In this document: in pieces, positions 1-64,000 of the stretch
How positions within the stretch are numbered: the first letter of the stretch is position 1
How the letters are laid out: the number at the start of each line of letters is the position of its first letter
Assembly: GCA_014650475.1 (NCBI GenBank)
Contig: BMVA01000004.1
Coordinates: forward strand, 248,001-312,000
DNA length: 64,000 bases
DNA from: Streptomyces albogriseolus
Lineage (GTDB): Bacteria; Actinomycetota; Actinomycetes; Streptomycetales; Streptomycetaceae
Reading direction: 5' to 3'
Translations under genes and position numbers: made by a program
Notes under the pieces: model-generated
What the model was told of the DNA's origin: nothing
The model's input: only the letters and a program-made list of their open reading frames with translations
The model's database searches: none

Positions 1-687
1 CAGCGCGGGCCAGGTGACCGTGCGGAAGCGGCGCCAGGCTCCCGCGCCGTCCACGGCCGCGGCCTCGTGCAGTTCGCGCGGGGTGTTCTGGAGTCCGGCG
101 AGCAGCGCCACCGTGGTCTGCGGCATGCCCGCCCACACGCCGACGACGATCACCGCGGGCAGGGCGGTGGCGAGGCCGCTCAGCCAGTCCCGGTCGCCGC
201 CGAACCCGAGGTCGCGCAGCGTCTCGTTGAGGATGCCGGCGTCCGGGTTGTAGGTGATGCGCCACATGATGCCGACGACCACCTCGGGCATCGCCCAGGG
301 CACGATCGCCAGGGCCCGGGCCGCCCAGCGCAGCCGCAGGTCCTGGTCGAGCAGCAGGGCCAGGCCGAGCGCCAGCAGGAACTGCGGGACCGTCACGCCG
401 ACCGCCCACACCAGCCCGATGCGGAACGACTCCCAGAACAGGGTGTCCCGCAGCAGGTCCTGGAAGTTCAGCGTGCCGATCCAGCGGGTCGGCTCGGTAC
501 GGCCGGACTGGGCGTCGGTGAAGGACAGCAGGATGCCGTAGAGCAGCGGGCCGACGCTGAGCACCAGGATCGGGATCAGCGCGGGCAGCACCAGGAACCA
601 CGGGCCGTGATCGACGGCACGCCGTCCCGGGCGGCTCGGGCCGGGCGCGCGGGGCTCGGATCTCCTCGCCTCGGTGACCGACGTCAC
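1..687 (-). CDS. Carbohydrate ABC transporter permease, MalF type (partial, 3' end outside window)
   Basis: Inner-membrane subunit of a binding-protein-dependent sugar importer. The reverse-strand reading frame gives a short basic N-terminus, then hydrophobic segments starting near residue 32 (WFLVLPALIPILVL). Near the truncated end is the EAA loop (ELHEAAAVDGAGAWRRF), which docks the ATPase coupling helix. About 229 residues are present of a usual 290-320, so the last membrane helices lie left of the window. The GTG start at 687 is chosen because AAGGGG lies 8 nt upstream. No binding-protein gene lies upstream in the window, so the substrate cannot be read. The nearby trehalose genes suggest an alpha-glucoside only weakly. 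Confidence 0.85.
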   Translation of the reverse strand, partial: MTSVTEARRSEPRAPGPSRPGRRAVDHGPWFLVLPALIPILVLSVGPLLYGILLSFTDAQSGRTEPTRWIGTLNFQDLLRDTLFWESFRIGLVWAVGVTVPQFLLALGLALLLDQDLRLRWAARALAIVPWAMPEVVVGIMWRITYNPDAGILNETLRDLGFGGDRDWLSGLATALPAVIVVGVWAGMPQTTVALLAGLQNTPRELHEAAAVDGAGAWRRFRTVTWPAL

Positions 688-868
688 GGCATCAGCCCCT
701 TCGCACGGTGGGGGGTGTGGCCTCGGTCATGGTCGTGAACACGACACCGCACGTCAAGGGCCCGCGCACACCACCCGACCTGTGCGAATGCGAGACTGAC
801 CGGCGAACGGCCGGACGGAGGCGCCCGGCGGGGCCGGCGGGCCCGGTACGGACACGGAGGCGGAAGCG

Positions 869-1732
869 ATGGACGAGGCGCGGGCGCGGGAGGTTCTGGA
901 GGCCGCGGGGGTGCTGCCCCAGGACGCCGGGGACGTACGGCTGCTGGCGCTCGGGGAGAACGCGGTGTTCGCCGCCGGGGACCTGGTGGTCAAGGTGGGC
1001 CGGGACGCGGAGTTGAGGGAGCGGGCCCGCCGCGAGCTGGCCGTCGCCGGATGGCTGGCCGAGCGGGGCGTGCCCGCCGTGCGGCCTGCCGTGTCCGAGG
1101 CGCTGCTGGTGGAGGGGCACCCGGTGACCGTGTGGCACCGGCTGCCCGACCCGGTGCGGCCCACCGAGCCGAAGGACCTCGCCGCGCTGCTGCGGCAGGT
1201 GCACGCGCTGCCCCCTCCCCCCTTCACCCTGCCGCCCCGCGCGCTGCTGGACGGCGTCGAGCGCTGGCTGCGGCTCGCGGGCGACGCGATCGACCCGGCG
1301 GACGCGGCGTATCTGCGCGAGCGGCGCGACGGGTTCGCGGCGGCGGCCGCCGCGCTGACGCCCCGGCTGCCGCGCGGGCCGATCCACGGCGACGCGCTGC
1401 CGCGCAACGTGCACGTCGGCCCGGACGGTCCCGTGCTGATCGACCTGGAGACCTTCTCGTCGGACCTGCGCGAGCACGACCTGGTGGTGATGGCCCTCTC
1501 CCACGACCGCTACGGGCTGCCGGACGAGGCCTACGACTCCTTCACCGAGACCTATGGCTGGGACGTGCGCGAGTGGGAGGGGTGCTCGGTGCTGCGCGGG
1601 GCGCGGGAGACCGCCAGCTGTGCCTGGGTCGCCCAGCACGCCCCGGGCAACCCCAAGGCCCTGGCCGAGTTCCGCCGCCGGGTGGCGTCGCTGCGGGACG
1701 GGGACGAGACCGTGCGCTGGTACCCGTTCTGA
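869..1732 (+). CDS. Aminoglycoside phosphotransferase (APH)/choline-kinase family protein
   Basis: 287 aa. Protein-kinase-like small-molecule kinase, cytosolic. The N-lobe has the nucleotide-binding lysine region (DLVVKVGRD). The C-lobe has the catalytic loop IHGDALPRN (Asp175) and the metal-binding IDLE (Asp192), both intact, unlike the paralogue at 13333-14283. APH-fold proteins phosphorylate hydroxyls of antibiotics, sugars or lipids head groups; the substrate cannot be predicted. GGAGG lies upstream of the ATG. It is divergent from the permease and convergent with the exonuclease gene, so it is probably monocistronic. Streptomyces genomes hold many such genes, and resistance should not be assumed. 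Confidence 0.8.
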   Translation: MDEARAREVLEAAGVLPQDAGDVRLLALGENAVFAAGDLVVKVGRDAELRERARRELAVAGWLAERGVPAVRPAVSEALLVEGHPVTVWHRLPDPVRPTEPKDLAALLRQVHALPPPPFTLPPRALLDGVERWLRLAGDAIDPADAAYLRERRDGFAAAAAALTPRLPRGPIHGDALPRNVHVGPDGPVLIDLETFSSDLREHDLVVMALSHDRYGLPDEAYDSFTETYGWDVREWEGCSVLRGARETASCAWVAQHAPGNPKALAEFRRRVASLRDGDETVRWYPF

Positions 1733-1742
1733 GCGGGGCGCG

Positions 1743-2474
1743 TCAGAGGGCGGGCCGCAGGGGCTGCTCCGCCGGTTCGCGCAGCGGCCAGGTGCTGTCG
1801 ACCACGGCGGCCGGGTCGCCCTTGCGGCGCAGGAAGTCCTGGAAGTCCGCCGCCCAGGCCGCGTACCACTCGATCTGACGGCGGTGCAGCTCCGCCGGGC
1901 CGAGGGCCGCGACCTTCGGGTGGCGGTCGGCTATCGCGCAGGCCAGGCGCGCGGCGGCGAGGGCGTCGGCCGTCGCGTCGTGCGCCGCGTCGAGGGGGAC
2001 GCCGTACTCCGCGCAGACCGCCTCCAGGGTGCGCTTGCCACGGCGGTAGCGGTCGACGGCGCGGTCGATGGTGTACGGGTCGATCACCGGGGCCGGGTCG
2101 GCGCCGAGGCGGTCGCGCAGGGACGGCAGTCCGTACCGCCGCAGCTCGGCGGAGAGCAGGCTCAGGTCGAACGAGGCGTTGTAGGCGACGACCGGGACGC
2201 CGGTCTTCCAGTAGGCGGCGAGGACGCCGGCGATGGCGTCGGCCACCTGGTCGGCGGGGTGGCCCTCGGCGGCCGCGCGCTCGTTGCTGATGCCGTGGAC
2301 CGCCACCGCGTCGGCGGGGATCGGCACACCCGGGTCGGCCAGCCACTCCCGGCGCCCCAGCGTCTCCCCCGCCCGGAGCTCGATCACGGCTCCCGTGACG
2401 ATCCGCGCCTCGCGCGGGTCCGTCCCCGTCGTCTCCAGGTCGAAGCCGATCAGCAGCTCCCGGTGCCAGCCCAT
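1743..2474 (-). CDS. DnaQ-like 3'-5' exonuclease domain protein (DEDDh)
   Basis: 243 aa. It resembles the DNA polymerase III epsilon proofreading domain as a free-standing protein. Exo I motif FDLETTGTDP is near residue 10, the Exo II region (YNASFDLSLL) near the middle, and Exo III HDATADALAAA near residue 180, matching the DEDDh set that binds two metal ions. There is no BRCT, helicase or UvrC-type fusion domain. The ATG at 2474 is preferred because AGGGGG sits about 6 nt upstream; longer in-frame starts up to 2540 lack this. Likely role: DNA repair or turnover of nucleic-acid ends. The exact substrate is unknown. Confidence 0.85.
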   Translation of the reverse strand: MGWHRELLIGFDLETTGTDPREARIVTGAVIELRAGETLGRREWLADPGVPIPADAVAVHGISNERAAAEGHPADQVADAIAGVLAAYWKTGVPVVAYNASFDLSLLSAELRRYGLPSLRDRLGADPAPVIDPYTIDRAVDRYRRGKRTLEAVCAEYGVPLDAAHDATADALAAARLACAIADRHPKVAALGPAELHRRQIEWYAAWAADFQDFLRRKGDPAAVVDSTWPLREPAEQPLRPAL

Positions 2475-2606
2475 GGGCTGCCCCCCTTCTGTGCGGTGCG
2501 TTCCCCCAGTGGCTTTCACCCTCGCACGCGCCACTGACAACCAGAGGATCGCATTCCGTTTGCCGAGCGGACCGGGCGGCCCCGGAACACGCGCGGACCT
2601 GGAGGT

Positions 2607-3848
2607 TCAGGACACCGGCCGTGAATCCGCCCACATCTGCTCGAACTCCTCGCGGTAGGTGGGAAAGAGACCGCCCTCCTCCGTCTCGCCCGGCTTGACC
2701 ACCTTCGCCCCGTTGCGCAGGACCAGCACCGGCGCCTCCATGCCGCGGGTGCGGCGCAGATGGTTCTGCACCACGGCGATGCCGTCCGAGCCGTCGCCGT
2801 CGACCAGGTAGGCCGTGCAGCGCGGCGTCTCGTCGTAGACCTGGATCTCGAAGGCGCCCGGGTCACGCAGCCGGGACCGCACACGGCGCATGTGGAGGAT
2901 GTTCATCTCCACGGACCGGCCCAGCTCGCCCCGTTTGATGCCCAGTTCGCGCTCGCGCCGCTTGACCGCGCTGGAGGCCGGGTTGAGGAACAGCAGCCGC
3001 ACCCGGCAGCCGGACTCGGCGAGCCGCACCAGGCGGCGCCCCGAGAAGTTCTGCACGAGCAGGTTCAGCCCGATGCCGATGGCGTCGAGCCGCCGGGCCC
3101 CGCCGAACATGTCCTCGGCCGGGAACTGGCGCAGCAGCCGCACCCGGTCCGGATGCACGGCGACCACGTCCGCGTACCGGTCGCCGACCAGGTCCTCGAC
3201 CGCGTCCACCGGCAGCCGGCGCGCCGAGGGCACGTCGCCGCCCGCGCCGAGCATCTCGAGGAGCCGCGCGGAGGCCCGCTCGGCCTGGTTCAGCACCGCC
3301 TCGGACAGCGCCCGGTTGCGGGAGACCACGTTGCGGGTGACCTCCAGCTCGTCCAGTGCCAGCTCGACGTCCCGGCGGTCGTCGAAGTACGGCTCGAAGC
3401 AGGGCCAGTGCTGCACCATCAGCTCGCGCAGCTGCGGCAGGGTGAGGAACGACAGCACGTTGTCGTCGGCCGGATCGAGCAGATAGCCCTTGCGGCGGCT
3501 GACCTCGCGCACGGCGACCGCCCGCTGCACCCACTCCTGTCCGGCGGGTCCCGCGGCGGCGACCACCCAGTCGTCGCCGTGCACGGGCTCGTAGACCGGC
3601 CGCAGCACGGCGGCGACGACCGCGCGCAGCCGCTGCTCGACCAGGTTCAGCCAGATGTAGGCCCGGCCGGCCCGCTGCGCGCGCGTGCGCACCTCGCGCC
3701 ACGCGTCCGCGCCCCAGTCCAGCTCCGGTCCGATCGAACCCGCGTCCATCGGCCGTGCCAGGGACACCGCACCGGGCGGGACGTCCGTGGAGCCGCTCCC
3801 CTCGTGACCCTCGTCACCAGGGGGCAGTTCCAGCCCTCCCGAGCCCAC
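2607..3848 (-). CDS. SAV2148-family HEPN domain protein
   Basis: 413 aa. Matches, from memory, the Streptomyces-conserved SAV2148 family annotated with a HEPN domain; no function is established. Visible landmarks are an acidic/Gly-rich N-terminus, a helical block from about residue 40 (ELDWGADAWREVRTRAQ), the segment YLLDPADDNVLSFLTLPQL, and a C-terminal half with RVRLLFLNPASSAVKRRE resembling the loop of a phospholipase D-like or nucleotidyl fold. HEPN proteins are often RNases in toxin-antitoxin or defence systems, but I see no convincing RxxxxH motif. The GTG at 3848 gives the family length and has GGAAGG upstream. It is divergent from glgX. Confidence 0.75.
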   Translation of the reverse strand: MGSGGLELPPGDEGHEGSGSTDVPPGAVSLARPMDAGSIGPELDWGADAWREVRTRAQRAGRAYIWLNLVEQRLRAVVAAVLRPVYEPVHGDDWVVAAAGPAGQEWVQRAVAVREVSRRKGYLLDPADDNVLSFLTLPQLRELMVQHWPCFEPYFDDRRDVELALDELEVTRNVVSRNRALSEAVLNQAERASARLLEMLGAGGDVPSARRLPVDAVEDLVGDRYADVVAVHPDRVRLLRQFPAEDMFGGARRLDAIGIGLNLLVQNFSGRRLVRLAESGCRVRLLFLNPASSAVKRRERELGIKRGELGRSVEMNILHMRRVRSRLRDPGAFEIQVYDETPRCTAYLVDGDGSDGIAVVQNHLRRTRGMEAPVLVLRNGAKVVKPGETEEGGLFPTYREEFEQMWADSRPVS

Positions 3849-4160
3849 CCGCGCACCGCCTTCCAGTCCCCCGAGCACTCCCCGTCCAACGATCAAGGAG
3901 AGTACTCCGCATGCGGTGCGCGATGCAGCCCGATGGACAGGGTCGTTTCCCAACTTCCCCCGTCCAAGCGACCGTTCCGTTCCGCGCGGGCCGGCGAGTG
4001 AGCATGTTCATAGCGGGAATCACAGGAGGTGCGGTCCGCGGCGGCCGGGGCATGGGTAGGAAGGTGGACCCGCCCTCGATCCCGCCCGTTCGGGGAGACA
4101 CGGGGACACTCGGAGCCCAGGCGTCCCCACCGGCGCCGTACACCTGAAAGAGTCGTGTCC
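3849..4160. promoter_or_regulatory. Divergent intergenic region between the SAV2148-family gene and glgX
   Basis: This 312-bp gap must hold promoters for both flanking genes. No clear -35/-10 pair stands out. It contains a possible small ORF (3911-4147, listed separately) preceded by AAGGAG, and GC-rich stretches without a strong hairpin. Confidence 0.4.
3911..4147 (+). CDS. Candidate 78-aa upstream ORF before glgX (doubtful)
   Basis: ATG at 3911 with AAGGAG ten bases upstream; the frame stays open to a TGA at 4147, 13 bases before the glgX ATG. The translation begins MRCAMQPDGQGRF and ends ASPPAPYT. It has no recognisable domain, signal peptide or membrane segment. The Shine-Dalgarno match and position just before glgX make a leader or coupled peptide possible. 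However, open frames are common by chance in GC-rich DNA, and the composition (Gly, Arg, Pro) is what noncoding frames give. Ribosome profiling or conservation across species would decide it. Confidence 0.2.
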   Translation: MRCAMQPDGQGRFPTSPVQATVPFRAGRRVSMFIAGITGGAVRGGRGMGRKVDPPSIPPVRGDTGTLGAQASPPAPYT

Positions 4161-6305
<2,145 letters not shown>

Positions 6306-6313
6306 CCGCGCCT

Positions 6314-6364
6314 CCCGGGGGGGGCGCTGCCCCCCGCTCCTCGAACGCCGGAGGGGCTGGAAAG
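6314..6364. terminator. GC hairpin plus dispersed Streptomyces intergenic sequence
   Basis: Just after the glgX stop there is an inverted repeat GGGGGCGCTGCCCCC (about 6320-6335), then TCCTCGAACGCCGGAGGGG. From memory, close variants of both (a G/C hairpin and a CGAACGCCGGA-type tail) recur in Streptomyces intergenic regions, usually downstream of genes. There is no U-tract, as usual for this genus. It probably terminates or stabilises the glgX transcript. Confidence 0.6.
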
Positions 6365-6422
6365 CAACCCCCGAACGGAGCAGGAAGGGCACGAGACGCG
6401 GCCACGCGGGTACGTACGTCCC

Positions 6423-8774
6423 ATGACCACCCCTGAGCGTCCTGACCCGGCGGTGCCCACGGCGACCTACCGGCTCCAGCTCCAGCCCGGCTTCCCGTTC
6501 GCGGCGGCGGCCGAGGCCGTGCCGTACCTGGCCTCGCTCGGCGTGTCCCATCTGCATCTGTCGCCCGTCCTGGAGGCGGTGCCCGGCTCCCCGCACGGCT
6601 ACGACGTGGTGGACCCCGCGCGCGTACGGGAGGAGCTGGGCGGCGAGGAAGGGCTGCGGGAGCTGTCCCGCACCGCGCGGCGGCACGGGCTCGGGCTGGT
6701 GGTGGACATCGTCCCGAACCACATGGCGATGTCCCCGCGCCACAACCCGGCGCTGTGGGAGGTGCTGCGCGACGGCCCGTCCTCGCGCCATGCCCGCTGG
6801 TTCGACATCGACTGGGAGGCGCAGGGCGGGCAGGTGCTGCTGCCGGTGCTCGGCGGGCCGCTCGGCGAGGAGGCGGACCGGCTGAAGACCGACGGGGACG
6901 TGCTGCGCTACTACGACCACGTCTTCCCGCTGCGCGAGGGCACGGCCTCCCTGCCGCTGCCGCAGCTGCTGGACGCCCAGTGGTACCGGCCGGTGTGGTG
7001 GCGGCTGGCCCGCACCGAGCTGAACTACCGGCGGTTCTTCAGCATCTCCGAGCTGATCGGGGTGCGGGTGGAGGACCCCGAGGTGTTCGAGGCGACGCAC
7101 GCGAAGATCCTGGAGCTGCTGCACGAGGGCGTGGTCGACGGGCTGCGCGTCGACCACCCGGACGGGCTCGCCGACCCCGGCGGCTATCTGCGGCGGCTGC
7201 ACGAGGCGACGGGCGGCCGCTGGACGGTGGTGGAGAAGATCCTCGCCGACGGCGAGGCGCTGCCCGCCTCCTGGCCGGTCGCCGGCACCACCGGTTACGA
7301 CGCCCTGCGCCACGTCGACGGGCTGTTCATGGACCCGGACGGGTTCGGGGAGCTGCTGGGCCGCTACCGGGCGTACGCGGCCCCTCAGACGGACCGGGGC
7401 GGCGACTGGGACGCCACGGTGCGGCGGGCCGCGTACAACGTGCTCACGCACGAGCTGGCCGCCGAGACCGAGCGGCTCACCCGGGTGGCGAGCCGGCTGT
7501 GCGCGACCGCCCCCGAGACCGCGCTGCGGGACCGCGCGCCGTGGGCGCTGCGCACCGCGCTGACGGAGCTGCTGGTGCGGCTGGAGGTGTACCGGCCCTA
7601 CTCCCCCGAGGACGCGGCCACGGTGGTGACCGAGGAGGCCGCGGCCGAGGCCCGGCGCGCGTTCGCCGTCCCGGAGGAGGCGGGCGCGGTGGACGTCGTG
7701 CGGGACCTGCTGCTGGGGCGGTACGGGGACGGGCCCGCGCATGTGGAGTTCCGTACGCGGTTCGCGCAGACGGCGTCGGCGCTGCGGGCCAAGTCCGTGG
7801 AGGACACGGCGTTCTACCGCTACGTGCCGCTGCTGTCGGCGACGGAGGTGGGCGGCGAGCCGGGCGGCCCGGCGGTGGCCCCGGACCGCTTCCACGCGTA
7901 CTGCGCGCGCGTGCAGCGGGACTGGCCGGCCACGGGGACGGTGCTGTCCACGCACGACGCCAAGCGCAGCGCGGACGTGCGGGCGGCGCTGCACGTGCTC
8001 ACCGAGTGCCCGGAGCGCTGGGCGGACGTCCTCACGGAGGTGTCCCGCGCCGGGCAGGCCGTGCCCGACGGGCAGACGGCGTGGGCGGCCTGGCAGACGG
8101 TGTTCGGGCTGGGCCCGGCCGAGGAGGAGCGGGTGCAGGCGGCGCTGCTGAAGCATGTGCGGGAGGCGGGCCTGTTCACCAGCTGGACCGAGCAGGAGCC
8201 GCCGTACGAGGAGGCGGTGGCGCGCTTCGTGACGGCGGGGCCGTGCGGGGTGCCGGGGCGGAAGGTCGCGGAGCTGCGGGAGGCGCTGGAGCCGCACATC
8301 CGGGCGAACGTGCTGGGGGCGGCGCTGGTGCACCTGACGATGCCGGGCGTGCCCGACCTGTACCAGGGCACGGAGCACGAGTACCGGGCGCTGGTCGACC
8401 CGGACAACCGGCGCCCCCCGCGGTTCGGCGAGGGCGGCGGCGACAAGGAGGCGGTGACCCGGGCGGCGCTGGCGCTGCGGGCGCGACGGCCGGAGGGCTT
8501 CGGCACGACGGCGTCGTACGAGCCGCTGACCGCGGTGGGGGCCGCGGCGGACCACTGCCTGGCGTTCGCCCGCTCCGGCGAGGTGGTCACCGCGGTGACC
8601 CGCCTCTCGCTGCGGCTCGCGGAGTCGGGCGGCTGGGGCGACACCCGGCTGCCGCTGCCGCGGGGGCGGTGGGCCGATGTCCGGGAGCCGGGGCGGGAGT
8701 TCACAGGGGAGGCGCGGGTGGCGGAGCTGTTCGCCGCGTCGCCGGCGGCGCTGTTGGAGCGGGTGCCGGAGTGA
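6423..8774 (+). CDS. treY: Malto-oligosyltrehalose synthase TreY
   Basis: 783 aa. Intramolecular transglucosylase that turns the reducing-end alpha-1,4 bond of a maltodextrin into the alpha,alpha-1,1 bond of maltooligosyltrehalose. GH13_26 features: PTATYRLQL at the N-terminus, VVDIVPNHM (conserved region I), nucleophile Asp244 in LRVDHPDGLADP, acid/base Glu271 in VVEKILADGE, and Asp512 in LSTHDAKRS. The long insertion between barrel strands is typical of the family. It acts between GlgX (4161-6305) and TreZ (11547-13292), all on the same strand, though three unrelated genes separate treY from treZ. Confidence 0.96.
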   Translation: MTTPERPDPAVPTATYRLQLQPGFPFAAAAEAVPYLASLGVSHLHLSPVLEAVPGSPHGYDVVDPARVREELGGEEGLRELSRTARRHGLGLVVDIVPNHMAMSPRHNPALWEVLRDGPSSRHARWFDIDWEAQGGQVLLPVLGGPLGEEADRLKTDGDVLRYYDHVFPLREGTASLPLPQLLDAQWYRPVWWRLARTELNYRRFFSISELIGVRVEDPEVFEATHAKILELLHEGVVDGLRVDHPDGLADPGGYLRRLHEATGGRWTVVEKILADGEALPASWPVAGTTGYDALRHVDGLFMDPDGFGELLGRYRAYAAPQTDRGGDWDATVRRAAYNVLTHELAAETERLTRVASRLCATAPETALRDRAPWALRTALTELLVRLEVYRPYSPEDAATVVTEEAAAEARRAFAVPEEAGAVDVVRDLLLGRYGDGPAHVEFRTRFAQTASALRAKSVEDTAFYRYVPLLSATEVGGEPGGPAVAPDRFHAYCARVQRDWPATGTVLSTHDAKRSADVRAALHVLTECPERWADVLTEVSRAGQAVPDGQTAWAAWQTVFGLGPAEEERVQAALLKHVREAGLFTSWTEQEPPYEEAVARFVTAGPCGVPGRKVAELREALEPHIRANVLGAALVHLTMPGVPDLYQGTEHEYRALVDPDNRRPPRFGEGGGDKEAVTRAALALRARRPEGFGTTASYEPLTAVGAAADHCLAFARSGEVVTAVTRLSLRLAESGGWGDTRLPLPRGRWADVREPGREFTGEARVAELFAASPAALLERVPE

Positions 8775-8996
8775 CGGTGGTTCCCTCGGTGGGGGCGCTG
8801 TGCGGAGTCGGTGCGCGGTCGGCGCACGGCCGGTGCGGACCCGTGGGGGACGCGCGGCGGGCGCGGGACGGCCGACGTGCGGGAAGAGGGCCGTGGTGTG
8901 CCTCCGAGCGCCCCCTGGCGGCTCCCCCGCGCCGCCCTTGACACCGTCTCGCGGCCGTGGGGTACTGCGCAGTGCGAGTGCGGGCGGTGACGGGGG
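8775..8996. promoter_or_regulatory. treY to M14-peptidase gap
   Basis: 222 bp without a supported gene. A promoter for the M14 peptidase could lie here, but no convincing -35/-10 pair is visible. No strong terminator hairpin was seen after treY. Confidence 0.3.
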
Positions 8997-10253
8997 GTGG
9001 GTCCGCTGCGGGAGTCGCGCTATCCGACGGTGGCCGAGCTGGTCTTCTCCGCCCGGGCACTGGCCGTCCAGTGGCCGGGTCTGTGTGTGCTGCGGCAGGT
9101 GGGGGTGTCCCGTGGCGGACGGCCGCTGCACCTGCTGTCCGTGGGACGCGCCCGGCACGCCGTCCTGGTCGTGGCGGGCGCCCACGCCAACGAGCCCGCG
9201 GGCAACGGGACGCTGCTCGCGCTGGCCCGGCGCGCCCTGCTCGAGCGGGAGCTGCGGGACGGCGTCTCCTGGCACTTCCTGCTGTGCGCGGACCCCGACG
9301 GGGCGAGCCTGCACGTCACCCCGGCGCCGCGCAGCCTGTACGACTACCACCTGGGCTTCTTCCGCCCGGCCGGGCCCGAGCAGCCGGAGTGGGCGCCCTC
9401 GGTGCTGCCCGCCGACCGGCTGCCCCCGGAGACGCGGGCGCTGACCGGGGTGATCGACGAGCTGCGGCCCTTCCTCCAGGTGTCCCTGCACGGCACCGAT
9501 CTGGGCGGCAGCTGGGTGCAGTTGACGCGGGACGTGCCCGGACTGGCGGAACCGTTCGCCAAGTCCGCGGCGGAGCTGCACATCCCGGTGGAGACGGGCG
9601 CCTCGGACGCGGCGGGCTGGCCCGCGTCGGGGCCCGGCGTGCATGTGATGCCCGCGCCGGAGGCCGCCCCGGCCTACCCGAGCCTGACCGACGACGCCCG
9701 GCACAGCACCTGGTACCACGCGCACCGGTACGGCGGTCTGACCGCGGTGGTCGAGGTGCCGATGTGGGCGAGCGACCTGGTCGACGACCCGGCCCCGCAC
9801 CCGGCGCCCGACACGGCGATGCACGCGCTCGCGGAACGCCTGCTGCGGGACGCGGGCGAGGTGCGGCACGTGCTGGAGGACGTACGGCCCGGACCGCCGT
9901 CCGCCGAGGCCGGCGGTCCGCTGCTGCGGGCGGCCACCTGGGCGCTGGAGCTGGTGCCGGGGCTGGCCGCCGACCTGGTCCGCACCCCGCCCGCGGACGG
10001 CACCCGCGCCTACGTCGGCAGCGTGGACGCCTTCGCGCGCCGGGTGCCGCTGCGGGCGGCGGCGATGCTGCGGCGCGCGCTGCGCGACACCGACGCCGAG
10101 GCGGCGGCCCGCCTGGACCGCCTGGTCGCCCACTGGAGCGACGCCTTCGCCGCCCGCTTCCGCGCCCGCTGGGTCCCGGTCCGCCACCAGGTGGAACACC
10201 AGTCCCGCACGGTGGTGGCGGCCGCACGGCAGGCGCGGGTGGGGTTGAGGTGA
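8997..10253 (+). CDS. M14 family zinc carboxypeptidase
   Basis: 418 aa. Metallopeptidase that removes C-terminal residues or acts on cell-wall peptides. The zinc site HxxE is visible in GAHANEPAGN (His63, Glu66), the third ligand His165 in SLHGTD, and the catalytic Glu253 in VVEVPMW. No signal peptide is seen, so it is probably cytosolic or the start is mis-set; GTG 8997 is the first start after an in-frame stop at 8988. A poly-helical C-terminal third (about 320-418) extends beyond the catalytic domain. The stop lies 6 bp from the end of the convergent SSI gene. Substrate unknown; M14 members also include amidoligase-linked and murein peptidases. Confidence 0.82.
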   Translation: MGPLRESRYPTVAELVFSARALAVQWPGLCVLRQVGVSRGGRPLHLLSVGRARHAVLVVAGAHANEPAGNGTLLALARRALLERELRDGVSWHFLLCADPDGASLHVTPAPRSLYDYHLGFFRPAGPEQPEWAPSVLPADRLPPETRALTGVIDELRPFLQVSLHGTDLGGSWVQLTRDVPGLAEPFAKSAAELHIPVETGASDAAGWPASGPGVHVMPAPEAAPAYPSLTDDARHSTWYHAHRYGGLTAVVEVPMWASDLVDDPAPHPAPDTAMHALAERLLRDAGEVRHVLEDVRPGPPSAEAGGPLLRAATWALELVPGLAADLVRTPPADGTRAYVGSVDAFARRVPLRAAAMLRRALRDTDAEAAARLDRLVAHWSDAFAARFRARWVPVRHQVEHQSRTVVAAARQARVGLR

Positions 10254-10259
10254 GGGGGT

Positions 10260-10682
10260 TCAGGCCCCGTCCAGTGCGAACAGCGCCCCCGTGCGGGCCC
10301 GCAGCGCGCAGGTGTTCGGGAAGGTTTCCTTCCAGGTGACCGGGCGGTCGCGCCACATGCCCTCCGCGTGGGCCGTGACCGGGGCGTAGATCATCGGGCA
10401 GAGCGCGTCCTGTGCGGGGAGGGCGGTGATGCGGCCGTCGGCGGCCGACAGCTGTGCGCAGGCCTCCTCCGCGTGGGGGTGGCCGCCGCCGGGCGGGTCG
10501 CAGCGCAGCAGGGTGCCGTCCTCCGCGCTGGCCGGGGCGTCCCCGTGGCTCACGCCGAGCATCAGCCAGTTCCCGGGCTCCGGCGCGGTGTCCGCGCGGG
10601 CCGCGGGCGTCGCGCCGGCGAGCAGGAGCAGGGCGGCGGCGGACAGCCCCGCCCCTACCGTCTTCACTGAGGTGTGCGTCAT
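10260..10682 (-). CDS. ssi: Subtilisin inhibitor-like protein (SSI family)
   Basis: 140-aa precursor. Secreted serine-protease inhibitor. A Sec signal peptide covers about residues 1-30 (basic N-region, AAALLLLAG core, Ala-x-Ala site near ARADT). The mature part has four cysteines (61, 75, 95, 125), the two disulfides of SSI. The reactive-site loop is CPMIY, giving a predicted P1 Met97-Ile98 bond, close to CPMVY of classical SSI and suggesting subtilisin-type targets. In Streptomyces, SSI controls extracellular proteases in development. The secreted alpha/beta-hydrolase peptidase at 58771 belongs to a class often found with such inhibitors, but no direct link is shown. Confidence 0.93.
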   Translation of the reverse strand: MTHTSVKTVGAGLSAAALLLLAGATPAARADTAPEPGNWLMLGVSHGDAPASAEDGTLLRCDPPGGGHPHAEEACAQLSAADGRITALPAQDALCPMIYAPVTAHAEGMWRDRPVTWKETFPNTCALRARTGALFALDGA

Positions 10683-10795
10683 TCCCGGTGCATCGGCACG
10701 GCGGGCCCGGGACCCCAGCCCGGCTCACCCGAACGGGAGGCTCCGGGTGTCCTCCGTACCGCCACCGTCATGTGTCAACGGCGGCGGGCGCCACG

Positions 10796-11347
10796 TCAGT
10801 TGGCGGCGAGACGGTAGGTGATCCGGCCGAAGCCCACCTGGTCGCCGTCGCGGACCACGGCCGCGCCGACGACCCGGCGGCCGTTCACCGTCGTGCCGTT
10901 GGTGGAGCCGAGGTCGCGCAGCACCCACAGGCCGCCCTGGTGGGTGAGTTCGGCGTGCACGCGGGATACCGTCTCGTGCGTGAGCCGCAGCCCGTTGGCG
11001 GGGTCGCGCCCTATCCGCAGCGGATGCCCGTGCGCGGGGTGCGGCAGCAGCAGCTTCGGCAGCTTCTCGGCCCGCCAGGCGCGGCGCAGCCGGACGGTGA
11101 ACCCGGAGACGGCCTCGACCGTGCCGAACACCGCGCGCGAGAGGCGGCTCTCGCGCGGGAGGTCGGCGGTGAGCGCGGCGAGTTCGTCGGCGCGCCGCGC
11201 CACGAGCGCCAGCTCCATGCGCCGGATGAACGTGTCGTGGGACAGGCGGCCCTTGGCGACGCCGTCCCGCAGCACGCTCAGCGCCTTGTCACGCTCCGCG
11301 TCGGAGAGCCGCGCGGGGTACGTGGAGAACTCGAAGGACGACGTCAC
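10796..11347 (-). CDS. DUF1707 and FHA domain protein
   Basis: 183 aa. The N-terminal 60 residues carry the actinobacterial DUF1707 signature (RLSDAERDKALSVLRDG...GRLSHDTFIRRM), often joined to membrane or signalling domains. Residues about 105-180 form a forkhead-associated domain with RIGRDPANGL, SRVHAEL and GSTNGTTVNG, which binds phosphothreonine peptides. There is no membrane segment between them, only a basic linker. It probably reads Ser/Thr-kinase output, but no kinase gene lies in the window. The GTG at 11347 gives the DUF1707 start; no strong ribosome-binding site precedes it. It is divergent from treZ, about 200 bp apart. Confidence 0.85.
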   Translation of the reverse strand: MTSSFEFSTYPARLSDAERDKALSVLRDGVAKGRLSHDTFIRRMELALVARRADELAALTADLPRESRLSRAVFGTVEAVSGFTVRLRRAWRAEKLPKLLLPHPAHGHPLRIGRDPANGLRLTHETVSRVHAELTHQGGLWVLRDLGSTNGTTVNGRRVVGAAVVRDGDQVGFGRITYRLAAN

Positions 11348-11546
11348 GCGGTGATTGTCGGTCAGCCGGGGGCGAGCTGTCCAGAAACCCCGTGAACGGA
11401 AGACCCGTCCCCGTCCGTGCCGGCCGCCCGGCACGCGTACTTCGGGCGACACCCGCCGCAAAACGGCGGATCCCCCGTCGCATTGATCTCCGATGCCGCA
11501 CGATGGAGGCGCTTCATCACGGTGAGCAGACGAAGGGGAACCGTCC

Positions 11547-13292
11547 GTGCAGTTCGAGGTGTGGGCACCACAGGCCGGCCGAGTGACGCTCCGGTGCGAC
11601 GGCGTCACGCGGGCATTGGAGCGCGATCCCGAGCGGGAAGGGTGGTGGCGGGGGGAGACCGAGGCGCACGACGGCTCCCGGTACGGCTTCGCGCTGGACG
11701 ACGGACCGGTGCTGCCCGACCCCCGGTCGCGCCGCCAGCCCGACGGCCCCGACGGGCTCAGCGCCGTCGTCGACCACGACCGCTTCGAGTGGAGCGCCGA
11801 GTGGACCGGGCGCCCGCTGCCCGGCGCGGTGCTGTACGAGACGCACGTCGGCACCTACACCCGCGAGGGCACCTTCGACGCCGCCGCCGAACGGCTCGGG
11901 CATCTCGCCGACCTGGGCGTGACGCACGTGGAGTTGATGCCGGTGTGCCCGTTCCCCGGCCGGCACGGCTGGGGGTACGAGGGCGTCTCGCTGTGGGCGG
12001 TGCACGAGCCGTACGGCGGTCCGGAGGGGCTGAAACGGTTCGTCGACCGGGCGCACGCGCTGGGGCTCGGCGTCGTCCTGGACGTGGTGCACAACCACCT
12101 GGGCCCGTCGGGGAACTATCTGCCGCAGTTCGGCCCGTACTTCACCGACACGCATCACACGCCGTGGGGCGCGGCGGTCAATCTGGACGCGCCCGGCTCG
12201 GACGAGGTGCGCGCGTACCTCGTGGACAGCGCGCTGGCGTGGCTGCGCGACTACCGGATCGACGGGCTGCGCCTGGACGCGGTGCACGCGCTCGCGGACA
12301 CCCGCGCCCGCCACTTCCTGGAGGAGCTGTCGGAGGCCGTCGACGAGCTGGCCGCCGACACCGGCAGGCCGCTGTTCCTGATCGCCGAGTCCGACCTCAA
12401 CGACCCGCGTGTCATCACCCCGCGCGAGAACGGCGGCCTCGGCATCCACGCGCAGTGGAACGACGACTTCCACCACGCCCTGCACACCGCCCTGACCGGT
12501 GAGTCGCAGGGCTACTACGCCGACTTCGCCCGGGCCCCGCTGACGGCCGTGGCCAAGACGCTGACCGGCGGCTTCTTCCACGACGGCACGTACTCCAGCT
12601 TCCGGGGCCGCCACCACGGGCGGCCGCTCGACCGCACGCGCGTGGCCGCGCACCGGCTGCTCGGCTACAGCCAGACGCACGACCAGATCGGCAACCGCGC
12701 CCAGGGCGACCGGCTGGCCGCGCTGGTCTCCCCCGGGCTGCTGGCCTGCGCGGCCGCGCTGACGCTGACCGCGCCGTTCACGCCGATGCTGTTCATGGGC
12801 GAGGAGTGGGCGGCCGGCACGCCGTGGCAGTTCTTCACCGACCACACCGACCCGGAGCTGGCGAAGGCGGTCAGCGAGGGGCGGCGCCGGGAGTTCGCGG
12901 CGCACGGGTGGGCGGAGCAGGACGTGCCCGACCCGCAGGACCCGGCCACCCGTGACCGTTCCTGCCTGGACTGGTCCGAGCCGGAGCGGGAGCCGCACGC
13001 GCGGATGCTGGCGTGGTACCGGCAGCTCCTCGCCCTCCGCCGCGACCAGCCGGACCTCACCGATCCGGACCTCGCCGACACCAAGGTGGCCTACGACGAG
13101 GACCGGCGCTGGCTGGCCTTCCGCCGCGGCGACGTCCGCGTGGCGGTGAACCTGGGCGCCGGCCCGGCCGACATCCCCCTGGGCTCCCGCGAGGCCCGCG
13201 TCCTGGCGGCGTGGGAACCGGTGGACGTCCCGGGCCGGGACGGTCTGCTGCGTCTGCCGGGGGAGTCGGCGGTGGTGCTGCTGCAGGAGTGA
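11547..13292 (+). CDS. treZ: Malto-oligosyltrehalose trehalohydrolase TreZ
   Basis: 581 aa. Hydrolyses the bond next to the trehalose end of maltooligosyltrehalose, releasing trehalose; last step of the TreX/Y/Z route. An N-terminal beta domain (MQFEVWAPQAGRVTL) precedes the GH13_10 barrel with nucleophile Asp244 in IDGLRLDAVH, acid/base Glu281 in IAESDLNDP and Asp379 in QTHDQIGNR. A FMGEEWAAGTPWQFF segment is also family-typical. The GTG start at 11547 has AAGGGGAA six bases upstream. Gene order glgX-treY-treZ on one strand fits one pathway, although separated by 2.8 kb of unrelated genes. Confidence 0.96.
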   Translation: MQFEVWAPQAGRVTLRCDGVTRALERDPEREGWWRGETEAHDGSRYGFALDDGPVLPDPRSRRQPDGPDGLSAVVDHDRFEWSAEWTGRPLPGAVLYETHVGTYTREGTFDAAAERLGHLADLGVTHVELMPVCPFPGRHGWGYEGVSLWAVHEPYGGPEGLKRFVDRAHALGLGVVLDVVHNHLGPSGNYLPQFGPYFTDTHHTPWGAAVNLDAPGSDEVRAYLVDSALAWLRDYRIDGLRLDAVHALADTRARHFLEELSEAVDELAADTGRPLFLIAESDLNDPRVITPRENGGLGIHAQWNDDFHHALHTALTGESQGYYADFARAPLTAVAKTLTGGFFHDGTYSSFRGRHHGRPLDRTRVAAHRLLGYSQTHDQIGNRAQGDRLAALVSPGLLACAAALTLTAPFTPMLFMGEEWAAGTPWQFFTDHTDPELAKAVSEGRRREFAAHGWAEQDVPDPQDPATRDRSCLDWSEPEREPHARMLAWYRQLLALRRDQPDLTDPDLADTKVAYDEDRRWLAFRRGDVRVAVNLGAGPADIPLGSREARVLAAWEPVDVPGRDGLLRLPGESAVVLLQE

Positions 13293-13332
13293 GGGGGGCG
13301 GAGGGCGAGCGCGGGGCGGCACGGCGCCGCTT

Positions 13333-14283
13333 CTACGGGGCCGCGTCGCTGTCCCGCAGGTCGGTAACGCGCTCCAGCATGATCGGCTCCCAGGCCCGGC
13401 GGAGGCGCGTGCGGAGCAGGGGCAGGGACGCCGTGGCGTGGTGGACGAGCGCCTCGGCGAGGTGGATGACGCAGTCGCAGCGGGCCAGCCACAGGCCGCG
13501 CAGGCAGGGGCGTGCGCCGTAGCCCGCCAGCGTGGCCGCGCGGACCGCGGCGGGGGCTCCGACGGCGCGGGCCAGGCCCGCGATGTCCTCGGCCGGATCG
13601 CCGACCACCGCCGTGTCCCAGCCGAGCACCCCCCGCACCCGGCCGTCCGCGCCGACCACCAGGTTCCCGCCCGTGAGGGCGTGGTGCACGAGCACCGCCG
13701 AACCCGCCTGCGCGGCGAGCTGCACCGTCGCGGCCTGGGTGAACTGGCGCAGCCGCGCCGCCTCGAACTCGTCGGCCTTGTCGAGCAGTTCGACGGCCTC
13801 CGCGGCGGCCCGCCGCAGGGTCTCCAGCGATCGCGGAGGCACGCGGGGCACGCCCAGTGACTCGGCCTGCCGTACCGGCACCTGGTGCAGCCCGGTGAGC
13901 AGGCCCGCCAGGTCCGTCTCGCCGACGGCGGACACCGTGTTCTCCTCCGCCGTGCCGCCGGGCAGCCGGGTGTCGAGCGAGCACAGCAGGCCGGGCGCCC
14001 ACTCCCCCTGCGCCACCCCGACGGGCAGCGCGACGGGCACGTGCGGGCGCACCACCTCGCGCAGCCGCAGCGCGCGGCGCCACCGCACGCCGGTCGCGCG
14101 GTCCGGGGCGAGGTGCAGCACGTACCGGGTGCCCACCAGCCAGGTGGTGGGGTCGGCGCCCTCCCCGGCGGGCCGCACGTCGGGGGCGGCGGCGGACGCG
14201 CCGCCCCCGTGTCCGCTGTCCTTGAGCAGGGAGCGGGCCAGTCGGCGGACGGTGTCAACGGTGGGTGTCGGTGCCTGGGTCAT
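13333..14283 (-). CDS. APH-fold pseudokinase (both catalytic Asp residues replaced)
   Basis: 316 aa. Overall an aminoglycoside-phosphotransferase/maltokinase-like fold: N-lobe with WLVGTRYVLHLAPD, then LLTGLHQV and GDPAEDIAGLARAVG typical of APH C-lobes. The catalytic loop reads VHHALTGGN where active members have HGDxxxxN, and the metal-binding segment reads VLGWDTAVVGDP where they have V-I-D-W. Both aspartates needed for phosphotransfer are thus absent; the Asn and downstream GDP are kept. The frame is intact with normal codon bias, so it is not decaying. It is convergent with treZ (40 bp gap). A regulatory or substrate-binding role is inferred; alternatively an unusual active site. Confidence 0.75.
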   Translation of the reverse strand: MTQAPTPTVDTVRRLARSLLKDSGHGGGASAAAPDVRPAGEGADPTTWLVGTRYVLHLAPDRATGVRWRRALRLREVVRPHVPVALPVGVAQGEWAPGLLCSLDTRLPGGTAEENTVSAVGETDLAGLLTGLHQVPVRQAESLGVPRVPPRSLETLRRAAAEAVELLDKADEFEAARLRQFTQAATVQLAAQAGSAVLVHHALTGGNLVVGADGRVRGVLGWDTAVVGDPAEDIAGLARAVGAPAAVRAATLAGYGARPCLRGLWLARCDCVIHLAEALVHHATASLPLLRTRLRRAWEPIMLERVTDLRDSDAAP

Positions 14284-14349
14284 GGTCGCGCCATCGCCGT
14301 TCGGAGAGAGGCAGGGTGGGGACGGGGCGGAAGGGCCGGACGGTGCCGC

Positions 14350-15477
14350 TCAGTCGACTGTCACCATCCCCCGCTCCGTGTCGTTCAGCCGCCGTCCGCC
14401 GTCCTCCGTGACGGTCACGATGTCCTCGATCCGCACCCCGAACCTCCCCGGCAGATAGACGCCCGGCTCGACGGAGAAGCACATGCCGGGGACGAGCGGC
14501 TGCTCCTCGCCCTCGATCATGTACGGCGGCTCGTGGGTGGTGACGCCGATGCCGTGTCCGGTGCGGTGGATGAAGTACTCGCCGTACCCGGCGTCGGCGA
14601 TGACCGCGCGGGCCGCCCGGTCGACGTCCTGGCAGGCCGCGCCCGGCCGCACCGCGCGGAAGCCGGCCTCCTGCGCCTCGCGCACCAGGTCGTGCACCCG
14701 GCGCTCCTCCTCCGTGGGTTCGCCGACGTGCACCGTGCGGGAGGTGTCGGAGCCGTAGCCGTCCCGGAGGCCGCCGAAGTCGAGGACGACCATGTCGCCG
14801 CGCTCGATCCGGCGGTCGCCGGCCTCGTGGTGCGGGTTGGCGCCGTTGGGGCCGGAGGCGACGATGGTGAAGTCGACCTGGGAGTGGCCGAAGCGGCGCA
14901 GCAGCGCGGCGAGGTCGGCGGCCACCTCGGACTCCCGGCGGCCGGAGAAGCGGACGTTCCTGATCTCCTCGAACGCGGCGTCGGCGGCGGCGCCGGCCGC
15001 GGCGAGCCGCTCCAGCTCCGCGGCGTCCTTCACGGCGCGCAGCATCGGCAGCGCCTCGGTGAGGGAGACGTACGAGGTGCCGGGGAGCGTCGTCTGGAGT
15101 CCGAGCAGGTGCAGCGCCCAGGCGTTGTCGCTGACGCCGAACCGCCCCTGGGCGTCGAGCAGGGCGGCGGTGAGGGCGTAGGGGTCCTTGCCGTCGGTCC
15201 AGTCGCGCAGGGCGAGGGCGGGCGCGCCGGTGGCCTTCTCGGCGTCCGGGGCCTCCAGGGTGGGGACGACGAGGACGGGTTCCCGCCCGGCGGCCAGGAC
15301 CAGCAGGGTGAGCCGCTCGGTGACGGCGGGCGGTGCGTACCCGGTGAGCCACACCAGGTCCGGGCCGGGGGCGACGAGCAGCCCGGCGAGTCCGGCGTCG
15401 GCGGCCTGCCGCGCCGCCCGGTCCATACGGGCCTTGTAGTCGTCGGCGGTGAAGGGCACGGGCGCGGTGCCGGTCAT
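14350..15477 (-). CDS. M24 family aminopeptidase P-like protein (Xaa-Pro peptidase)
   Basis: 375 aa. Cytosolic dinuclear metallopeptidase cleaving N-terminal residues before proline. An N-terminal creatinase-like domain (about 1-140) precedes the pita-bread catalytic domain. Metal ligands are visible: Asp in VVLDFGG and in YGSDTSRTV, His in GHGIG, Glu in FSVEPGVY and in RIEDIV. The HEPP segment with a His is the usual proton-shuttle region. The ATG at 15477 has GGGAGGC seven bases upstream. It lies downstream of geoA and the PDZ gene on the same strand but is separated by a 197-bp GC-rich repeat region. Confidence 0.92.
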   Translation of the reverse strand: MTGTAPVPFTADDYKARMDRAARQAADAGLAGLLVAPGPDLVWLTGYAPPAVTERLTLLVLAAGREPVLVVPTLEAPDAEKATGAPALALRDWTDGKDPYALTAALLDAQGRFGVSDNAWALHLLGLQTTLPGTSYVSLTEALPMLRAVKDAAELERLAAAGAAADAAFEEIRNVRFSGRRESEVAADLAALLRRFGHSQVDFTIVASGPNGANPHHEAGDRRIERGDMVVLDFGGLRDGYGSDTSRTVHVGEPTEEERRVHDLVREAQEAGFRAVRPGAACQDVDRAARAVIADAGYGEYFIHRTGHGIGVTTHEPPYMIEGEEQPLVPGMCFSVEPGVYLPGRFGVRIEDIVTVTEDGGRRLNDTERGMVTVD

Positions 15478-15674
15478 CCGGATGCCTCCCAGGGCGGACG
15501 TCGGGGCTACGGGCAGCATCCTGCCCGCCGAACGGGTACGGCGCGAGCCGGTTGCGGGGGGTTGCCCCCTCCGGGGGGGCGGAATCTCCGGCTCCGCCCC
15601 GCCCCGCTCCGCTCCGCCCCGCTCCGCTCCGAGCGTCCGGGCGTTCGTTCGGCCGCGCGCCCTCGCACACCTCC
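15478..15674. repeat. GC-rich gap with pentanucleotide tandem repeat and hairpin
   Basis: Between the PDZ gene end and the M24 gene start. Positions 15591-15630 are eight tandem pentamers GCYCC (GCTCC/GCCCC). Just before, around 15556-15580, runs of G and C (GGGGGGTTGCCCCC, CCCCCTCCGGGGGGG) can fold into stems and may end the PDZ transcript. No ORF is supported here. Confidence 0.6.
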
Positions 15675-16166
15675 TCACGTGAGGATCCCGGGAACCGCCG
15701 TCAGCTGCTGGTAGCCGCCGGTGGGGTGCCGGACGGTCAGGCGGATCTTCGTGCCCGGCGGGGTGCGGGACACCGCGTGGGCCAGGTCCGCGGCCGTGTC
15801 GACGCGGGTCGTGCCGACGGCGAGCAGCAGGTCGCCCTTCCGGAGGCCGGCCGTGAAGCCGGGGCCGGGGTTCTGCACGCCGACCACCAGGGCCCCCGGC
15901 CGGCCGTCGTCGGTCACCTCCACCCCGAGCCGGGCGGAGAGGGCCGGCGCGGGCACCGGGACCGGGCCCGCCGGTGCGGTGACCAGTACGCCCAGGCCGG
16001 CTCCGGCCAGCAGCACGAGTGCCGCCGCCGTGCCCAGCAGCGCGGCCGTCCGCCGGCCCCGCGGGCGCCCGGAGGGCGGCGTCCCCGGGGCGGCGGGCAC
16101 GGGTTCCGGCCGGGTGCCGGCGCGGTCGCCGGGCATCGGCCGGGGGCGGAGCGCGGGAGGTTCCAT
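15675..16166 (-). CDS. PDZ domain membrane-anchored protein
   Basis: 163 aa. A Pro/Arg-rich cytosolic N-terminus (about 1-40), one transmembrane helix (about 41-63, ALLGTAAALVLLAGAGLGVLV), then an extracytoplasmic PDZ domain (about 80-160) with VQNPGPGFTAGLRKGDLLLAV, the carboxylate-binding and helix region of HtrA-type PDZ folds. There is no protease domain, so it is not an HtrA. It starts 12 bp after the geoA stop on the same strand, so the two are probably co-transcribed. A role as adaptor for a secreted or membrane protein is inferred from the domain alone. Confidence 0.8.
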   Translation of the reverse strand: MEPPALRPRPMPGDRAGTRPEPVPAAPGTPPSGRPRGRRTAALLGTAAALVLLAGAGLGVLVTAPAGPVPVPAPALSARLGVEVTDDGRPGALVVGVQNPGPGFTAGLRKGDLLLAVGTTRVDTAADLAHAVSRTPPGTKIRLTVRHPTGGYQQLTAVPGILT

Positions 16167-16178
16167 GGCGGCCGGCCG

Positions 16179-18344
<2,166 letters not shown>

Positions 18345-18430
18345 CTACCCGTGCCGGTCCGGCGGCATCCGCCGGCCGCTCGGTGATCACACCTTCGCGT
18401 GAAACCTGCACCAAAACGGGAGTTGAGGGC

Positions 18431-19609
18431 TCAGGTCCGTACCTGGACCAGCGCGTGGGTGCCGCTGGTGCGCCAGCGCCCGCCCTCCTCCGCGTCCAGC
18501 GCCGCCCCCGTCCCGGGGTCCAGTCCGGTGATCACGTCGGACTTCAGGGTGCGCAGGGCGGCGACCGGTCCCGGGAAGTAGGCGGTGACGTCGGCGAACG
18601 AGGTGGTCGGGGGCCAGTACCGGTCGCCCACCAGGCGGCGGTAGTTGAGGTCGCCCTTGAGGACGGTGACGGTCGCCGCGGCGAAGTCGGCGCGCAGGTC
18701 GTCCGGCATGTCGGCGTACGGCAGGGGCGCGCAGGAGAACGGGTGGGCGCGCAGTGCGAGCCGCCCGTCGGTGAGGGCGGCGCGCAGGCGGTGTCCGTAC
18801 GCCCCGGCGGCGCCCTTGGCGGCGGTGAGGCGGCGCACGGCGTCGAGGACGTCGGCGGTGGTGGCGTCGGAGACGTAGTACGGGTGCGGCTTGACGTGCA
18901 GAACGGCGCGGGCGATACGGCCGTGGGCCAGCAGATGGGCGATCAGCAGCAGATCGGGGACGAGTTCACGGCCCGCGTTGTCGGCGACCAGGCAGAGGGC
19001 GCCGGCCGGGGAGCCGTCGAGCAGGGACCACAGGCGCTCGCTGTCGTCGGCGACGAGGGCGGGGACGGCGGCGGTCTCCTCGGCGCCCTCGGCGGACATG
19101 CGGAAGCCCAGGTCGGCGCGGTTGCCCCAGAGGGAGCCGTGCAGCAGGGCCCGGGCGCGCGCGTCCTCGGGCAGGTCCTCGAGGGCGTCGAGCGCGGCGA
19201 GTTCCTCGTCCGTGGCGGGTGCCTCGAGCTCGGCGAGCTTGGCGGGGCGGAAGGGGTCGACGCCCTGCCAGGGGCCGGGCTCGAAGTAGCGGACGGCGTG
19301 CAGCAGTTGGCGGTAGAACCAGCTCTCGGACCACAGCCAGGGCACGTCGTGCCAGGAGCGGCCGGCGTGGGCGTCCATGCCCCAGGCGGCCCAGCGGTCA
19401 CGGTCGTGGGCGCCGGCCGGCAGGGGTGTGACGGCGCCCTCGGTGCAGTTCACCAGCAGGGCGTCGAGCGCGCGGCGCTGCTCCGGGCCGTAGGGGGTGT
19501 CCTCGGCGACCTGGCGGAGGATCGCGGGGTGCCGCTCGGCCAGCACGCCGTACGGGAAGGTGCCGGGCTCGTCGGCGACGATCACGGGGGCGGCGGGGGT
19601 GTCGGGCAT
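18431..19609 (-). CDS. DUF89/ARMT1-family damage-control phosphatase-like protein
   Basis: 392 aa. DUF89 proteins are metal-dependent phosphatases that hydrolyse aberrant or reactive sugar phosphates, such as fructose-1-phosphate. Family marks: LVADNAGREL (metal-binding Asp-Asn) near the middle, HVKPHPYYVSD, and VLKGDLNYRRLVGDR near the C-terminus. The start MPDTPAAPVIV at 19609 has GGTGA five bases upstream; an in-frame GTG at 19618 would add three residues. It lies upstream of geoA on the same strand with a 95-bp gap, so it may be read through into geoA. No membrane or secretion signals. Confidence 0.82.
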   Translation of the reverse strand: MPDTPAAPVIVADEPGTFPYGVLAERHPAILRQVAEDTPYGPEQRRALDALLVNCTEGAVTPLPAGAHDRDRWAAWGMDAHAGRSWHDVPWLWSESWFYRQLLHAVRYFEPGPWQGVDPFRPAKLAELEAPATDEELAALDALEDLPEDARARALLHGSLWGNRADLGFRMSAEGAEETAAVPALVADDSERLWSLLDGSPAGALCLVADNAGRELVPDLLLIAHLLAHGRIARAVLHVKPHPYYVSDATTADVLDAVRRLTAAKGAAGAYGHRLRAALTDGRLALRAHPFSCAPLPYADMPDDLRADFAAATVTVLKGDLNYRRLVGDRYWPPTTSFADVTAYFPGPVAALRTLKSDVITGLDPGTGAALDAEEGGRWRTSGTHALVQVRT

Positions 19610-19649
19610 GAGGTTCACCGTAACCCGCCGGGCGCCCGCGCGCCGGGCG

Positions 19650-20297
19650 TCACAGCGGGGCGGTCTCCCGTTCCAGCCGTGCGGCGAGGGAGAGGTAGCG
19701 GGCGCGGCGGGTGACGGGGACGAGGCCGCGGAGGAGGAGCTGCCACATCTCGGCGGTGCGGCGGGGCTGGCGGGTGACGGGTTCGCGGGTGCGGCCGACG
19801 ACCCGGGTGCCGACGAAGAAGCAGACCAGGGAGTGAGCGACGACGTCGATGTCGGTGTCCGGGTGGATGTCGGACTCCTCGACGGCGGCCGCCAGCCGGG
19901 CCGAGACGATGTCGAGCCACTCGGTGAAGGGGTGGCTGAGCGGCGGGCGCGGCCGGGTGGCGCCGGTGGCCAGCCGCAGGCCGGCCCGCAGCACGGGGTC
20001 CTCGGCGAACATGCGGGCCATGCAGAAGGTGAGGCGCATCAGCGCCTCCAGGGACGTGCGGCCGCGCGCTCCGGTGTCGCGGGCGAGCCGGCGGCAGGTC
20101 GCGGACTGGAGTTCCAGGATGGCGTGGGCGAGGTCCTCCTTGGCGGCGAAGTGGAAGTACAGGGCCCCTTTGGTGACCCGGGCGTGCTCGACGATGTCGC
20201 TGAGACTGGTCGCTTCGTAGCCCTGCCGGTCGAAGAGGTCCGCGGCGGCCGTGATGATCGTCGCGCGGGTCTTCTCGGCGCGTACCTGCCTTGCCAT
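19650..20297 (-). CDS. cprB: CprB-like TetR regulator (gamma-butyrolactone receptor homologue)
   Basis: 215 aa. The N-terminal helix-turn-helix (about 1-50) reads ATSLSDIVEHARVTKGALYFHF, followed by KEDLAHAILE and an effector domain with EALMRLTF, FTEWLDI and AHSLVCFFVGTRVVG. It resembles CprB of S. coelicolor closely from memory, including MARQ at the start and the neighbouring geosmin synthase. Members of this ArpA/ScbR family repress antibiotic and sporulation genes, and CprB is known to bind its own promoter. AGGAG lies 9 bases before the ATG. A palindrome-like site 23-47 bases upstream is a candidate autoregulatory operator. Ligand unknown. Confidence 0.9.
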   Translation of the reverse strand: MARQVRAEKTRATIITAAADLFDRQGYEATSLSDIVEHARVTKGALYFHFAAKEDLAHAILELQSATCRRLARDTGARGRTSLEALMRLTFCMARMFAEDPVLRAGLRLATGATRPRPPLSHPFTEWLDIVSARLAAAVEESDIHPDTDIDVVAHSLVCFFVGTRVVGRTREPVTRQPRRTAEMWQLLLRGLVPVTRRARYLSLAARLERETAPL

Positions 20298-20708
20298 CGA
20301 CTGCACTCCTATGGCCGGAAAGCGACGGGCCATGCCGTTTGTTTCTAACGCCCCGTACACGATAACTCACCGTGTGATGACGTTCATCACCCCGGCGGGC
20401 GGGCCGAGTTGACCATACAGGGCATACAGGGCGTACGCCGCGAGGTGAAACAGCGCGCGAGGTATCCATGCGCGCGCCCCCTCATGCCGTACGGAGCCTG
20501 CAGTTCCGCTTCCCACGTTCTCACGGTTCATCACAATGCGGCAGCGGCACCTCACTTCGCGTGGCTGTTCACTTGACGACCAGTGGTTCCACGCGATTGG
20601 CTCCGGCCAGCGAGAGTCACCCGGATGGCCGCACGCCGCGGTGGCCCGAATCCGTCGGTGTCTCTCCCCCGCACTTAGCTCTGCCGCACAGCGAGGTCCG
20701 CGCTCCTC
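20298..20708. promoter_or_regulatory. Divergent control region between cprB and the solute-binding protein gene
   Basis: 411 bp. Contains an imperfect palindrome at 20320-20344 ending CCGTTTGTTT (candidate CprB operator), a perfect inverted repeat GTGATGA-CGT-TCATCAC at 20374-20390, and a tandem CATACAGGG at 20414-20431. TTGAC sequences near 20409 and 20573 could serve as -35 boxes, but no good -10 partner is visible. No ORF is supported. Confidence 0.6.
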
Positions 20709-21704
20709 ATGAACACTCGTCCCCGCCGCATCCCGAGACGCCGAACGGCGGTCCTGGCGGCCGCGATCGGTCTGCTGGTGGCGGGCTGCTCCTCCGGCAC
20801 GGACGAGAGGGCCGACGGCGCGGGCGCCGCGCGCGGCTCCGGTGACCTGCGGGTCGCGCTGGTCACCCACGGCAGCGAGGGCGACGAGTTCTGGGACCGG
20901 GTGCGCAAGGGCGCCGAGACCGCGGCCGCCAAGGACGGCGTCGAACTGACCTACCTCAGCGACCCGGACGGGGCCGGACAGGCCGACCTGGTGCGCCAGG
21001 CGATCAGGGACGGCGTCGACGGCATCGCGCTCACCCTGGCCAAGCCGCAGGCCATGAAGGACCCGGTGAACGAGGCGCGGGCCGCGGGCATCCCCGTGGT
21101 CGGCCTCAACTCGGGTGTGGACGCCTGGAAGAAGGCCGGGCTGCTGGCCTTCTTCGGCCAGGACGAGAGCCTGGCGGGCCGCGCCGTCGGCGAGAAGCTG
21201 AACGACCTGAAGGCCCGGCACACGCTGTGCCTCGTGCACGAGCGCGGCAACGTCGGCCTCGAGGCCCGCTGCGCCGGCGTGAAGAAGACGTTCCGCGGCA
21301 CGACCGAGAACCTGTACGTCGACGGCACCGACGAGCGGGCCGTCTCCGGCATCCTCACGGCCCGGCTGCGCCAGGACCCCTCCATCGACCAGGTGGTCAC
21401 CAACGGGGCCGACTTCGCACTCACCGCGGTGGACGCGGCGGCCGAGGCGGACAGCGACGCCGACGTGGCCACCTTCGACCTGAACGAGGAACTGCTGGAC
21501 GCCGTGCGCGGCGGCAACGTCCGGTTCGCCGTCGACCAGCAGCCCTACCTCCAGGGCTACCTCGCCGTGGACGCGCTGTGGCTGTACCGGACCAACGGCA
21601 ACGTCAGCGGCGGCGGGGCCGCGCCCGTCCTCACCGGGCCGGCGTTCGTCACCAAGACGGAGGCGGACTCGGTCGCCGGGTTCGCCGCCGCCGGAACCCG
21701 CTGA
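20709..21704 (+). CDS. Periplasmic-type sugar-binding lipoprotein (substrate-binding protein)
   Basis: 331 aa. Type I periplasmic-binding fold, as in ribose/LacI-type solute receptors. A lipoprotein signal peptide ends in the lipobox LVAGC (Cys about residue 27). Then come LRVALVTHGSEGDEFWDRV and DGIALTLAKPQ...GIPVVGLNSGVD, the usual sugar-binding strands. No permease or ATPase gene follows; the next gene is the conservon sensor kinase, 48 bp away on the same strand. A role as extracellular ligand sensor presenting a solute to that kinase, rather than as a transporter part, is inferred. Two extra cysteines (HTLCLVHERGNVGLEARC) could form a disulfide. Confidence 0.85.
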   Translation: MNTRPRRIPRRRTAVLAAAIGLLVAGCSSGTDERADGAGAARGSGDLRVALVTHGSEGDEFWDRVRKGAETAAAKDGVELTYLSDPDGAGQADLVRQAIRDGVDGIALTLAKPQAMKDPVNEARAAGIPVVGLNSGVDAWKKAGLLAFFGQDESLAGRAVGEKLNDLKARHTLCLVHERGNVGLEARCAGVKKTFRGTTENLYVDGTDERAVSGILTARLRQDPSIDQVVTNGADFALTAVDAAAEADSDADVATFDLNEELLDAVRGGNVRFAVDQQPYLQGYLAVDALWLYRTNGNVSGGGAAPVLTGPAFVTKTEADSVAGFAAAGTR

Positions 21705-21752
21705 CGGCCGCCGTGCGTACCGTCCCGACCACCCGACAGCTCTAGGACCACG

Positions 21753-24341
21753 ATGTCTCCACGGACAGGTGCCCGGCGCCGTCTCGGCTCCATACGCCTC
21801 TCGCTGATCCTGCTCGCCCTGGTGCCCTGCGTCGCCCTCGCCGGGCTGTGGGGCGTGACCACGATCCGCATGTTCTCGGAAGGCCTGGAGCTGCGGTCGC
21901 AGACCCAGCTGAGCCGGTCCACCGGCGCGATGGGCACGCACGCCGCGCTCGACCTCCAGCGGGAGCGGGCGCTGACCGCCGACTGGCTGTCCGCACCGGA
22001 CGGTTCACGGTCCGCGCTGGACACCCAGCGGCGCGCCACCGACCGGTCCGTGGCCCGGCTCATGGGGCAGGCGGACGCGATAGCCGAGGCGCCGGCGCGC
22101 ATCTCGGACCGGCTGTACTCGGTGCTCGGCTCGGTGGGCAGCCTGGAGTACTACCGCGCCCAGATCGACAACCCCCGCGACATCACCGCCGAGGAGGCGC
22201 TGGAGCAGTACACGTCGGTCATCGACGACCAGATCCACGCCTTCCAGGAGCTGTCCCAGGTCGACGACGGCGACCTCACCTCCCAGGCGCAGCCGCTGGT
22301 GTCCCTGGAGCACGCGGCGGAGCTGGTGTCCCAGGAGGACGCGCTGCTCACTCTCGCCTGGCCGTCCGGGCGCCTGGACGCCGAAAGCTGGCAGGAGTTC
22401 GCCGAGCTGGTGCACACCCGGCGCTGGCTGGTCGCCGACCAGATCAAGCCGTCGCTGAGCGGCGACCTGAAGACGCAGACCGAGCGGATCCTGTCGAGCC
22501 CCGAGTGGCGCGCGCTGGAGGCGGTGGAGGACCAGGTGCTGGCCACCCCGGCCGAGGGGGAGGCCCGTGAGGTCGAACTGCCGGACCTGCGGGACCGGTG
22601 GGCCGAGGCCATGGACAAGGTCACCCCGCAGTACAGCGCCATGATCCGGCAGCAGACCGACGCGCTGCTCACCCGCAGCGCCGACGAGGCGCGCAGCCTG
22701 CTGGTGACCGCCGCGTCGCTGAGCGCCGCGGGGCTGCTCGCGCTGCTGCTGTGCGTGGGCCTGTCCTGGCGCATCACCCGCTCGCTGTCCCGCCGGCTGC
22801 GCGGACTGCGGCTGGCCACCCTCGGCCTGGCGCAGGAGCGGCTGCCGGACGTGGTGGCCCGGCTGGAGCGCGGCGAGAAGGTCGACCCCGAGTCGGCGAC
22901 CACGCCCCTGGACTACGGCGACGACGAACTCGGTCAGGTGGCGCAGGCGTTCAACACCGCGCAGCGCACCGCCGTGCACACCGCCGTCGAACTCGCCGAC
23001 ACCCGGCGCGGCTTCCAGAAGATCATCCTGGGCATCGCGCGGCAGAGCCAGAACCTGGTCAACCTCCAGCTCAGCAAGCTCGACGCGCTGGAACGCCGGC
23101 ACACCGACCCCGAGGTCCTCAAGGGTCTGTACGAACTCGACTCGGCGGCCAGCCAGTTGCGCCGGTACGAGGAGAACCTGGTCATCGTCAGCGGGGAGCG
23201 CCCCGGCCGCAGCTGGAGCGAACCGGTCGCGCTGATCGACATCCTGCGCAGCGCGGTGGGCGAGGTCGCCGAGTACCAGCGGGTGGAGGTGTTCGCCGAC
23301 GAGGAGGTGTCGCTCGCTCCGCCCGCGGTGGCCGACGTGATCCATCTGCTCGCCGAGCTGATCGACAACGCGACGGTGTACTCGCCGGCGCCGAGCCCGG
23401 TCACGGTGCGGGCGGCGATGGTCGCCAAGGGCCTCGCCGTCGAGGTCGAGGACCGGGGGCTCGGCATGTCCGAGGAGGACTACGCCTCCCTGAACGCCCA
23501 GTTGGCCCAGGAGCCGCAGTTCGACGTGGTGGCCCTCGCCGACGATCTGCGGCTCGGCATGTTCGTGATCTCCCAGCTCGCGCACCGCCACGGCATCGCG
23601 GTCACCCTGCGCCCGTCGCCGTACGGCGGGACGACGGCGATCGTGCTGCTCCCGCACGAGGTGGTCGTCGTGACCGACGAGCCGTCGGACGCCGGGCGGG
23701 AGGCGTCCGCCTCAGGCTCCTCCCCGCAGGACGCCTCCTCCTCGCCGCGCCCCCTCCCGGCCCGGGACCGCTCGGGCACGGCGCGCGGGGGTTCCGGCGC
23801 CGCGGCCGAGGACGCTTCCGCGGGCCGGGACGAAGCCACGGACGGCCCCGGGGCCGCCGGGGAGGGGTCCGCGACCGACCGGGACGACGCGGCTGCCTCG
23901 GAGGCCGGTCCCGCGGCCGCGCGGGCCGGCTCCCGTCCCGCACGGGGCGTTTCCGGCTCGGCACGGGCGGAATCCGCGTCCGCGGACGGAGACACCGCGA
24001 CTCCGCGGGCCGGCTCCGCGACCCCGCCGGACGGCGCCGGCACCCCGCGGAAGGCCGCCGCGCCCGAGCCGGACGACGGCGGCGCCGCCCGTAAGGGCGG
24101 GCTGGCGCCCCTCCCCCGGCGGGTGCCGCAGACCAGCCTCGCCGCCGAGCTGCTCGAGGAGCCCTCGGCCGCCGACCCGTGCGACGACGAGTTCACCGCC
24201 GAGCACGCCGCCTCCTCCCTGGCCTGTTTCCAGCAGGGCACGCTCCGGGCGCGGGACGCCGTCGGCGACGTGCCCGAGGACGGGCCGCCCCGCGTGCCCG
24301 CGCCCGCCTCCGGGCACCCGACCGCCGAAGCCGACCGCTGA
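21753..24341 (+). CDS. cvnA: Conservon sensor kinase CvnA with nitrate/nitrite-sensing-like domain
   Basis: 862 aa. TM1 about 12-34 and TM2 about 313-336 flank an extracellular helical NIT-like sensor. HAMP follows (about 337-400), then a helical segment and HATPase_c with N-box LAELIDNATVYSP and G-box VEDRGLGMSEEDY. Residues about 640-862 are a low-complexity Ala/Pro/Ser/Asp/Arg tail, probably disordered. Where related kinases, as I recall, carry LDHLATR with a His, this protein has LDSAASQ (Ser464), so autophosphorylation at that site looks impossible. First gene of cvnABCD; conservon products form a membrane complex resembling G-protein-coupled signalling that affects aerial growth and antibiotics. 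Confidence 0.92.
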   Translation: MSPRTGARRRLGSIRLSLILLALVPCVALAGLWGVTTIRMFSEGLELRSQTQLSRSTGAMGTHAALDLQRERALTADWLSAPDGSRSALDTQRRATDRSVARLMGQADAIAEAPARISDRLYSVLGSVGSLEYYRAQIDNPRDITAEEALEQYTSVIDDQIHAFQELSQVDDGDLTSQAQPLVSLEHAAELVSQEDALLTLAWPSGRLDAESWQEFAELVHTRRWLVADQIKPSLSGDLKTQTERILSSPEWRALEAVEDQVLATPAEGEAREVELPDLRDRWAEAMDKVTPQYSAMIRQQTDALLTRSADEARSLLVTAASLSAAGLLALLLCVGLSWRITRSLSRRLRGLRLATLGLAQERLPDVVARLERGEKVDPESATTPLDYGDDELGQVAQAFNTAQRTAVHTAVELADTRRGFQKIILGIARQSQNLVNLQLSKLDALERRHTDPEVLKGLYELDSAASQLRRYEENLVIVSGERPGRSWSEPVALIDILRSAVGEVAEYQRVEVFADEEVSLAPPAVADVIHLLAELIDNATVYSPAPSPVTVRAAMVAKGLAVEVEDRGLGMSEEDYASLNAQLAQEPQFDVVALADDLRLGMFVISQLAHRHGIAVTLRPSPYGGTTAIVLLPHEVVVVTDEPSDAGREASASGSSPQDASSSPRPLPARDRSGTARGGSGAAAEDASAGRDEATDGPGAAGEGSATDRDDAAASEAGPAAARAGSRPARGVSGSARAESASADGDTATPRAGSATPPDGAGTPRKAAAPEPDDGGAARKGGLAPLPRRVPQTSLAAELLEEPSAADPCDDEFTAEHAASSLACFQQGTLRARDAVGDVPEDGPPRVPAPASGHPTAEADR

Positions 24342-24370
24342 CCGCCGACCGCTGACGAAGGAACACCTCC

Positions 24371-24802
24371 ATGACACGCCCCCTGCCCGCCACCCACACC
24401 CAGCTGGACCAGCTGCTGACCGGACTCGTGGAACGGGTCGCCGACGTGAACCAGGCCGTCGTGCTCTCCGAGGACGGCCTGGTGGTCAGCAAGTCCACCG
24501 GCTTCCTGCGCGACGACGCCGAGCGCCTGGCCGCGACCGCGTCCGGCCTGATGAGTCTGAGCAAGGGCGTCAGCATGGACTTCCGCGGCGGCCCGGTGCG
24601 CCAGGCGCTCATCGAGATGGCGCACAGCTACCTGATCCTCACCTCGGCGGGACCCGGCGCCCATCTGGTGGTGCTGACCGGCCCGAAGGCGGACGTCGGC
24701 GTGGTGGCGTACCAGATGAACATGCTGGTGAAGAAGATCGGCGAGCATCTCAGCGCGGCCCCGCGGGACGCCGGCGGTCCCGCCGAAGACCCAGGCGTGT
24801 GA
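24371..24802 (+). CDS. cvnB: Conservon roadblock/LC7 protein CvnB
   Basis: 143 aa. Roadblock/LC7 fold: LDQLLTGLVERVADVNQAVVLSEDGLVV, then LMSLSKGVSMDF and VVLTGPKADVGVVAYQMNMLV. Such proteins act as GTPase-activating or scaffold partners for small Ras-like GTPases, here CvnD. It starts 29 bp after cvnA with GAAGGA upstream. Its stop is one base from the cvnC start, so the operon is translationally tight. Cytosolic, membrane-associated through the complex. Confidence 0.95.
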   Translation: MTRPLPATHTQLDQLLTGLVERVADVNQAVVLSEDGLVVSKSTGFLRDDAERLAATASGLMSLSKGVSMDFRGGPVRQALIEMAHSYLILTSAGPGAHLVVLTGPKADVGVVAYQMNMLVKKIGEHLSAAPRDAGGPAEDPGV

Positions 24803-24803
24803 G

Positions 24804-25157
24804 GTGGGCGGCAGCGACTCGGCGGGCCGGCTGGTACGGCCGTTCACCCTGACCGGGGGCCGCACCCGGCCGAGCCGCGCCGACTTCACGCTCATCACGA
24901 CGGTGACGGCGGCGGACCCGCAGCCCGAGACGGCCGCCCGGCCGCAGCCCGAGCACACGCGGATCCTGCGGCTGTGCGCCCGTCCGATGGCGGTCGCGGA
25001 ACTGGCCGCGCGGCTCGACCTGCCGGTGAGCGTGGTCGTCATCATGCTCTGCGACCTGCTGGAGGCGGGCCGGATCACCGTCCGTCCACCGCGTTCCGTC
25101 ACCACCCCGGATCCGGACCTGCTGCAGAAAGTGAGGGAAGGCCTTGGCCGGCTCTGA
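24804..25157 (+). CDS. cvnC: Conservon DUF742 protein CvnC
   Basis: 117 aa. DUF742 signature: RLVRPFTLTGGRTRPSR at the N-terminus, then a winged-helix-like segment EHTRILRLC...VAELAARLDLPVSVVVIMLCDLLEAGRI. In other conservons this subunit links the GTPase to the kinase and may bind DNA or protein through the helix-turn-helix-like part. It starts with GTG one base after the cvnB stop and overlaps the start of cvnD by 14 bases. Confidence 0.94.
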   Translation: MGGSDSAGRLVRPFTLTGGRTRPSRADFTLITTVTAADPQPETAARPQPEHTRILRLCARPMAVAELAARLDLPVSVVVIMLCDLLEAGRITVRPPRSVTTPDPDLLQKVREGLGRL

Positions 25158-25743
25158 CACCGACGCCCGGGCGTCCGCCGACGGCGGCGCGCCCGACACG
25201 GTCAAGATCCTGATCGCCGGCGGTTTCGGCGTGGGCAAGACGACCATGGTCGGCTCGGTCAGCGAGATCAGGCCGCTGCGCACCGAGGAGCCGCTGACCA
25301 TGGCGGGCCTGGACGTCGACGATCTGGACGGCGTCGAGGAGAAACGTGTCACCACGGTGGCCATGGACTTCGGCCGGATCACCGTGTCCGACGATCTGGT
25401 GCTGTACCTGTTCGGCACGCCGGGGCAGCAGCGGTTCTGGTTCATGTGGAACGACCTGGCCCTCGGCGCGCTGGGCGCGGTGGTCCTGGTCGACGTGCGG
25501 CGGCCGAAGTCGAGCTTCGCCGCGATCGACTTCTTCGAGCGGCGGGGCATCCCGTTCGTGGTGGCCGTCAACGGCTTCCACGGCGAGCACCCGTACCCGG
25601 TGGAGGACATCCGGGAGGCGCTGACGCTGCCGGCGGAGGTGCCCGTGCTGCTGTGCGACGCACGGGAGCGGGAGTCCTCGCGGGACGTGCTGATCGCGCT
25701 GATCGACCTGCTGATCGCGCAGGCGGCGGCCGCCGCGGGATGA
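25144..25743 (+). CDS. cvnD: Conservon small GTPase CvnD
   Basis: 199 aa. ATP/GTP-binding protein of the MglA/Ras-like group. P-loop GGFGVGKTT at about residues 20-28, switch region TVAMDFGRI, and G3 LFGTPGQQRFW. The usual NKxD G4 is replaced by VAVNGFHGE, as commonly seen in conservon GTPases. The start is TTG 25144, inside the cvnC end, with GGAAGG before it. Gene end is followed by a strong bidirectional hairpin, closing the SBP-cvnABCD unit. Confidence 0.94.
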   Translation: MAGSDTDARASADGGAPDTVKILIAGGFGVGKTTMVGSVSEIRPLRTEEPLTMAGLDVDDLDGVEEKRVTTVAMDFGRITVSDDLVLYLFGTPGQQRFWFMWNDLALGALGAVVLVDVRRPKSSFAAIDFFERRGIPFVVAVNGFHGEHPYPVEDIREALTLPAEVPVLLCDARERESSRDVLIALIDLLIAQAAAAAG

Positions 25744-25749
25744 GCACGC

Positions 25750-25779
25750 GGGGTGCGGCGAAACGATCCGCCGCACCCC
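25750..25779. terminator. Bidirectional terminator between cvnD and the osmoprotectant operon
   Basis: Perfect 11-bp stem GGGGTGCGGCG / CGCCGCACCCC (25750-25760 with 25769-25779) and an 8-base loop, placed between two convergent genes (stops at 25743 and 25790). The arrangement serves both strands. Confidence 0.85.
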
Positions 25780-25789
25780 CCGGCGGGTC

Positions 25790-26746
25790 TCAGCCGAGAC
25801 CGGCGGACTTCAGCCAGGCCTTGGCCACGTCCAGCGGGTCCTTCTTCTCCAGCTGCACCTGGGCGTCCAGGTCGAGCAGCGTCTTGGTGTCCAGCTTCGC
25901 GGAGACCGCGTTCAGCGCCTCGACGCCCTCCTGCGGCAGCCCGTCCTTGCGGACCAGCGGGGTGACGTTGGCGAACCCGAAGAGGTTCTCCGGGTCCTTC
26001 AGGACGACGAACTTCTCCTTCACGATGGTCGGGTCCGTGGTGAACACGTCCGCCGCCTGCACCTCGTTCTGCGCCAGGGCCGCCTGGGTCAGGGGGCCGC
26101 CCGCGTCCAGCGCCTTGAAGGCCTTGAACTTCAGCCCGTAGACCGCCTCCAGACCCTTGAGGCCCTGCTGCCGGGTCTGGAACTCGGGCGAGCCGCCGAT
26201 GACCAGCTCGGGCGCGACGTCCTTGAGGTCGGCGAGCGTGGACTCGGCGGTGAGGCCGTGCTTCTTCGCCGTCGCCGCGTTGAGGGCGACCGAGTCCTTG
26301 TCCTCGGCAGGCGACGACTCCAGCAGCGTGAGCTGCTGGTCCAGCTTCGCCTTGACCGCCTCGTCGACCGCGTCGGCGGAGGTCTGCTCCGCCTTCGGGT
26401 CGAGGTAGGCGAGGAGGGAGCCGTTGTACTCCGGGAGGACCGTCACCGAGCCGTTCTTCATCAGGCCGTACGTGGTCTCACGGCTGCCGATGTTGTGCTT
26501 GTAGGTGACCTTGAGGCCCTTGGCGCGCAGCGCCTCGCCGTAGATGTCGGCGAGCAGGGTGGATTCGGCGAAGTTGTTCGAGCCGACGACGACCGTGCCC
26601 GCCTCGGCCTTGTCGCCGTCGAGCGGATTCTCCGAGGTGTCCCCGGAGGAGCACCCCGTGAGCAGCGCCGCCGCGGCGGCGAGCGCGACCGCCGCCGCCC
26701 CGTGGTGCCTCGTCCTCGTTCTGCTGCTTCTCGCCGTAGAAGTCAT
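25790..26746 (-). CDS. Glycine betaine/osmoprotectant ABC transporter substrate-binding lipoprotein
   Basis: 318 aa. ProX/OpuCC-type receptor. Lipoprotein signal with lipobox LLTGC (Cys about residue 32). The mature part has VVVGSNNFAESTLLADIYGEAL and GLKVTYKHNIGSRETTYGLM, typical of the QAT (quaternary amine) receptor family, and EYNGSLLAYL. It binds betaine, choline or similar for the permease pair encoded upstream. It starts 75 bp after the second permease stop on the same strand, so it is likely the last gene of the operon or separately boosted. Confidence 0.93.
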   Translation of the reverse strand: MTSTARSSRTRTRHHGAAAVALAAAAALLTGCSSGDTSENPLDGDKAEAGTVVVGSNNFAESTLLADIYGEALRAKGLKVTYKHNIGSRETTYGLMKNGSVTVLPEYNGSLLAYLDPKAEQTSADAVDEAVKAKLDQQLTLLESSPAEDKDSVALNAATAKKHGLTAESTLADLKDVAPELVIGGSPEFQTRQQGLKGLEAVYGLKFKAFKALDAGGPLTQAALAQNEVQAADVFTTDPTIVKEKFVVLKDPENLFGFANVTPLVRKDGLPQEGVEALNAVSAKLDTKTLLDLDAQVQLEKKDPLDVAKAWLKSAGLG

Positions 26747-26821
26747 TCACCGATCCAATCCAGCCGTCTCACGCCCGGTCAAGAACGTCAGGGTCACATT
26801 TGTCGTACAACTGATCGAATG

Positions 26822-27487
26822 TCAGCGGCGGCGCACTCCGGGCGACACCACGAGCCGTCCGACGCCCCAGAAGAGCGCGAGGGTGATCAGGGAGAGGACC
26901 GCCACCAGCGTCGCGCCGCCGACCACCTTCTCGTAATTGCGCTGGTAGAGCCCGTCGATGATGTACCGGCCCAGCCCGCCGAGGCTGACGTAGGCGGCGA
27001 TGGTGGCCGTGGACACGATCTGGAGGGCGGCGGTCCGCAGGCCGCTGAGGATCAGCGGGAGCGCCACCGGCACCTCCACCCGGAACAGGACCCGCGACTC
27101 CCGCATGCCCATCCCGCGGGCCGCGTCGACCGGGGCGGGGTCGACGGCGCGGACCGCCTCGTAGGTGGTCACCAGGACGGGCGGCACGGCGAGCACGACC
27201 AGCGGGATCATCACGGGCAGCAGGCCGAAGCCGATGAGCAGCACGGCCAGCACCAGCAGGCCGAAACTGGGCAGCGCGCGGGCGGCGTTGGCGACGACCG
27301 CGATCGCGTTGCCGCCGCGTCCGGTGTGCCCGGTCAGCAGTCCGACGGGCAGGCCGATCGCCGCGGCGATCGCGAGGGCGAGCAGCGAGTACTGGACGTG
27401 TTCCAGGAGGCGGGACGGGATGCCGTCGTAGCCCTGCCAGTGGGCGCTGTCGCTGAAGAACGCCTGGACGAAGCTGAGGACGTTCAC
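26822..27487 (-). CDS. Osmoprotectant ABC transporter permease (second)
   Basis: 221 aa. OpuCD/ProW-type inner-membrane subunit with about five to six hydrophobic helices (LLALAIAAAIGLPVGLL, GLLVLAVLLIGFGLLPV). The EAA-like loop is VRAVDPAPVDAARGMGMRESRV, contacting the ATPase. The GTG start at 27487 overlaps the stop of the preceding permease gene by four bases (GTGA), so translation is coupled. Family length is about 210-240 residues. Confidence 0.93.
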   Translation of the reverse strand: MNVLSFVQAFFSDSAHWQGYDGIPSRLLEHVQYSLLALAIAAAIGLPVGLLTGHTGRGGNAIAVVANAARALPSFGLLVLAVLLIGFGLLPVMIPLVVLAVPPVLVTTYEAVRAVDPAPVDAARGMGMRESRVLFRVEVPVALPLILSGLRTAALQIVSTATIAAYVSLGGLGRYIIDGLYQRNYEKVVGGATLVAVLSLITLALFWGVGRLVVSPGVRRR

Positions 27488-28182
27488 CGGGCGGCGCCCT
27501 TCGTGAGGAGCTCCTCGCGCGGGGCGGCGGTCCGCTTCCGTCCGGAGCGGGGCATCCAGGGCGTCAGCACGCGGCGCAGGGCGACCAGCGCGGCGTCGCA
27601 CACGACCGCGAGGACCGCCGTCGTCAGCACCGCGTTCGCCGCGAGTTCGGGCCGGTCGTACTTCTGCGCGGCGGCCATCAGATTGCCGAGGGCGCCCTGG
27701 TTGCCGATGAGGGCGCCGACGCTGACCAGGGAGATGCTGGACGCGGTGGCGACCCGCAGGCCCGCGATGACGGCGGGCGCGGCGATCGGCAACTGCACCT
27801 GGAGATACCGCCGTACGGTGCCGAAGCCCATGGCGGTGGCGGCCGAGAGGGTCTCGTCCGGCACCGAGCGCACGCCGTCGGCGATCGCCGGGACCAGCAC
27901 CACCAGGCTGTACAGGGCCAGCGGGATCATCACGGTCAGCTCGGTCTGGCCGGTCCAGTCGATGAGCACGACGAAGAAGGCGAGGGACGGCACCGCGTAG
28001 AGCACGGTCGTCACCCCGAGCACCGGCGGGTACAGCCAGCGGAACCGGTTGCACAGCAGCGCCAGCGGCAGCGCGAGCAGCAGCCCGGCGGCCACCGGCA
28101 GCAGGGCCTCGCGCAGATGCACCCCGATCAGGCCGGCCCAGCTGTGCTGGAGGTCGCTGGGGATGTCGAAGAAGCCGTTCAT
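27484..28182 (-). CDS. Osmoprotectant ABC transporter permease (first)
   Basis: 232 aa. OpuCB-type permease with hydrophobic helices from about residue 25 (LLPVAAGLLLALPLALLC) and the coupling loop VRSVPDETLSAATAMGFGTVRR. The basic C-terminal tail (RSGRKRTAAPREELL) is cytosolic. The ATG at 28182 overlaps the ATPase gene stop (ATGA), and its own stop overlaps the next permease start, so the three are translated as a coupled set. Confidence 0.93.
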   Translation of the reverse strand: MNGFFDIPSDLQHSWAGLIGVHLREALLPVAAGLLLALPLALLCNRFRWLYPPVLGVTTVLYAVPSLAFFVVLIDWTGQTELTVMIPLALYSLVVLVPAIADGVRSVPDETLSAATAMGFGTVRRYLQVQLPIAAPAVIAGLRVATASSISLVSVGALIGNQGALGNLMAAAQKYDRPELAANAVLTTAVLAVVCDAALVALRRVLTPWMPRSGRKRTAAPREELLTKGAAR

Positions 28183-29312
28183 CCGGCGACCTTCTCGTCC
28201 TCGCCGCGCGCCGGGGCGGAGTGCGCGCCGGCCGCGGTGTGGGCCGAGCGGATCGCCTCGCCGATGGTCTGCTGGGAGACCACGCCGGTCACCCGGCCGT
28301 CCGCGTCGACGGCGACCGCCCAGCCGGTGGGCGAGAGGACCGCGCAGTCCAGCGCGGCCCGCAGCGAGTCCGTCCCGGGGCGGAACGGCCGCCCGTACGG
28401 CAGCAGTCGCTCCGTGCCGCCGGTGCTCCCCCGTTCCCTCCAGCCGAGCGGGCGGCCGTCGGCGTCGGTCACCAGCAGATACGGCGCCCCGGCGGCGGTG
28501 AGGCGTTCGGCGGGCGCGTCGGCCGGGACCACCGGGTCGGTGGTGAGTTCCAGCGCGTCGGAGGCGAAGAAGGACAGCCGGCGGATGCCCCGGTCGGCGC
28601 CGAGGAAGTCCTCGACGAAGGCGTCCGCTGGGTCCGACAGCAGCTCGGCGGGCGGGGCGTACTGGGCGAGCCGCCCGCCCTCGCGCAGCACGGCGACCAT
28701 GGTGCCGAGCTTGATGGCCTCGTCGATGTCGTGGGTGACGAAGACGATGGTCTTGCCCAGCTCGTCCTGGATGCGCAGCAGTTCGTCCTGGAGCCCTTTG
28801 CGCACCACCGGGTCGACGGCCGAGAACGGCTCGTCCATCAGCAGCACCGGCGGGTCCGCGGCGAGCGCCCGTGCCACGCCGACGCGCTGCTGCTGGCCGC
28901 CGGACAGCTGGTACGGGTACCGCTTGGCCAGGGAGGCGTCGAGCCCCACCCGCTCCATCAGCTCCGCCGCGCGCTCCCGGGCGCGCTGCTTGCCCCAGCC
29001 GAGCATGCGGGGCACCGTCGCGATGTTGTCGGCGATGGTGCGGTGCTGGAACAGGCCCGCGTTCTGGATGACGTAGCCCATGCCGCGGCGCAGGGCGGTC
29101 ACCGGCCGGCGCTGGACGTCCTCGCCGTCGAGGAGGATCCTGCCCTCGGTGGGCTCGACCATCCGGTTGATCATGCGCAGGGTGGTCGTCTTGCCGCAGC
29201 CCGAGGGGCCGACGAGGACGGTGATCGAGCGGTCGGGGATCTCCAGCGACAGCCGGTCGACCGCCACCGTGCCGTCCGGGTACCGCTTCGTGACTGAGTC
29301 GATCCGTATCAA
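28179..29312 (-). CDS. Glycine betaine/osmoprotectant ABC transporter ATP-binding protein with CBS region
   Basis: 377 aa. OpuCA/ProV-type ATPase. Walker A GPSGCGKTT near residue 38, Q-loop YVIQNAGLF, signature LSGGQQQRVGVARAL, Walker B VLLMDEP, H-loop VFVTHD. Residues about 255-365 form a CBS-type regulatory region (APYLLVTDADGRPLG, GWAVAVDADGRVTGVV), which in homologues senses ionic strength. The reading frame offers TTG at 29312 as start, giving MIRIDSVTKRY after initiation; no ATG/GTG lies nearby. Head of the operon running to 25790. Confidence 0.94.
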   Translation of the reverse strand: MIRIDSVTKRYPDGTVAVDRLSLEIPDRSITVLVGPSGCGKTTTLRMINRMVEPTEGRILLDGEDVQRRPVTALRRGMGYVIQNAGLFQHRTIADNIATVPRMLGWGKQRARERAAELMERVGLDASLAKRYPYQLSGGQQQRVGVARALAADPPVLLMDEPFSAVDPVVRKGLQDELLRIQDELGKTIVFVTHDIDEAIKLGTMVAVLREGGRLAQYAPPAELLSDPADAFVEDFLGADRGIRRLSFFASDALELTTDPVVPADAPAERLTAAGAPYLLVTDADGRPLGWRERGSTGGTERLLPYGRPFRPGTDSLRAALDCAVLSPTGWAVAVDADGRVTGVVSQQTIGEAIRSAHTAAGAHSAPARGEDEKVAG

Positions 29313-29586
29313 GACGCCGCTTGCCCTTCGGGTGGCAGAAGATGGTCGGCCGAGGTCGCCCGCGCCGTGTGCCGGTCGAGTGTAGACGTCGGCACCGACG
29401 AGGCCCCGGGAAAAACACGGGACCCCGGCGTCGGGGCGGCCGGGGGCCACGCCGCCACCTGCCCGGATCCCGGCGGGCCAAACCACCTGCCGCGACCGGA
29501 CCGTGTGCCGGACGGCTGCCGGCTTCCTGTCGTTTCGCTGTCGATCGGGTTCCGGTCGTGCAGCGGCCTCGGGCGGGAGGGGCGCG
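29313..29586. promoter_or_regulatory. Divergent promoter region, osmoprotectant operon and two-component system
   Basis: 274-bp gap between the ATPase gene (reverse) and a response-regulator gene (forward). It must carry promoters for both. I see no convincing sigma-factor consensus or long palindrome. No gene is supported. Confidence 0.4.
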
Positions 29587-30294
29587 GTGACGCAGTATGG
29601 GCGGGTGGACAGAGTGCGACTGCTCGTGGTGGACGACGACCCTCCGATAGCCGACCTGGTGGCGACGGTCGCCCGGTACGAGGGGTGGGAGGCGGTCACC
29701 GCCCACACCGGCGCGGAGGCGCTGCGCCGCGCCGACGCGTTCCGCCCGGACATCGTCGTGCTCGACCTGATGCTGCCGGACGTCGACGGCTTCGGGGTGC
29801 TGGACGGGCTGCGCCGCTCCGGGCGGATGGTGCCGGTGGTGTTCCTCACCGCGCGGGACGGGGTCGCCGACCGGGTGGCGGGGCTGACCCGGGGCGGGGA
29901 CGACTACCTGGTCAAGCCGTTCGCGGTCGAGGAGCTGATGGCGCGGCTGCGGACGGTGCTGCGGCGCAGCTCGGGCCCGGACGTCGCCCGGTCGGTGCTG
30001 CGGGTGGGCGACCTGACGATGGACGAGGACACCCGGGAGGTGCGGCGCGGCGAGCATCCGCTGGCGCTCACCCCGACCGAGTACGAGGTGCTGCGGTATC
30101 TGATGCGCCGCTCCCCCACCGTGCTGACGAAGGCCCAGATCCTCGACCATGTGTGGGAGTACGGCTTCGGCGGCCGGTCCAACGTGGTGGAGCTGGTGGT
30201 CAGCCGGCTGCGGCGCAAGCTGGACGCCACCGGCGCGCCGCTGATCCGGACCGTGCGGGGCTTCGGGTACGTGATCCGCCAGGCGGCGGAGTGA
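29587..30294 (+). CDS. OmpR/PhoB-family response regulator
   Basis: 235 aa. Receiver domain (about 9-120): acidic pocket VVDDDPP, phosphoacceptor Asp in VVLDLMLPD, Thr in FLTARD, Lys in YLVKPFAVEE. The C-terminal winged-helix DNA-binding domain (about 135-230) has LTPTEYEVLRYLMR and VELVVSRLRRKLD...IRTVRGFGYVI. GTG 29587 has GGGAGGGG just upstream. Its stop overlaps the kinase start by four bases. It sits divergently from the osmoprotectant importer, so that operon is a possible but unproven target. Confidence 0.93.
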   Translation: MTQYGRVDRVRLLVVDDDPPIADLVATVARYEGWEAVTAHTGAEALRRADAFRPDIVVLDLMLPDVDGFGVLDGLRRSGRMVPVVFLTARDGVADRVAGLTRGGDDYLVKPFAVEELMARLRTVLRRSSGPDVARSVLRVGDLTMDEDTREVRRGEHPLALTPTEYEVLRYLMRRSPTVLTKAQILDHVWEYGFGGRSNVVELVVSRLRRKLDATGAPLIRTVRGFGYVIRQAAE

Positions 30295-31745
30295 GGACCG
30301 CCGCCCGGCGGCTGCGGGACACCTACCGGCGGATGCGGCTCGGCACCCGACTGGCGCTGGGCCTCGGGGTGCTGTCGCTCGCGGTGTTCGCGGTCGTCGG
30401 CACGGCGCTCACCGCGTACATGCGGGACTATCTCGAACAGCAGCTCGGCGAGCAGCTGAAGCTCATCCAGACCGTGCAGGCCAAGGACGCGGCGGCGCAC
30501 GGCACGGTGCGGCGCAAGCCGTACTACGGCTGGTACACGGCGGTGTACGACGTCAGCGGCGGCTCGGTCTCGCTGCGCCGGCCCGCCGACGTGCCGGACG
30601 ACACCCGGCCGCTGGCCGATCTGGCGCGGGCGATGGCGCACTCCGACACCGAGCTGATGCGCACGGCGCGGATCGACGGGGAGGGCACGTACCGGCTGCG
30701 CGGCTGCGAGGTCGAGCCGGGGGTGGTGCTGGTGAGCGCGGCCCCGGTGGAGGACGTGGAGGAGACCGTCGAACGGCTGGTCACCGTGCAGGTGGTGGTG
30801 TTCGCGCTGGCGCTGACGGCTCTGGTGGTGTTCGGACGGCGGATGCTGCGGCGCGGTCTCAAGCCGCTGAGCGACATGGCGCACACCGCGCACGGCATCA
30901 CCTCGCACGACCTGACCGAGGCGGCGGCCCGGCTGCCGCTGCGCGCGGACGGACGCGACGGCGGGCGTGAGGTGGCCGAGCTGCGCACCGCGTTCAACAC
31001 GATGCTGGAGCACATCGACGACTCCCTCGCGGTCCGTGCGGAGGCGGAGCTGCGGCTGCGCCGCTTCGTCGCGGACGCCTCGCACGAACTGCGCACCCCG
31101 CTGATGTCGGTACGCGGCTACGCGGACCTGTTCCAGTACGCCGCCGCCAACGAACCGGCCGAGCGGGAGCGGCACCTGGCGCGGCTGCGGGCCGAGGCGG
31201 CGCGCATGGGGATCCTGCTGGACGACCTGCTGCTGCTCGCCCGGCTGGACGCGGCGGAGGCGGAGACGCCGCTGCGGACGGCGGACACCGACCTGACGGA
31301 GCTGGTGCAGCAGGCGGCGGACGCGTTCCGTGCGGGCCGTCCCGCCCATCCGCTCACGGTGACCACGCGCACCACCGGCCCGCTGGTCCTGCGCCTCGAC
31401 CCGCAGCGGATACGGCAGGTGCTGGACAACCTGCTCGCCAACGCCGCCGTGCACACCCCGCCCGGCACCCCGGTGACCGTCGAGCTCGCCGCCGGCGCCG
31501 GCACGGCCCTGGTGCGGGTCGCCGACGCGGGCCCCGGCATCCCGGCGGACCACCGGGACCGGGTCTTCGACCGCTTCTACCGCGTCGACAAGGCCCGCAC
31601 CCGCGACCGCGGCGGCAGCGGACTCGGCCTGGCGGTCGCCCGCTCCCTGGTCCGCGCCCACGGCGGCGACATCGACCTGACGAGCGGACCGGGGGCGACG
31701 GTGTTCACGGTGCGGCTGCCGTTCCGGGGTCTTACGGAGGTGTGA
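30291..31745 (+). CDS. Sensor histidine kinase (partner of the regulator at 29587)
   Basis: 484 aa. TM1 about 18-42 (LALGLGVLSLAVFAVVG), an extracytoplasmic sensor of about 120 residues, TM2 about 160-182 (VQVVVFALALTALVVF), HAMP, HisKA with phosphoacceptor His in DASHELRTPLMSV, then HATPase_c with N-box LDNLLANAAVHT, DAGPGIP and GSGLGLAV. All catalytic boxes are present. Starts with GTG overlapping the regulator stop (GTGA). Signal unknown. Confidence 0.93.
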   Translation: MRTAARRLRDTYRRMRLGTRLALGLGVLSLAVFAVVGTALTAYMRDYLEQQLGEQLKLIQTVQAKDAAAHGTVRRKPYYGWYTAVYDVSGGSVSLRRPADVPDDTRPLADLARAMAHSDTELMRTARIDGEGTYRLRGCEVEPGVVLVSAAPVEDVEETVERLVTVQVVVFALALTALVVFGRRMLRRGLKPLSDMAHTAHGITSHDLTEAAARLPLRADGRDGGREVAELRTAFNTMLEHIDDSLAVRAEAELRLRRFVADASHELRTPLMSVRGYADLFQYAAANEPAERERHLARLRAEAARMGILLDDLLLLARLDAAEAETPLRTADTDLTELVQQAADAFRAGRPAHPLTVTTRTTGPLVLRLDPQRIRQVLDNLLANAAVHTPPGTPVTVELAAGAGTALVRVADAGPGIPADHRDRVFDRFYRVDKARTRDRGGSGLGLAVARSLVRAHGGDIDLTSGPGATVFTVRLPFRGLTEV

Positions 31746-31797
31746 CGTGCCGGGCGCCAGGCCGCGTCCGAAGCGGGCGCGGGCTTAGCGTGAGGGC

Positions 31798-32787
31798 ATG
31801 CGTGTGCTGGTCACCGGCGGTGCCGGGTTCATCGGGTCCCATGTCGTGACGGCGTTGCGGGAGCGCGGGCACGAGCCCGTCGTGTTCGACGTCCGCGGCG
31901 ACCCGGCGGCGGACGTGCGCGCGCCGGACGCGGTGCGGGCGGCGCTCGACGGCGTGGACGCGGTCTGCCACCAGGCGGCCATGGTCGGCCTCGGCACCGG
32001 TTTCGCCGACGCGCCCGAGTACGTCTCCCGCAACGACCTCGGCACGGCCGTCCTGCTGACCGCGATGGCCGACGCGGGCGTACGACGGCTGGTGCTGGCC
32101 GGCTCGATGGTGGTGTACGGCGAGGGCCGCTACGAGTGTGCCGGGCACGGGGTCGTACGGCCGGGCCCGCGCGCCGTGGAGGACCTGGCGGCCGGGCGGT
32201 TCGAACCGCCGTGCCCGGTGTGCGGGGCCGCCCTCGCCCCGGGCCTGGTCGCCGAGGACGCCCCCGCCGACCCGCGCAACGTGTACGCCACGACCAAGCT
32301 GGCGCAGGAACACCTGGCCGCCGCGTGGGCGCGCGCGACGGGCGGCTCGGCGGTGTCGCTGCGCTACCACAACGTGTACGGTCCGGGCATGCCCCGGGAC
32401 ACCCCCTACGCCGGGGTCGCGTCCTTCTTCCGCTCCGCCCTGGCCCGCGGGGAGGCCCCGCGCGTCTTCGAGGACGGCGACCAGCGCCGGGACTTCGTGC
32501 ACGTCCGGGATGTCGCCTCGGCCAACGTGGCGGCCCTGGAGGCGGATCCGCCGGCCGGCGCCCTCACCGCGTACAACACGGGCAGCGGCACGCCGCACAC
32601 GGTCGGCGAGATGGCCCGCGCCCTGGCCGAGGCCCACGGCGGCCCGTCCCCCGTCGTCACCGGCGACTACCGCCTGGGCGACGTCCGCCACATCACCGCG
32701 GACTCCACCCGCCTACGAGCCGACCTCGGCTGGAAGCCGGAGGTCACCTTCGAGGCAGGAATGAGAGAGTTCGCAAGCGCCCTGTAG
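31798..32787 (+). CDS. NAD-dependent nucleotide-sugar epimerase/dehydratase
   Basis: 329 aa. Extended short-chain dehydrogenase: NAD-binding VTGGAGFIGSHVV at residues 4-16, catalytic Tyr163-x3-Lys167 in YATTKLAQE, and SMVVYG. It has an unusual insertion with PPCPVCG (Cys139, Cys142) before the active site, which could bind metal. It probably converts a nucleotide sugar for the glycosyltransferase cluster at 34.9-40.2 kb, from which a two-component system on the reverse strand separates it. GAGGG precedes the ATG. The TAG stop is formed by the first bases of a dispersed intergenic repeat. Confidence 0.87.
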   Translation: MRVLVTGGAGFIGSHVVTALRERGHEPVVFDVRGDPAADVRAPDAVRAALDGVDAVCHQAAMVGLGTGFADAPEYVSRNDLGTAVLLTAMADAGVRRLVLAGSMVVYGEGRYECAGHGVVRPGPRAVEDLAAGRFEPPCPVCGAALAPGLVAEDAPADPRNVYATTKLAQEHLAAAWARATGGSAVSLRYHNVYGPGMPRDTPYAGVASFFRSALARGEAPRVFEDGDQRRDFVHVRDVASANVAALEADPPAGALTAYNTGSGTPHTVGEMARALAEAHGGPSPVVTGDYRLGDVRHITADSTRLRADLGWKPEVTFEAGMREFASAL

Positions 32788-32828
32788 GGGCGCGGGGAAC
32801 TGCGCGCTCAACCCCCACCGCCCCGCGG
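32786..32828. repeat. Streptomyces intergenic repeat, copy 1
   Basis: 43 bases beginning AGGGGCGCGGGGAACTGCGC and ending CCGCCCCGCGG. I recognise this as a repeat very common in Streptomyces chromosomes near gene ends. Its first bases supply the stop codon of the epimerase gene. It matches copy 2 with only a few differences. Confidence 0.85.
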
Positions 32829-32858
32829 TGAACACTCGACGCCAACCCCCACCCCCTC

Positions 32859-32901
32859 AGGGGCGCGGGGAACTGCGCGCCCAGCCCCCACCGGCCCGCG
32901 C
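32859..32901. repeat. Streptomyces intergenic repeat, copy 2
   Basis: Same orientation as copy 1, 73 bases later, with the same AGGGGCGCGGGGAACTGCGC core followed by CCAGCCCCCACCGGCCCGCG. Together the copies fill the gap between two convergent genes and probably act in termination or mRNA 3'-end protection. Confidence 0.85.
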
Positions 32902-32931
32902 CGAACCCTCAACCGCACGCCCCCGAAACCC

Positions 32932-34041
32932 TCACCCCGCCACAGGCAACGTCACCTCGAACCGGCACCCGCCGGAAACGTTCCGCACCGTCGCCCTCCC
33001 CCGATGCGCCTCCACGATCCCCCGCACGATCGCCAGCCCCAGCCCCGCCCCCGCCGGAGGCGTCCTCGCATGGGTCCCCCGCCACCCCGTGTCGAAGACA
33101 CGGTGCAGGTCCTCCTCGGGAATCCCCCCGCACCCGTCCGTCACGGACAGCACCACCCCCTCCCCCGCCCGCCGCGCGGACACCGCGACCGTGCCGTCCG
33201 CCGGCGTCCGCCGGATCGCGTTGACCAGCAGATTCCCCAGCACCCGGCTCATCTCCCGCCCGTCCACCTCCACCGGCACCGGTTCCACCCCGTCCCCGAC
33301 GAGCCGCACCCCGTGCTCACGAGCGAGCGGATCCGCCCCCGCGAGGGCGTCGCCGACGAGGTCGTAGACGCTCATCCGGGCCGGCGACAGCGACAACGCC
33401 CCCGCGTGGATCCGGGACAGCTCGAAAAGGTCCCCGACCATCTCGTTCAGCCGCTCCACCTCCGTGCGGATCTGCCGGAGATAGCGGTCGGGATCGGCGG
33501 CCACCCCGTCCTCCAGCGCCTCGGCCATCGCCCGCAGTCCGGCGAGCGGGGTCCGCAGGTCGTGCGAGATCCAGGCGACGAGCTCCCGCCGGGAGGTCTC
33601 CAGGGCCCGCTCCCGGTCCCGCGACTCCGCGAGCCTCACACTCGTGGCCTGCAACTCCCGGCTCAGCGCCGCGAACTCGGCCGCGGCGGGCCCGTCCGGC
33701 GCGGCGAAGTCCCCACCGTCCCCGAACGACCGTGCGGCCAGCGTGAGTTCATGGCTCCGGGCGACGACCCACCGCCCCAGCAACAACGCGGTGACCAGCG
33801 AGACCACCGCGGCCATGGCGACGACGGTCGTCACCACGCTCAGATCGTGCGCCGAAAGGAACATCGCGCGGGCGACGGCCAGCGTCCCCGCCAGCATCGC
33901 CGCGACCGCGACGGCGGCGACGACCGCGAGGTGCGCGGTCAGCGACCACCGCCGGATCAGCAGCAGGACGCCCGCGCCGAGCACACCGGCCGCGGTGGCG
34001 CCGAGGAACGCGAACAGGGCGATGAGCAGAGCGTCGCGCAC
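32932..34041 (-). CDS. Sensor histidine kinase
   Basis: 369 aa. Two N-terminal membrane helices close together (about 5-30 and 36-60, then about 70-92), with almost no extracellular part, so it may sense within the membrane or through a partner. HAMP-like linker, HisKA His in VAWISHDLRTPLAGL, HATPase_c N-box LGNLLVNAIRRTP, TDGCGGIP, and GAGLGLAIV. GTG 34041 has AGGAGGGG seven bases upstream. It starts 4 bases after the regulator stop. Ends at the repeat region. Confidence 0.92.
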   Translation of the reverse strand: MRDALLIALFAFLGATAAGVLGAGVLLLIRRWSLTAHLAVVAAVAVAAMLAGTLAVARAMFLSAHDLSVVTTVVAMAAVVSLVTALLLGRWVVARSHELTLAARSFGDGGDFAAPDGPAAAEFAALSRELQATSVRLAESRDRERALETSRRELVAWISHDLRTPLAGLRAMAEALEDGVAADPDRYLRQIRTEVERLNEMVGDLFELSRIHAGALSLSPARMSVYDLVGDALAGADPLAREHGVRLVGDGVEPVPVEVDGREMSRVLGNLLVNAIRRTPADGTVAVSARRAGEGVVLSVTDGCGGIPEEDLHRVFDTGWRGTHARTPPAGAGLGLAIVRGIVEAHRGRATVRNVSGGCRFEVTLPVAG

Positions 34042-34045
34042 CGTC

Positions 34046-34786
34046 TCACCCCTCCTCGGTCGTCGCGGGGTCGAAGCGGTAGCCGACGCCCCACACGGTG
34101 CGGATGAGCCGGGGCCGCGCCGGGTCGTCCTCGACCTTGCCGCGCAGCCGCCGCACATGGACGGTCACGGTGGACAGGTCGCCGAAGTCCCAGCCCCACA
34201 CCTCCCGCATCAGCTCCTCCCGCGCGAACGCCCGTCCGGGGTGTGCGAGGAAGAACGCGAGGAGGTCGAACTCCCTCACGGTCAACGCGAGTTCGGCCCC
34301 ATTCTTGACGGCCCGCCGGGCCTCCGGGTCGGCGGTGAGCCCGGCCGCCCGCAGCACACCGGAACCGGCGCCGGGACCGGACGCGTCCCCCGCCGGCCGC
34401 GCGCGGCGCAGCACGGACCCCACCCGCAGCACCAGTTCACGCGGGCTGAACGGCTTGGTGACGTAGTCGTCGGCGCCGACCTCCAGGCCGAGGATGCGGT
34501 CGTCCTCGTCGCCCCGCGCGGTGAGCATGATGACCGGCACCGGCCCCTGCCCGCGCATCCTGCGGCACACCTCGAGGCCGTCCATGCCGGGCAGCATGAG
34601 GTCGAGGACGACCAGGTCGGGCCGGTGGGCGGCCGCGCGGGCGAGGGCGTCGGGGCCGTCGCCGGCCCGGTCGACGACGTACCCGGCGCGGTCGAGGTAG
34701 CCCGTGACGATCTCGGCGACGGTGGGGTCGTCGTCGACGACGAGGACCCGGGCTCCGGCCCCGCCGCCGGTGGGTGGCTGCTCCAT
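34046..34786 (-). CDS. OmpR-family response regulator
   Basis: 246 aa. Receiver: VVDDDPTV, phosphoacceptor Asp in VVLDLMLPG, Thr in MLTARG, Lys in YVTKPFSPRE. A Gly/Ala-rich linker precedes the winged helix with LTVREFDLLAFFLAHPG and VTVHVRRLRGKVE...IRTVWGVGYRF. Partner of the kinase that follows. Divergent from the GT2 gene (113 bp), making the glycosyltransferase cluster a candidate target. Confidence 0.92.
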   Translation of the reverse strand: MEQPPTGGGAGARVLVVDDDPTVAEIVTGYLDRAGYVVDRAGDGPDALARAAAHRPDLVVLDLMLPGMDGLEVCRRMRGQGPVPVIMLTARGDEDDRILGLEVGADDYVTKPFSPRELVLRVGSVLRRARPAGDASGPGAGSGVLRAAGLTADPEARRAVKNGAELALTVREFDLLAFFLAHPGRAFAREELMREVWGWDFGDLSTVTVHVRRLRGKVEDDPARPRLIRTVWGVGYRFDPATTEEG

Positions 34787-34899
34787 GCCGTCCAGCCTCG
34801 CACCCCGTGCGCGCGAACCGCCGGGGCGGGCGGCGACGTCCGAGTTTCGTAAGGAGCCGATGCCCGGTATGCCCGTTTCACGTTCGTAGGGTGAGAGCC

Positions 34900-35625
34900 G
34901 TGACCACCTCCCCCTCCTCCCCGGAACCACCGCCGGGCGGCCCGGCCCTGTCCGTGGACGTCGTCCTGCCCTGTCTCGACGAGGCCGCGGCGCTGCCGTG
35001 GGTGCTGCGGCGGATCCCGCCCGGCTGGCGGGCGCTCGTCGTGGACAACGGCTCCACGGACGGCTCCGACCGCGTCGCCGGCGAACTCGGCGCCACCGTC
35101 GTGCGCGAGGCGCGGCGCGGCTTCGGCGCCGCCTGCCACGCCGGACTGACCGCGGCCACGGCCGAGTTCGTCTGCTTCTGCGACTGCGACGCCTCGCTGG
35201 ACCCGGCGGACCTGGTGCCGTTCGTCGACGAGATCCGCTCCGGCGCCGCCGACCTGGTACTGGGCCGGCGCCGTCCGCGGGGGCGGGGCGCCTGGCCGCC
35301 GCACGCCCGCGCGGGCAACGCGGCCCTCGCCCTGCTGCTGCGCCGCCGCACCGGACTGCGGCTGCGCGACCTCGGCCCGCTGCGGGCGGCCCGGCGCGCG
35401 GAGCTGCTCGCGCTCGGCCTCGCCGACCGGCGCAGCGGCTACCCGCTGGAGATGGTGGTGCGCGCCGCCGACGCCGGCTGGCGGATCACCGAGCACGACG
35501 TGCCGTACACCCCGCGCACCGGCGCCTCCAAGGTGACCGGCACCTGGCGCGGCACCTGGCACGCCGTACGGGACATGAGCCGGGTGCTGCGGGAGCCGTC
35601 CGCACGCGAGGGGGTGACGCCGTGA
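34900..35625 (+). CDS. Family 2 glycosyltransferase (dolichol-phosphate-sugar synthase-like)
   Basis: 241 aa. GT-A fold with VDVVLPCLDEAAALPWVL, VVDNGSTDGSDRVA, and a DxD-like CDCDASL. Short, lacking membrane helices, as in TIGR04283/DPM-like enzymes that move a sugar from a nucleotide donor to a lipid carrier or small acceptor. GTG 34900 has AGGGTGAG upstream; a second GTG at 34891 is possible. Its stop overlaps the DUF2064 gene start by four bases. First gene of a tight set with a methyltransferase. Confidence 0.88.
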   Translation: MTTSPSSPEPPPGGPALSVDVVLPCLDEAAALPWVLRRIPPGWRALVVDNGSTDGSDRVAGELGATVVREARRGFGAACHAGLTAATAEFVCFCDCDASLDPADLVPFVDEIRSGAADLVLGRRRPRGRGAWPPHARAGNAALALLLRRRTGLRLRDLGPLRAARRAELLALGLADRRSGYPLEMVVRAADAGWRITEHDVPYTPRTGASKVTGTWRGTWHAVRDMSRVLREPSAREGVTP

Positions 35626-36242
35626 CAGTGCCGGAGCTGACGCTGCTGGTCATCGCGAAGGAGCCGCGGCCGGGCCGGGTGAAGACCCGGCTGACCCCGC
35701 CGTTCACGCCGGAGGAGGCGGCGGCGCTCGCCGAGGCCGCGCTCGCCGACACGCTCGACGCGGTGGCGCGCACGCCCGCGCGACGCCGGGTGCTGGTGCT
35801 GGACGGGTCGCCGGGTCGGTGGCTGCCCGCCGGTGTGGAGGTCGTGCCGCAGTGCGCGGGCGGCCTCGACGAGCGGCTGGCCGGCGCGTTCGCCGGGTGC
35901 GACGGCCCCGCCCTGCTCATCGGCATGGACACCCCGCAGGTGACGCCGGAGCTGCTCGCGGTGGACTTCGCGGACTGCGACGCCTGGTTCGGCCCGGCCG
36001 CGGACGGCGGCTTCTGGGCGCTGGGCCTGGCCGACCCCGACCCGGACCTGCTGCGCGGGGTGCCCATGTCGACGCCGCACACGGGGGCCGCGCAACGGCG
36101 GCGGCTGGACGGGCTGCGGGTACGGGACCTGCCGCTGCTGCGGGACGTGGACACGGCCCGGGACGCGGCGGCCGTCGCGGGTGCGGCGCCTGACGGACGG
36201 TTCGCCGCGCGGCTGGCCCGGCTGACGGCGGGCCGCCGGTGA
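35622..36242 (+). CDS. DUF2064 / TIGR04282-family CofC-like transferase
   Basis: 206 aa. Nucleotidyltransferase/GT-A-like fold: LLVIAKEPRPGRVKTRLTPPF (family P-loop-like motif), LLIGMDTPQVTPELL and WFGPAADGGFWALGL. This family commonly pairs with a GT2 protein, as here. In other bacteria the pair occurs in arsenosugar and other modified-sugar pathways; no arsenic gene is present here, so the substrate is open. Overlaps both neighbours by four bases (GTGA). Confidence 0.87.
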   Translation: MTVPELTLLVIAKEPRPGRVKTRLTPPFTPEEAAALAEAALADTLDAVARTPARRRVLVLDGSPGRWLPAGVEVVPQCAGGLDERLAGAFAGCDGPALLIGMDTPQVTPELLAVDFADCDAWFGPAADGGFWALGLADPDPDLLRGVPMSTPHTGAAQRRRLDGLRVRDLPLLRDVDTARDAAAVAGAAPDGRFAARLARLTAGRR

Positions 36243-36979
36243 GCGGGGCACGGGCGACGGCCGCGCCCCGCCTCGGAACGCAGCGCGCCCCCGGCCGTCC
36301 GCTCCCGGCCGCGGACCCCGCCTGGTCGGCCGACCCGTACGCCGACGCCCTGCGCGCGGGACGGGGTCCGCTGTTCCTGCGCCGCACCGACGGATGGCTG
36401 CTGCCGCTGGACGTGGAACGCTGGTGCGCGGAGCCGGACCCGGCCGACCTCGAGGTGCTGGGGCGCTGCGAGGGCGCGGTGCTGGACGTGGGCTGCGGAC
36501 CCGGCCGGCTGGTGGCCGCGCTCGAAGGGCAGGGGCGCCGGGCGCTCGGCGTCGACGTCAGCGAGGCCGCGGTGGCGCACACCGTCCGGCGCGGCGGACG
36601 GGCGCTGCGGGCCTCGGTGTTCGACCCGCTGCCCGGCGCCGGGCGCTGGGGCACGGCGCTGCTGATGGACGGCAACATCGGCATCGGCGGCGACCCGCAC
36701 GCCCTGCTGACCCGGCTGGCGGGGCTGCTCACCGCGGACGGCCTGCTCCTCGTGGAGACGGCGCCGCACCCGGACGTCGACGAGCGCCTCACGGTCCAGC
36801 TCACCGGTCCCCGCACCACCCCGGGCGCCCCCTTCCCGTGGGCCCGCCTCGGCACCCCGGCCCTGCTGAGCCGCGCCCGCGCGTGCGGCTGGCGCGTGGC
36901 GGACCAGTGGTCCGCGCACACCCGCACCTTCGTGGCCCTGCGGGCGCCCGCCGCGGAGGGCGGGCCGGGGTCCGCCTGA
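36239..36979 (+). CDS. Class I SAM-dependent methyltransferase
   Basis: 246 aa. Rossmann methyltransferase with SAM motif I VLDVGCGPGRLVAAL about residue 80, motif II GVDVSEAAV, and ALLMDGNIGIGGDP. The N-terminal 40 residues are Pro/Ala-rich. The start GTG overlaps the DUF2064 stop. It is the third member of the coupled GT2-DUF2064-MT operon, so methylation of the same sugar or lipid product is likely. Acceptor unknown. Its stop codon lies in the loop/right arm of a strong hairpin. Confidence 0.88.
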   Translation: MSGARATAAPRLGTQRAPGRPLPAADPAWSADPYADALRAGRGPLFLRRTDGWLLPLDVERWCAEPDPADLEVLGRCEGAVLDVGCGPGRLVAALEGQGRRALGVDVSEAAVAHTVRRGGRALRASVFDPLPGAGRWGTALLMDGNIGIGGDPHALLTRLAGLLTADGLLLVETAPHPDVDERLTVQLTGPRTTPGAPFPWARLGTPALLSRARACGWRVADQWSAHTRTFVALRAPAAEGGPGSA

Positions 36980-36990
36980 CCCCGGCCCGC
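36960..36990. terminator. Bidirectional terminator at the methyltransferase stop codon
   Basis: Perfect 13-bp stem GCGGGCCGGGGTC / GACCCCGGCCCGC with 5-base loop. It includes the TGA at 36977-36979 and separates convergent genes. Confidence 0.82.
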
Positions 36991-37007
36991 TTCCGGCGCC
37001 CGAGGGC

Positions 37008-37457
37008 TCATCCCGCCCCCGGCCGCCGCCTTCCGACACGCACCGCGAACAGCACCGCCGACACCCCGAACAGCGCCGCCGTGATCAGCAGCCAGCGGGC
37101 CGCGAAGCCGTCGGCGGAGAGGGCGGTGACGGCCGCGTAGCGCTGCGACACCCGGCCGGAGATCAGCGGGAACCACACCAGGAGCAGCAGCCCGGACAGG
37201 GCGGCCGGGACGCGGACGTGGTTCACCCAGGCCGCGCGCCCGGCCGTGACGGTGACCAGGGCGCGGTCGGCCGCCGCGTACAGCGGCAGCAGCACCAGGT
37301 CGTGGACCAGCGCCGCGCCCACGAACCACAGGGTGATCATCGGCCAGTCGCCGTCGAGCAGCCGCACCCCCGCGTACGCGCACAGGGCGAACGAGCACAG
37401 CAGCACCAGGAGAGGGAAGGGGCTGCCCGGCACCGGCCGGGGCATCCGCTCGGGCAC
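37008..37457 (-). CDS. Small membrane protein, unknown function
   Basis: 149 aa. Four hydrophobic segments are visible: LLVLLCSFALCAYAG, ITLWFVGAALVHDLVLLPLYA, VPAALSGLLLLVWFPLI and WLLITAALFGVSAVLFAV. A basic tail ends the protein. No motif that I can assign. The GTG at 37457 has AGGAG eight bases upstream. It follows the molybdo-oxidoreductase gene by 11 bases on the same strand, so it is likely its operon partner, perhaps a membrane anchor or quinone-side subunit. Confidence 0.8.
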   Translation of the reverse strand: MPERMPRPVPGSPFPLLVLLCSFALCAYAGVRLLDGDWPMITLWFVGAALVHDLVLLPLYAAADRALVTVTAGRAAWVNHVRVPAALSGLLLLVWFPLISGRVSQRYAAVTALSADGFAARWLLITAALFGVSAVLFAVRVGRRRPGAG

Positions 37458-37468
37458 CGGACGTCTCC

Positions 37469-38731
37469 TCACAGTTCGCCGAAGGTCAGCCGCGCGACCC
37501 ACTTGGTGTTCAGCACGCCCGGCGCGGCCGGGACGATGACGCGGGCCGGGTGGCCGTGGTCCGGGGTCAGATCCGCGCCGTTGACGGACAGGGCCAGCAG
37601 TGAGCGCGCGTCGGCGACCTGACCGGCGCTCAGGGCGGCGTGCCGCCAGGTGCCGCGCGACTGCAGCGATTCCACGTACACGTCGGCCGGGTCGTCGTGT
37701 CCCACCAGCGCGGCGAGGTCCCGCAGCCGTACGCCCCGCCAGGCCTGGTCGGAGGTGGACCAGCCCTCGACGCAGGCGATGGGCAGCGCGGCGTCGTGCT
37801 GGTCCATGGCGAGCAGGTCGGCCCTGCTCAGCCGCACGGTGCCGGTGCGGCCGGTGACGGTCAGCCGCCAGGCCTCCTCGGTCGTGTCGTCGGGGCGGAT
37901 CCCGGCGTACTCGGCCGTCTTGTTGACCTGGAAGGCGCCCGGCCCGCTGCCCGGTTCGGACCCGCCGTGCGGGGAGAGGACGGCGGTGTGGCGCAGCGGT
38001 CCGTCGAAGCTGCGCCCGGCGGAGGTGGCGACGAGCAGCAGGGAGCCCCCGCCGACCAGGCCGAGCGCCCCGCGCCGGGACACGGTCGGCGGGCCGGGCC
38101 GCGCCGCGGCCAGTTCCTGGTCCGGCTCCTCGCCCTCCCCGCGCCGCATCCCGCGCAGGTTCCGGAAGGCGGCCGGCGCCTTGAGCGCCACGTGCGCGAG
38201 GAACGCCCCGAAGAAGACCCACGCGCCGTAGAAGTGCAGCGGGTAGAACGAGCCCGGGAAGACGTAGTCCAGCTGGATGTTGAGGATGCCGGTGACGAAC
38301 TGGAACAGCGCGCCGCCGACCAGCAGGAGCAGCGAGATCCGCTCCAGGGCGTGGGTGACCGAGCGGGCCGGCGGCAGGGTGAACAGCTTCGGCACGACCG
38401 ACCACAGCTTGGCCAGCAGCACCGGTACGAGCCCCAGGCCGAGGGTGACGTGGACGCCCTGGGTGAGCCGGTAGAGCCACGGCGGGTCGGTGGGCCAGGA
38501 GAACAGGTAGAAGCCGAGGATCCCCTTGCCGGGGGTGCGGTCGTTCACCGGTGACAGATCCGGGTTGTACGCCGCGTACGACACCAGGCCCGTCACGAAC
38601 AGGATCGTGATGCCGGCGAGCAGCACCACGCCGAGCACCGAGGTGAACCATGTGCCGCGCAGCGGGCTGCGCCAGAAGTCCGGCGAGAAGGGGCCGCGCG
38701 GGAGGCGGCCGGGGAGGGAAGACCGTGCCAT
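37469..38731 (-). CDS. Molybdopterin-dependent oxidoreductase with N-terminal cytochrome b-type domain
   Basis: 420 aa. Residues about 30-205 hold four hydrophobic helices with spaced histidines (GVHVTLGL, THALERI, YPLHFYGA, LAHVAL) like b561/formate-dehydrogenase gamma subunits. A linker with RRGAL and a hydrophobic helix follows. From about 270 a sulfite-oxidase-like molybdopterin domain has IACVEGWS with Cys320 as likely Mo ligand. The fusion links periplasmic oxidation or reduction to the quinone pool. A twin-Arg-like RR sits before the internal helix, which is unusual and may help insert the C-terminal domain through Tat. Substrate unknown. Confidence 0.85.
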   Translation of the reverse strand: MARSSLPGRLPRGPFSPDFWRSPLRGTWFTSVLGVVLLAGITILFVTGLVSYAAYNPDLSPVNDRTPGKGILGFYLFSWPTDPPWLYRLTQGVHVTLGLGLVPVLLAKLWSVVPKLFTLPPARSVTHALERISLLLLVGGALFQFVTGILNIQLDYVFPGSFYPLHFYGAWVFFGAFLAHVALKAPAAFRNLRGMRRGEGEEPDQELAAARPGPPTVSRRGALGLVGGGSLLLVATSAGRSFDGPLRHTAVLSPHGGSEPGSGPGAFQVNKTAEYAGIRPDDTTEEAWRLTVTGRTGTVRLSRADLLAMDQHDAALPIACVEGWSTSDQAWRGVRLRDLAALVGHDDPADVYVESLQSRGTWRHAALSAGQVADARSLLALSVNGADLTPDHGHPARVIVPAAPGVLNTKWVARLTFGEL

Positions 38732-38846
38732 GTGCCGACGGTAGGTCGGCACAGCGCCCGGAAGGGGTCCGCGACCGGTGACGAAATGCTGACGTCGCCG
38801 CTCGTCAGCCGCTTGCCGCAGGCCGGGCGGCCTAGCGTGTGACGAC

Positions 38847-40223
38847 GTGAAGCGCACTCCTCCCCGCACGGATCTCCGTGACCCGGCCGTCCGCCCCGGC
38901 GGCGCGGCGGCCGACGCGTACGCCGTGGCCGCCGCCGCGCTGCTGGTCCTGGCCGCCGCCCTGGTCGGCACGCACCTCCAGAACCGCTACGGCACCCTTC
39001 GCGTCGGATGGCCGCCCCTGGTGGGCGGCTGGATGCCGCACGCCGGCCCGGGCACCCCGGCCGCGCTCGCGGTCGCCGTGGCGGTGGTGGCGTACGGACC
39101 GTCGCTCACGGCCCGGCTGCCGTGGCGGCCGCTGCTGCTCGCCGTGTGGGGCGGGGCGCTCGCCTGGACATGGTCGCTGGCGCTGGTCGACGGCTGGCAG
39201 CGGGGCGTCGCCGGGCGGCTGACCACCCGGCACGAGTACCTCCAGGTGATCGACCGCTTCCAGGACGTCCCGGAGACTCTGCGGGACTTCCACGCGCACA
39301 TCCTCATCGGCGCCCCCGACAACTGGCCGGCGCACGTGGCGGGGCATCCGCCGGGCGCCACCCTCACGTTCGTGCTGCTGGACCGGATCGGGCTGGGCGG
39401 CGGAGCGTGGGCCGGGGCGTTCGTCGTCACGGCCGGCACCACTGCGGCCGTCGCCGTCCTGGTCACGGTGCGGCGGCTCGCCGGCGAGGACCTCGCCCGC
39501 CGGGCCGCGCCCTTCCTCGTCCTGGCCCCCGCGGCCGTGTGGACGGGCACCTCCGCCGACGGCTGGTTCGCGGCGGTCGCCGCCTGGGCGCTCGCCCTGC
39601 TGGCCCTCGCCGTCACCGGCCGCCGCCCGGCCTGGACGGGCCTGGGCGCCGGGCTGCTGTTCGGGGTGACGGTGTACCTGTCGTACGGGCTGACGCTGGT
39701 CGCGGTGATCGCCGCGGCGGTGCTGCTGCTCGGCGCCCGCCGGCTGCGGCCGCTGCCGTACGTGGCCGCCGGGTTCCTGGTCGTGCCGGCCGTGTTCACG
39801 GCGCTGGGCTTCGACTGGTGGGAGGCGTACCGGCTGCTGGTGACCCGCTACTACCAGGGCGCGGGCGGTGTGCGCCCCTACGGCTACTGGGTCTGGGCGA
39901 ACCTGGCGTGCACGGTGCTGGTCGTGGGCCCCGCGACGGTGGCGGGGCTGCGCAGGGGCGGCGGCGTGCTGCTCGGGACCGCCCGGGCGGCCCTCCTGCG
40001 GGGTCCCGCGCCCCGGCTGGCGCTGCTGGCGGGCTCCGCGCTGCTGGCCCTGCTGATCGCCGACCTGTCCGGGATGAGCAAGGCGGAGACGGAGCGGATC
40101 TGGCTGCCGTTCGCGCTGTGGCTGCTGCCCGCCTGCTCCTTCCTGCCCGGTCCGCGCGGCTGGCTCGCCGGGCAGGCGGCACTGGCCCTGCTCCTCAACC
40201 ACCTGGTGCTGACCGGGTGGTGA
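38847..40223 (+). CDS. Integral membrane protein, GT-C glycosyltransferase-like
   Basis: 458 aa with about eleven hydrophobic segments. The first extracytoplasmic loop carries acidic and His residues (RDFHAHILIGAPDNWPAHVAGHPPG), where GT-C enzymes such as PMT and actinobacterial mannosyltransferases have their catalytic acid and lipid-sugar site. Near the C-terminus is SGMSKAETERIWLPF, a sequence I associate with actinobacterial GT-C-like proteins. It probably uses a lipid-linked sugar made by the GT2 enzyme. Divergent from the molybdo-oxidoreductase (115 bp apart). GTG start, weak ribosome-binding site. Confidence 0.7.
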   Translation: MKRTPPRTDLRDPAVRPGGAAADAYAVAAAALLVLAAALVGTHLQNRYGTLRVGWPPLVGGWMPHAGPGTPAALAVAVAVVAYGPSLTARLPWRPLLLAVWGGALAWTWSLALVDGWQRGVAGRLTTRHEYLQVIDRFQDVPETLRDFHAHILIGAPDNWPAHVAGHPPGATLTFVLLDRIGLGGGAWAGAFVVTAGTTAAVAVLVTVRRLAGEDLARRAAPFLVLAPAAVWTGTSADGWFAAVAAWALALLALAVTGRRPAWTGLGAGLLFGVTVYLSYGLTLVAVIAAAVLLLGARRLRPLPYVAAGFLVVPAVFTALGFDWWEAYRLLVTRYYQGAGGVRPYGYWVWANLACTVLVVGPATVAGLRRGGGVLLGTARAALLRGPAPRLALLAGSALLALLIADLSGMSKAETERIWLPFALWLLPACSFLPGPRGWLAGQAALALLLNHLVLTGW

Positions 40224-40238
40224 GGAGCGGGCGTCGGA

Positions 40239-40646
40239 TCAGGAATCGGCGGGCTGCAGGCTCAGCGAGATGCTGTTGATGCAGTACCGCTGGTCGGTGG
40301 GCGTCGGATAACCCTCACCCTTGAACACGTGCCCGAGATGTGAGCCGCAGCGGGCGCAGCGCACCTCGGTGCGCACCATGCCGTGCGAGCGGTCCTCGAC
40401 CAGCTCCACGGCGTCGGTGTCCTTCGGGTCGAAGAACGACGGCCAGCCGCAGTGCGACTCGAACTTGGTGTCCGAGGTGAACAGCTCGGCGCCACAGGCG
40501 CGACAGGAGTACACGCCCTCGGTCTTGGTGTCGGTGTACTCACCGGTGAAGGCGGGCTCCGTCGCCGCCTGGCGCAGAACCGCGTACTCGGACGGCGACA
40601 GCTCCGCGCGCCACTGCTCGTCCGGCTTCTCCACGTCGTACGGCAT
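40239..40646 (-). CDS. msrB: Peptide-methionine (R)-S-oxide reductase MsrB
   Basis: 135 aa, standard length. Reduces methionine-R-sulfoxide in proteins using thioredoxin. Zinc cysteines are in YSCRACG and RCARCGSHLGH; the catalytic Cys is in RYCINS near residue 125, and His/Trp in ESHCGWPSF shape the active site. The resolving Cys of some homologues is not obvious. Fifteen bases separate it from the murC stop upstream (40661), so it may be co-transcribed with murC. Confidence 0.96.
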   Translation of the reverse strand: MPYDVEKPDEQWRAELSPSEYAVLRQAATEPAFTGEYTDTKTEGVYSCRACGAELFTSDTKFESHCGWPSFFDPKDTDAVELVEDRSHGMVRTEVRCARCGSHLGHVFKGEGYPTPTDQRYCINSISLSLQPADS

Positions 40647-40660
40647 GAGGTTCCAGCCCC

Positions 40661-42049
40661 TTAGTTCGACAGACGGTCCAGGATGCGCGGGCCGAGGTCG
40701 GTGACGTCGCCCGCTCCCATGGTGAGAACCAGATCGCCGGGCTTGGCCATTCCCGCCACCGCCGCGGGGACCTCCGCCGCGTCGTGGACGGCCGTCACGT
40801 CCGCGCCGGCCGCGCGGGCCGCCTCGATGATCAGCTCGCTGGTGACGCCGGGGATCGGGTCCTCGCGGGCCGGGTAGATGTCGAGGACCAGCGAGGCGTC
40901 GGCGAGGGCGAGGGCGTGGCCCATCTCCTTGCCCAGCTCGCGGGTGCGGGAGAACAGGTGGGGCTGGAAGACGACGAGGATGCGGGAGTCCCCGGCGGCG
41001 GAGCGCATCGCGTCGAGGTCCGCGGTCATCTCGGTGGGGTGGTGCGCGTAGGAGTCGATCACCTGGACGCCGGCGGCCTCGCCCTTGAGCTGGAGGCGGC
41101 GCTTGACGCCGGTGTACGCGGCCAGCGCCGGGGCCAGCTCGGCGGCCGGGACGCCCAGTGCGACGCCGGCGGCGAGCGCGGCGACCGCGTTGTGGGCGTA
41201 GTGCTTGCCCGGCACCGACACGGTGAAGGTGAGCGGGGCGCCGTCCAGCTCGACGGTCACCTCGCTCTTCAGCCCCTGCGGGACGACCGACAGCACCCGC
41301 ACGTCGGCGTCCGCGGACTCGCCGTACGTCACGGTCCGCACCGAGCCGTCCAGGCGGCGGGTCAGCTCGCGGGCGCCCTCGTGGTCGGCGGAGATCACCA
41401 GGGTGCCGCCGGGGACGATCCGGCCGACGAACGTCTCGAAGGACTCGTGGATCTCCTCCATCGACGCGTAGTTGGCGTGGTGGTCCAGCTCCACGTTGAG
41501 GATGATCGCGACCTCGGGCGCGTACCTGTGGAAGCTGCGGTCGGACTCGTCGGCCTCGGCGACGAAGATCTCGCCCGCGCCGTGCAGCGCGTTGGAGCCG
41601 GGGGCGTCGAGGTCGCCGCCGATGGCGTACGACGGCCCGCGGCCCAGCTCGGTGAGGGCGACCGCCAGCATGGAGGTGGTGGTGGTCTTGCCGTGGGTGC
41701 CGGCCACGGCGATCGGGCGCAGGCCGTCCATCAGGGCGGCGAGGGCGTCGGAGCGGTGCACCACGGGGATGCCCAGCTCGGCGGCGCGCCGCAGCTCCGG
41801 GTTGTCCTCGCGGATCGCGGAGGAGACCACGACGCAGCTCGCGTCGTCGGCGAGGTGCGCGGCGGCGTGCCCGAGGTGCACGGTGACGCCCAGGCCGCGC
41901 AGGGCCTGGGCGGTCGCCGAGTCCTTGGCGTCGCTGCCGGCCACCCGGGCGCCGCGCTGGGCGAGAATCTTGGCGATGCCCGACATCCCGGCGCCGCCGA
42001 TGCCGATGAAGTGCGGTCGGTCCATGGCGGTAGGAAGGCCGGGTGCCAT
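40661..42049 (-). CDS. murC: UDP-N-acetylmuramate-L-alanine ligase MurC
   Basis: 462 aa. Adds L-Ala to UDP-MurNAc in cytosolic peptidoglycan precursor synthesis. N-terminal Rossmann domain HFIGIGGAGMSGIAKIL, ATP-binding GTHGKTTTTSM at about residue 118, central domain ADESDRSF and LNVELDHHANY, and C-terminal SYAHHPTEM and VFQPHLFSRT. All Mur ligase motifs are intact. ATG 42049 has GGGAG eight bases upstream; an internal ATG eight residues later is less likely. It lies outside the dcw cluster, a usual Streptomyces arrangement as I recall. Confidence 0.96.
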   Translation of the reverse strand: MAPGLPTAMDRPHFIGIGGAGMSGIAKILAQRGARVAGSDAKDSATAQALRGLGVTVHLGHAAAHLADDASCVVVSSAIREDNPELRRAAELGIPVVHRSDALAALMDGLRPIAVAGTHGKTTTTSMLAVALTELGRGPSYAIGGDLDAPGSNALHGAGEIFVAEADESDRSFHRYAPEVAIILNVELDHHANYASMEEIHESFETFVGRIVPGGTLVISADHEGARELTRRLDGSVRTVTYGESADADVRVLSVVPQGLKSEVTVELDGAPLTFTVSVPGKHYAHNAVAALAAGVALGVPAAELAPALAAYTGVKRRLQLKGEAAGVQVIDSYAHHPTEMTADLDAMRSAAGDSRILVVFQPHLFSRTRELGKEMGHALALADASLVLDIYPAREDPIPGVTSELIIEAARAAGADVTAVHDAAEVPAAVAGMAKPGDLVLTMGAGDVTDLGPRILDRLSN

Positions 42050-42130
42050 GCGTGTTCTCCCAGTGGTGCGACGAGCGGGACGACGGTCTTCGCGCCCTCG
42101 CGTGCCGAGCCGGAAGAGCGCGGCCCCAGC

Positions 42131-42604
42131 CTATGCCTTGCTGTGGGAGAAGAGTTTCAGCACCGGCACCCCGACCTTGTGGCGGGCCCGGGAGGCCCAG
42201 TCGCGGTGGAAGAACTCCTCCACGTAGTGCGGGTCGGTCAGGACGATCACCTCGTCCGCGCCGACCTCCTCGACCATCGTCCTCAGCGCGTCCAGCGGGT
42301 GGTCCTCGACGAGGCGGCCCTCGGCGGTGTCGCCGGTCGCGCGCAGCGCCTGGAGGGAGACCGCGAGCGCCCGTTCGCCCGTGGAGCGGGCCTCGTCGCC
42401 CTCGGGGGTCTCGCCCTCGCGCACGGCCTCGTCGAGTTCGCCCAGCGCGACGTCGTCGATGGCTCTCAGCAGCCGGTCGGCCTGTTCGCCGCGTGGCTGG
42501 AGCAGGACGTGGAAGGCGACCGGCTCGTCGCCGTGCAGGGTGGTGACGAACTCCACGTCGGCGGACGTCAGGGCCTTCTCGATCATCAGTACGCTTGTGA
42601 ACAC
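42131..42604 (-). CDS. Universal-stress-protein-like protein (often labelled indole-3-glycerol phosphate synthase)
   Basis: 157 aa. Sequence looks like an alpha/beta USP-type fold: FVTTLHGDEPVAFHVLLQPR, a charged insert, then DHPLDALRTMVEEVGADEVIVLTDPHYVEEFFHRDW. Homologues carry the name indole-3-glycerol phosphate synthase in databases, but no TrpC barrel or catalytic Lys/Glu set is present and it is far too short. The GTG start has AAGGGGC six bases upstream. It lies 81 bp before murC on the same strand. Function unknown. Confidence 0.72.
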   Translation of the reverse strand: MFTSVLMIEKALTSADVEFVTTLHGDEPVAFHVLLQPRGEQADRLLRAIDDVALGELDEAVREGETPEGDEARSTGERALAVSLQALRATGDTAEGRLVEDHPLDALRTMVEEVGADEVIVLTDPHYVEEFFHRDWASRARHKVGVPVLKLFSHSKA

Positions 42605-42831
42605 CAGGCGCCCCTTACTCCTCGGAGGACCTGTGGGCCCTCGCTGCTCCGTGGGCCGAGCCAGGCCCCCGGAGATGATCCTTCCCCGTGCGGGCGCGAG
42701 TACGGCCGGATTCAGTCTTGCCCGTCACCGCGCGGGACGGGCGGATGGTTCCGCCGATCGCCGGACCGGCGGCGGCGTCGTCGTCGTACCGGTTGTCCTC
42801 CCTCCGGCGGTTCCACACCCGGCCGGGCCGG

Positions 42832-43626
42832 TCAGGCCCTCCGGTAGCGCGTGAACAGGAATCCGTCCTCCTCCAACACCGACGACAGCGTCATGCGCCG
42901 CGGAAGTGTCACTGAGGGCCCACCAGCGATGCGCTGAGCGTCACCGGCCGTGACCATCGGCGCGACGGTGAGGCAGAGCTCGTCCAGCACGTCGGCGGCG
43001 ATCAGCCGGCCCAGCAGCCGGGGCCCGCCCTCGGTCAGCAGCCGGGTGTGCCCCAGCTCGGCGAGGGATCGTACGGCCCGCCCGGGGTCCACCCCGGCGC
43101 CCTCCCCGGCGACGACCACGCGGGCGCCCGCCTTCTCGGCGGCCGCCCTGCGCTGCGGGTCGGCGGCGGCGCCGGTGAGGACCAGGGTGGGCACCAGCGG
43201 GGAGGTGAACAGGGGCAGCGAGAAGTCGAGGTCCAGGCTCGCCGAGACCACCGCGATCGCGGGCGCCGGGCCCTGTCCTGCGGCCTCCCGGGCCGCGGCG
43301 AACTCGGCGCGGGCGCGGGCCGGGCGGTAGCCCTCCCGCCGTACCGTTTCCGCACCGACCACGACCACGTCCGCGAGGGCCCGCAGCACACCGAAGATCC
43401 GCATGTCGGCCGGGCAGGAGATGGGCTGCGAGCGGCCCTCGTGCTGGGCGGCGCCGTCGAGGGTGGAGACCATGTTGCCGCGCAGCCAGGGAGTGGGGCC
43501 CTCCGGACCGGGCTCGGGGTAGGCGTAGGCGGCGGCCAGCTCGGCCAGGCTCCACTCCCGGCCGGCCGGGCCGCCGGCGGCTGCCGTCTCGTCGGTCACA
43601 TCGGTCACGGGGAACAGGCGTCGCAT
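42832..43626 (-). CDS. Pyrimidine reductase family protein (RibD C-terminal-like)
   Basis: 264 aa. Dihydrofolate-reductase-like fold of the riboflavin-pathway reductase: RGNMVSTLDGAAQ, VVVVGAETVRREGYRPAR, LLTEGGPRLLGRLIAADVLDEL and the C-terminal FLFTRYRR. The deaminase half of RibD is absent. It may reduce a pyrimidine of riboflavin, folate or a specialised metabolite; not in a rib operon, so the role is open. The start is 37 bp from the divergent zapE start, so the two genes share a very short promoter region. Confidence 0.85.
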   Translation of the reverse strand: MRRLFPVTDVTDETAAAGGPAGREWSLAELAAAYAYPEPGPEGPTPWLRGNMVSTLDGAAQHEGRSQPISCPADMRIFGVLRALADVVVVGAETVRREGYRPARARAEFAAAREAAGQGPAPAIAVVSASLDLDFSLPLFTSPLVPTLVLTGAAADPQRRAAAEKAGARVVVAGEGAGVDPGRAVRSLAELGHTRLLTEGGPRLLGRLIAADVLDELCLTVAPMVTAGDAQRIAGGPSVTLPRRMTLSSVLEEDGFLFTRYRRA

Positions 43627-43663
43627 GTCAGGCAGTCTTCCACGCCCCGTACGATGGGGGACC

Positions 43664-44764
43664 GTGTCGTCCTCCGCAGCCTCCCGCCCCGGTCCCATAA
43701 CCGACGTGGCCCCGCTCTCGCTGTGCGCCCGCGAGCCGCACGTCCCCGCGGACCGGCTCGTCGCCGAGATGGTGCCGCCGCCGCGGTTCGACGCCGTCCG
43801 CTTCGGCACGTACATCCCCGACCCGAACCAGCCGAGCCAGACCGAGGCCGTGCGCGTCCTCGAGGGCTTCGCGGCGGGTCTCGACGGGTCGCCGGCCGGG
43901 GAGCCGGGCCGGCGCCGGCTGTTCGGCTTCGGCAAGGCGCCGAAGAAGGCCCCGTCCGGGCCGCGCGGCGTCTACCTGGACGGCGGCTACGGCGTCGGCA
44001 AGACGCACCTGCTGGCGTCGCTGTGGCACGCCACCCCGGCCGAGCCGGCGCTCAAGGCGTTCGGCACGTTCGTGGAGCTGACCAACCTGGTGGGCGCGCT
44101 CGGCTTCCAGCAGACCGTGAAGACGCTCTCCGGGCACCGGCTGCTGTGCATCGACGAGTTCGAGCTGGACGACCCGGGCGACACCGTGCTGGTCTCCACC
44201 CTGCTCGGCAAGCTGGTCGAGGCGGGCGTCGCGCTCGCCGCCACCTCCAACACGCTGCCGGGCAAGCTCGGCGAGGGCCGGTTCGCGGCGGCGGACTTCC
44301 TGCGCGAGATCCAGGGCCTGTCGGCGCACTTCCGGGCGCTGAGGATCGACGGCGAGGACTACCGGCACCGGGGGCTGCCCGAGGCGCCGCCGCCGTACTC
44401 CGACGACGTGGTGACCCGGGTGGCGCACGCCACCGAGGGCGCGTCGCTGGACGCCTTCCCCGATCTGCTGGACCACCTCGCGCGGGTCCACCCCAGCCGC
44501 TACGGCGCCCTCACCGACGGCGTCGGCGCGGTGTGCCTCACCGGGGTGCGGCCGGTGCCGGACCAGTCGACCGCGCTGCGGCTCGTGGTCCTCGCGGACC
44601 GGCTGTACGACCGCGAGGTGCCGGTGCTCGCGTCGGGGATGCCGTTCGACCAGCTGTTCAGCGAGGAGATGCTGAAGGGCGGCTACCGCAAGAAGTACTT
44701 CCGCGCGATCTCACGCCTCACCGCTCTGGCCAGGGACGCCAAGCGGCTCGCGGACACCGTCTGA
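43664..44764 (+). CDS. zapE: Cell division ATPase ZapE (AFG1/Lace1 family)
   Basis: 366 aa. P-loop ATPase: Walker A GGYGVGKTH (residues 107-115), Walker B LLCIDEFELDDPGD, sensor region ATSNTLPGKL. The RFDAVRFGTYIPDPNQPSQTEAV N-terminus is typical of the family. In E. coli ZapE binds FtsZ under stress; mitochondrial relatives aid protein quality control. The GTG at 43664 fits GGGGG just upstream; an earlier ATG at 43625 would overlap the divergent gene. The insertion KAPKKAPSGPRG (about 90-102) is basic and probably flexible. Confidence 0.9.
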   Translation: MSSSAASRPGPITDVAPLSLCAREPHVPADRLVAEMVPPPRFDAVRFGTYIPDPNQPSQTEAVRVLEGFAAGLDGSPAGEPGRRRLFGFGKAPKKAPSGPRGVYLDGGYGVGKTHLLASLWHATPAEPALKAFGTFVELTNLVGALGFQQTVKTLSGHRLLCIDEFELDDPGDTVLVSTLLGKLVEAGVALAATSNTLPGKLGEGRFAAADFLREIQGLSAHFRALRIDGEDYRHRGLPEAPPPYSDDVVTRVAHATEGASLDAFPDLLDHLARVHPSRYGALTDGVGAVCLTGVRPVPDQSTALRLVVLADRLYDREVPVLASGMPFDQLFSEEMLKGGYRKKYFRAISRLTALARDAKRLADTV

Positions 44765-45177
44765 CCCAGGCGTCGAGGGCCCGCCGCACGGACGTTCCCC
44801 CTTCGATCGGATCACCGGTGACGACGGGAGCGTTCGCGCCATCCCACCCGTCCTTTTCGGGCTCTCTCCGGCGTGGCTCACCGATGTGACCCTGCAAACA
44901 GCCACGCGGGGTTACGGTGTTTCTTGACCAACCGTTGACCAAACGTATGCCTGCGCCTTGAGGTGCGAACCACCGTCGCAGGTTTGCATGTTGCGAGGTC
45001 GGGCGACCGGCGGCCACACCCCGGCCCTTGCCGTCGCTTTACCTCCGCCGCGCCCGCCCGCGGACCCTGCGGACTTTGCACCCGCTCATACGGTCCGTCA
45101 AGCGCGGGCCATGGATCAGCGGACCGGTCCTCGTCATGCCCGTCCGACGCGTCCCCACACGCGCCAGGAGGAAACAG
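44765..45177. promoter_or_regulatory. Regulatory region upstream of the SulP unit
   Basis: 413 bp. Positions 44923-44944 hold two adjacent 11-base direct repeats, CTTGACCAACC and GTTGACCAAAC. The first TTGACC (44924) is 16 bases from TATGCC, a weak -35/-10 pair. Inverted TGCAAAC (about 44893) and GTTTGCA (about 44985) flank it. This looks like an operator/promoter for an OmpR-type regulator. No gene is supported before the 45178 ORF. Confidence 0.5.
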
Positions 45178-45336
45178 ATGCACCGCCCTTTCGCCGACCG
45201 CCGCCGTACGTCCGGCCGACGCCCTGACCCGACGGCCCGCCGCGCCGGGGACCGGCTCCCCGGCGCCGTCCTCCCTTCCGCACTCCCCTCCGCCGACGTC
45301 GCGCGCGCCGCCACCGGCACGCGCCGCACCCGGTGA
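45178..45336 (+). CDS. Small Arg-rich ORF coupled to the SulP gene
   Basis: 52 aa. The ATG has a near-perfect Shine-Dalgarno (AGGAGGAAACAG-ATG), the best in the neighbourhood, while the SulP gene itself starts at GTG 45333 inside this ORF's stop (GTGA). Sequence MHRPFADRRRTSGRRPD, later LPSALPSADVARAATGTRR: basic, no membrane segment. The arrangement indicates translational coupling, with the small ORF delivering ribosomes to SulP. Whether the peptide acts on its own is unknown. Too short for domain recognition. Confidence 0.55.
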   Translation: MHRPFADRRRTSGRRPDPTARRAGDRLPGAVLPSALPSADVARAATGTRRTR

Positions 45337-46799
45337 GGGCGCGCGTGCTCCGCTTACCTCATCTGCGGCAGGACGTCGCCGCCTCGCTCGTGGTCTTCCT
45401 CGTCGCCGTCCCGCTGTGCCTGGGCGTCGCCGTCGCCTCCGGGGCCCCCGCCGAACTCGGCCTGATCACCGGGATCGTGGGCGGCCTGGTCGCCGGACTG
45501 CTGCCGGGCAGCAGCCTCCAGGTGTCCGGCCCGGCCGCCGGCCTGACCGTGCTGGTCTACGAGGCGGTGGACACCTACGGACTGCCCGCACTCGGCGTGA
45601 TCGTGCTCGCCGCGGGACTGCTTCAGCTCCTCATGGGCGCCCTGCGGCTCGGGCGCTGGTTCCGGGCGATGTCGTTGTCCGTGATCGAGGGCATGCTGGC
45701 CGGCATCGGCCTGGTGCTCATCGCCGGCCAGCTCTACACGGCGGCCGGGCTGACGGCGCCCGCGGGCGGCGTCGACAAGCTTCTCGGACTGCCGGGGGCC
45801 GCCGCGGACGTGCTCGCCGGGACAGAGGCGCTCGCCTCGCTGGCCGTCGGCGTGGGCACGGTCGTGGTGATGGTGCTGTGGCGGCGGCTGCCGGGACCGG
45901 CCGGGGCCGTACCGGGGGCGCTCGCCGCGGTGCTGCTGGCGACGGCGGTCACCGCGGCGTTCGGCGTACCGGCCGCGACCGTCGAGGTGCGGGGGCTCGT
46001 CGACGCGGTCCAGCCGCCCGGCGCGGACGCTTTCGGGACGCTCGCGGACATCGGGATGCTCGGCACGGTCGTGGCCTTCGCCCTCATCGCCTCCGCCGAG
46101 AGCCTGTTCAGCGCGGCCGCGGTGGACCGGATGCACACCGGTCCGCGCACCCGGTACAACAAGGAGCTCATGGCGCAGGGCGCGGGCAACACGGTGTGCG
46201 GGCTGCTCGGCGCGCTGCCCATGACCGCGGTCATCGTGCGCAGCTCGGCCAACGTCCAGGCGGGCGCGAGGACCAAGGCGTCCCGGGTGCTGCACGGGGT
46301 GTGGCTGCTGATGTTCGCGGCGCTGCTGCCGTCCGCCCTCGCGCTGATCCCGCTGCCCGCGCTGGCCGGCATCCTGATCCACGCCGGCTGGAAGCTGATC
46401 CCCTTCCGGGGGCTGGTCTCGCTGTGGCGCGGCCAGCGGGGCGAGGCCCTGGTCCTGGTCGTCACGGCCGTGTCGATCGTCATGGTGAACATGTTCGAGG
46501 GGGTGCTGATCGGGCTGGCCCTGTCGGTGGTGAAGACGGCCTGGGAGTCCTCGAAGGTCAAGCTGGAGGTCATGGACAAGGGCGCGGGCCCCGTCCAGGT
46601 CCACCTCTCGGGCAACGCGACGTTCCTGCGCCTGCCGAAGATCCTGGACACCCTGGAGTCCCTCCCCGAGGACCGCCCGGTCGAACTCGACCTCACGGCC
46701 CTCCACCACCTGGACCACGCCTGCAGCACGGCGCTGCACCACTGGGCGGAACGGCACAGCGGGGCGGACACACCGCCGGTGCGGCTGACGATGCGGTGA
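45333..46799 (+). CDS. SulP-family inorganic anion transporter (bldA-type TTA codon)
   Basis: 488 aa. SLC26/SulP carrier for sulfate, bicarbonate or similar anions. About eleven to twelve membrane segments, with LPHLRQDVAASLVVFLVAVPLCLGVAVASGAP near the N-terminus, SLQVSGPAAGLTVLV, and AGILIHAGWKLIPFRGL. A shortened STAS domain follows (about 405-480: GPVQVHLSGNATFLRLPKIL, VELDLTALHHLDHACS). Codon 8 is TTA (45354-45356), read only by the bldA tRNA, the only TTA codon I found in any supported gene of the window. Expression is therefore probably limited to later growth. Substrate cannot be told from sequence. Confidence 0.92.
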   Translation: MRARVLRLPHLRQDVAASLVVFLVAVPLCLGVAVASGAPAELGLITGIVGGLVAGLLPGSSLQVSGPAAGLTVLVYEAVDTYGLPALGVIVLAAGLLQLLMGALRLGRWFRAMSLSVIEGMLAGIGLVLIAGQLYTAAGLTAPAGGVDKLLGLPGAAADVLAGTEALASLAVGVGTVVVMVLWRRLPGPAGAVPGALAAVLLATAVTAAFGVPAATVEVRGLVDAVQPPGADAFGTLADIGMLGTVVAFALIASAESLFSAAAVDRMHTGPRTRYNKELMAQGAGNTVCGLLGALPMTAVIVRSSANVQAGARTKASRVLHGVWLLMFAALLPSALALIPLPALAGILIHAGWKLIPFRGLVSLWRGQRGEALVLVVTAVSIVMVNMFEGVLIGLALSVVKTAWESSKVKLEVMDKGAGPVQVHLSGNATFLRLPKILDTLESLPEDRPVELDLTALHHLDHACSTALHHWAERHSGADTPPVRLTMR

Positions 46800-46803
46800 G
46801 GGC

Positions 46804-46817
46804 GCCCCCTGGGGGCA
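46804..46817. terminator. Hairpin after SulP
   Basis: GCCCCCTGGGGGC, an almost unbroken inverted repeat, begins four bases after the SulP stop. Further G/C stems follow to about 46860. Likely terminator or mRNA stabiliser. Confidence 0.55.
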
Positions 46818-46927
46818 CCGGGTCGGGCTGCCCGGCCCTGGGCCGGGCCCGCGCCGCCAGTCAGCCGGACGGCCGGACCGGCACCCGGTGGCAGCGGGGC
46901 CGACGGCGCCCCGTGTGGGTCCACGCG

Positions 46928-47037
46928 GGCGGGCCCGCCCGGCGGGACACGGGCGGTCTGCGTGGTTCACGGGATCGGCGGCAGGTGATAGACACGGCGG
47001 GGTCACAGTTCCTGTCCGCCAGCAGGAAGGTTTCCCC
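46928..47037 (+). promoter_or_regulatory. phoX upstream region with possible PHO box
   Basis: Contains a perfect palindrome GGGCGGGCCCGCCC (about 46928-46941) and, at about 46954-46975, GGTCTGCGTG followed directly by GTTCACGGGAT, two 11-base-like units that partly fit the PhoP direct-repeat consensus (GTTCACC). AGGAAGG lies seven bases before the phoX ATG. The PHO box match is moderate. Confidence 0.4.
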
Positions 47038-48435
47038 ATGTCAGAAAACGGGTCCCCCCACGGCTCCACGGCAACAACCCGACGCCAGATGCTCGCCCGT
47101 TCCGGCGCCGTCGGTGCCGGCATCGCCTTCACCGGCGCCCTCTCCGAACTGTTCGCCGGCACCTCCGCCGCGCAGAACCTCGGCCACCACGGCTACGGCG
47201 AGCTGGTCCCCGACCCCGACGGACTGCTCGACCTGCCCAAGGGCTTCCGCTACACCGTGCTCTCCAGGGAGGGCGACCAGCTCCGCTCCGGTGAGGGCCC
47301 CGTCCCCTCCAACCACGACGGCATGGCCGCCTTCGCCGGCCGGCAGGGCCGTACCCACCTGGTCCGCAACCATGAGAACCGCGCCACCGGCAGAGTCCCG
47401 GTCCCGGTGATCGACGGGCTGACGTACGACCCGCAGGGCAAGGGCGGCTGCACCGCGCTCACCCTCGACCGGAGCGGCCGCGTGGTCGACGAGCGGGTGG
47501 CGATCGCCGGCACGGCCGTCAACTGCGCGGGCGGGCCCACCCCGTGGAAGACGTGGCTGACCTGCGAGGAGACCGAGGACAAGGCCGGCACCAACGGCTA
47601 CACCAAGGACCACGGCTTCATCTTCGAGGTGGACAGCGCCGACCCCCGCCGCACCGGCGCCGTACCGCTGACCGCGATGGGCCGCTTCGCGCACGAGGCG
47701 ATCGCGGTGGACCCGCAGCGGGGCGTGGTCTACGAGACGGAGGACGCCTTCCAGCGCCCCTTCGGCCTGTTCTACCGCTTCCTGCCGAAGAAGCCGCTCG
47801 GCGGCACGGGCTCGCTGCGCGCGGGCGGCAAGCTCCAGGCGATGCGGGTGCCCGGCGTGCCGGACCTCTCCTCGATCCAGGAGATCGGCGCCCGATTCGA
47901 CGGCATCGAGTGGGTGGACGTCCCCGACCCGCTGGCCGTCGGGACGCCCATCCGTCTCCAGGACTTCGGCCCGAAGGGCATCACCCACGCGCAGAAGCTG
48001 GAGGGCTGCTACTGGGGCGGCCGCTCCGTCTACTTCGTGTCGTCCTTCGCCCGCGCCTCGGACGGTTCGGCCGCCGACCACTACGGACAGATCTGGCGCT
48101 ACGACCCGGACCGCCGCCGCCTCACCCTGGTCGTCGTCTTCGGTCCGGACACCGACATCCAGCTGCCCGGCGAGTCCCCGGACAACATCTGCCTCGCCCC
48201 CAGCGGCGGTCTGATGGTGTGCGAGGACGGCGGCGGCGCCCAGCACGTCTACGGCGTCACCCGGCACGGCGACGTCTATCCGATGGCCCGCAACCGCCAG
48301 AACACGGGTACGGAGGACAAGCCGGACTGGGGCGAGTTCGCCGGCGTCGCGTTCTCCCCGGACGGCCGGACGATGTACGTCAACGTCTACGACCCGGGCA
48401 CGACGTTCGCCGTGACCGGCCCCTGGCGCCGATGA
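47038..48435 (+). CDS. phoX: PhoX-type alkaline phosphatase (DUF839), Tat-exported
   Basis: 465 aa. Phosphate-releasing extracellular enzyme using Ca and Fe. A twin-arginine signal TTRRQMLARSGAVGAG at residues 13-28 directs export of the folded protein. Mature part: VPSNHDGMAAF, HLVRNHENR, TWLTCEETE, RFAHEAIAVDPQRGVVYETED, and PDNICLAPSGGLMVCEDGGG, all usual PhoX propeller motifs with metal-binding acids. Ends before a 19-bp-stem terminator. Probably phosphate-regulated through PhoR-PhoP. Confidence 0.92.
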   Translation: MSENGSPHGSTATTRRQMLARSGAVGAGIAFTGALSELFAGTSAAQNLGHHGYGELVPDPDGLLDLPKGFRYTVLSREGDQLRSGEGPVPSNHDGMAAFAGRQGRTHLVRNHENRATGRVPVPVIDGLTYDPQGKGGCTALTLDRSGRVVDERVAIAGTAVNCAGGPTPWKTWLTCEETEDKAGTNGYTKDHGFIFEVDSADPRRTGAVPLTAMGRFAHEAIAVDPQRGVVYETEDAFQRPFGLFYRFLPKKPLGGTGSLRAGGKLQAMRVPGVPDLSSIQEIGARFDGIEWVDVPDPLAVGTPIRLQDFGPKGITHAQKLEGCYWGGRSVYFVSSFARASDGSAADHYGQIWRYDPDRRRLTLVVVFGPDTDIQLPGESPDNICLAPSGGLMVCEDGGGAQHVYGVTRHGDVYPMARNRQNTGTEDKPDWGEFAGVAFSPDGRTMYVNVYDPGTTFAVTGPWRR

Positions 48436-48439
48436 CACC

Positions 48440-48482
48440 GGGGCGGGGAGGACGGGCGCGGCACGCCCGTCCTCCCCGCCCC
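48440..48482. terminator. Very strong bidirectional terminator between phoX and the SRPBCC gene
   Basis: Perfect 19-bp stem GGGGCGGGGAGGACGGGCG / CGCCCGTCCTCCCCGCCCC (48440-48458 with 48464-48482), loop CGGCA. It sits between convergent stops at 48435 and 48490. The longest perfect stem I noticed in the window. Confidence 0.9.
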
Positions 48483-48489
48483 CGCCGCT

Positions 48490-48975
48490 TCAGCCCTCCA
48501 GCAGCGCGTCCATCTGGCCGACGGCCTGGCTCATGCCCTCGGCCATGCCCATCTCGGCCAGCCGCTCCATCTGCTCCCGGGTGTCGAACACGGACCGCAG
48601 TTCCATCCGCGTCCCGCCCTCGCCCCCGGTGAGGGTCATCCGGACCGTGGTGACCGGCATCTCCGGGTCCGGCCGCCCGTCCTGGTCGGCGAAACCGTCG
48701 GTGAACTCGAGGGACGTCGGCGGCGTGACCGACGAGACCCGCCACCAGCCGCCGTACTTCTCGCCCTCCGGCCCGGTCATGTAGTACTTCACGCCTCCGC
48801 CGGGGGTGAGGTCGTGCTCCTCGACGGTCGCCGGGAATCCGGGCGGGCCCCACCAGCGCTCCAGCAGCCGCGGGTCGGCCCACAGCCGCCAGACCCGCTC
48901 CACCGGTGCGGTGAAGTCCGCGACGAGGGTGAGCGTGAGGGTGTCGACGTCCTTGTCGACACGGGTGACAGTCAT
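48490..48975 (-). CDS. SRPBCC/AHSA1-domain protein
   Basis: 161 aa. START/Bet v1-like fold (AHSA1 group): LVADFTAPVERVWRLWADPRLLERWWGPPGFPATV, then GGWWRVSSVTPPTSLEF and a C-terminal helix RLAEMGMAEGMSQAVGQMDALL. Such proteins bind small hydrophobic ligands. Its ATG overlaps the stop of the ArsR-type regulator gene (ATGA), and this regulator/SRPBCC pair is a common two-gene cassette in actinobacteria. Biological ligand unknown. Confidence 0.9.
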   Translation of the reverse strand: MTVTRVDKDVDTLTLTLVADFTAPVERVWRLWADPRLLERWWGPPGFPATVEEHDLTPGGGVKYYMTGPEGEKYGGWWRVSSVTPPTSLEFTDGFADQDGRPDPEMPVTTVRMTLTGGEGGTRMELRSVFDTREQMERLAEMGMAEGMSQAVGQMDALLEG

Positions 48976-49373
48976 CCGTCCGGTCCTTTCCTGTCGCTTC
49001 CGTTCGCGGGGCCCCGGCCGGCGTCCGGGCCGTCCTCCTCCTCGGAGAGCAGGCCGGACATCCGGTCCACGCGGGCCCGCCAGGCCGACTCCAGCGCGTC
49101 GAGCGCCTGCCGCGCGCGGGCCACCGCGTCGGGGTCGGTGCGCACGAGCTGCTCCCGTCCGCGCCGCTCCTTGGTGACCAGCCCCGCCCGCTCCAGCACC
49201 GTGACGTGTTTCTGCACCGCGGCGAAGCTCATCGGGTACGCGGCGGCCAGCCGTGACACGGACAGCTCACCGCGGACACAGCGGCGCAGCATGTCGCGCC
49301 GCGTCGCGTCGGCGAGCGCGTGGAACAGCCGGTCCACGGCCCGGTCGGCCTCGTCGATCCCATCTACAACCAT
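48972..49373 (-). CDS. ArsR-family transcriptional regulator
   Basis: 133 aa. Winged-helix repressor: FHALADATRRDMLRRCVRGELSVSRLAAAYPMSFAAVQKHVTVLERAGLVTKERRGRE. No metal-binding cysteine pair (no ELCVCDL motif), so it likely senses something other than arsenic. The ATG lies inside a perfect palindrome, so the gene probably has a leaderless or very short leader transcript and represses itself. The C-terminal tail (SEEEDGPDAGRGPANG) is acidic and disordered. Divergent from the FAD/Rieske gene by 82 bp. Confidence 0.9.
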   Translation of the reverse strand: MVVDGIDEADRAVDRLFHALADATRRDMLRRCVRGELSVSRLAAAYPMSFAAVQKHVTVLERAGLVTKERRGREQLVRTDPDAVARARQALDALESAWRARVDRMSGLLSEEEDGPDAGRGPANGSDRKGPDG

Positions 49374-49382
49374 TTGGTTGTA
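49365..49382. promoter_or_regulatory. Palindromic operator overlapping the ArsR start codon
   Basis: TACAACCATTTGGTTGTA: 8-base arms TACAACCA/TGGTTGTA around a central TT. It contains the CAT complement of the regulator's start codon (49371-49373). Best reading: the ArsR protein's own operator, which would block RNA polymerase at the transcription start and might also affect the divergent gene at 49456. Confidence 0.75.
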
Positions 49383-49455
49383 CGTTATCCCCGCGCCCCC
49401 ACGCCCGCAACCGCACACCGCCGTGAAGCCTCCGCGCCGGGGTACCCGCCCCCGC

Positions 49456-50982
49456 ATGACGGAGAAGCAGCACTCGGGTGACTCGTACTGGCTGAACACC
49501 GCGCCCGGCGGGGAGCGCCGCCCCGCACTGGCCGACGACCTCGACGTCGACGTGGCGGTGGTCGGCGGCGGGATCGCCGGTCTGTGCACGGCGTGGGAGC
49601 TGGCCCGGGCGGGGCGCAGTGTCGCCGTGCTGGAGGCGGGCCGGATCGCGGCGGGCGTCACCGGGCACACCACCGCCAAGGTCACCGCGCTGCACTCGCT
49701 GGTCTACGACAAGCTGCGCCGCACCCGCGGCGGCGAGGGCGCGCGGCTGTACGCCAGGTCGCAGGCGGAGGCGATCGAGCGGACCGCCGGGGTGGTGGAG
49801 GAGCTGGGTGTCGACTGCGAGTGGGAGCGGCGCGGCTCGTACACGTACGTCACGGACGCGGACCGGGTGGACGAGGTGCGCGCGGAGGCGCGGGCCGCGC
49901 GGGAGGCGGGCCTGCCCGCGTCGTTCGTGACGGAGACAGGGCTGCCGTTCCCGGTGGCGGGCGCGGTGGAGGTGCCGGACCAGGCGCAGTTCCATCCGCG
50001 CAAGTACCTGCTGGCGCTCGCGGACGACATCGAGGCGTACGGCGGCCGTCTGTACGAGGACACGACCGTGCTGGGGCTGGAGGAGGGCGAGCCCTGCCGG
50101 CTGTCGACGTCGGCCGGGGCGTTCGTGACGGCCCGGGACGTCGTGGTCGCCACGCACTACCCCGTCTTCGACCGCGCGCTGCTGTTCACCCGCCTCTCCC
50201 CGCGCCGCGAGCTGGTGGTGGCGGGACCGGTGCCGGCCGAGCTGGACCCGGAGGGCATGTACATCACCCCGTACGGCGGCTCCCGCTCGGTGCGCACCGC
50301 GCCCTACGGCGACGACGCCTCCCGCCGGCTGCTGGTGGTGACCGGCGAGCACTTCACCCCGGGCACCGGCGACACCCGCGCCCGCTTCGACCGGCTGGCG
50401 CAGTGGGCCCGCCGGCACTTCCCGGGCGTGGAGCTGACGCACTTCTGGGCCACGCAGGACAACGACCCCACCGACACGGTGCCGCTGGTGGGGCCGCTGC
50501 ACCCGGGCGCCCGGCACACCTACGTGGCCACCGGCTTCGGCGGCTGGGGCATGAGCGGCGGCATGATGGCGGGCCGGCTGCTCACCGCGCAGATCACCGG
50601 CGGGGAGTGCGCGTGGGCCGGTCTGTACGACCCGCGGCGCCTGGCCTCGGCCGTGCGGGAGGCGCCGGCCTTCCTCAAGCACCAGGCGCAGGTCGCGGGG
50701 CACTTCGTCGGCGACCGGCTGCGCCCGTCGCCCCCGGTGGAGGCGCTGCCGCCGGGCGAGGGCGCGGTGGTGCGCACGGAGAGCGGCCGGCTGGCGGTGT
50801 ACCGGGACGACGAGGGCGCCCTGCACGCGGTGTCCGCCCGCTGCACGCACATGGGCTGTCTGGTCGGCTTCAACGCGGCCGAGCGCGCGTGGGAGTGCCC
50901 GTGCCACGGGTCCCGCTTCGACACCGACGGGAAGGTCGTGCAGGGGCCGGCGACCAAGCCGCTGGAGCGACGGGACATCTGA
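49456..50982 (+). CDS. FAD-dependent oxidoreductase with C-terminal Rieske [2Fe-2S] domain
   Basis: 508 aa. DAO-type flavoprotein: VAVVGGGIAGLCTAWELARAG (FAD-binding) near residue 33, then TGHTTAKVTALH, and YVATGFGGWGMSGGMMAG near the second FAD site. The C-terminal Rieske domain (about 430-508) has CTHMGC and CPCHGS: Fe-S ligands Cys463, His465, Cys481 and His484, with Cys468/Cys483 able to form the disulfide of high-potential Rieske proteins. Electron donor or acceptor unknown. No Tat signal, so the cluster is cytosolic. A rare fusion outside this family. Confidence 0.9.
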   Translation: MTEKQHSGDSYWLNTAPGGERRPALADDLDVDVAVVGGGIAGLCTAWELARAGRSVAVLEAGRIAAGVTGHTTAKVTALHSLVYDKLRRTRGGEGARLYARSQAEAIERTAGVVEELGVDCEWERRGSYTYVTDADRVDEVRAEARAAREAGLPASFVTETGLPFPVAGAVEVPDQAQFHPRKYLLALADDIEAYGGRLYEDTTVLGLEEGEPCRLSTSAGAFVTARDVVVATHYPVFDRALLFTRLSPRRELVVAGPVPAELDPEGMYITPYGGSRSVRTAPYGDDASRRLLVVTGEHFTPGTGDTRARFDRLAQWARRHFPGVELTHFWATQDNDPTDTVPLVGPLHPGARHTYVATGFGGWGMSGGMMAGRLLTAQITGGECAWAGLYDPRRLASAVREAPAFLKHQAQVAGHFVGDRLRPSPPVEALPPGEGAVVRTESGRLAVYRDDEGALHAVSARCTHMGCLVGFNAAERAWECPCHGSRFDTDGKVVQGPATKPLERRDI

Positions 50983-51085
50983 ATTCGCCCCGGCCGGAGC
51001 GGCGGCGCCTCCGACCGGGTGAGCGCGCCGCCCCCTCCGCCCGAGCCGCGACGGTCACCGCCGACCGTCGCCCTATTTTCATACG

Positions 51086-51928
51086 GTGATCACATTTTCA
51101 CGTCGTGTTATCGCCGTCTGTGCCCTCGCCTCCGCTCTCACCGCGTGCGGCGCCTCCGCCGGTCCCGCCGCGCGGCCGCCCGCGCCCGCGCCCTCCCCCG
51201 CCGTCCCGTCGGCTCCGCCCACGCTCGCCGCGGGCCCCGCGGGGCTCACCCCGGTCTTCGAGCACGGTCCCCGGGCCGCCGGGAAGGTCGTCTCCCTCAC
51301 CTTCGACGCCGACATGACCGCCGACCAGGGCCCGCGGGCCGCGGCGGGCGAGCACTTCGACCACCCGCGGCTGATCGGGACGCTGCGGGCGCTGAAGGTG
51401 CCGGCGACGGTGTTCATGACCGGCCGGTGGGCCGAGGAGTACCCGGACCAGGCCCGCGCCATCGGCCGGGACCCGCTCTTCGAGGTCGCCAACCACTCGT
51501 ACAGCCACTACGCCTTCACCGCCGACTGCTACGGCCTGCCCACGGTGCCGAAGGAGCGGATGCGGGCCGACGTGGAGCGGGCGTACCAGGCGTTCCGCGC
51601 GGTGGGCGTGCCCGACCCGATGCCGTACTTCCGTTTCCCGGGCGGCTGTTACGACCGGCGGGCCCTCGAGGCGCTCACCCCGGCCGGCGTCACGGCCGTG
51701 CAGTGGGACGTCGTCGGCGGCGACGCCTTCGCCACCGACGCGGACGCGGTGGCCCGGCAGGTGCTGGACGGGGTGCGGCCCGGCTCGGTGGTGGTCCTGC
51801 ACTGCACCCGCAGCGCCGCCCCGACGACGGAGGAGGCGGTGCGGAGCATCGTCCCGGAGCTGCGCCGGCAGGGATACCGCTTCGTGAAGGTCTCCGAGCT
51901 GATCGGCGCGGCGAACGGACGCGGCTGA
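51086..51928 (+). CDS. NodB-type polysaccharide deacetylase, predicted lipoprotein
   Basis: 280 aa. CE4 family metal-dependent deacetylase of peptidoglycan or chitin-like polymers. A signal peptide ends at LTACG (Cys about residue 21), followed by an Ala/Pro-rich linker to about 55. Motifs: TFDADMTADQG (catalytic base and metal Asp, variant of TFDDG), NHSYSHY (metal His pair), RFPGGCYD, and VVVLHC. The GTG at 51086 is followed by basic residues; the upstream DNA ends TATTTTCATACG, an AT-rich stretch unusual here and perhaps part of the promoter. Confidence 0.88.
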   Translation: MITFSRRVIAVCALASALTACGASAGPAARPPAPAPSPAVPSAPPTLAAGPAGLTPVFEHGPRAAGKVVSLTFDADMTADQGPRAAAGEHFDHPRLIGTLRALKVPATVFMTGRWAEEYPDQARAIGRDPLFEVANHSYSHYAFTADCYGLPTVPKERMRADVERAYQAFRAVGVPDPMPYFRFPGGCYDRRALEALTPAGVTAVQWDVVGGDAFATDADAVARQVLDGVRPGSVVVLHCTRSAAPTTEEAVRSIVPELRRQGYRFVKVSELIGAANGRG

Positions 51929-51946
51929 CCGTCCTACGCTGGTGTC

Positions 51947-52138
51947 ATGAGCGACGACGTGACCGACCGCGACTACTGCCTCGTCGGCACGGGCCGACCG
52001 CCGAAGGCGGACGGCCCGCCGTACGCGGCGTGCGTCCAGTGCCAGGAGCCCACGGAGTACCCGGAGGCGTACAAGGGCATCACGCTGTGCCCGGTCTGCG
52101 AATGGCGCGAGGCGGAACGCACGGCCTGCTCCGGCTGA
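51947..52138 (+). CDS. Small zinc-ribbon-like protein
   Basis: 63 aa. Two CxxC knuckles, ACVQCQEP and LCPVCEW, spaced about 17 residues, consistent with a single zinc ribbon; another Cys near each end. Acidic N-terminus MSDDVTDRDYCLVG. It begins 18 bp after the deacetylase stop on the same strand, so it may be co-transcribed. I do not recognise a named family. Role could be protein or nucleic-acid binding. Confidence 0.65.
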   Translation: MSDDVTDRDYCLVGTGRPPKADGPPYAACVQCQEPTEYPEAYKGITLCPVCEWREAERTACSG

Positions 52139-52149
52139 CCGGCGCCGTC

Positions 52150-52167
52150 GGGCGGGGCCCGCCGCCC
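52150..52167. terminator. Hairpin between the zinc-ribbon gene and gvpA
   Basis: GGGCGG / CCGCCC stem with a 6-base GC loop in the 35-bp convergent gap. Confidence 0.5.
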
Positions 52168-52173
52168 ACGCCG

Positions 52174-52539
52174 CTACCGTCGCCTCGGTTCCCCGCGAGC
52201 CGACTGGAACGCCTCGGCGACCGTCTCCGCGGCGCCGGACAGCAGCCCCTTGGCCGCTCCCTTGGAGCCCGACTCGCGCATCTTGTCGGGCAGTTCGGTC
52301 AGCCCGGCGGGCTTGCGCGGCCCGGACTCCAGGTCCAGCCGGTTGCACGCCTCGGCGAAGCGCAAGTAGGTGTCGACGCTCGCCACCACGATACGAATGT
52401 CGATCTTGAGAATCTCGATCCCGACCAGCGACACCCGCACGAACGCGTCGATCACCAGCCCTCGGTCGAGGATCAGCTCCAGTACGTCGTAGAGACCGCT
52501 GGAGCCTCCTCCGCCACGCTGCGGCACCGCCTGAGTCAT
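52174..52539 (-). CDS. gvpA: Gas vesicle structural protein GvpA/J-like (orphan)
   Basis: 121 aa. The conserved gas-vesicle core [21 protein letters not shown]-type sequence spans about residues 13-35, with [20 protein letters not shown] after it, forming the amphipathic shell or minor-shell fold. A polar C-terminal tail ([18 protein letters not shown]...) is as in actinobacterial copies. No other gvp gene (F, G, K, L, O, S) lies in the window, so it stands alone. Streptomycetes are not known to float, and their gvp function is unclear. Probably a paralogue of a clustered gvpA elsewhere. Confidence 0.9.
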
Positions 52540-52642
52540 CGCGCATCAGCCCCTTCCCTCCACCCTGGTGCCCCCTCGGCGCCCCTTGATGTCCGTCGGT
52601 GCCGCCCGGCGCCGTCCCCGTCCCGCTTGGCACACTGGGCGG

Positions 52643-53362
52643 GTGAGCGACGACCGGACGACACCCGCCCCCGACAGCCCCTTCCGACCCGACCCGGGCG
52701 ACCGCGACGCGGCGCCGCAGTTCGTGCTGCCGCTGGTGGTCCGTATCGAGCGCGGCTCGCCGCCCGCGCGGACGGACGCGCTGGAGACGGCGGCCCGCGC
52801 GGTGCTGGTGATGCTGACCGACGAGCGGTCGGTGGGCGACGGCGCGTGGGCGCGGGCGATGCGCGACTGGCAGGACGCCCGGATCCGCAAGGTGGTGCGG
52901 CGGGCGCGCGGCGCGGAGTGGCGGCGCGCGGAGGCGCTTCCCGGGATCACCGTGACCGGGAAGACGGCCGAGGTGCGGGTCTTCCCGCCGGTGCCGCTGG
53001 ACGGCTGGCCCAAGGACCTGGCCCGGCTCCAGGTGTCCGGCACCGACCTCGACGACCCGGACCCGGTGCCGCCGGCGGACCCCGGCGTGCCTGTGCTCTG
53101 GATGAATCCGGACCTGGAGATGTCGGCCGGCAAGGCGATGGCCCAGGCCGGGCACGGCGCCCAGCTCGCCTGGTGGGAGCTGCCGGACGCGGCTCGCGAG
53201 GCCTGGCACGCGGCCGGTTTCCCGCTCGCCGTGCGCACCGCCGACCCGGCCGGCTGGCCGGCCCTGACCGGAGGCGGCCTGCCGACGGTGCGCGACGCGG
53301 GCTTCACGGAGATCGCCCCCGGCTCGTGCACCGTGGTGGCGGACCACCCCGCGCTGCGCTGA
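52643..53362 (+). CDS. Peptidyl-tRNA hydrolase 2-like (Pth2-type) protein
   Basis: 239 aa. The C-terminal half (about 150-239) has LWMNPDLEMSAGKAMAQAGHGAQLAWWEL, like the Lys/His-containing active region of Pth2 (GKxxAQxxHA). The N-terminal half (about 25-140) is an extra domain of unknown role, with FVLPLVVRIERGSP and WQDARIRKVVRRARG. Bacteria mostly use Pth1, so an actinobacterial Pth2-type protein may act on other acyl-tRNAs or as a binding protein. The GTG at 52643 follows GGGCGG. Divergent from gvpA. Confidence 0.78.
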   Translation: MSDDRTTPAPDSPFRPDPGDRDAAPQFVLPLVVRIERGSPPARTDALETAARAVLVMLTDERSVGDGAWARAMRDWQDARIRKVVRRARGAEWRRAEALPGITVTGKTAEVRVFPPVPLDGWPKDLARLQVSGTDLDDPDPVPPADPGVPVLWMNPDLEMSAGKAMAQAGHGAQLAWWELPDAAREAWHAAGFPLAVRTADPAGWPALTGGGLPTVRDAGFTEIAPGSCTVVADHPALR

Positions 53363-53483
53363 CCCAGGGCGTGCGCGCACGACTCTTGCCGTGTTCATGA
53401 CGGCCGGTGTACCAATGAGGCGCGGAACTTGAATGTTGTTCATGTTTCTTCGCCGGGGGCCGGCCGAGCCTGAGGAGCAGCGT

Positions 53484-55547
53484 ATGACCGCGGAACGTCG
53501 TCCCTTGCGCAGCCGCCGGACCGTCCTGAGGGCGGGCGCCGTCACCGGCCTGGGCCTCGCGGGCGCCCGTCTGGTCGCCCCGGGCGCCGCGGCCGCCGCC
53601 CCGGGAAGCGGCGGCGGGTATCTGGTCGGCCGGGGGATCTCCGACGCCACCGGCGAGGTCGCCGAGGTCGGCATGATGGGGTACGGCCGCTTCGACCAGC
53701 AGGCGGCCGGTCTGCACACCCGGCTGCGGGCGCGGGCGTTCGTCGTGGCCGAGCAGGCGGGCGGGCGCCGTGTGCTGCTGATCGTCGCCGACTCTCCCAT
53801 GATCTTCGAGAGTGTGCACCGGGCGGTGCTGCGGCGGCTGAGGCAGGCGTACGGCGATCTGTACACCGAGCGGAACGTCCTCATCACCGCCACCCACACC
53901 CACGCGGGCCCCGGCGGCTACTCGCACCATCTCCTCTACAACACCACGACGTTCGGTTTCCACCGGGCGACCTTCGAGGCGGTGGCGGACGGCCTGTTCG
54001 AGGCGGCGCGCAACGCGCACGAGGACCTCGCCCCGTCCGAACTGCTCCTCAGCCACGGCACGTTGACCGGCGCGAGCGTCAACCGCTCACGGACCGCCTT
54101 CGACCGCAACCCGAAGGCCGACCGCGACCACTTCCCGGACGGCGTGGACACCCTGACCACCCTGCTGCGGGTGGAGCGGGAGGGCCGCACGGTCGGGGCG
54201 GTCAACTGGTTCCCGGTGCACGGCACCAGCATGTCCGGCGACAACCGTCTGATCAGCGCCGACAACAAGGGCTACGCGGCCTACCACTGGGAGCGCGAGG
54301 TCCACGGAGTGGACTATCTCGCCGACGGCGACCCGGCGTTCGTGTCGGCGTTCGCCCAGACCAACAGCGGCGACATGTCGCCCAATCTGGACCTGGTGCC
54401 GCCCACGACGCCCGCCGACTTCGAGGCCACCCGCACCAGCGGGCTGCGGCAGTACGAGGCGGCCGCGGCGCAGGCGGACAAGCCGGGCGTGCGGCTGTCC
54501 GGGCCGGTCGACTCGCGGCTGGTGTACGTGGACCTCTCCGACGTCACCGTGCGCCCGGAGTTCACCGGTGACGGGAAGACCCACCGCACGTCGAAACCGT
54601 GCGTGGGCGCGGCGATGGCGGCGGGCAGCCTGGAGGACGGGCCCGCCTTCCCCGGCTTCGACGAGGGCGACAACCCCTTCTGGGACGCCATTTCGAACTC
54701 GGTCATCTACACCGTCTCCCCCGAGCTGAAGCAGGCACAGGCGCCGAAGGACGTCTTCGTGCCGATCGGGGAGATGAACCGGATCTACCCGTGGGTGCAG
54801 GAGCGGGTGCCGGTGATGCTGGTGCGCATCGGCGGCCTGTACCTCATCGGCATCCCCGGCGAGGTCACCGTCTGCGCGGGGCTGCGGCTTCGGCGCACGG
54901 TCGCCGGGATCGTCGGCGCGGACCTCGACGACGTGCTGGTCGCCGGGTACAGCAACGCCTACTTCCACTACGTGACCACGCCGGAGGAGTACGACGCCCA
55001 GCAGTACGAGGGCGGCAGCACCCTCTTCGGGCGCTGGCAGCTCCCGGCGCTCCAGCAGACCGCGGCCGAGCTGGCGGTCTCCCTGCGCGACGGCACGGAC
55101 CTGCCGCTCGGGCCCGAGCCGCCGGACCTGACCGGCAAGGCGCTCTCGCTCCAGCCGGGCGTGGTGCTGGACGCGCCGCCCCTGTTCCGGAGGTTCGGCG
55201 ACGTGCTGGTGCCGCCGCGGGAGAACTACCGGGCCGGGGAACGCGTCGAGGTCGTCTTCGCCGGCGCCCACCCGGGCAACGATCTGCACCGTGGCGACAC
55301 GTATCTGCGGATCGAGCGGCGGGACTCCGGCGGCGCGTGGCGCACCGTCGCCGACGACGGCGACTGGGCGACCCGCTTCCACTGGGCCCGCGACGGCATC
55401 GCCGCGTCCAAGGTCACCATCACCTGGGACATCCCCCAGGGCACCCCCTCGGGCACCTACCGCGTCGTCTATCACGGCGACGCGAAGAGCCTGGACGGGA
55501 AGGTCTCGTCGATCGAGGGTGTGTCGACGGCGTTCCAGGTGCGGTGA
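53484..55547 (+). CDS. Neutral ceramidase, Tat-exported
   Basis: 687 aa. Hydrolyses N-acyl bonds of ceramide or related amides outside the cell. Tat signal RSRRTVLRAGAVTGLG, cleaved after AAAAAPG (about residue 38). The catalytic domain has YLVGRGISDATGEVAEVGMMGY, zinc His pair in ATHTHAGPGGYSHH, PVHGTSMSGDN, and the nucleophile region NSGDMSPN with Ser299 corresponding to the essential Ser of GDVSPN in human enzyme. The C-terminal Ig-like domain (about 560-687) is usual. GAGGAG lies before the ATG. Streptomyces lack ceramide, so host or environmental lipids are the likely substrate. Confidence 0.92.
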   Translation: MTAERRPLRSRRTVLRAGAVTGLGLAGARLVAPGAAAAAPGSGGGYLVGRGISDATGEVAEVGMMGYGRFDQQAAGLHTRLRARAFVVAEQAGGRRVLLIVADSPMIFESVHRAVLRRLRQAYGDLYTERNVLITATHTHAGPGGYSHHLLYNTTTFGFHRATFEAVADGLFEAARNAHEDLAPSELLLSHGTLTGASVNRSRTAFDRNPKADRDHFPDGVDTLTTLLRVEREGRTVGAVNWFPVHGTSMSGDNRLISADNKGYAAYHWEREVHGVDYLADGDPAFVSAFAQTNSGDMSPNLDLVPPTTPADFEATRTSGLRQYEAAAAQADKPGVRLSGPVDSRLVYVDLSDVTVRPEFTGDGKTHRTSKPCVGAAMAAGSLEDGPAFPGFDEGDNPFWDAISNSVIYTVSPELKQAQAPKDVFVPIGEMNRIYPWVQERVPVMLVRIGGLYLIGIPGEVTVCAGLRLRRTVAGIVGADLDDVLVAGYSNAYFHYVTTPEEYDAQQYEGGSTLFGRWQLPALQQTAAELAVSLRDGTDLPLGPEPPDLTGKALSLQPGVVLDAPPLFRRFGDVLVPPRENYRAGERVEVVFAGAHPGNDLHRGDTYLRIERRDSGGAWRTVADDGDWATRFHWARDGIAASKVTITWDIPQGTPSGTYRVVYHGDAKSLDGKVSSIEGVSTAFQVR

Positions 55548-55555
55548 GCCCGTCC

Positions 55556-55579
55556 GAGCCGACGGGGGGGCCTCGGCTC
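55556..55579. terminator. Convergent hairpin after the ceramidase gene
   Basis: GAGCCGA and TCGGCTC arms (7 bp) around a G/C-rich loop; overlaps the reverse-strand stop codon at 55578. Confidence 0.55.
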
Positions 55580-56231
55580 AGCCGGTGATCGAGAAGAAGA
55601 TCGTGTCCTGGTCGTACCAGTCGATGGCCTTCGTCGCGTACTCCCACTCGTCGTGCTCACGCTCCAGCAGGACCACGAACCCGTACACCTCGCTGCGGAA
55701 GTCCGGTGACACGGCCTCGTACGCCGCGCGGTAGGCGTCCGCGGCGGGCTTGGCCTTGGCCAGCGGGAACATGCCGATGTGCGGGCCGTCCACCGCGTGC
55801 GGGAAGAAGAACGGTATCTCCTTCGGCGGGCCCGAGAACACGTGCGGGTACAGCAGCAGGTCCTCGCTCACCCCGACGCGGCGCAGCTCCTCGTCCAGGG
55901 CGAGGAAGAAGGTGGCGGGCTTGGAGTAGACGCCCAGCTCGTACGGGTCGGACCCGTTGATGTCGATGATGCACTGCAGGGCCGTGGCGTAGGCGCCGGC
56001 CGCGTAGTGCGCGGTCGAGTCCGCGCGGCCGTCGAGGAGATGGCCGAGGGCCTCCGGTATCGCCGGCCCCCAGTCGACGCGCTGTGCGTCCAGGTCCCGC
56101 TGGGCGGCCTCGGCCCGGTCCCGCACCATGCCGAGGACGCGGTGCTGCTCGGCCGTGAGCTTCTCGCCCGCTCCGAGGTACGACAGGACGTCGGCCTTCG
56201 CAGCCGTGTTGTACGTGATCACGCGACTCAT
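55578..56231 (-). CDS. DUF7691-like conserved protein of unknown function
   Basis: 217 aa. MSRVITYNTAAKADVLSYLG at the start, helical middle ALQCIIDINGSDPYEL and FFLALDEELRRVGVSEDLLLYPHVFSGPPKEIPFFFPHAVDGPHIG, then YGFVVLLEREHDEWEYATKAIDWYDQDTIFF. The C-terminus matches the pattern of the DUF7691 family as I recall; no role is known. No membrane or export signal. An upstream ATG two codons earlier (MRT) is an alternative start. Divergent from the DUF692 gene by 204 bp. Confidence 0.65.
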   Translation of the reverse strand: MSRVITYNTAAKADVLSYLGAGEKLTAEQHRVLGMVRDRAEAAQRDLDAQRVDWGPAIPEALGHLLDGRADSTAHYAAGAYATALQCIIDINGSDPYELGVYSKPATFFLALDEELRRVGVSEDLLLYPHVFSGPPKEIPFFFPHAVDGPHIGMFPLAKAKPAADAYRAAYEAVSPDFRSEVYGFVVLLEREHDEWEYATKAIDWYDQDTIFFSITG

Positions 56232-56435
56232 GGTCCTCATCCTGCCGCACCCCACTGACAGGGCATCAGGCGCTCGTGCCCCGGAAGCGCTCCCCCAACC
56301 TCAAATGTTCCTCTGAAGGCGGCCGGAGCACGGTTCGGGCGCGGTTCCGTGGGTCATATCCCCGGCACGTCCGGAACGCCCGTGCGGACGGATCGGGGGC
56401 CGGGCGGGAACGCCGGGGTGAGGGAGGGGACGGGG

Positions 56436-57749
56436 ATGACGACGGTGCGGCTGGGGACCGGGATCGGGTGGCGTCCGGAGATCGCGGACGCGGTGGAGGC
56501 CATGCCGGGCATCGACTGGGTCGAGGTGGTGGCGGAGAACGTCTGCCCCGGACATCTGCCCGCGTCGCTGACGCGGCTGCGCGAGCGCGGCGTGACCGTC
56601 GTGCCGCACGGCGTCTCCCTGGGGCTCGGCGGGGCCGCACGCCCCGACGAGCGGCGGCTCACCGCGCTCGCCGAGCGGGCCGCGGCGCTCGGATCGCCCC
56701 TGGTCACCGAGCACATCGCGTTCGTGCGGGCGGGCGGTCCGCTGACCGCGTCCCCCGGCATCGAGGCCGGGCACCTGCTGCCGGTGCCGCGCACCCGCGA
56801 CGCCCTCGACGTGCTGTGCGAGAACGTCCGCATCGCCCAGGACGCGCTTCCGGTGCCGCTCGCCGTGGAGAACATCGCCGCGCTGTTCTCCTGGCCCGGC
56901 GAGGAGATGACCGAGGGGCAGTTCCTGTACGAGCTGGCCGACCGCACCGGGGTCCGGCTGCTCATCGACGTCGCCAATCTGCACACCAACCACGTCAACC
57001 GCGGCGAGGACCCGGCCAAGGCGCTCGCCGAACTGCCCCTGGAGGCCCTCGCGTACGTCCATGTCGCGGGCGGGTTCGAGCGGGACGGCGTCTGGCACGA
57101 CAGCCACGCCCACCCGGTGCCGCGTCCGGTGCTGGACATCCTCACGGACCTCGCCTCCCGGGTGTCGCCCCCGGGCGTGCTGCTGGAGCGGGACGAGAAC
57201 TTCCCGCCCCCGGCGGAGCTGGAGCGCGAACTGGGCGCGGTCCGCGGGGCGGTGGAGGCGGGCGCCCGGGCCCGCGGGACGGCCCCGGCTCCGGAGCGGG
57301 TACGGGAGCCGGTCGCCGTGGAGGCCGCCCCCGGGGCCACCCGGGAACGGCTGGCGCTCGCACAGACCGCGGTGCTGTCGTCGCTGGTCGCGGGGACGCC
57401 GGTGCCGGAGGGGTTCGACCGGACGCGGATGCGGGTGCAGGCGCGGGCGCTGGCCGCCAAGCGGGCGGACGTCGTGGCGAAGGTGGCCCCCGAGCTGCCG
57501 GAGATCCTCGGCGACGCCTACCGCCCGGCCTTCCTCGCGTACGCCCAGACCCGCCCGATGACCGGCGGGTACCGGCAGGACGCGATGACCTTCGTGGAGC
57601 AGCTCCTGCGACCCGGCCGCCTCGAGGACCCCCGGACGCGCCGCGATCTGCGCGAGTGGCACCACGACCGCTCGGGCCCCCGCCCCCGGTCCCACCGCCC
57701 GGCGATCCGCCTCGCCCGCGCCACCCGCCGGGCACTGCTGCGCCGCTGA
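56436..57749 (+). CDS. DUF692 (MNIO) multinuclear iron oxidase with SCO6045-like C-terminal domain
   Basis: 437 aa. TIM-barrel MNIO enzyme of the MbnB/TglH family, which oxidises cysteine-containing peptides in RiPP pathways. Likely metal ligands: Glu92-His93 in TEHIAF, Glu in AVENIAAL, Asp178, Asn181, His183 and His186 in [11 protein letters not shown], His209 in HVAGG, Asp222/His224/His226 in WHDSHAHPV, and Glu251 in LLERDENF. Residues about 295-405 form a second helical domain like the C-terminus of S. coelicolor SCO6045, perhaps a substrate-recognition partner fused in cis. GAGGGAGGGG precedes the ATG. No separate precursor peptide ORF is evident; the TIGR04222 gene follows. Confidence 0.88.
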
Positions 57750-57782
57750 CGCCGTCCGGAACGCCCGCCGGGGATGTCTCCC

Positions 57783-57797
57783 GGGAGGTCACCTCCC
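57783..57797. repeat. Inverted repeat between DUF692 and TIGR04222 genes
   Basis: GGGAGGTCACCTCCC: perfect 7-base arms about a single C. Could be an operator or a small hairpin in the 116-bp gap. Confidence 0.5.
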
Positions 57798-57865
57798 CAC
57801 GACGCTGTGTCCGGATCGTGAACAAGGCATGGTGTTCGTGCGACCGTGTCCCTTACAAACAACTC

Positions 57866-58648
57866 ATGTTCTGGGTTCCTCTCCTGCTGTTGGCCTGGGC
57901 GATCGCCGGGATCGCGGGGTTGCGGCTGTGTCGTGCCGCGGTGCGTGAGGCGGCGGCTGCCGGTGACGGTACGGGAGGGCGGCGGGGGCTGACGCTGTAC
58001 GAGGCGGCGTTCCTGTCCGGCGGGCCCGCCCGGGTCGCCGATCTCACGCTCGTCGCGATGGCCCGTCAGCGGCGGCTGCTGCTGGCCCACACCGGCTGGG
58101 CCACCGTCGTCGATCCGCGGGGGCGGGACGACATGGAGCGCACGGTGATAGGGGCGATCGGACCGGAGGGTCAGTCGCCCATAGCTCCGGTGCGGAAGGC
58201 CGCGGCGACCGCGGAGGCGGTGCGCGCGCTGGCGGAACGGCTGGTGCGCGCCGGCCTCGCGGTGCGCGAGGGCGACGGCCGGACCGTCGCCCAGGCGCTG
58301 CGCCGGATGCGGCTCGCGGTGCCGGCCGTGGCCGGTCTCGCCGCCGTGGCGCTGCTCATGCCCGTGCCGTCACCGGTGCCGCGCCCGCTGGTCGCGCTGT
58401 GGTTCGCGCTGCCGCTGGCGTTCACGCTGGGCTGCCTGGTCATCGCCCGCTTCGAACTGAGCCCCGCCTCGCCCTGGGCGTCCCCGGCGGGGCAGCGGCT
58501 GCTGGCCTCCGCGCGCCGGGCGGCGGCCGGGGACACCGACGACGACCGCGCGTACCTCACCTCGGTCGCCGTGCGCGGGGTGCACGCGGTGGGCGAACCG
58601 CAGGTGCGCGCGGCCTTCGCGCACCGGGAGCCGCGCGTGGAGTGGTGA
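57866..58648 (+). CDS. TIGR04222 domain membrane protein
   Basis: 260 aa. N-terminal helix (FWVPLLLLAWAIAGIAGLRL, about 2-21), then the TIGR04222 segment GLTLYEAAFLSGGPARVADLTLVAMARQRRLLLAHTG. Two more helices at about 152-195 (LAVPAVAGLAAVALLMPV, LVALWFALPLAFTLGCLV). From memory, family members often end in a Gly/Ser/Cys-rich tail; this one stops at REPRVEW with no cysteine repeat. It follows the MNIO gene on the same strand by 116 bp, so they probably work together. An in-frame GTG upstream would add VNKAWCSCDRVPYKQL, less likely since no Shine-Dalgarno. Confidence 0.82.
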   Translation: MFWVPLLLLAWAIAGIAGLRLCRAAVREAAAAGDGTGGRRGLTLYEAAFLSGGPARVADLTLVAMARQRRLLLAHTGWATVVDPRGRDDMERTVIGAIGPEGQSPIAPVRKAAATAEAVRALAERLVRAGLAVREGDGRTVAQALRRMRLAVPAVAGLAAVALLMPVPSPVPRPLVALWFALPLAFTLGCLVIARFELSPASPWASPAGQRLLASARRAAAGDTDDDRAYLTSVAVRGVHAVGEPQVRAAFAHREPRVEW

Positions 58649-58770
58649 CAGGGCGACCCCGGAGGCGGTGAACCGGTCGCCGACACCCGGCGGACGGTCC
58701 TTGCCCAGCTCTACGCCTGCCGAAAACATCCCTTTTGTCGCCGCAGCGCACCGAAGGGATCACCTCACCG

Positions 58771-60339
58771 ATGAGAACCGCCGCCGCCCTCGTGGCCGCC
58801 GGGTCCTTGCTCCTCGCCACCCCGTCAGCCACCGCCCGCACCCCCGTGTCCGCGCCCGCGTCCGAGGCGCACGGCACCGCGGTGGCCGCCGCGCGCGCCG
58901 CGTCCGAGGGGATCGACTTCGGCCGGTGCTCCGAGGAGCAGGACCTGCCGCCCGCCGTGGAGTGCGGCACGCTGCGCGTCCCGCTCGACTACGCCCGCCC
59001 GGACGGCGAGCAGATCCTGCTGACCGTCAGCCGCTCCCGGGCCACCGGGGAGGACCCCGCGACCGGGCGCGCGGTGCCCCGGCAGGGCTCCCTGGTGAAC
59101 AACCCGGGCGGGCCGGGCGTCAGCGGCATGTACTTCCCGATGCTGGGCGTGGTCCCGGGCTGGAAGCGGCTGGCCGCGGCGTACGACCTGGTCGGCTACG
59201 CGCCGCGCGGGGTGGGCCGGTCCGCCCCGCTGTCGTGCGCCGACCCGAAGACCTTCCACCAGGGCCCCGCGCCGGCGCCCCGGCATCCGTCGGCGCGGGT
59301 CAAGCGGGAGCGCGCGGCCCGCGCCGCGGCGTACGCGCGGGGGTGCGCCGAGCGGACCGGCGACGCGCTGCGGCACTACACCTCGCCGAACAACGCCCGC
59401 GACCTGGACGTGCTGCGCGCCGCGCTGGGCGAGACCCGGCTGACGTTCCTCGGCTCGTCGTACGGCACGTACATCGGGGCGCTGTACGCGACGCTGTTCC
59501 CCTCGCACGTGCGGCGGATGGTGTTCGACTCGGCGGTGAATCCGGCCCCGGAGCGGATCTGGTACCGCAACAACCTCGCCCAGTCGGCCGCGTTCGAGGA
59601 CCGCTGGGCGGACTTCCGGGCCTGGGTCGCCCGCCACCACGACGTGTACGGTCTCGGCGACACCGCACGGGAGGTGCGGGACAGCTACGACGTGGTGCGG
59701 GAGCGGCTGGCGGGGGAGCCGGCGGGCGGGAAGGTCGGTCCGGCGCAGCTGCACACGGCGATGCTGAAGGCCGCGTACTACGACGACCACTGGCCGCAGC
59801 GCGCGTACGCCCTGTCGGCGTATCTGAAGGGCGATCCCGGACCGCTGGTGGAGCAGGCGGAGGAGCATCCCGAGGCGGCGGCGGAGGCGGAGAACACGCG
59901 CGCGGTGTATCTGGCCGTGGAGTGCAACGACGCGCCCTGGCCGACGGACTTCGCGGTGTGGGACCGGGACAACACGCGGCTCGCGCGCCGGGCGCCGTTC
60001 GAGACGTGGGACAACGTGTGGACGAACCTGCCCTGCGCCTACTGGCCCGCGCCCCGGCTGAAGCCCCTGGACGTGCGCGCCGGGAAGGGCGAGCTGCCGC
60101 CCACGCTGATCCTGGCGGCCGAGCGGGACGCGGCCACCCCCTACGACGGGGCGCTGGAGCTGCACCGGCGGCTGGCCGGGTCCACCCTGGTGACGGAGCG
60201 GGACGCCGGCAGCCACGGCCTCGCGGGCGGCGCCAACGCGTGCGTGAACGCGCACCTGACGGCGTATCTGCTGGAGGGCCGGGTGCCGGGGCGGCGCGCG
60301 TCCTGCGCACCGCACCCGGCGCCCGAGCCCACCACCTGA
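58771..60339 (+). CDS. Secreted alpha/beta-hydrolase, tripeptidyl aminopeptidase (SlpD/Tap) type
   Basis: 522 aa. Signal peptide about 1-22 (AAALVAAGSLLLATPSATA-RT). Prolyl-aminopeptidase-like hydrolase: oxyanion region LVNNPGGPGVSGMYF, nucleophile Ser in GSSYGTYIGAL about residue 232, acid Asp in AAERDAATPYD and catalytic His in DAGSHGLAGG. Conserved cysteines in FGRCSEEQ, LSCADP, and the C-terminal NACVN and RRASCAPH. Removes tripeptides from secreted proteins; SSI-type inhibitors can be substrates or targets of such enzymes in streptomycetes. Ends 4 bp from the convergent hemQ stop. Confidence 0.9.
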   Translation: MRTAAALVAAGSLLLATPSATARTPVSAPASEAHGTAVAAARAASEGIDFGRCSEEQDLPPAVECGTLRVPLDYARPDGEQILLTVSRSRATGEDPATGRAVPRQGSLVNNPGGPGVSGMYFPMLGVVPGWKRLAAAYDLVGYAPRGVGRSAPLSCADPKTFHQGPAPAPRHPSARVKRERAARAAAYARGCAERTGDALRHYTSPNNARDLDVLRAALGETRLTFLGSSYGTYIGALYATLFPSHVRRMVFDSAVNPAPERIWYRNNLAQSAAFEDRWADFRAWVARHHDVYGLGDTAREVRDSYDVVRERLAGEPAGGKVGPAQLHTAMLKAAYYDDHWPQRAYALSAYLKGDPGPLVEQAEEHPEAAAEAENTRAVYLAVECNDAPWPTDFAVWDRDNTRLARRAPFETWDNVWTNLPCAYWPAPRLKPLDVRAGKGELPPTLILAAERDAATPYDGALELHRRLAGSTLVTERDAGSHGLAGGANACVNAHLTAYLLEGRVPGRRASCAPHPAPEPTT

Positions 60340-60343
60340 GAGA

Positions 60344-61075
60344 TCAGGCCAGTCCGGCGACCAGGTCGGCGACGTCCTTGCGGCGGCCCGTGAAGAACGG
60401 GACCTCCTCACGGACGTGCATACGGGCCTCCGAGCCGCGCAGGTGACGCATCAGGTCGACGATGCGGTGCAGCTCGTCGGCCTCGAACGCGAGGATCCAC
60501 TCGTAGTCGCCGAGGGAGAACGAGGCGACCGTGTTGGCGCGCACGTCCGGGTAGCCGCGGGCCATCTTGCCGTGGTCCGCGAGCATCCGGCGGCGGTCCT
60601 CGTCGGGCAGCAGGTACCAGTCGTAGGAGCGCACGAACGGGTAGACGCTCACGTAGTCGCGGGGCGTCTCGTCGGCGAGGAACGCCGGGATGTGCGAGCG
60701 GTTGAACTCGGCGGGGCGGTGCAGCGCCATGTTCGACCAGACCGGCTCCAGCGCGCGGCCCAGCCTGGTGCGGCGGAAGAGGTTGTAGGCGTCCTGGAGC
60801 TGGTCGGCGGTCTCGGCGTGCCACCAGATCATAAGGTCGGCGTCCGCGCGCAGGCCCGACAGGTCGTAGGTGCCGCGGATCGTGACGTCCTTGGCGGCGA
60901 GCTGGTCGAACAGCTCCTGGACCTCGTCGGCGTAGCCGGCGCGGTCCTCCGGCAGGACGTCCTTCAGCTTGAACACGGACCACAGGGTGTAGCGGATGAC
61001 CTCGTTGAGGTCCTTGGCCAGCTTGCCCTTGTTGGGGATCCGGTCGGGCGCGGGGGTGGTGGCGTCGTCACTCAT
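60344..61075 (-). CDS. hemQ: Coproheme decarboxylase HemQ (ChdC)
   Basis: 243 aa. Last step of the coproporphyrin-dependent heme pathway: decarboxylates coproheme III to heme b with H2O2. Chlorite-dismutase-like fold with [47 protein letters not shown] (probable axial His), and [12 protein letters not shown]. The catalytic Tyr may be that in RGTYDL. It follows cgoX by five bases with AAGGGAC before the ATG, so the two are one operon. Gram-positive pathway, expected for an actinobacterium. Confidence 0.95.
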
Positions 61076-61080
61076 GTCCC

Positions 61081-62538
61081 TTATTCTCCTGCTCCTCCGT
61101 GAAGGCTTTGCACCGGGTGCGCGGTGAGCTCCTCCACACCGCGCAGGTCACCCTGGATCTGGTCGGCCGCGGCGTACGCGCTCGCGATGCAGGCGGGGAC
61201 GCCGACGCCGTCGTAGGCGGCGCCGCACACGGCCAGCCCGGACAGGCCCGCGAGGTGGGCGCGGACGCGGGCCACGCGCGCGTGGTGGCCGACCGGGTAC
61301 TGCGGCAGGCCGTCGTCCCAGCGGGTCACGCGGGCGGCGACCGGGGCGGCGTCCAGGCCGGTGGCCGCCTTCAGGTCGTGCCGGGACAGCTCCACCAGCT
61401 CGTCGTCGTCGCGGCGCAGGATCTCCGTCTCGCCGTGGCGGCCCACCGAGGTGCGCACGACGGTCAGGTCCGGGTTCTCCTCGGCGATCCAGCCCCACTT
61501 GCGGGAGGCGAACGTGGACGCCTTGATGTCGCGGCCCTCGACGGGTGGCACCAGGAACCCGCTGCCCTCGGGCAGCCGCGCCTCGTCGCGCCGGTAGGCG
61601 AGGGTGATCAGCGCCATCGAGGCGTACTCGACGGCGGACAGCTCGGCGGCGGCGCCCGGCGCCTCGGCGCGCAGCAGGTGGGCGGCGGCCGGAGCGGGCA
61701 CGGCGACGACGACCGCGTCGGCGTGCAGCACCTCGCCGCCGGCGACGAGCCGCCAGCCGTCGCCGGGTTCGCGGCGCAGTTCGGTGACCGGGGTGCCGGT
61801 GAGGATGCGGGCGCCCCGGGAGCGCAGGGAGTCGGCGACCGCGAGCGGCAGGGTGCCCACGCCGCCCGCGACGCCCGTGAAGACGGGCCCGGTCTGCCGG
61901 GCGGCGGCGGTCTTCGCCTGGACGGCGCGGACCGCCTCGGTCAGGGTGGCGTGCGCGCGGGCGGCCTCGAACAGCTGCGGGACGGCCGAGCGCATCGAGA
62001 TGCGGTACGCGTCCCCCGCGTACACCCCGCCGAGCAGCGGCTCCACCAGCCGGTCGACGACCTCCCGCCCGAACCGCTCGGCGACGTACTCGCCGATGGC
62101 GACGTCGTCGCCGATCTCGGTGGGCGGCAGCTCGGCGTCCCGCCCGATCCGGGCGAGGCCCTCGTCGGACAGCACCCCTGCGAGGGCGGCGGCGGTGCCG
62201 GGCACGCCCATGACGTGCCCCTTCGGCATGGGGCGCAGGGCGCCGCGGGTCCACAGCGCGGCGGAGGCGGTGGCGGGCGGCTGGAGCCGGTCGGCCAGTC
62301 CCACCGCGCGGGCGAGTCCGACCGCCTCGGGGCGGCGGGCCAGCAGCGACTCGGCGCCGAGGTCGACGCGGGCGCCCGCGATCTCGCCGGGCAGCAGCTT
62401 GCCGCCGACCCGTTCCGAGGCCTCCAGCACGGTGACCCGCGCCCCGTGCTCCAGCAGCCGGTGCGCGGCCGCCAGCCCGGCGATGCCCGCTCCGACGACG
62501 ACGGCGTGCCGGCCGCCGTCCCTGTGTGATCCGCTCAT
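61081..62538 (-). CDS. cgoX: Coproporphyrinogen III / protoporphyrinogen oxidase CgoX (HemG/HemY type)
   Basis: 485 aa. FAD-dependent oxidase making coproporphyrin III. FAD site [29 protein letters not shown] at the N-terminus, EVADGVGGK-like segment VGGKLLPGE, and C-terminal second FAD site [18 protein letters not shown]. With hemQ next to it the substrate is the copro form. The ATG 62538 (MSGSH) is preferred; a GTG at 62547 would add three residues, and a GGAGG lies just two bases from the ATG, which is tight. Confidence 0.94.
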
Positions 62539-62696
62539 GCCCTCCACCTTCTCAAATGCCGCACGCCGGTCCGCCAGGGCCGTGTGGCCCTGCCGAGTCC
62601 CTACCGTGACCCCATCGCGACCGTACGGCCCGAACGCCCGCCCCCCTCACGGCGTCTGAGGAGCGTCAGCCGTCAGGTCACGAGGGGGAGCCCCGC

Positions 62697-63632
62697 ATGC
62701 GCACACGACGAACCGTACGATCCGCCCACGCCCTGGCCGGGGCCCTGCTGGCGGCGGCCCTCCTGGTCACGGGGTGCAGCGGGGCGGGCGACAGCGCCGA
62801 CAGCAAGGCCGGAGCGGGGGTGGCCGCGGACGAGAGGGCGGACGCCCAGGCGGGGCCCGAGTCCGCGAAGCAGGGCGCGCCCGGCGGCACGGCGGACCGG
62901 TCCGCCCCGTCGGCGCCCCGGATCGCGGCGGAGCACATCATCCGCACCGCGTCCCTGACGGTGCGCGTCAAGGACGTGCCGACGGCCCTCGACGAGGCCC
63001 GCACCGCGATCACCGGCGCGGGCGGCTACGTCGGCGACGAGACCACCCGCCGGGACAGCCAGGGGCATGAGCGCACGCGCGTGGTGCTGCGCGTCCCCGT
63101 CGACGCGTACGACAGGGTGCTGGCCACGCTGGAGGGCACGGGCACCCTGGTCGAGCGCAACGCGAGCGCGGTGGACGTCACCGACCAGGTGGTCGACGTG
63201 GAGAGCCGGATCCGGTCGCAGCGGGCGAGCGTGGCGCGGATCCGCGAGCTGATGGACCGGGCGACCCGGCTCAGCGACGTGGTGACGCTGGAGGGCGAGC
63301 TGAGCAGCCGCCAGGCGGACCTGGAGTCGCTGCTCGCCCGGCAGGCGTCCCTGAAGGACCGCACCAGCCTCGCCACCATCACGCTCACGCTGTCCGAGAC
63401 GCCGGTGAAGAAGGCGGCGAAGGCCGACGACGACCCCGGTTTCCTGGACGCGCTCGCAGGCGGCTGGGGCGTCTTCCTGACCCTGCTGCGCTGGCTGATG
63501 CTGGCGCTGGGCGCGATCCTGCCCTTCGCGGCCTTGGCGGCGCTGGTGGTCCTGGTGTGGAGCAGGCTGATCGGCCCCCGGCTGCCGCGCCGCCCGCGGC
63601 CGTCCCCGGACGCCGGCAACGGCGACGCCTGA
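62697..63632 (+). CDS. DUF4349 lipoprotein, membrane-anchored
   Basis: 311 aa. Lipobox LLVTGC (Cys about residue 27), an Ala/Asp-rich linker to about 80, then the DUF4349 region: HIIRTASLTVRVKDVPTALDEARTAITGAGGYVGDETT, VVLRVPVDAYDRVLATLEGTG, and a coiled coil about 165-225 (RIRSQRASVARIRELMDRATRL, ELSSRQADLESLLARQAS). A C-terminal helix FLTLLRWLMLALGAILPFAALAALVVLVW anchors it. GAGGGGGAG precedes the ATG. Family function unknown; probably an envelope scaffold. Confidence 0.85.
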   Translation: MRTRRTVRSAHALAGALLAAALLVTGCSGAGDSADSKAGAGVAADERADAQAGPESAKQGAPGGTADRSAPSAPRIAAEHIIRTASLTVRVKDVPTALDEARTAITGAGGYVGDETTRRDSQGHERTRVVLRVPVDAYDRVLATLEGTGTLVERNASAVDVTDQVVDVESRIRSQRASVARIRELMDRATRLSDVVTLEGELSSRQADLESLLARQASLKDRTSLATITLTLSETPVKKAAKADDDPGFLDALAGGWGVFLTLLRWLMLALGAILPFAALAALVVLVWSRLIGPRLPRRPRPSPDAGNGDA

Positions 63633-63670
63633 GCGACCGCGCCCTGTCCCTCCCCCGTAGCGTGGGCGTC

Positions 63671-64000
63671 ATGAACACGAGCGCTGCGCACGGGGCGAGG
63701 GAACGGCTGGTCGTGATCGGCGGCGACGCCGCGGGCATGTCCACGGCGTCGCAGGCCCGGCGGATGAGGGGCCCGGACGAGCTGGAGATCGTGGCGTTCG
63801 AACGCGGCCACTTCACCTCCTACTCCGCCTGCGGCATCCCCTACTGGGTGGGCGGCGACGTCGAGGACCGGGACCGGCTGATCGCCCGCACCCCGGAGGA
63901 GCACCGCGCGCGGGACGTCGACGTGCGGCTGCGCACCGAGGTCACGGAGATCGACGTGGACCGGGGCCGGGTGCGCGCCCGCGACCTGGAGTCGGGCGCC
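63671..64000 (+). CDS. FAD-dependent pyridine nucleotide-disulfide oxidoreductase, CoA-disulfide reductase-like (partial)
   Basis: Only the first 110 residues are in the window. FAD-binding VVIGGDAAGMSTASQARR near residue 14, then SYSACGIPYWVGG, the segment with a single active-site Cys of CoA-disulfide reductases and NADH oxidases. The C-terminal two-thirds lie right of the window, so the rhodanese fusion seen in some relatives cannot be judged. It starts 38 bp after the DUF4349 stop. Confidence 0.85.
   Translation, partial: MNTSAAHGARERLVVIGGDAAGMSTASQARRMRGPDELEIVAFERGHFTSYSACGIPYWVGGDVEDRDRLIARTPEEHRARDVDVRLRTEVTEIDVDRGRVRARDLESGA

Follow-up and report, generated by a model that had tools for sequence, protein, structure and literature searches.

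The described systems closest to the locus studied here are built around MNIO (DUF692) enzymes, iron enzymes of a family that modifies Cys residues of small proteins. In TglH-TglI of Pseudomonas syringae (3-thiaglutamate; structure 8hi7), the partner TglI is a separate protein that forms part of the enzyme (PMC10880893), and the enzyme works on a carrier peptide to which a single Cys has been added at the C terminus. In the bufferin (BufB-BufC) and oxazolin (HvfB-HvfC) systems, an MNIO and a DUF2063 partner act on Cys-containing precursors (PMC12452194), which have Sec signal peptides and are mostly encoded beside the enzyme. Clusters that pair an MNIO with a TIGR04222 protein, including the gene order peptidyl-tRNA hydrolase, MNIO, TIGR04222, have been described in Actinomycetota by Antoine et al. 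2025 (PMC12452194). According to the sections of that study drawn on here, more than one-fourth of TIGR04222 proteins have no C-proximal Cys and many clusters seem to have no partner gene; precursors were taken from genes preceding the MNIO, and partners from genes following it.

The locus analyzed here lies in a 64,000-nt stretch of DNA from Streptomyces albogriseolus, referred to below as the window. Like the MNIO-TIGR04222 clusters in the consulted sections of PMC12452194, it has an MNIO beside a TIGR04222 protein, an upstream peptidyl-tRNA hydrolase-like gene, and no separate partner gene. It differs from them in that the partner appears to be fused to the enzyme, a tail-less TIGR04222 paralogue stands without a tailed one, and the candidate substrate, which we call P, would be encoded in trans. 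A preliminary description made from the window sequence had presented the pair as a candidate for an undescribed modification system. The pairing as such is already in PMC12452194, and what we report is a variant of it, new in the apparently fused partner, the proposed tailed-to-tail-less history, and the candidate P. These three elements did not appear in the consulted sections of PMC12452194, and a literature search based on text rather than on sequence returned no paper on P or on an MNIO-partner fusion.

Gene layout and family assignment of the MNIO

The features of the locus, together with two candidate substrate genes elsewhere in the genome, are listed in Table 1. Both members of the pair were confirmed at their coordinates, each with its own family profile (PF05114 and TIGR04222.1), and the expectation that they are conserved together held above chance, with MNIO present in 114 of 121 genus genomes by profile search and TIGR04222 in 106 of 121 (about 20 candidates scored per genome). 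Profile search found one MNIO in the S. albogriseolus genome; the contig that holds the pair also encodes, at a distance of about 164 kb, a second, weaker TIGR04222 relative.

Table 1. Features of the MNIO locus in the window, and candidate substrate genes elsewhere in the same genome
Feature	Position	Strand	Description or basis
MNIO (DUF692) ORF	56436-57749 (ATG 56436, stop 57749)	+	437 aa
MNIO catalytic TIM-barrel domain (DUF692, MbnB/TglH/ChrH), residues 1-275	56436-57260	+	PF05114, Foldseek, ligand alignment
Interdomain linker, length varying among relatives	57261-57329	+	Alignment and C-terminal parts of 13 loci
C-terminal helical domain, very probably a fused DUF2063-like (PME-type 2-like) MNIO partner	57330-57746	+	Alignment of 52, AF2 model
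Gap of 116 nt, no gene for a Cys-tailed TIGR04222	57750-57865	+	Such a gene begins here in 45 of 81 genus loci
Tail-less TIGR04222 membrane protein (type 't')	57866-58648 (ATG 57866, stop 58648)	+	260 aa; TIGR04222.1, AF2
Neighbor, presumably peptidyl-tRNA hydrolase-like	52643-53362	+	
Candidate substrate P	Contig C3, about 225079-225315	-	80 aa; single hydrophobic helix, GWWAG motif, four tail Cys
Weaker candidate S	Contig C4, 141163-141891		243 aa, TIGR04222-like, without membrane helices, four tail Cys

The PF05114 profile matched residues 8 to 271 of the MNIO (E 1.6e-76). An AF2 model built from 51 sequences (pLDDT 90.9) gave as its best Foldseek matches TglHI (8hi7_B, 4.5e-15), 3bww (3.0e-14), and MbnB (7dz9_A, 3.1e-11). 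When compared with the TglH iron ligands as listed in the part of PMC10880893 used here, E145, D178, N181, and H209 aligned with Glu151, Asp184, Asn187, and His216, and D222, H224, and E251 aligned with Asp229, His231, and Glu258 (positions counted by hand). H58 and H93 aligned with the His residues of the HG and DH motifs in 3bww, and through 3bww they may be equated with TglH His71 and His107. The impression that the metal ligands are intact was therefore borne out at all nine TglH ligand positions, seven directly and two via 3bww, and all nine were invariant in 81 of 81 genus loci. The locus shares with TglH-TglI the fold, the ligand positions, and, very probably, a partner as part of the enzyme (PMC10880893, as cited), and resembles the bufferin and oxazolin systems in combining an MNIO with what looks like a DUF2063-type partner (PMC12452194, as cited). 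It stands apart from the latter in its scores, which fell far under the cut-offs of the BufB model (176.4 bits versus 310) and the HvfB model (141.8 bits versus 360); as for the bufferins, no Cys-tail ORF of the window passed the filter described below either. The MNIO would be a cytosolic, putative peptide-cysteine oxidizer.

A C-terminal domain that resembles a fused partner

The extra helical domain at the C terminus of the MNIO, noticed in the preliminary description, was recovered in the AF2 model, where residues 299 to 437 are mostly helical (helices from residue 300 to 435). When 52 such domains were scanned singly, PF09836 (DUF2063) matched 16, with a best E value of 3.2e-6, and the next-best family, Hera_DD, matched 2. 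The domain of the window itself had no PF09836 match, and a PDB sequence search with it returned no match (best E 0.43). PF09836 was of little use over 100 genomes of the phylum, where it gave 3 matches, 1 above the cut-off.

At 8 of 81 genus loci (split-MNIO loci), the MNIO gene is short and the domain has a gene of its own behind it, and among 26 MNIO loci from other genera it was a separate ORF behind the MNIO in 16, part of the same ORF in 6, and without a match in 4. At one of these four, L257, a similar protein is visible by eye. Across 197 genomes of the class, MNIO occurred in 39, the C-terminal domain in 37, and both in 36, and the 37th domain genome, without MNIO, had a weak match with internal stops. 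Since DUF2063-type proteins are known MNIO partners (PMC12452194, sections consulted), the domain is a separate gene in relatives, and it co-occurs with MNIO, the C-terminal extension is very probably the partner, fused to the enzyme, and it looks DUF2063-like.

Tailed and tail-less TIGR04222 proteins at MNIO loci

The product of the neighboring gene is a clear family member (TIGR04222.1, E 6.3e-42, 143.8 bits, cut-off 43), with three hydrophobic segments, a C terminus predicted inside by a positive-inside count, and a well-defined AF2 model (pLDDT 91.8) that returned no match in a fold search (best E 2.1). As the preliminary description had it, the protein has no Gly/Cys-rich tail. It ends in AFAHREPRVEW and contains only two Cys, at positions 22 and 190, none within the last 70 residues. 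The accompanying statement that there is no obvious precursor peptide also stood, as no ORF on either strand of the whole 64-kb window passed a Cys-tail filter (two or more Cys among the final 45 residues, a Gly/Ser/His share above one-half, and a hydrophobic helix before the tail).

Comparison was made across 81 genus loci, consisting of 80 from the 121 searched genomes plus the window, with profile-based classes and with a tailed TIGR04222 defined by at least three tail Cys. A tailed TIGR04222 stood directly behind the MNIO in 45 of 81 loci (T loci), its domain starting 5 to 107 nt past the end of the MNIO match. Another 30 loci with enough sequence had no tailed protein (no-T loci); L076, L079, and L093, at contig ends, were assigned to this class by hand, and L132, L140, and L143 were left unknown. 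Among relatives, loci occur in which the MNIO and the partner are followed by a tailed and then a tail-less TIGR04222 gene, and the tail-less type stands beside a tailed one in 26 loci. On an MNIO tree, 32 of the classified no-T loci, among them the window, fall with 2 unknown loci into a single clade (SH-aLRT 94, below the 95 mark), and L085 is the one further no-T locus. Because tailed genes also lie beside MNIO in other genera, loss rather than late gain is indicated, and the tailed TIGR04222 seems to have been lost in one clade that includes the window. The median nearest-pair dN/dS of MNIO was 0.17 for 33 no-T loci and 0.21 for 45 T loci. This purifying selection in the no-T clade argues that the enzyme still has work to do.

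In no-T loci, a protein that we take to be DUF4142-like (family F7) is often encoded between the MNIO and the tail-less gene. It was considered as a Cys substrate and rejected, as 10 of 10 sequences (every fifth member) had no Cys.

A candidate substrate encoded beside DUF2617

A DNA pattern scan for CGG-type tails in the S. albogriseolus genome gave 11 matches, compared with 16 in a reversed control, and P and S were chosen from these matches by their reading frames. Because the scan was not above chance, the case for P rests on synteny, tail-Cys, profile, and cis data; as not every codon was represented in the pattern, the genome may encode additional tail proteins. Proteins of the P type have one transmembrane helix, an SWWAGG motif, and SSCGGG repeats. 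P of S. albogriseolus had no Pfam or NCBIfam match, and among four other P proteins two had Pfam matches below the cut-off, one to GRP and one to YxzE; P tails are of low complexity. In Streptomyces, P has no linkage to MNIO.

The gene downstream of P encodes a DUF2617 protein (PF10936, E 1.8e-59) that is present in 120 of 121 genus genomes, and this synteny allowed a P-like ORF to be found in 92 of 110 genomes examined (5 of the 18 without one had less than 600 nt upstream). Two P finders differed, G066, G070, and G073 coming from the first only, and the Cys comparison uses the second alone. At least three tail Cys were present in P of 85 of 87 genomes with MNIO versus 1 of 5 without, a difference for which the Fisher value of 2.6e-5, not corrected for kinship, overstates the case because the MNIO losses behind it fall in about two lineages. 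The WW residues were likewise found in 81 of 87 versus 1 of 5.

Seven of the 121 genomes have no MNIO match (G008, G047, G050, G088, G089, G102, and G105). In G047, G050, G089, and G105, P has one or two tail Cys; its helix and Gly tail are retained, but the repeats have disappeared. G088 has no P, and on a DUF2617 tree it and these four fall in about two lineages. G008 has too little sequence, and G102 has an intact P in a 1,420-contig assembly from which the contig with MNIO may be missing. With 1,500 nt at hand, both finders found no P beside DUF2617 in eight genomes that do have MNIO (G010, G018, G035, G037, G051, G060, G113, and G120), five of which are split-MNIO genomes with a tailed TIGR04222.

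A P profile used without synteny matched, in the class sample, all 15 genus members with MNIO and not G088, which has none. Outside the genus it matched 7 genomes. Two of them, G265 (E 2.2e-7) and G285 (E 2.6e-4), have MNIO beside the match, and the other five (G157, G239, G243, G286, and G363) have no MNIO match. No Cys-tail ORF was found at the match site in G157, G239, G243, or G363, and G286 encodes there a Cys-tailed protein of TIGR04222 look, which speaks against a strict rule that Cys tails occur only with MNIO.

Features of P, which has W-W-A-G or a similar motif, recur in tailed TIGR04222 proteins. A W[WC][AGSV] motif (W-C-A-G or similar) was present in 39 of 46 tailed proteins, and W[WC]A was absent from all 52 tail-less ones. 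All 7 tailed proteins without the motif are in split-MNIO loci of six genomes, five of which also have no P beside DUF2617. By the positive-inside rule, the tail of P is predicted in the cytosol in 80 of 92 cases, and the C-terminal side is predicted there in 42 of 46 tailed and 52 of 52 tail-less TIGR04222 proteins. The positive-inside count for TIGR04222 is contrary to the consulted sections of PMC12452194, which place TIGR04222 tails in the periplasm.

P-like genes in MNIO operons of other genera

In Nocardioides alkalitolerans, a P-like gene lies behind an MNIO and a partner-like protein, and a scan of named genomes with this MNIO gave at least 33 loci. At 19 of the loci listed, the 3 kb around the MNIO contain no TIGR04222 match on its strand; they come from Nocardioides, Metallococcus, Williamsia, Tsukamurella, and Flexivirga, as well as from a record labelled Kitasatospora arboriphila that resembles Williamsia. 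P-like ORFs were present on the MNIO strand in 17 of these 19 listed loci, one or two each and 25 in total, versus 0 on the opposite strand; the loci with none on the MNIO strand were L411 and L412, both Nocardioides. The other 14 listed loci are from Streptomyces, Kitasatospora, Streptacidiphilus, Peterkaempfera, and Amycolatopsis, and 13 of them, all except L427, have a tailed TIGR04222 beside the MNIO. Among further individual loci, L242 has a P-like ORF with one tail Cys between a tailed TIGR04222 and the MNIO, and L257 has one behind the MNIO.

Several genera thus have small membrane-anchored Cys-repeat proteins as operon partners of MNIO, and on this ground P, encoded in trans, is a natural candidate for the substrate. 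Homology between the P proteins of Streptomyces and these cis-encoded P-like proteins is unproven. The class 'adjamnio-V' in the consulted part of PMC12452194, very small proteins encoded right behind MNIO, might overlap the cis P-like proteins.

Proposed mechanism and alternative explanations

Among the three options raised in the preliminary description, a substrate encoded elsewhere is the best supported. We lean toward P as the main substrate, in trans, of the fused MNIO-partner enzyme. The targets of such an enzyme would be small membrane-anchored proteins whose tails consist of Ser/Gly/Cys repeats; in the S. albogriseolus genome, the trans-encoded candidates are P and, more weakly, S. 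The P tail would lie in the cytosol, as the positive-inside rule predicts, where the fused domain may recognize it through the W-W-A-G motif. By analogy with the enzyme family, the Cys of the SSCGGG repeats would then be oxidized at the iron center, giving a product likely of the thiooxazole or the oxazolone/thioamide type. The modified tail may bind metal, probably copper, as bufferins and methanobactins suggest. The tail-less TIGR04222 would be an accessory left from a presumed ancestral order MNIO, partner, tailed, tail-less, and not a substrate.

The preliminary description had also offered modification of the TIGR04222 neighbor itself at a non-tail Cys; the site would be Cys22 or Cys190, residues close to or inside membrane helices. 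The neighbor is probably not the substrate, and we regard modification at either of these Cys as quite improbable. Its gene does adjoin that of the MNIO, and both Cys are conserved in the tail-less family. Cys22 is somewhat better kept where the tailed protein is absent (26 of 27 no-T versus 21 of 26 T loci); the window keeps it, and it is missing from both MNIO-less genomes that retain the tail-less protein, G047 and G105 (read by eye). However, the Cys are similarly kept beside a tailed paralogue, with Cys190 found in 25 of 27 no-T and 25 of 26 T loci, and in G047 and G105 the tail-less protein persists, with Cys at 18 and 190, where no MNIO match exists; in the window, position 18 is Gly. 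Furthermore, 11 of 114 MNIO genomes have no TIGR04222 match (about 20 candidates scored per genome), and five no-T loci with ample sequence have no tail-less gene within 5 kb, with no TIGR04222 match in G013, G023, and G045, a weak one in G080, and one 7.5 kb away in G009. A Cys in or at a membrane helix would also be a poor fit to the MNIO channel.

It is also unlikely that S, a solitary TIGR04222-like protein with a Gly/Cys tail, replaced the lost tailed neighbor as substrate. S has four tail Cys in S. albogriseolus and G027, occurs in 17 of 121 genomes (E below 1e-61), and lies at one syntenic place, with a small conserved neighbor in 16 of 17 loci. Its distribution (13 of 33 no-T genomes, 0 of 45 T genomes, and four unclassified) would fit replacement, but this association counts little because T versus no-T is nearly one split of the tree. 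No strong S match was found in 20 of 33 no-T genomes, and the tail has no Cys in 4 of 17 proteins, one in 10, two in 1, and four in 2; this absence and the few tail Cys rule S out as the substrate for the whole no-T clade. Equally doubtful is the view that the MNIO is a decaying or repurposed leftover whose target is no Cys-tail protein but another residue or a small molecule. The absence of a Cys-tail gene in cis of the window MNIO would fit this view, and MNIOs are known to act on Asp, Asn, or Phe (PMC12452194, sections consulted). Against it, constraint persists without a tailed neighbor, the enzyme has retained its ligand positions and partner domain, and almost every examined MNIO genome of the genus has a P with Cys repeats. 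The third option of the preliminary description, chemistry on something other than a RiPP, may nevertheless hold.

With P as the favored substrate, a broader picture can be put forward more tentatively. Streptomyces may have a near-universal trans system in which one fused MNIO-partner enzyme serves several unlinked membrane-anchored proteins with W-[W/C]-A-G and Ser/Gly/Cys repeats, a housekeeping function rather than a clustered natural-product pathway, with tails that would likely bind metal. The enzyme is present in 114 of 121 genus genomes, and the literature surveyed gives it no proven substrate. P is a small, testable candidate substrate in Streptomyces that can be cultured in the laboratory, and the P-like genes in MNIO operons of other genera offer an independent test system. 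The consulted sections of PMC12452194 left open how clusters without a partner gene work, and fusion would answer this for the lineage studied here. If the proposal is true, actinobacteria would use cysteine oxidation by MNIO as a general means of modifying their membrane-anchored proteins.

One further gene may belong to the system. From its sequence, we take the product of the gene at 52643-53362 to be peptidyl-tRNA hydrolase-like. Many of the 81 loci have a relative of it (family F5, 59 members; profile 'pth') upstream of the MNIO, and the gene is a putative part of the MNIO system. Its order and size fit 'adjamnio-II' as given in the consulted part of PMC12452194. In the window, a ceramidase gene and a DUF7691 gene stand between it and the MNIO gene.

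Genes around the MNIO enzyme

The HemQ and protoporphyrinogen oxidase families (F2 and F3) had 67 and 62 members, respectively, in the 81 loci encoding the DUF692 (MNIO) enzyme (80 fetched plus the window), and therefore constitute a lasting neighborhood. The neutral ceramidase family (F49) was found only in the window and its nearest relative, L089, among the locus architectures printed.

Many loci without a gene for a Cys-tailed TIGR04222 protein directly behind the MNIO gene encode, between MNIO and a tail-less TIGR04222 protein, a DUF4142-like protein with a Pro-rich tail (class Dt, 17 loci plus one cut off). No Cys occurred among the printed sequences of this protein. In the window, no DUF4142-like gene lies between MNIO and TIGR04222.

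Locations of features in the window and in related loci
Feature	Location	Context
Neutral ceramidase gene	window 53433-55547	between peptidyl-tRNA hydrolase-like gene and MNIO
HemQ and protoporphyrinogen oxidase genes	window 60344-62547	downstream
DUF4142-like protein	L059 539-1375; likewise L070, L121	between MNIO and tail-less TIGR04222
Solitary TIGR04222-like protein with Gly/Cys tail (S)	G000:C4:141163-141891 = L003/L144 1501-2229	

Tail proteins and other MNIO types

S was present in 17 of 121 genomes, with 0 to 4 Cys per tail; some tails are His-rich. In the source genome it adjoins a ZIP-like metal transporter gene, which was not found at any of the other S loci whose short flanks were searched. 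An SSCGGG-type tail protein (G286:C226:144-311, L401) was encoded in a class-sample genome without an MNIO match.

The L417 locus, filed under Kitasatospora arboriphila, closely resembles loci L418 and L436 of Williamsia muralis, so that either the entry or the species name attached to it may be incorrect.

Some relatives encode a second MNIO type (L004 and L005; PF05114 E value of about 1e-110), followed by a protein read by eye as DUF2063-like and preceded by a Cys-rich protein of ~200 amino acids. Weak MNIO matches (E value of about 1e-12) at G068:C1:11607032, G011:C31:46865, and G091:C1:8928467 fall in open frames of 714 to 717 amino acids, perhaps representing a large fused MNIO.
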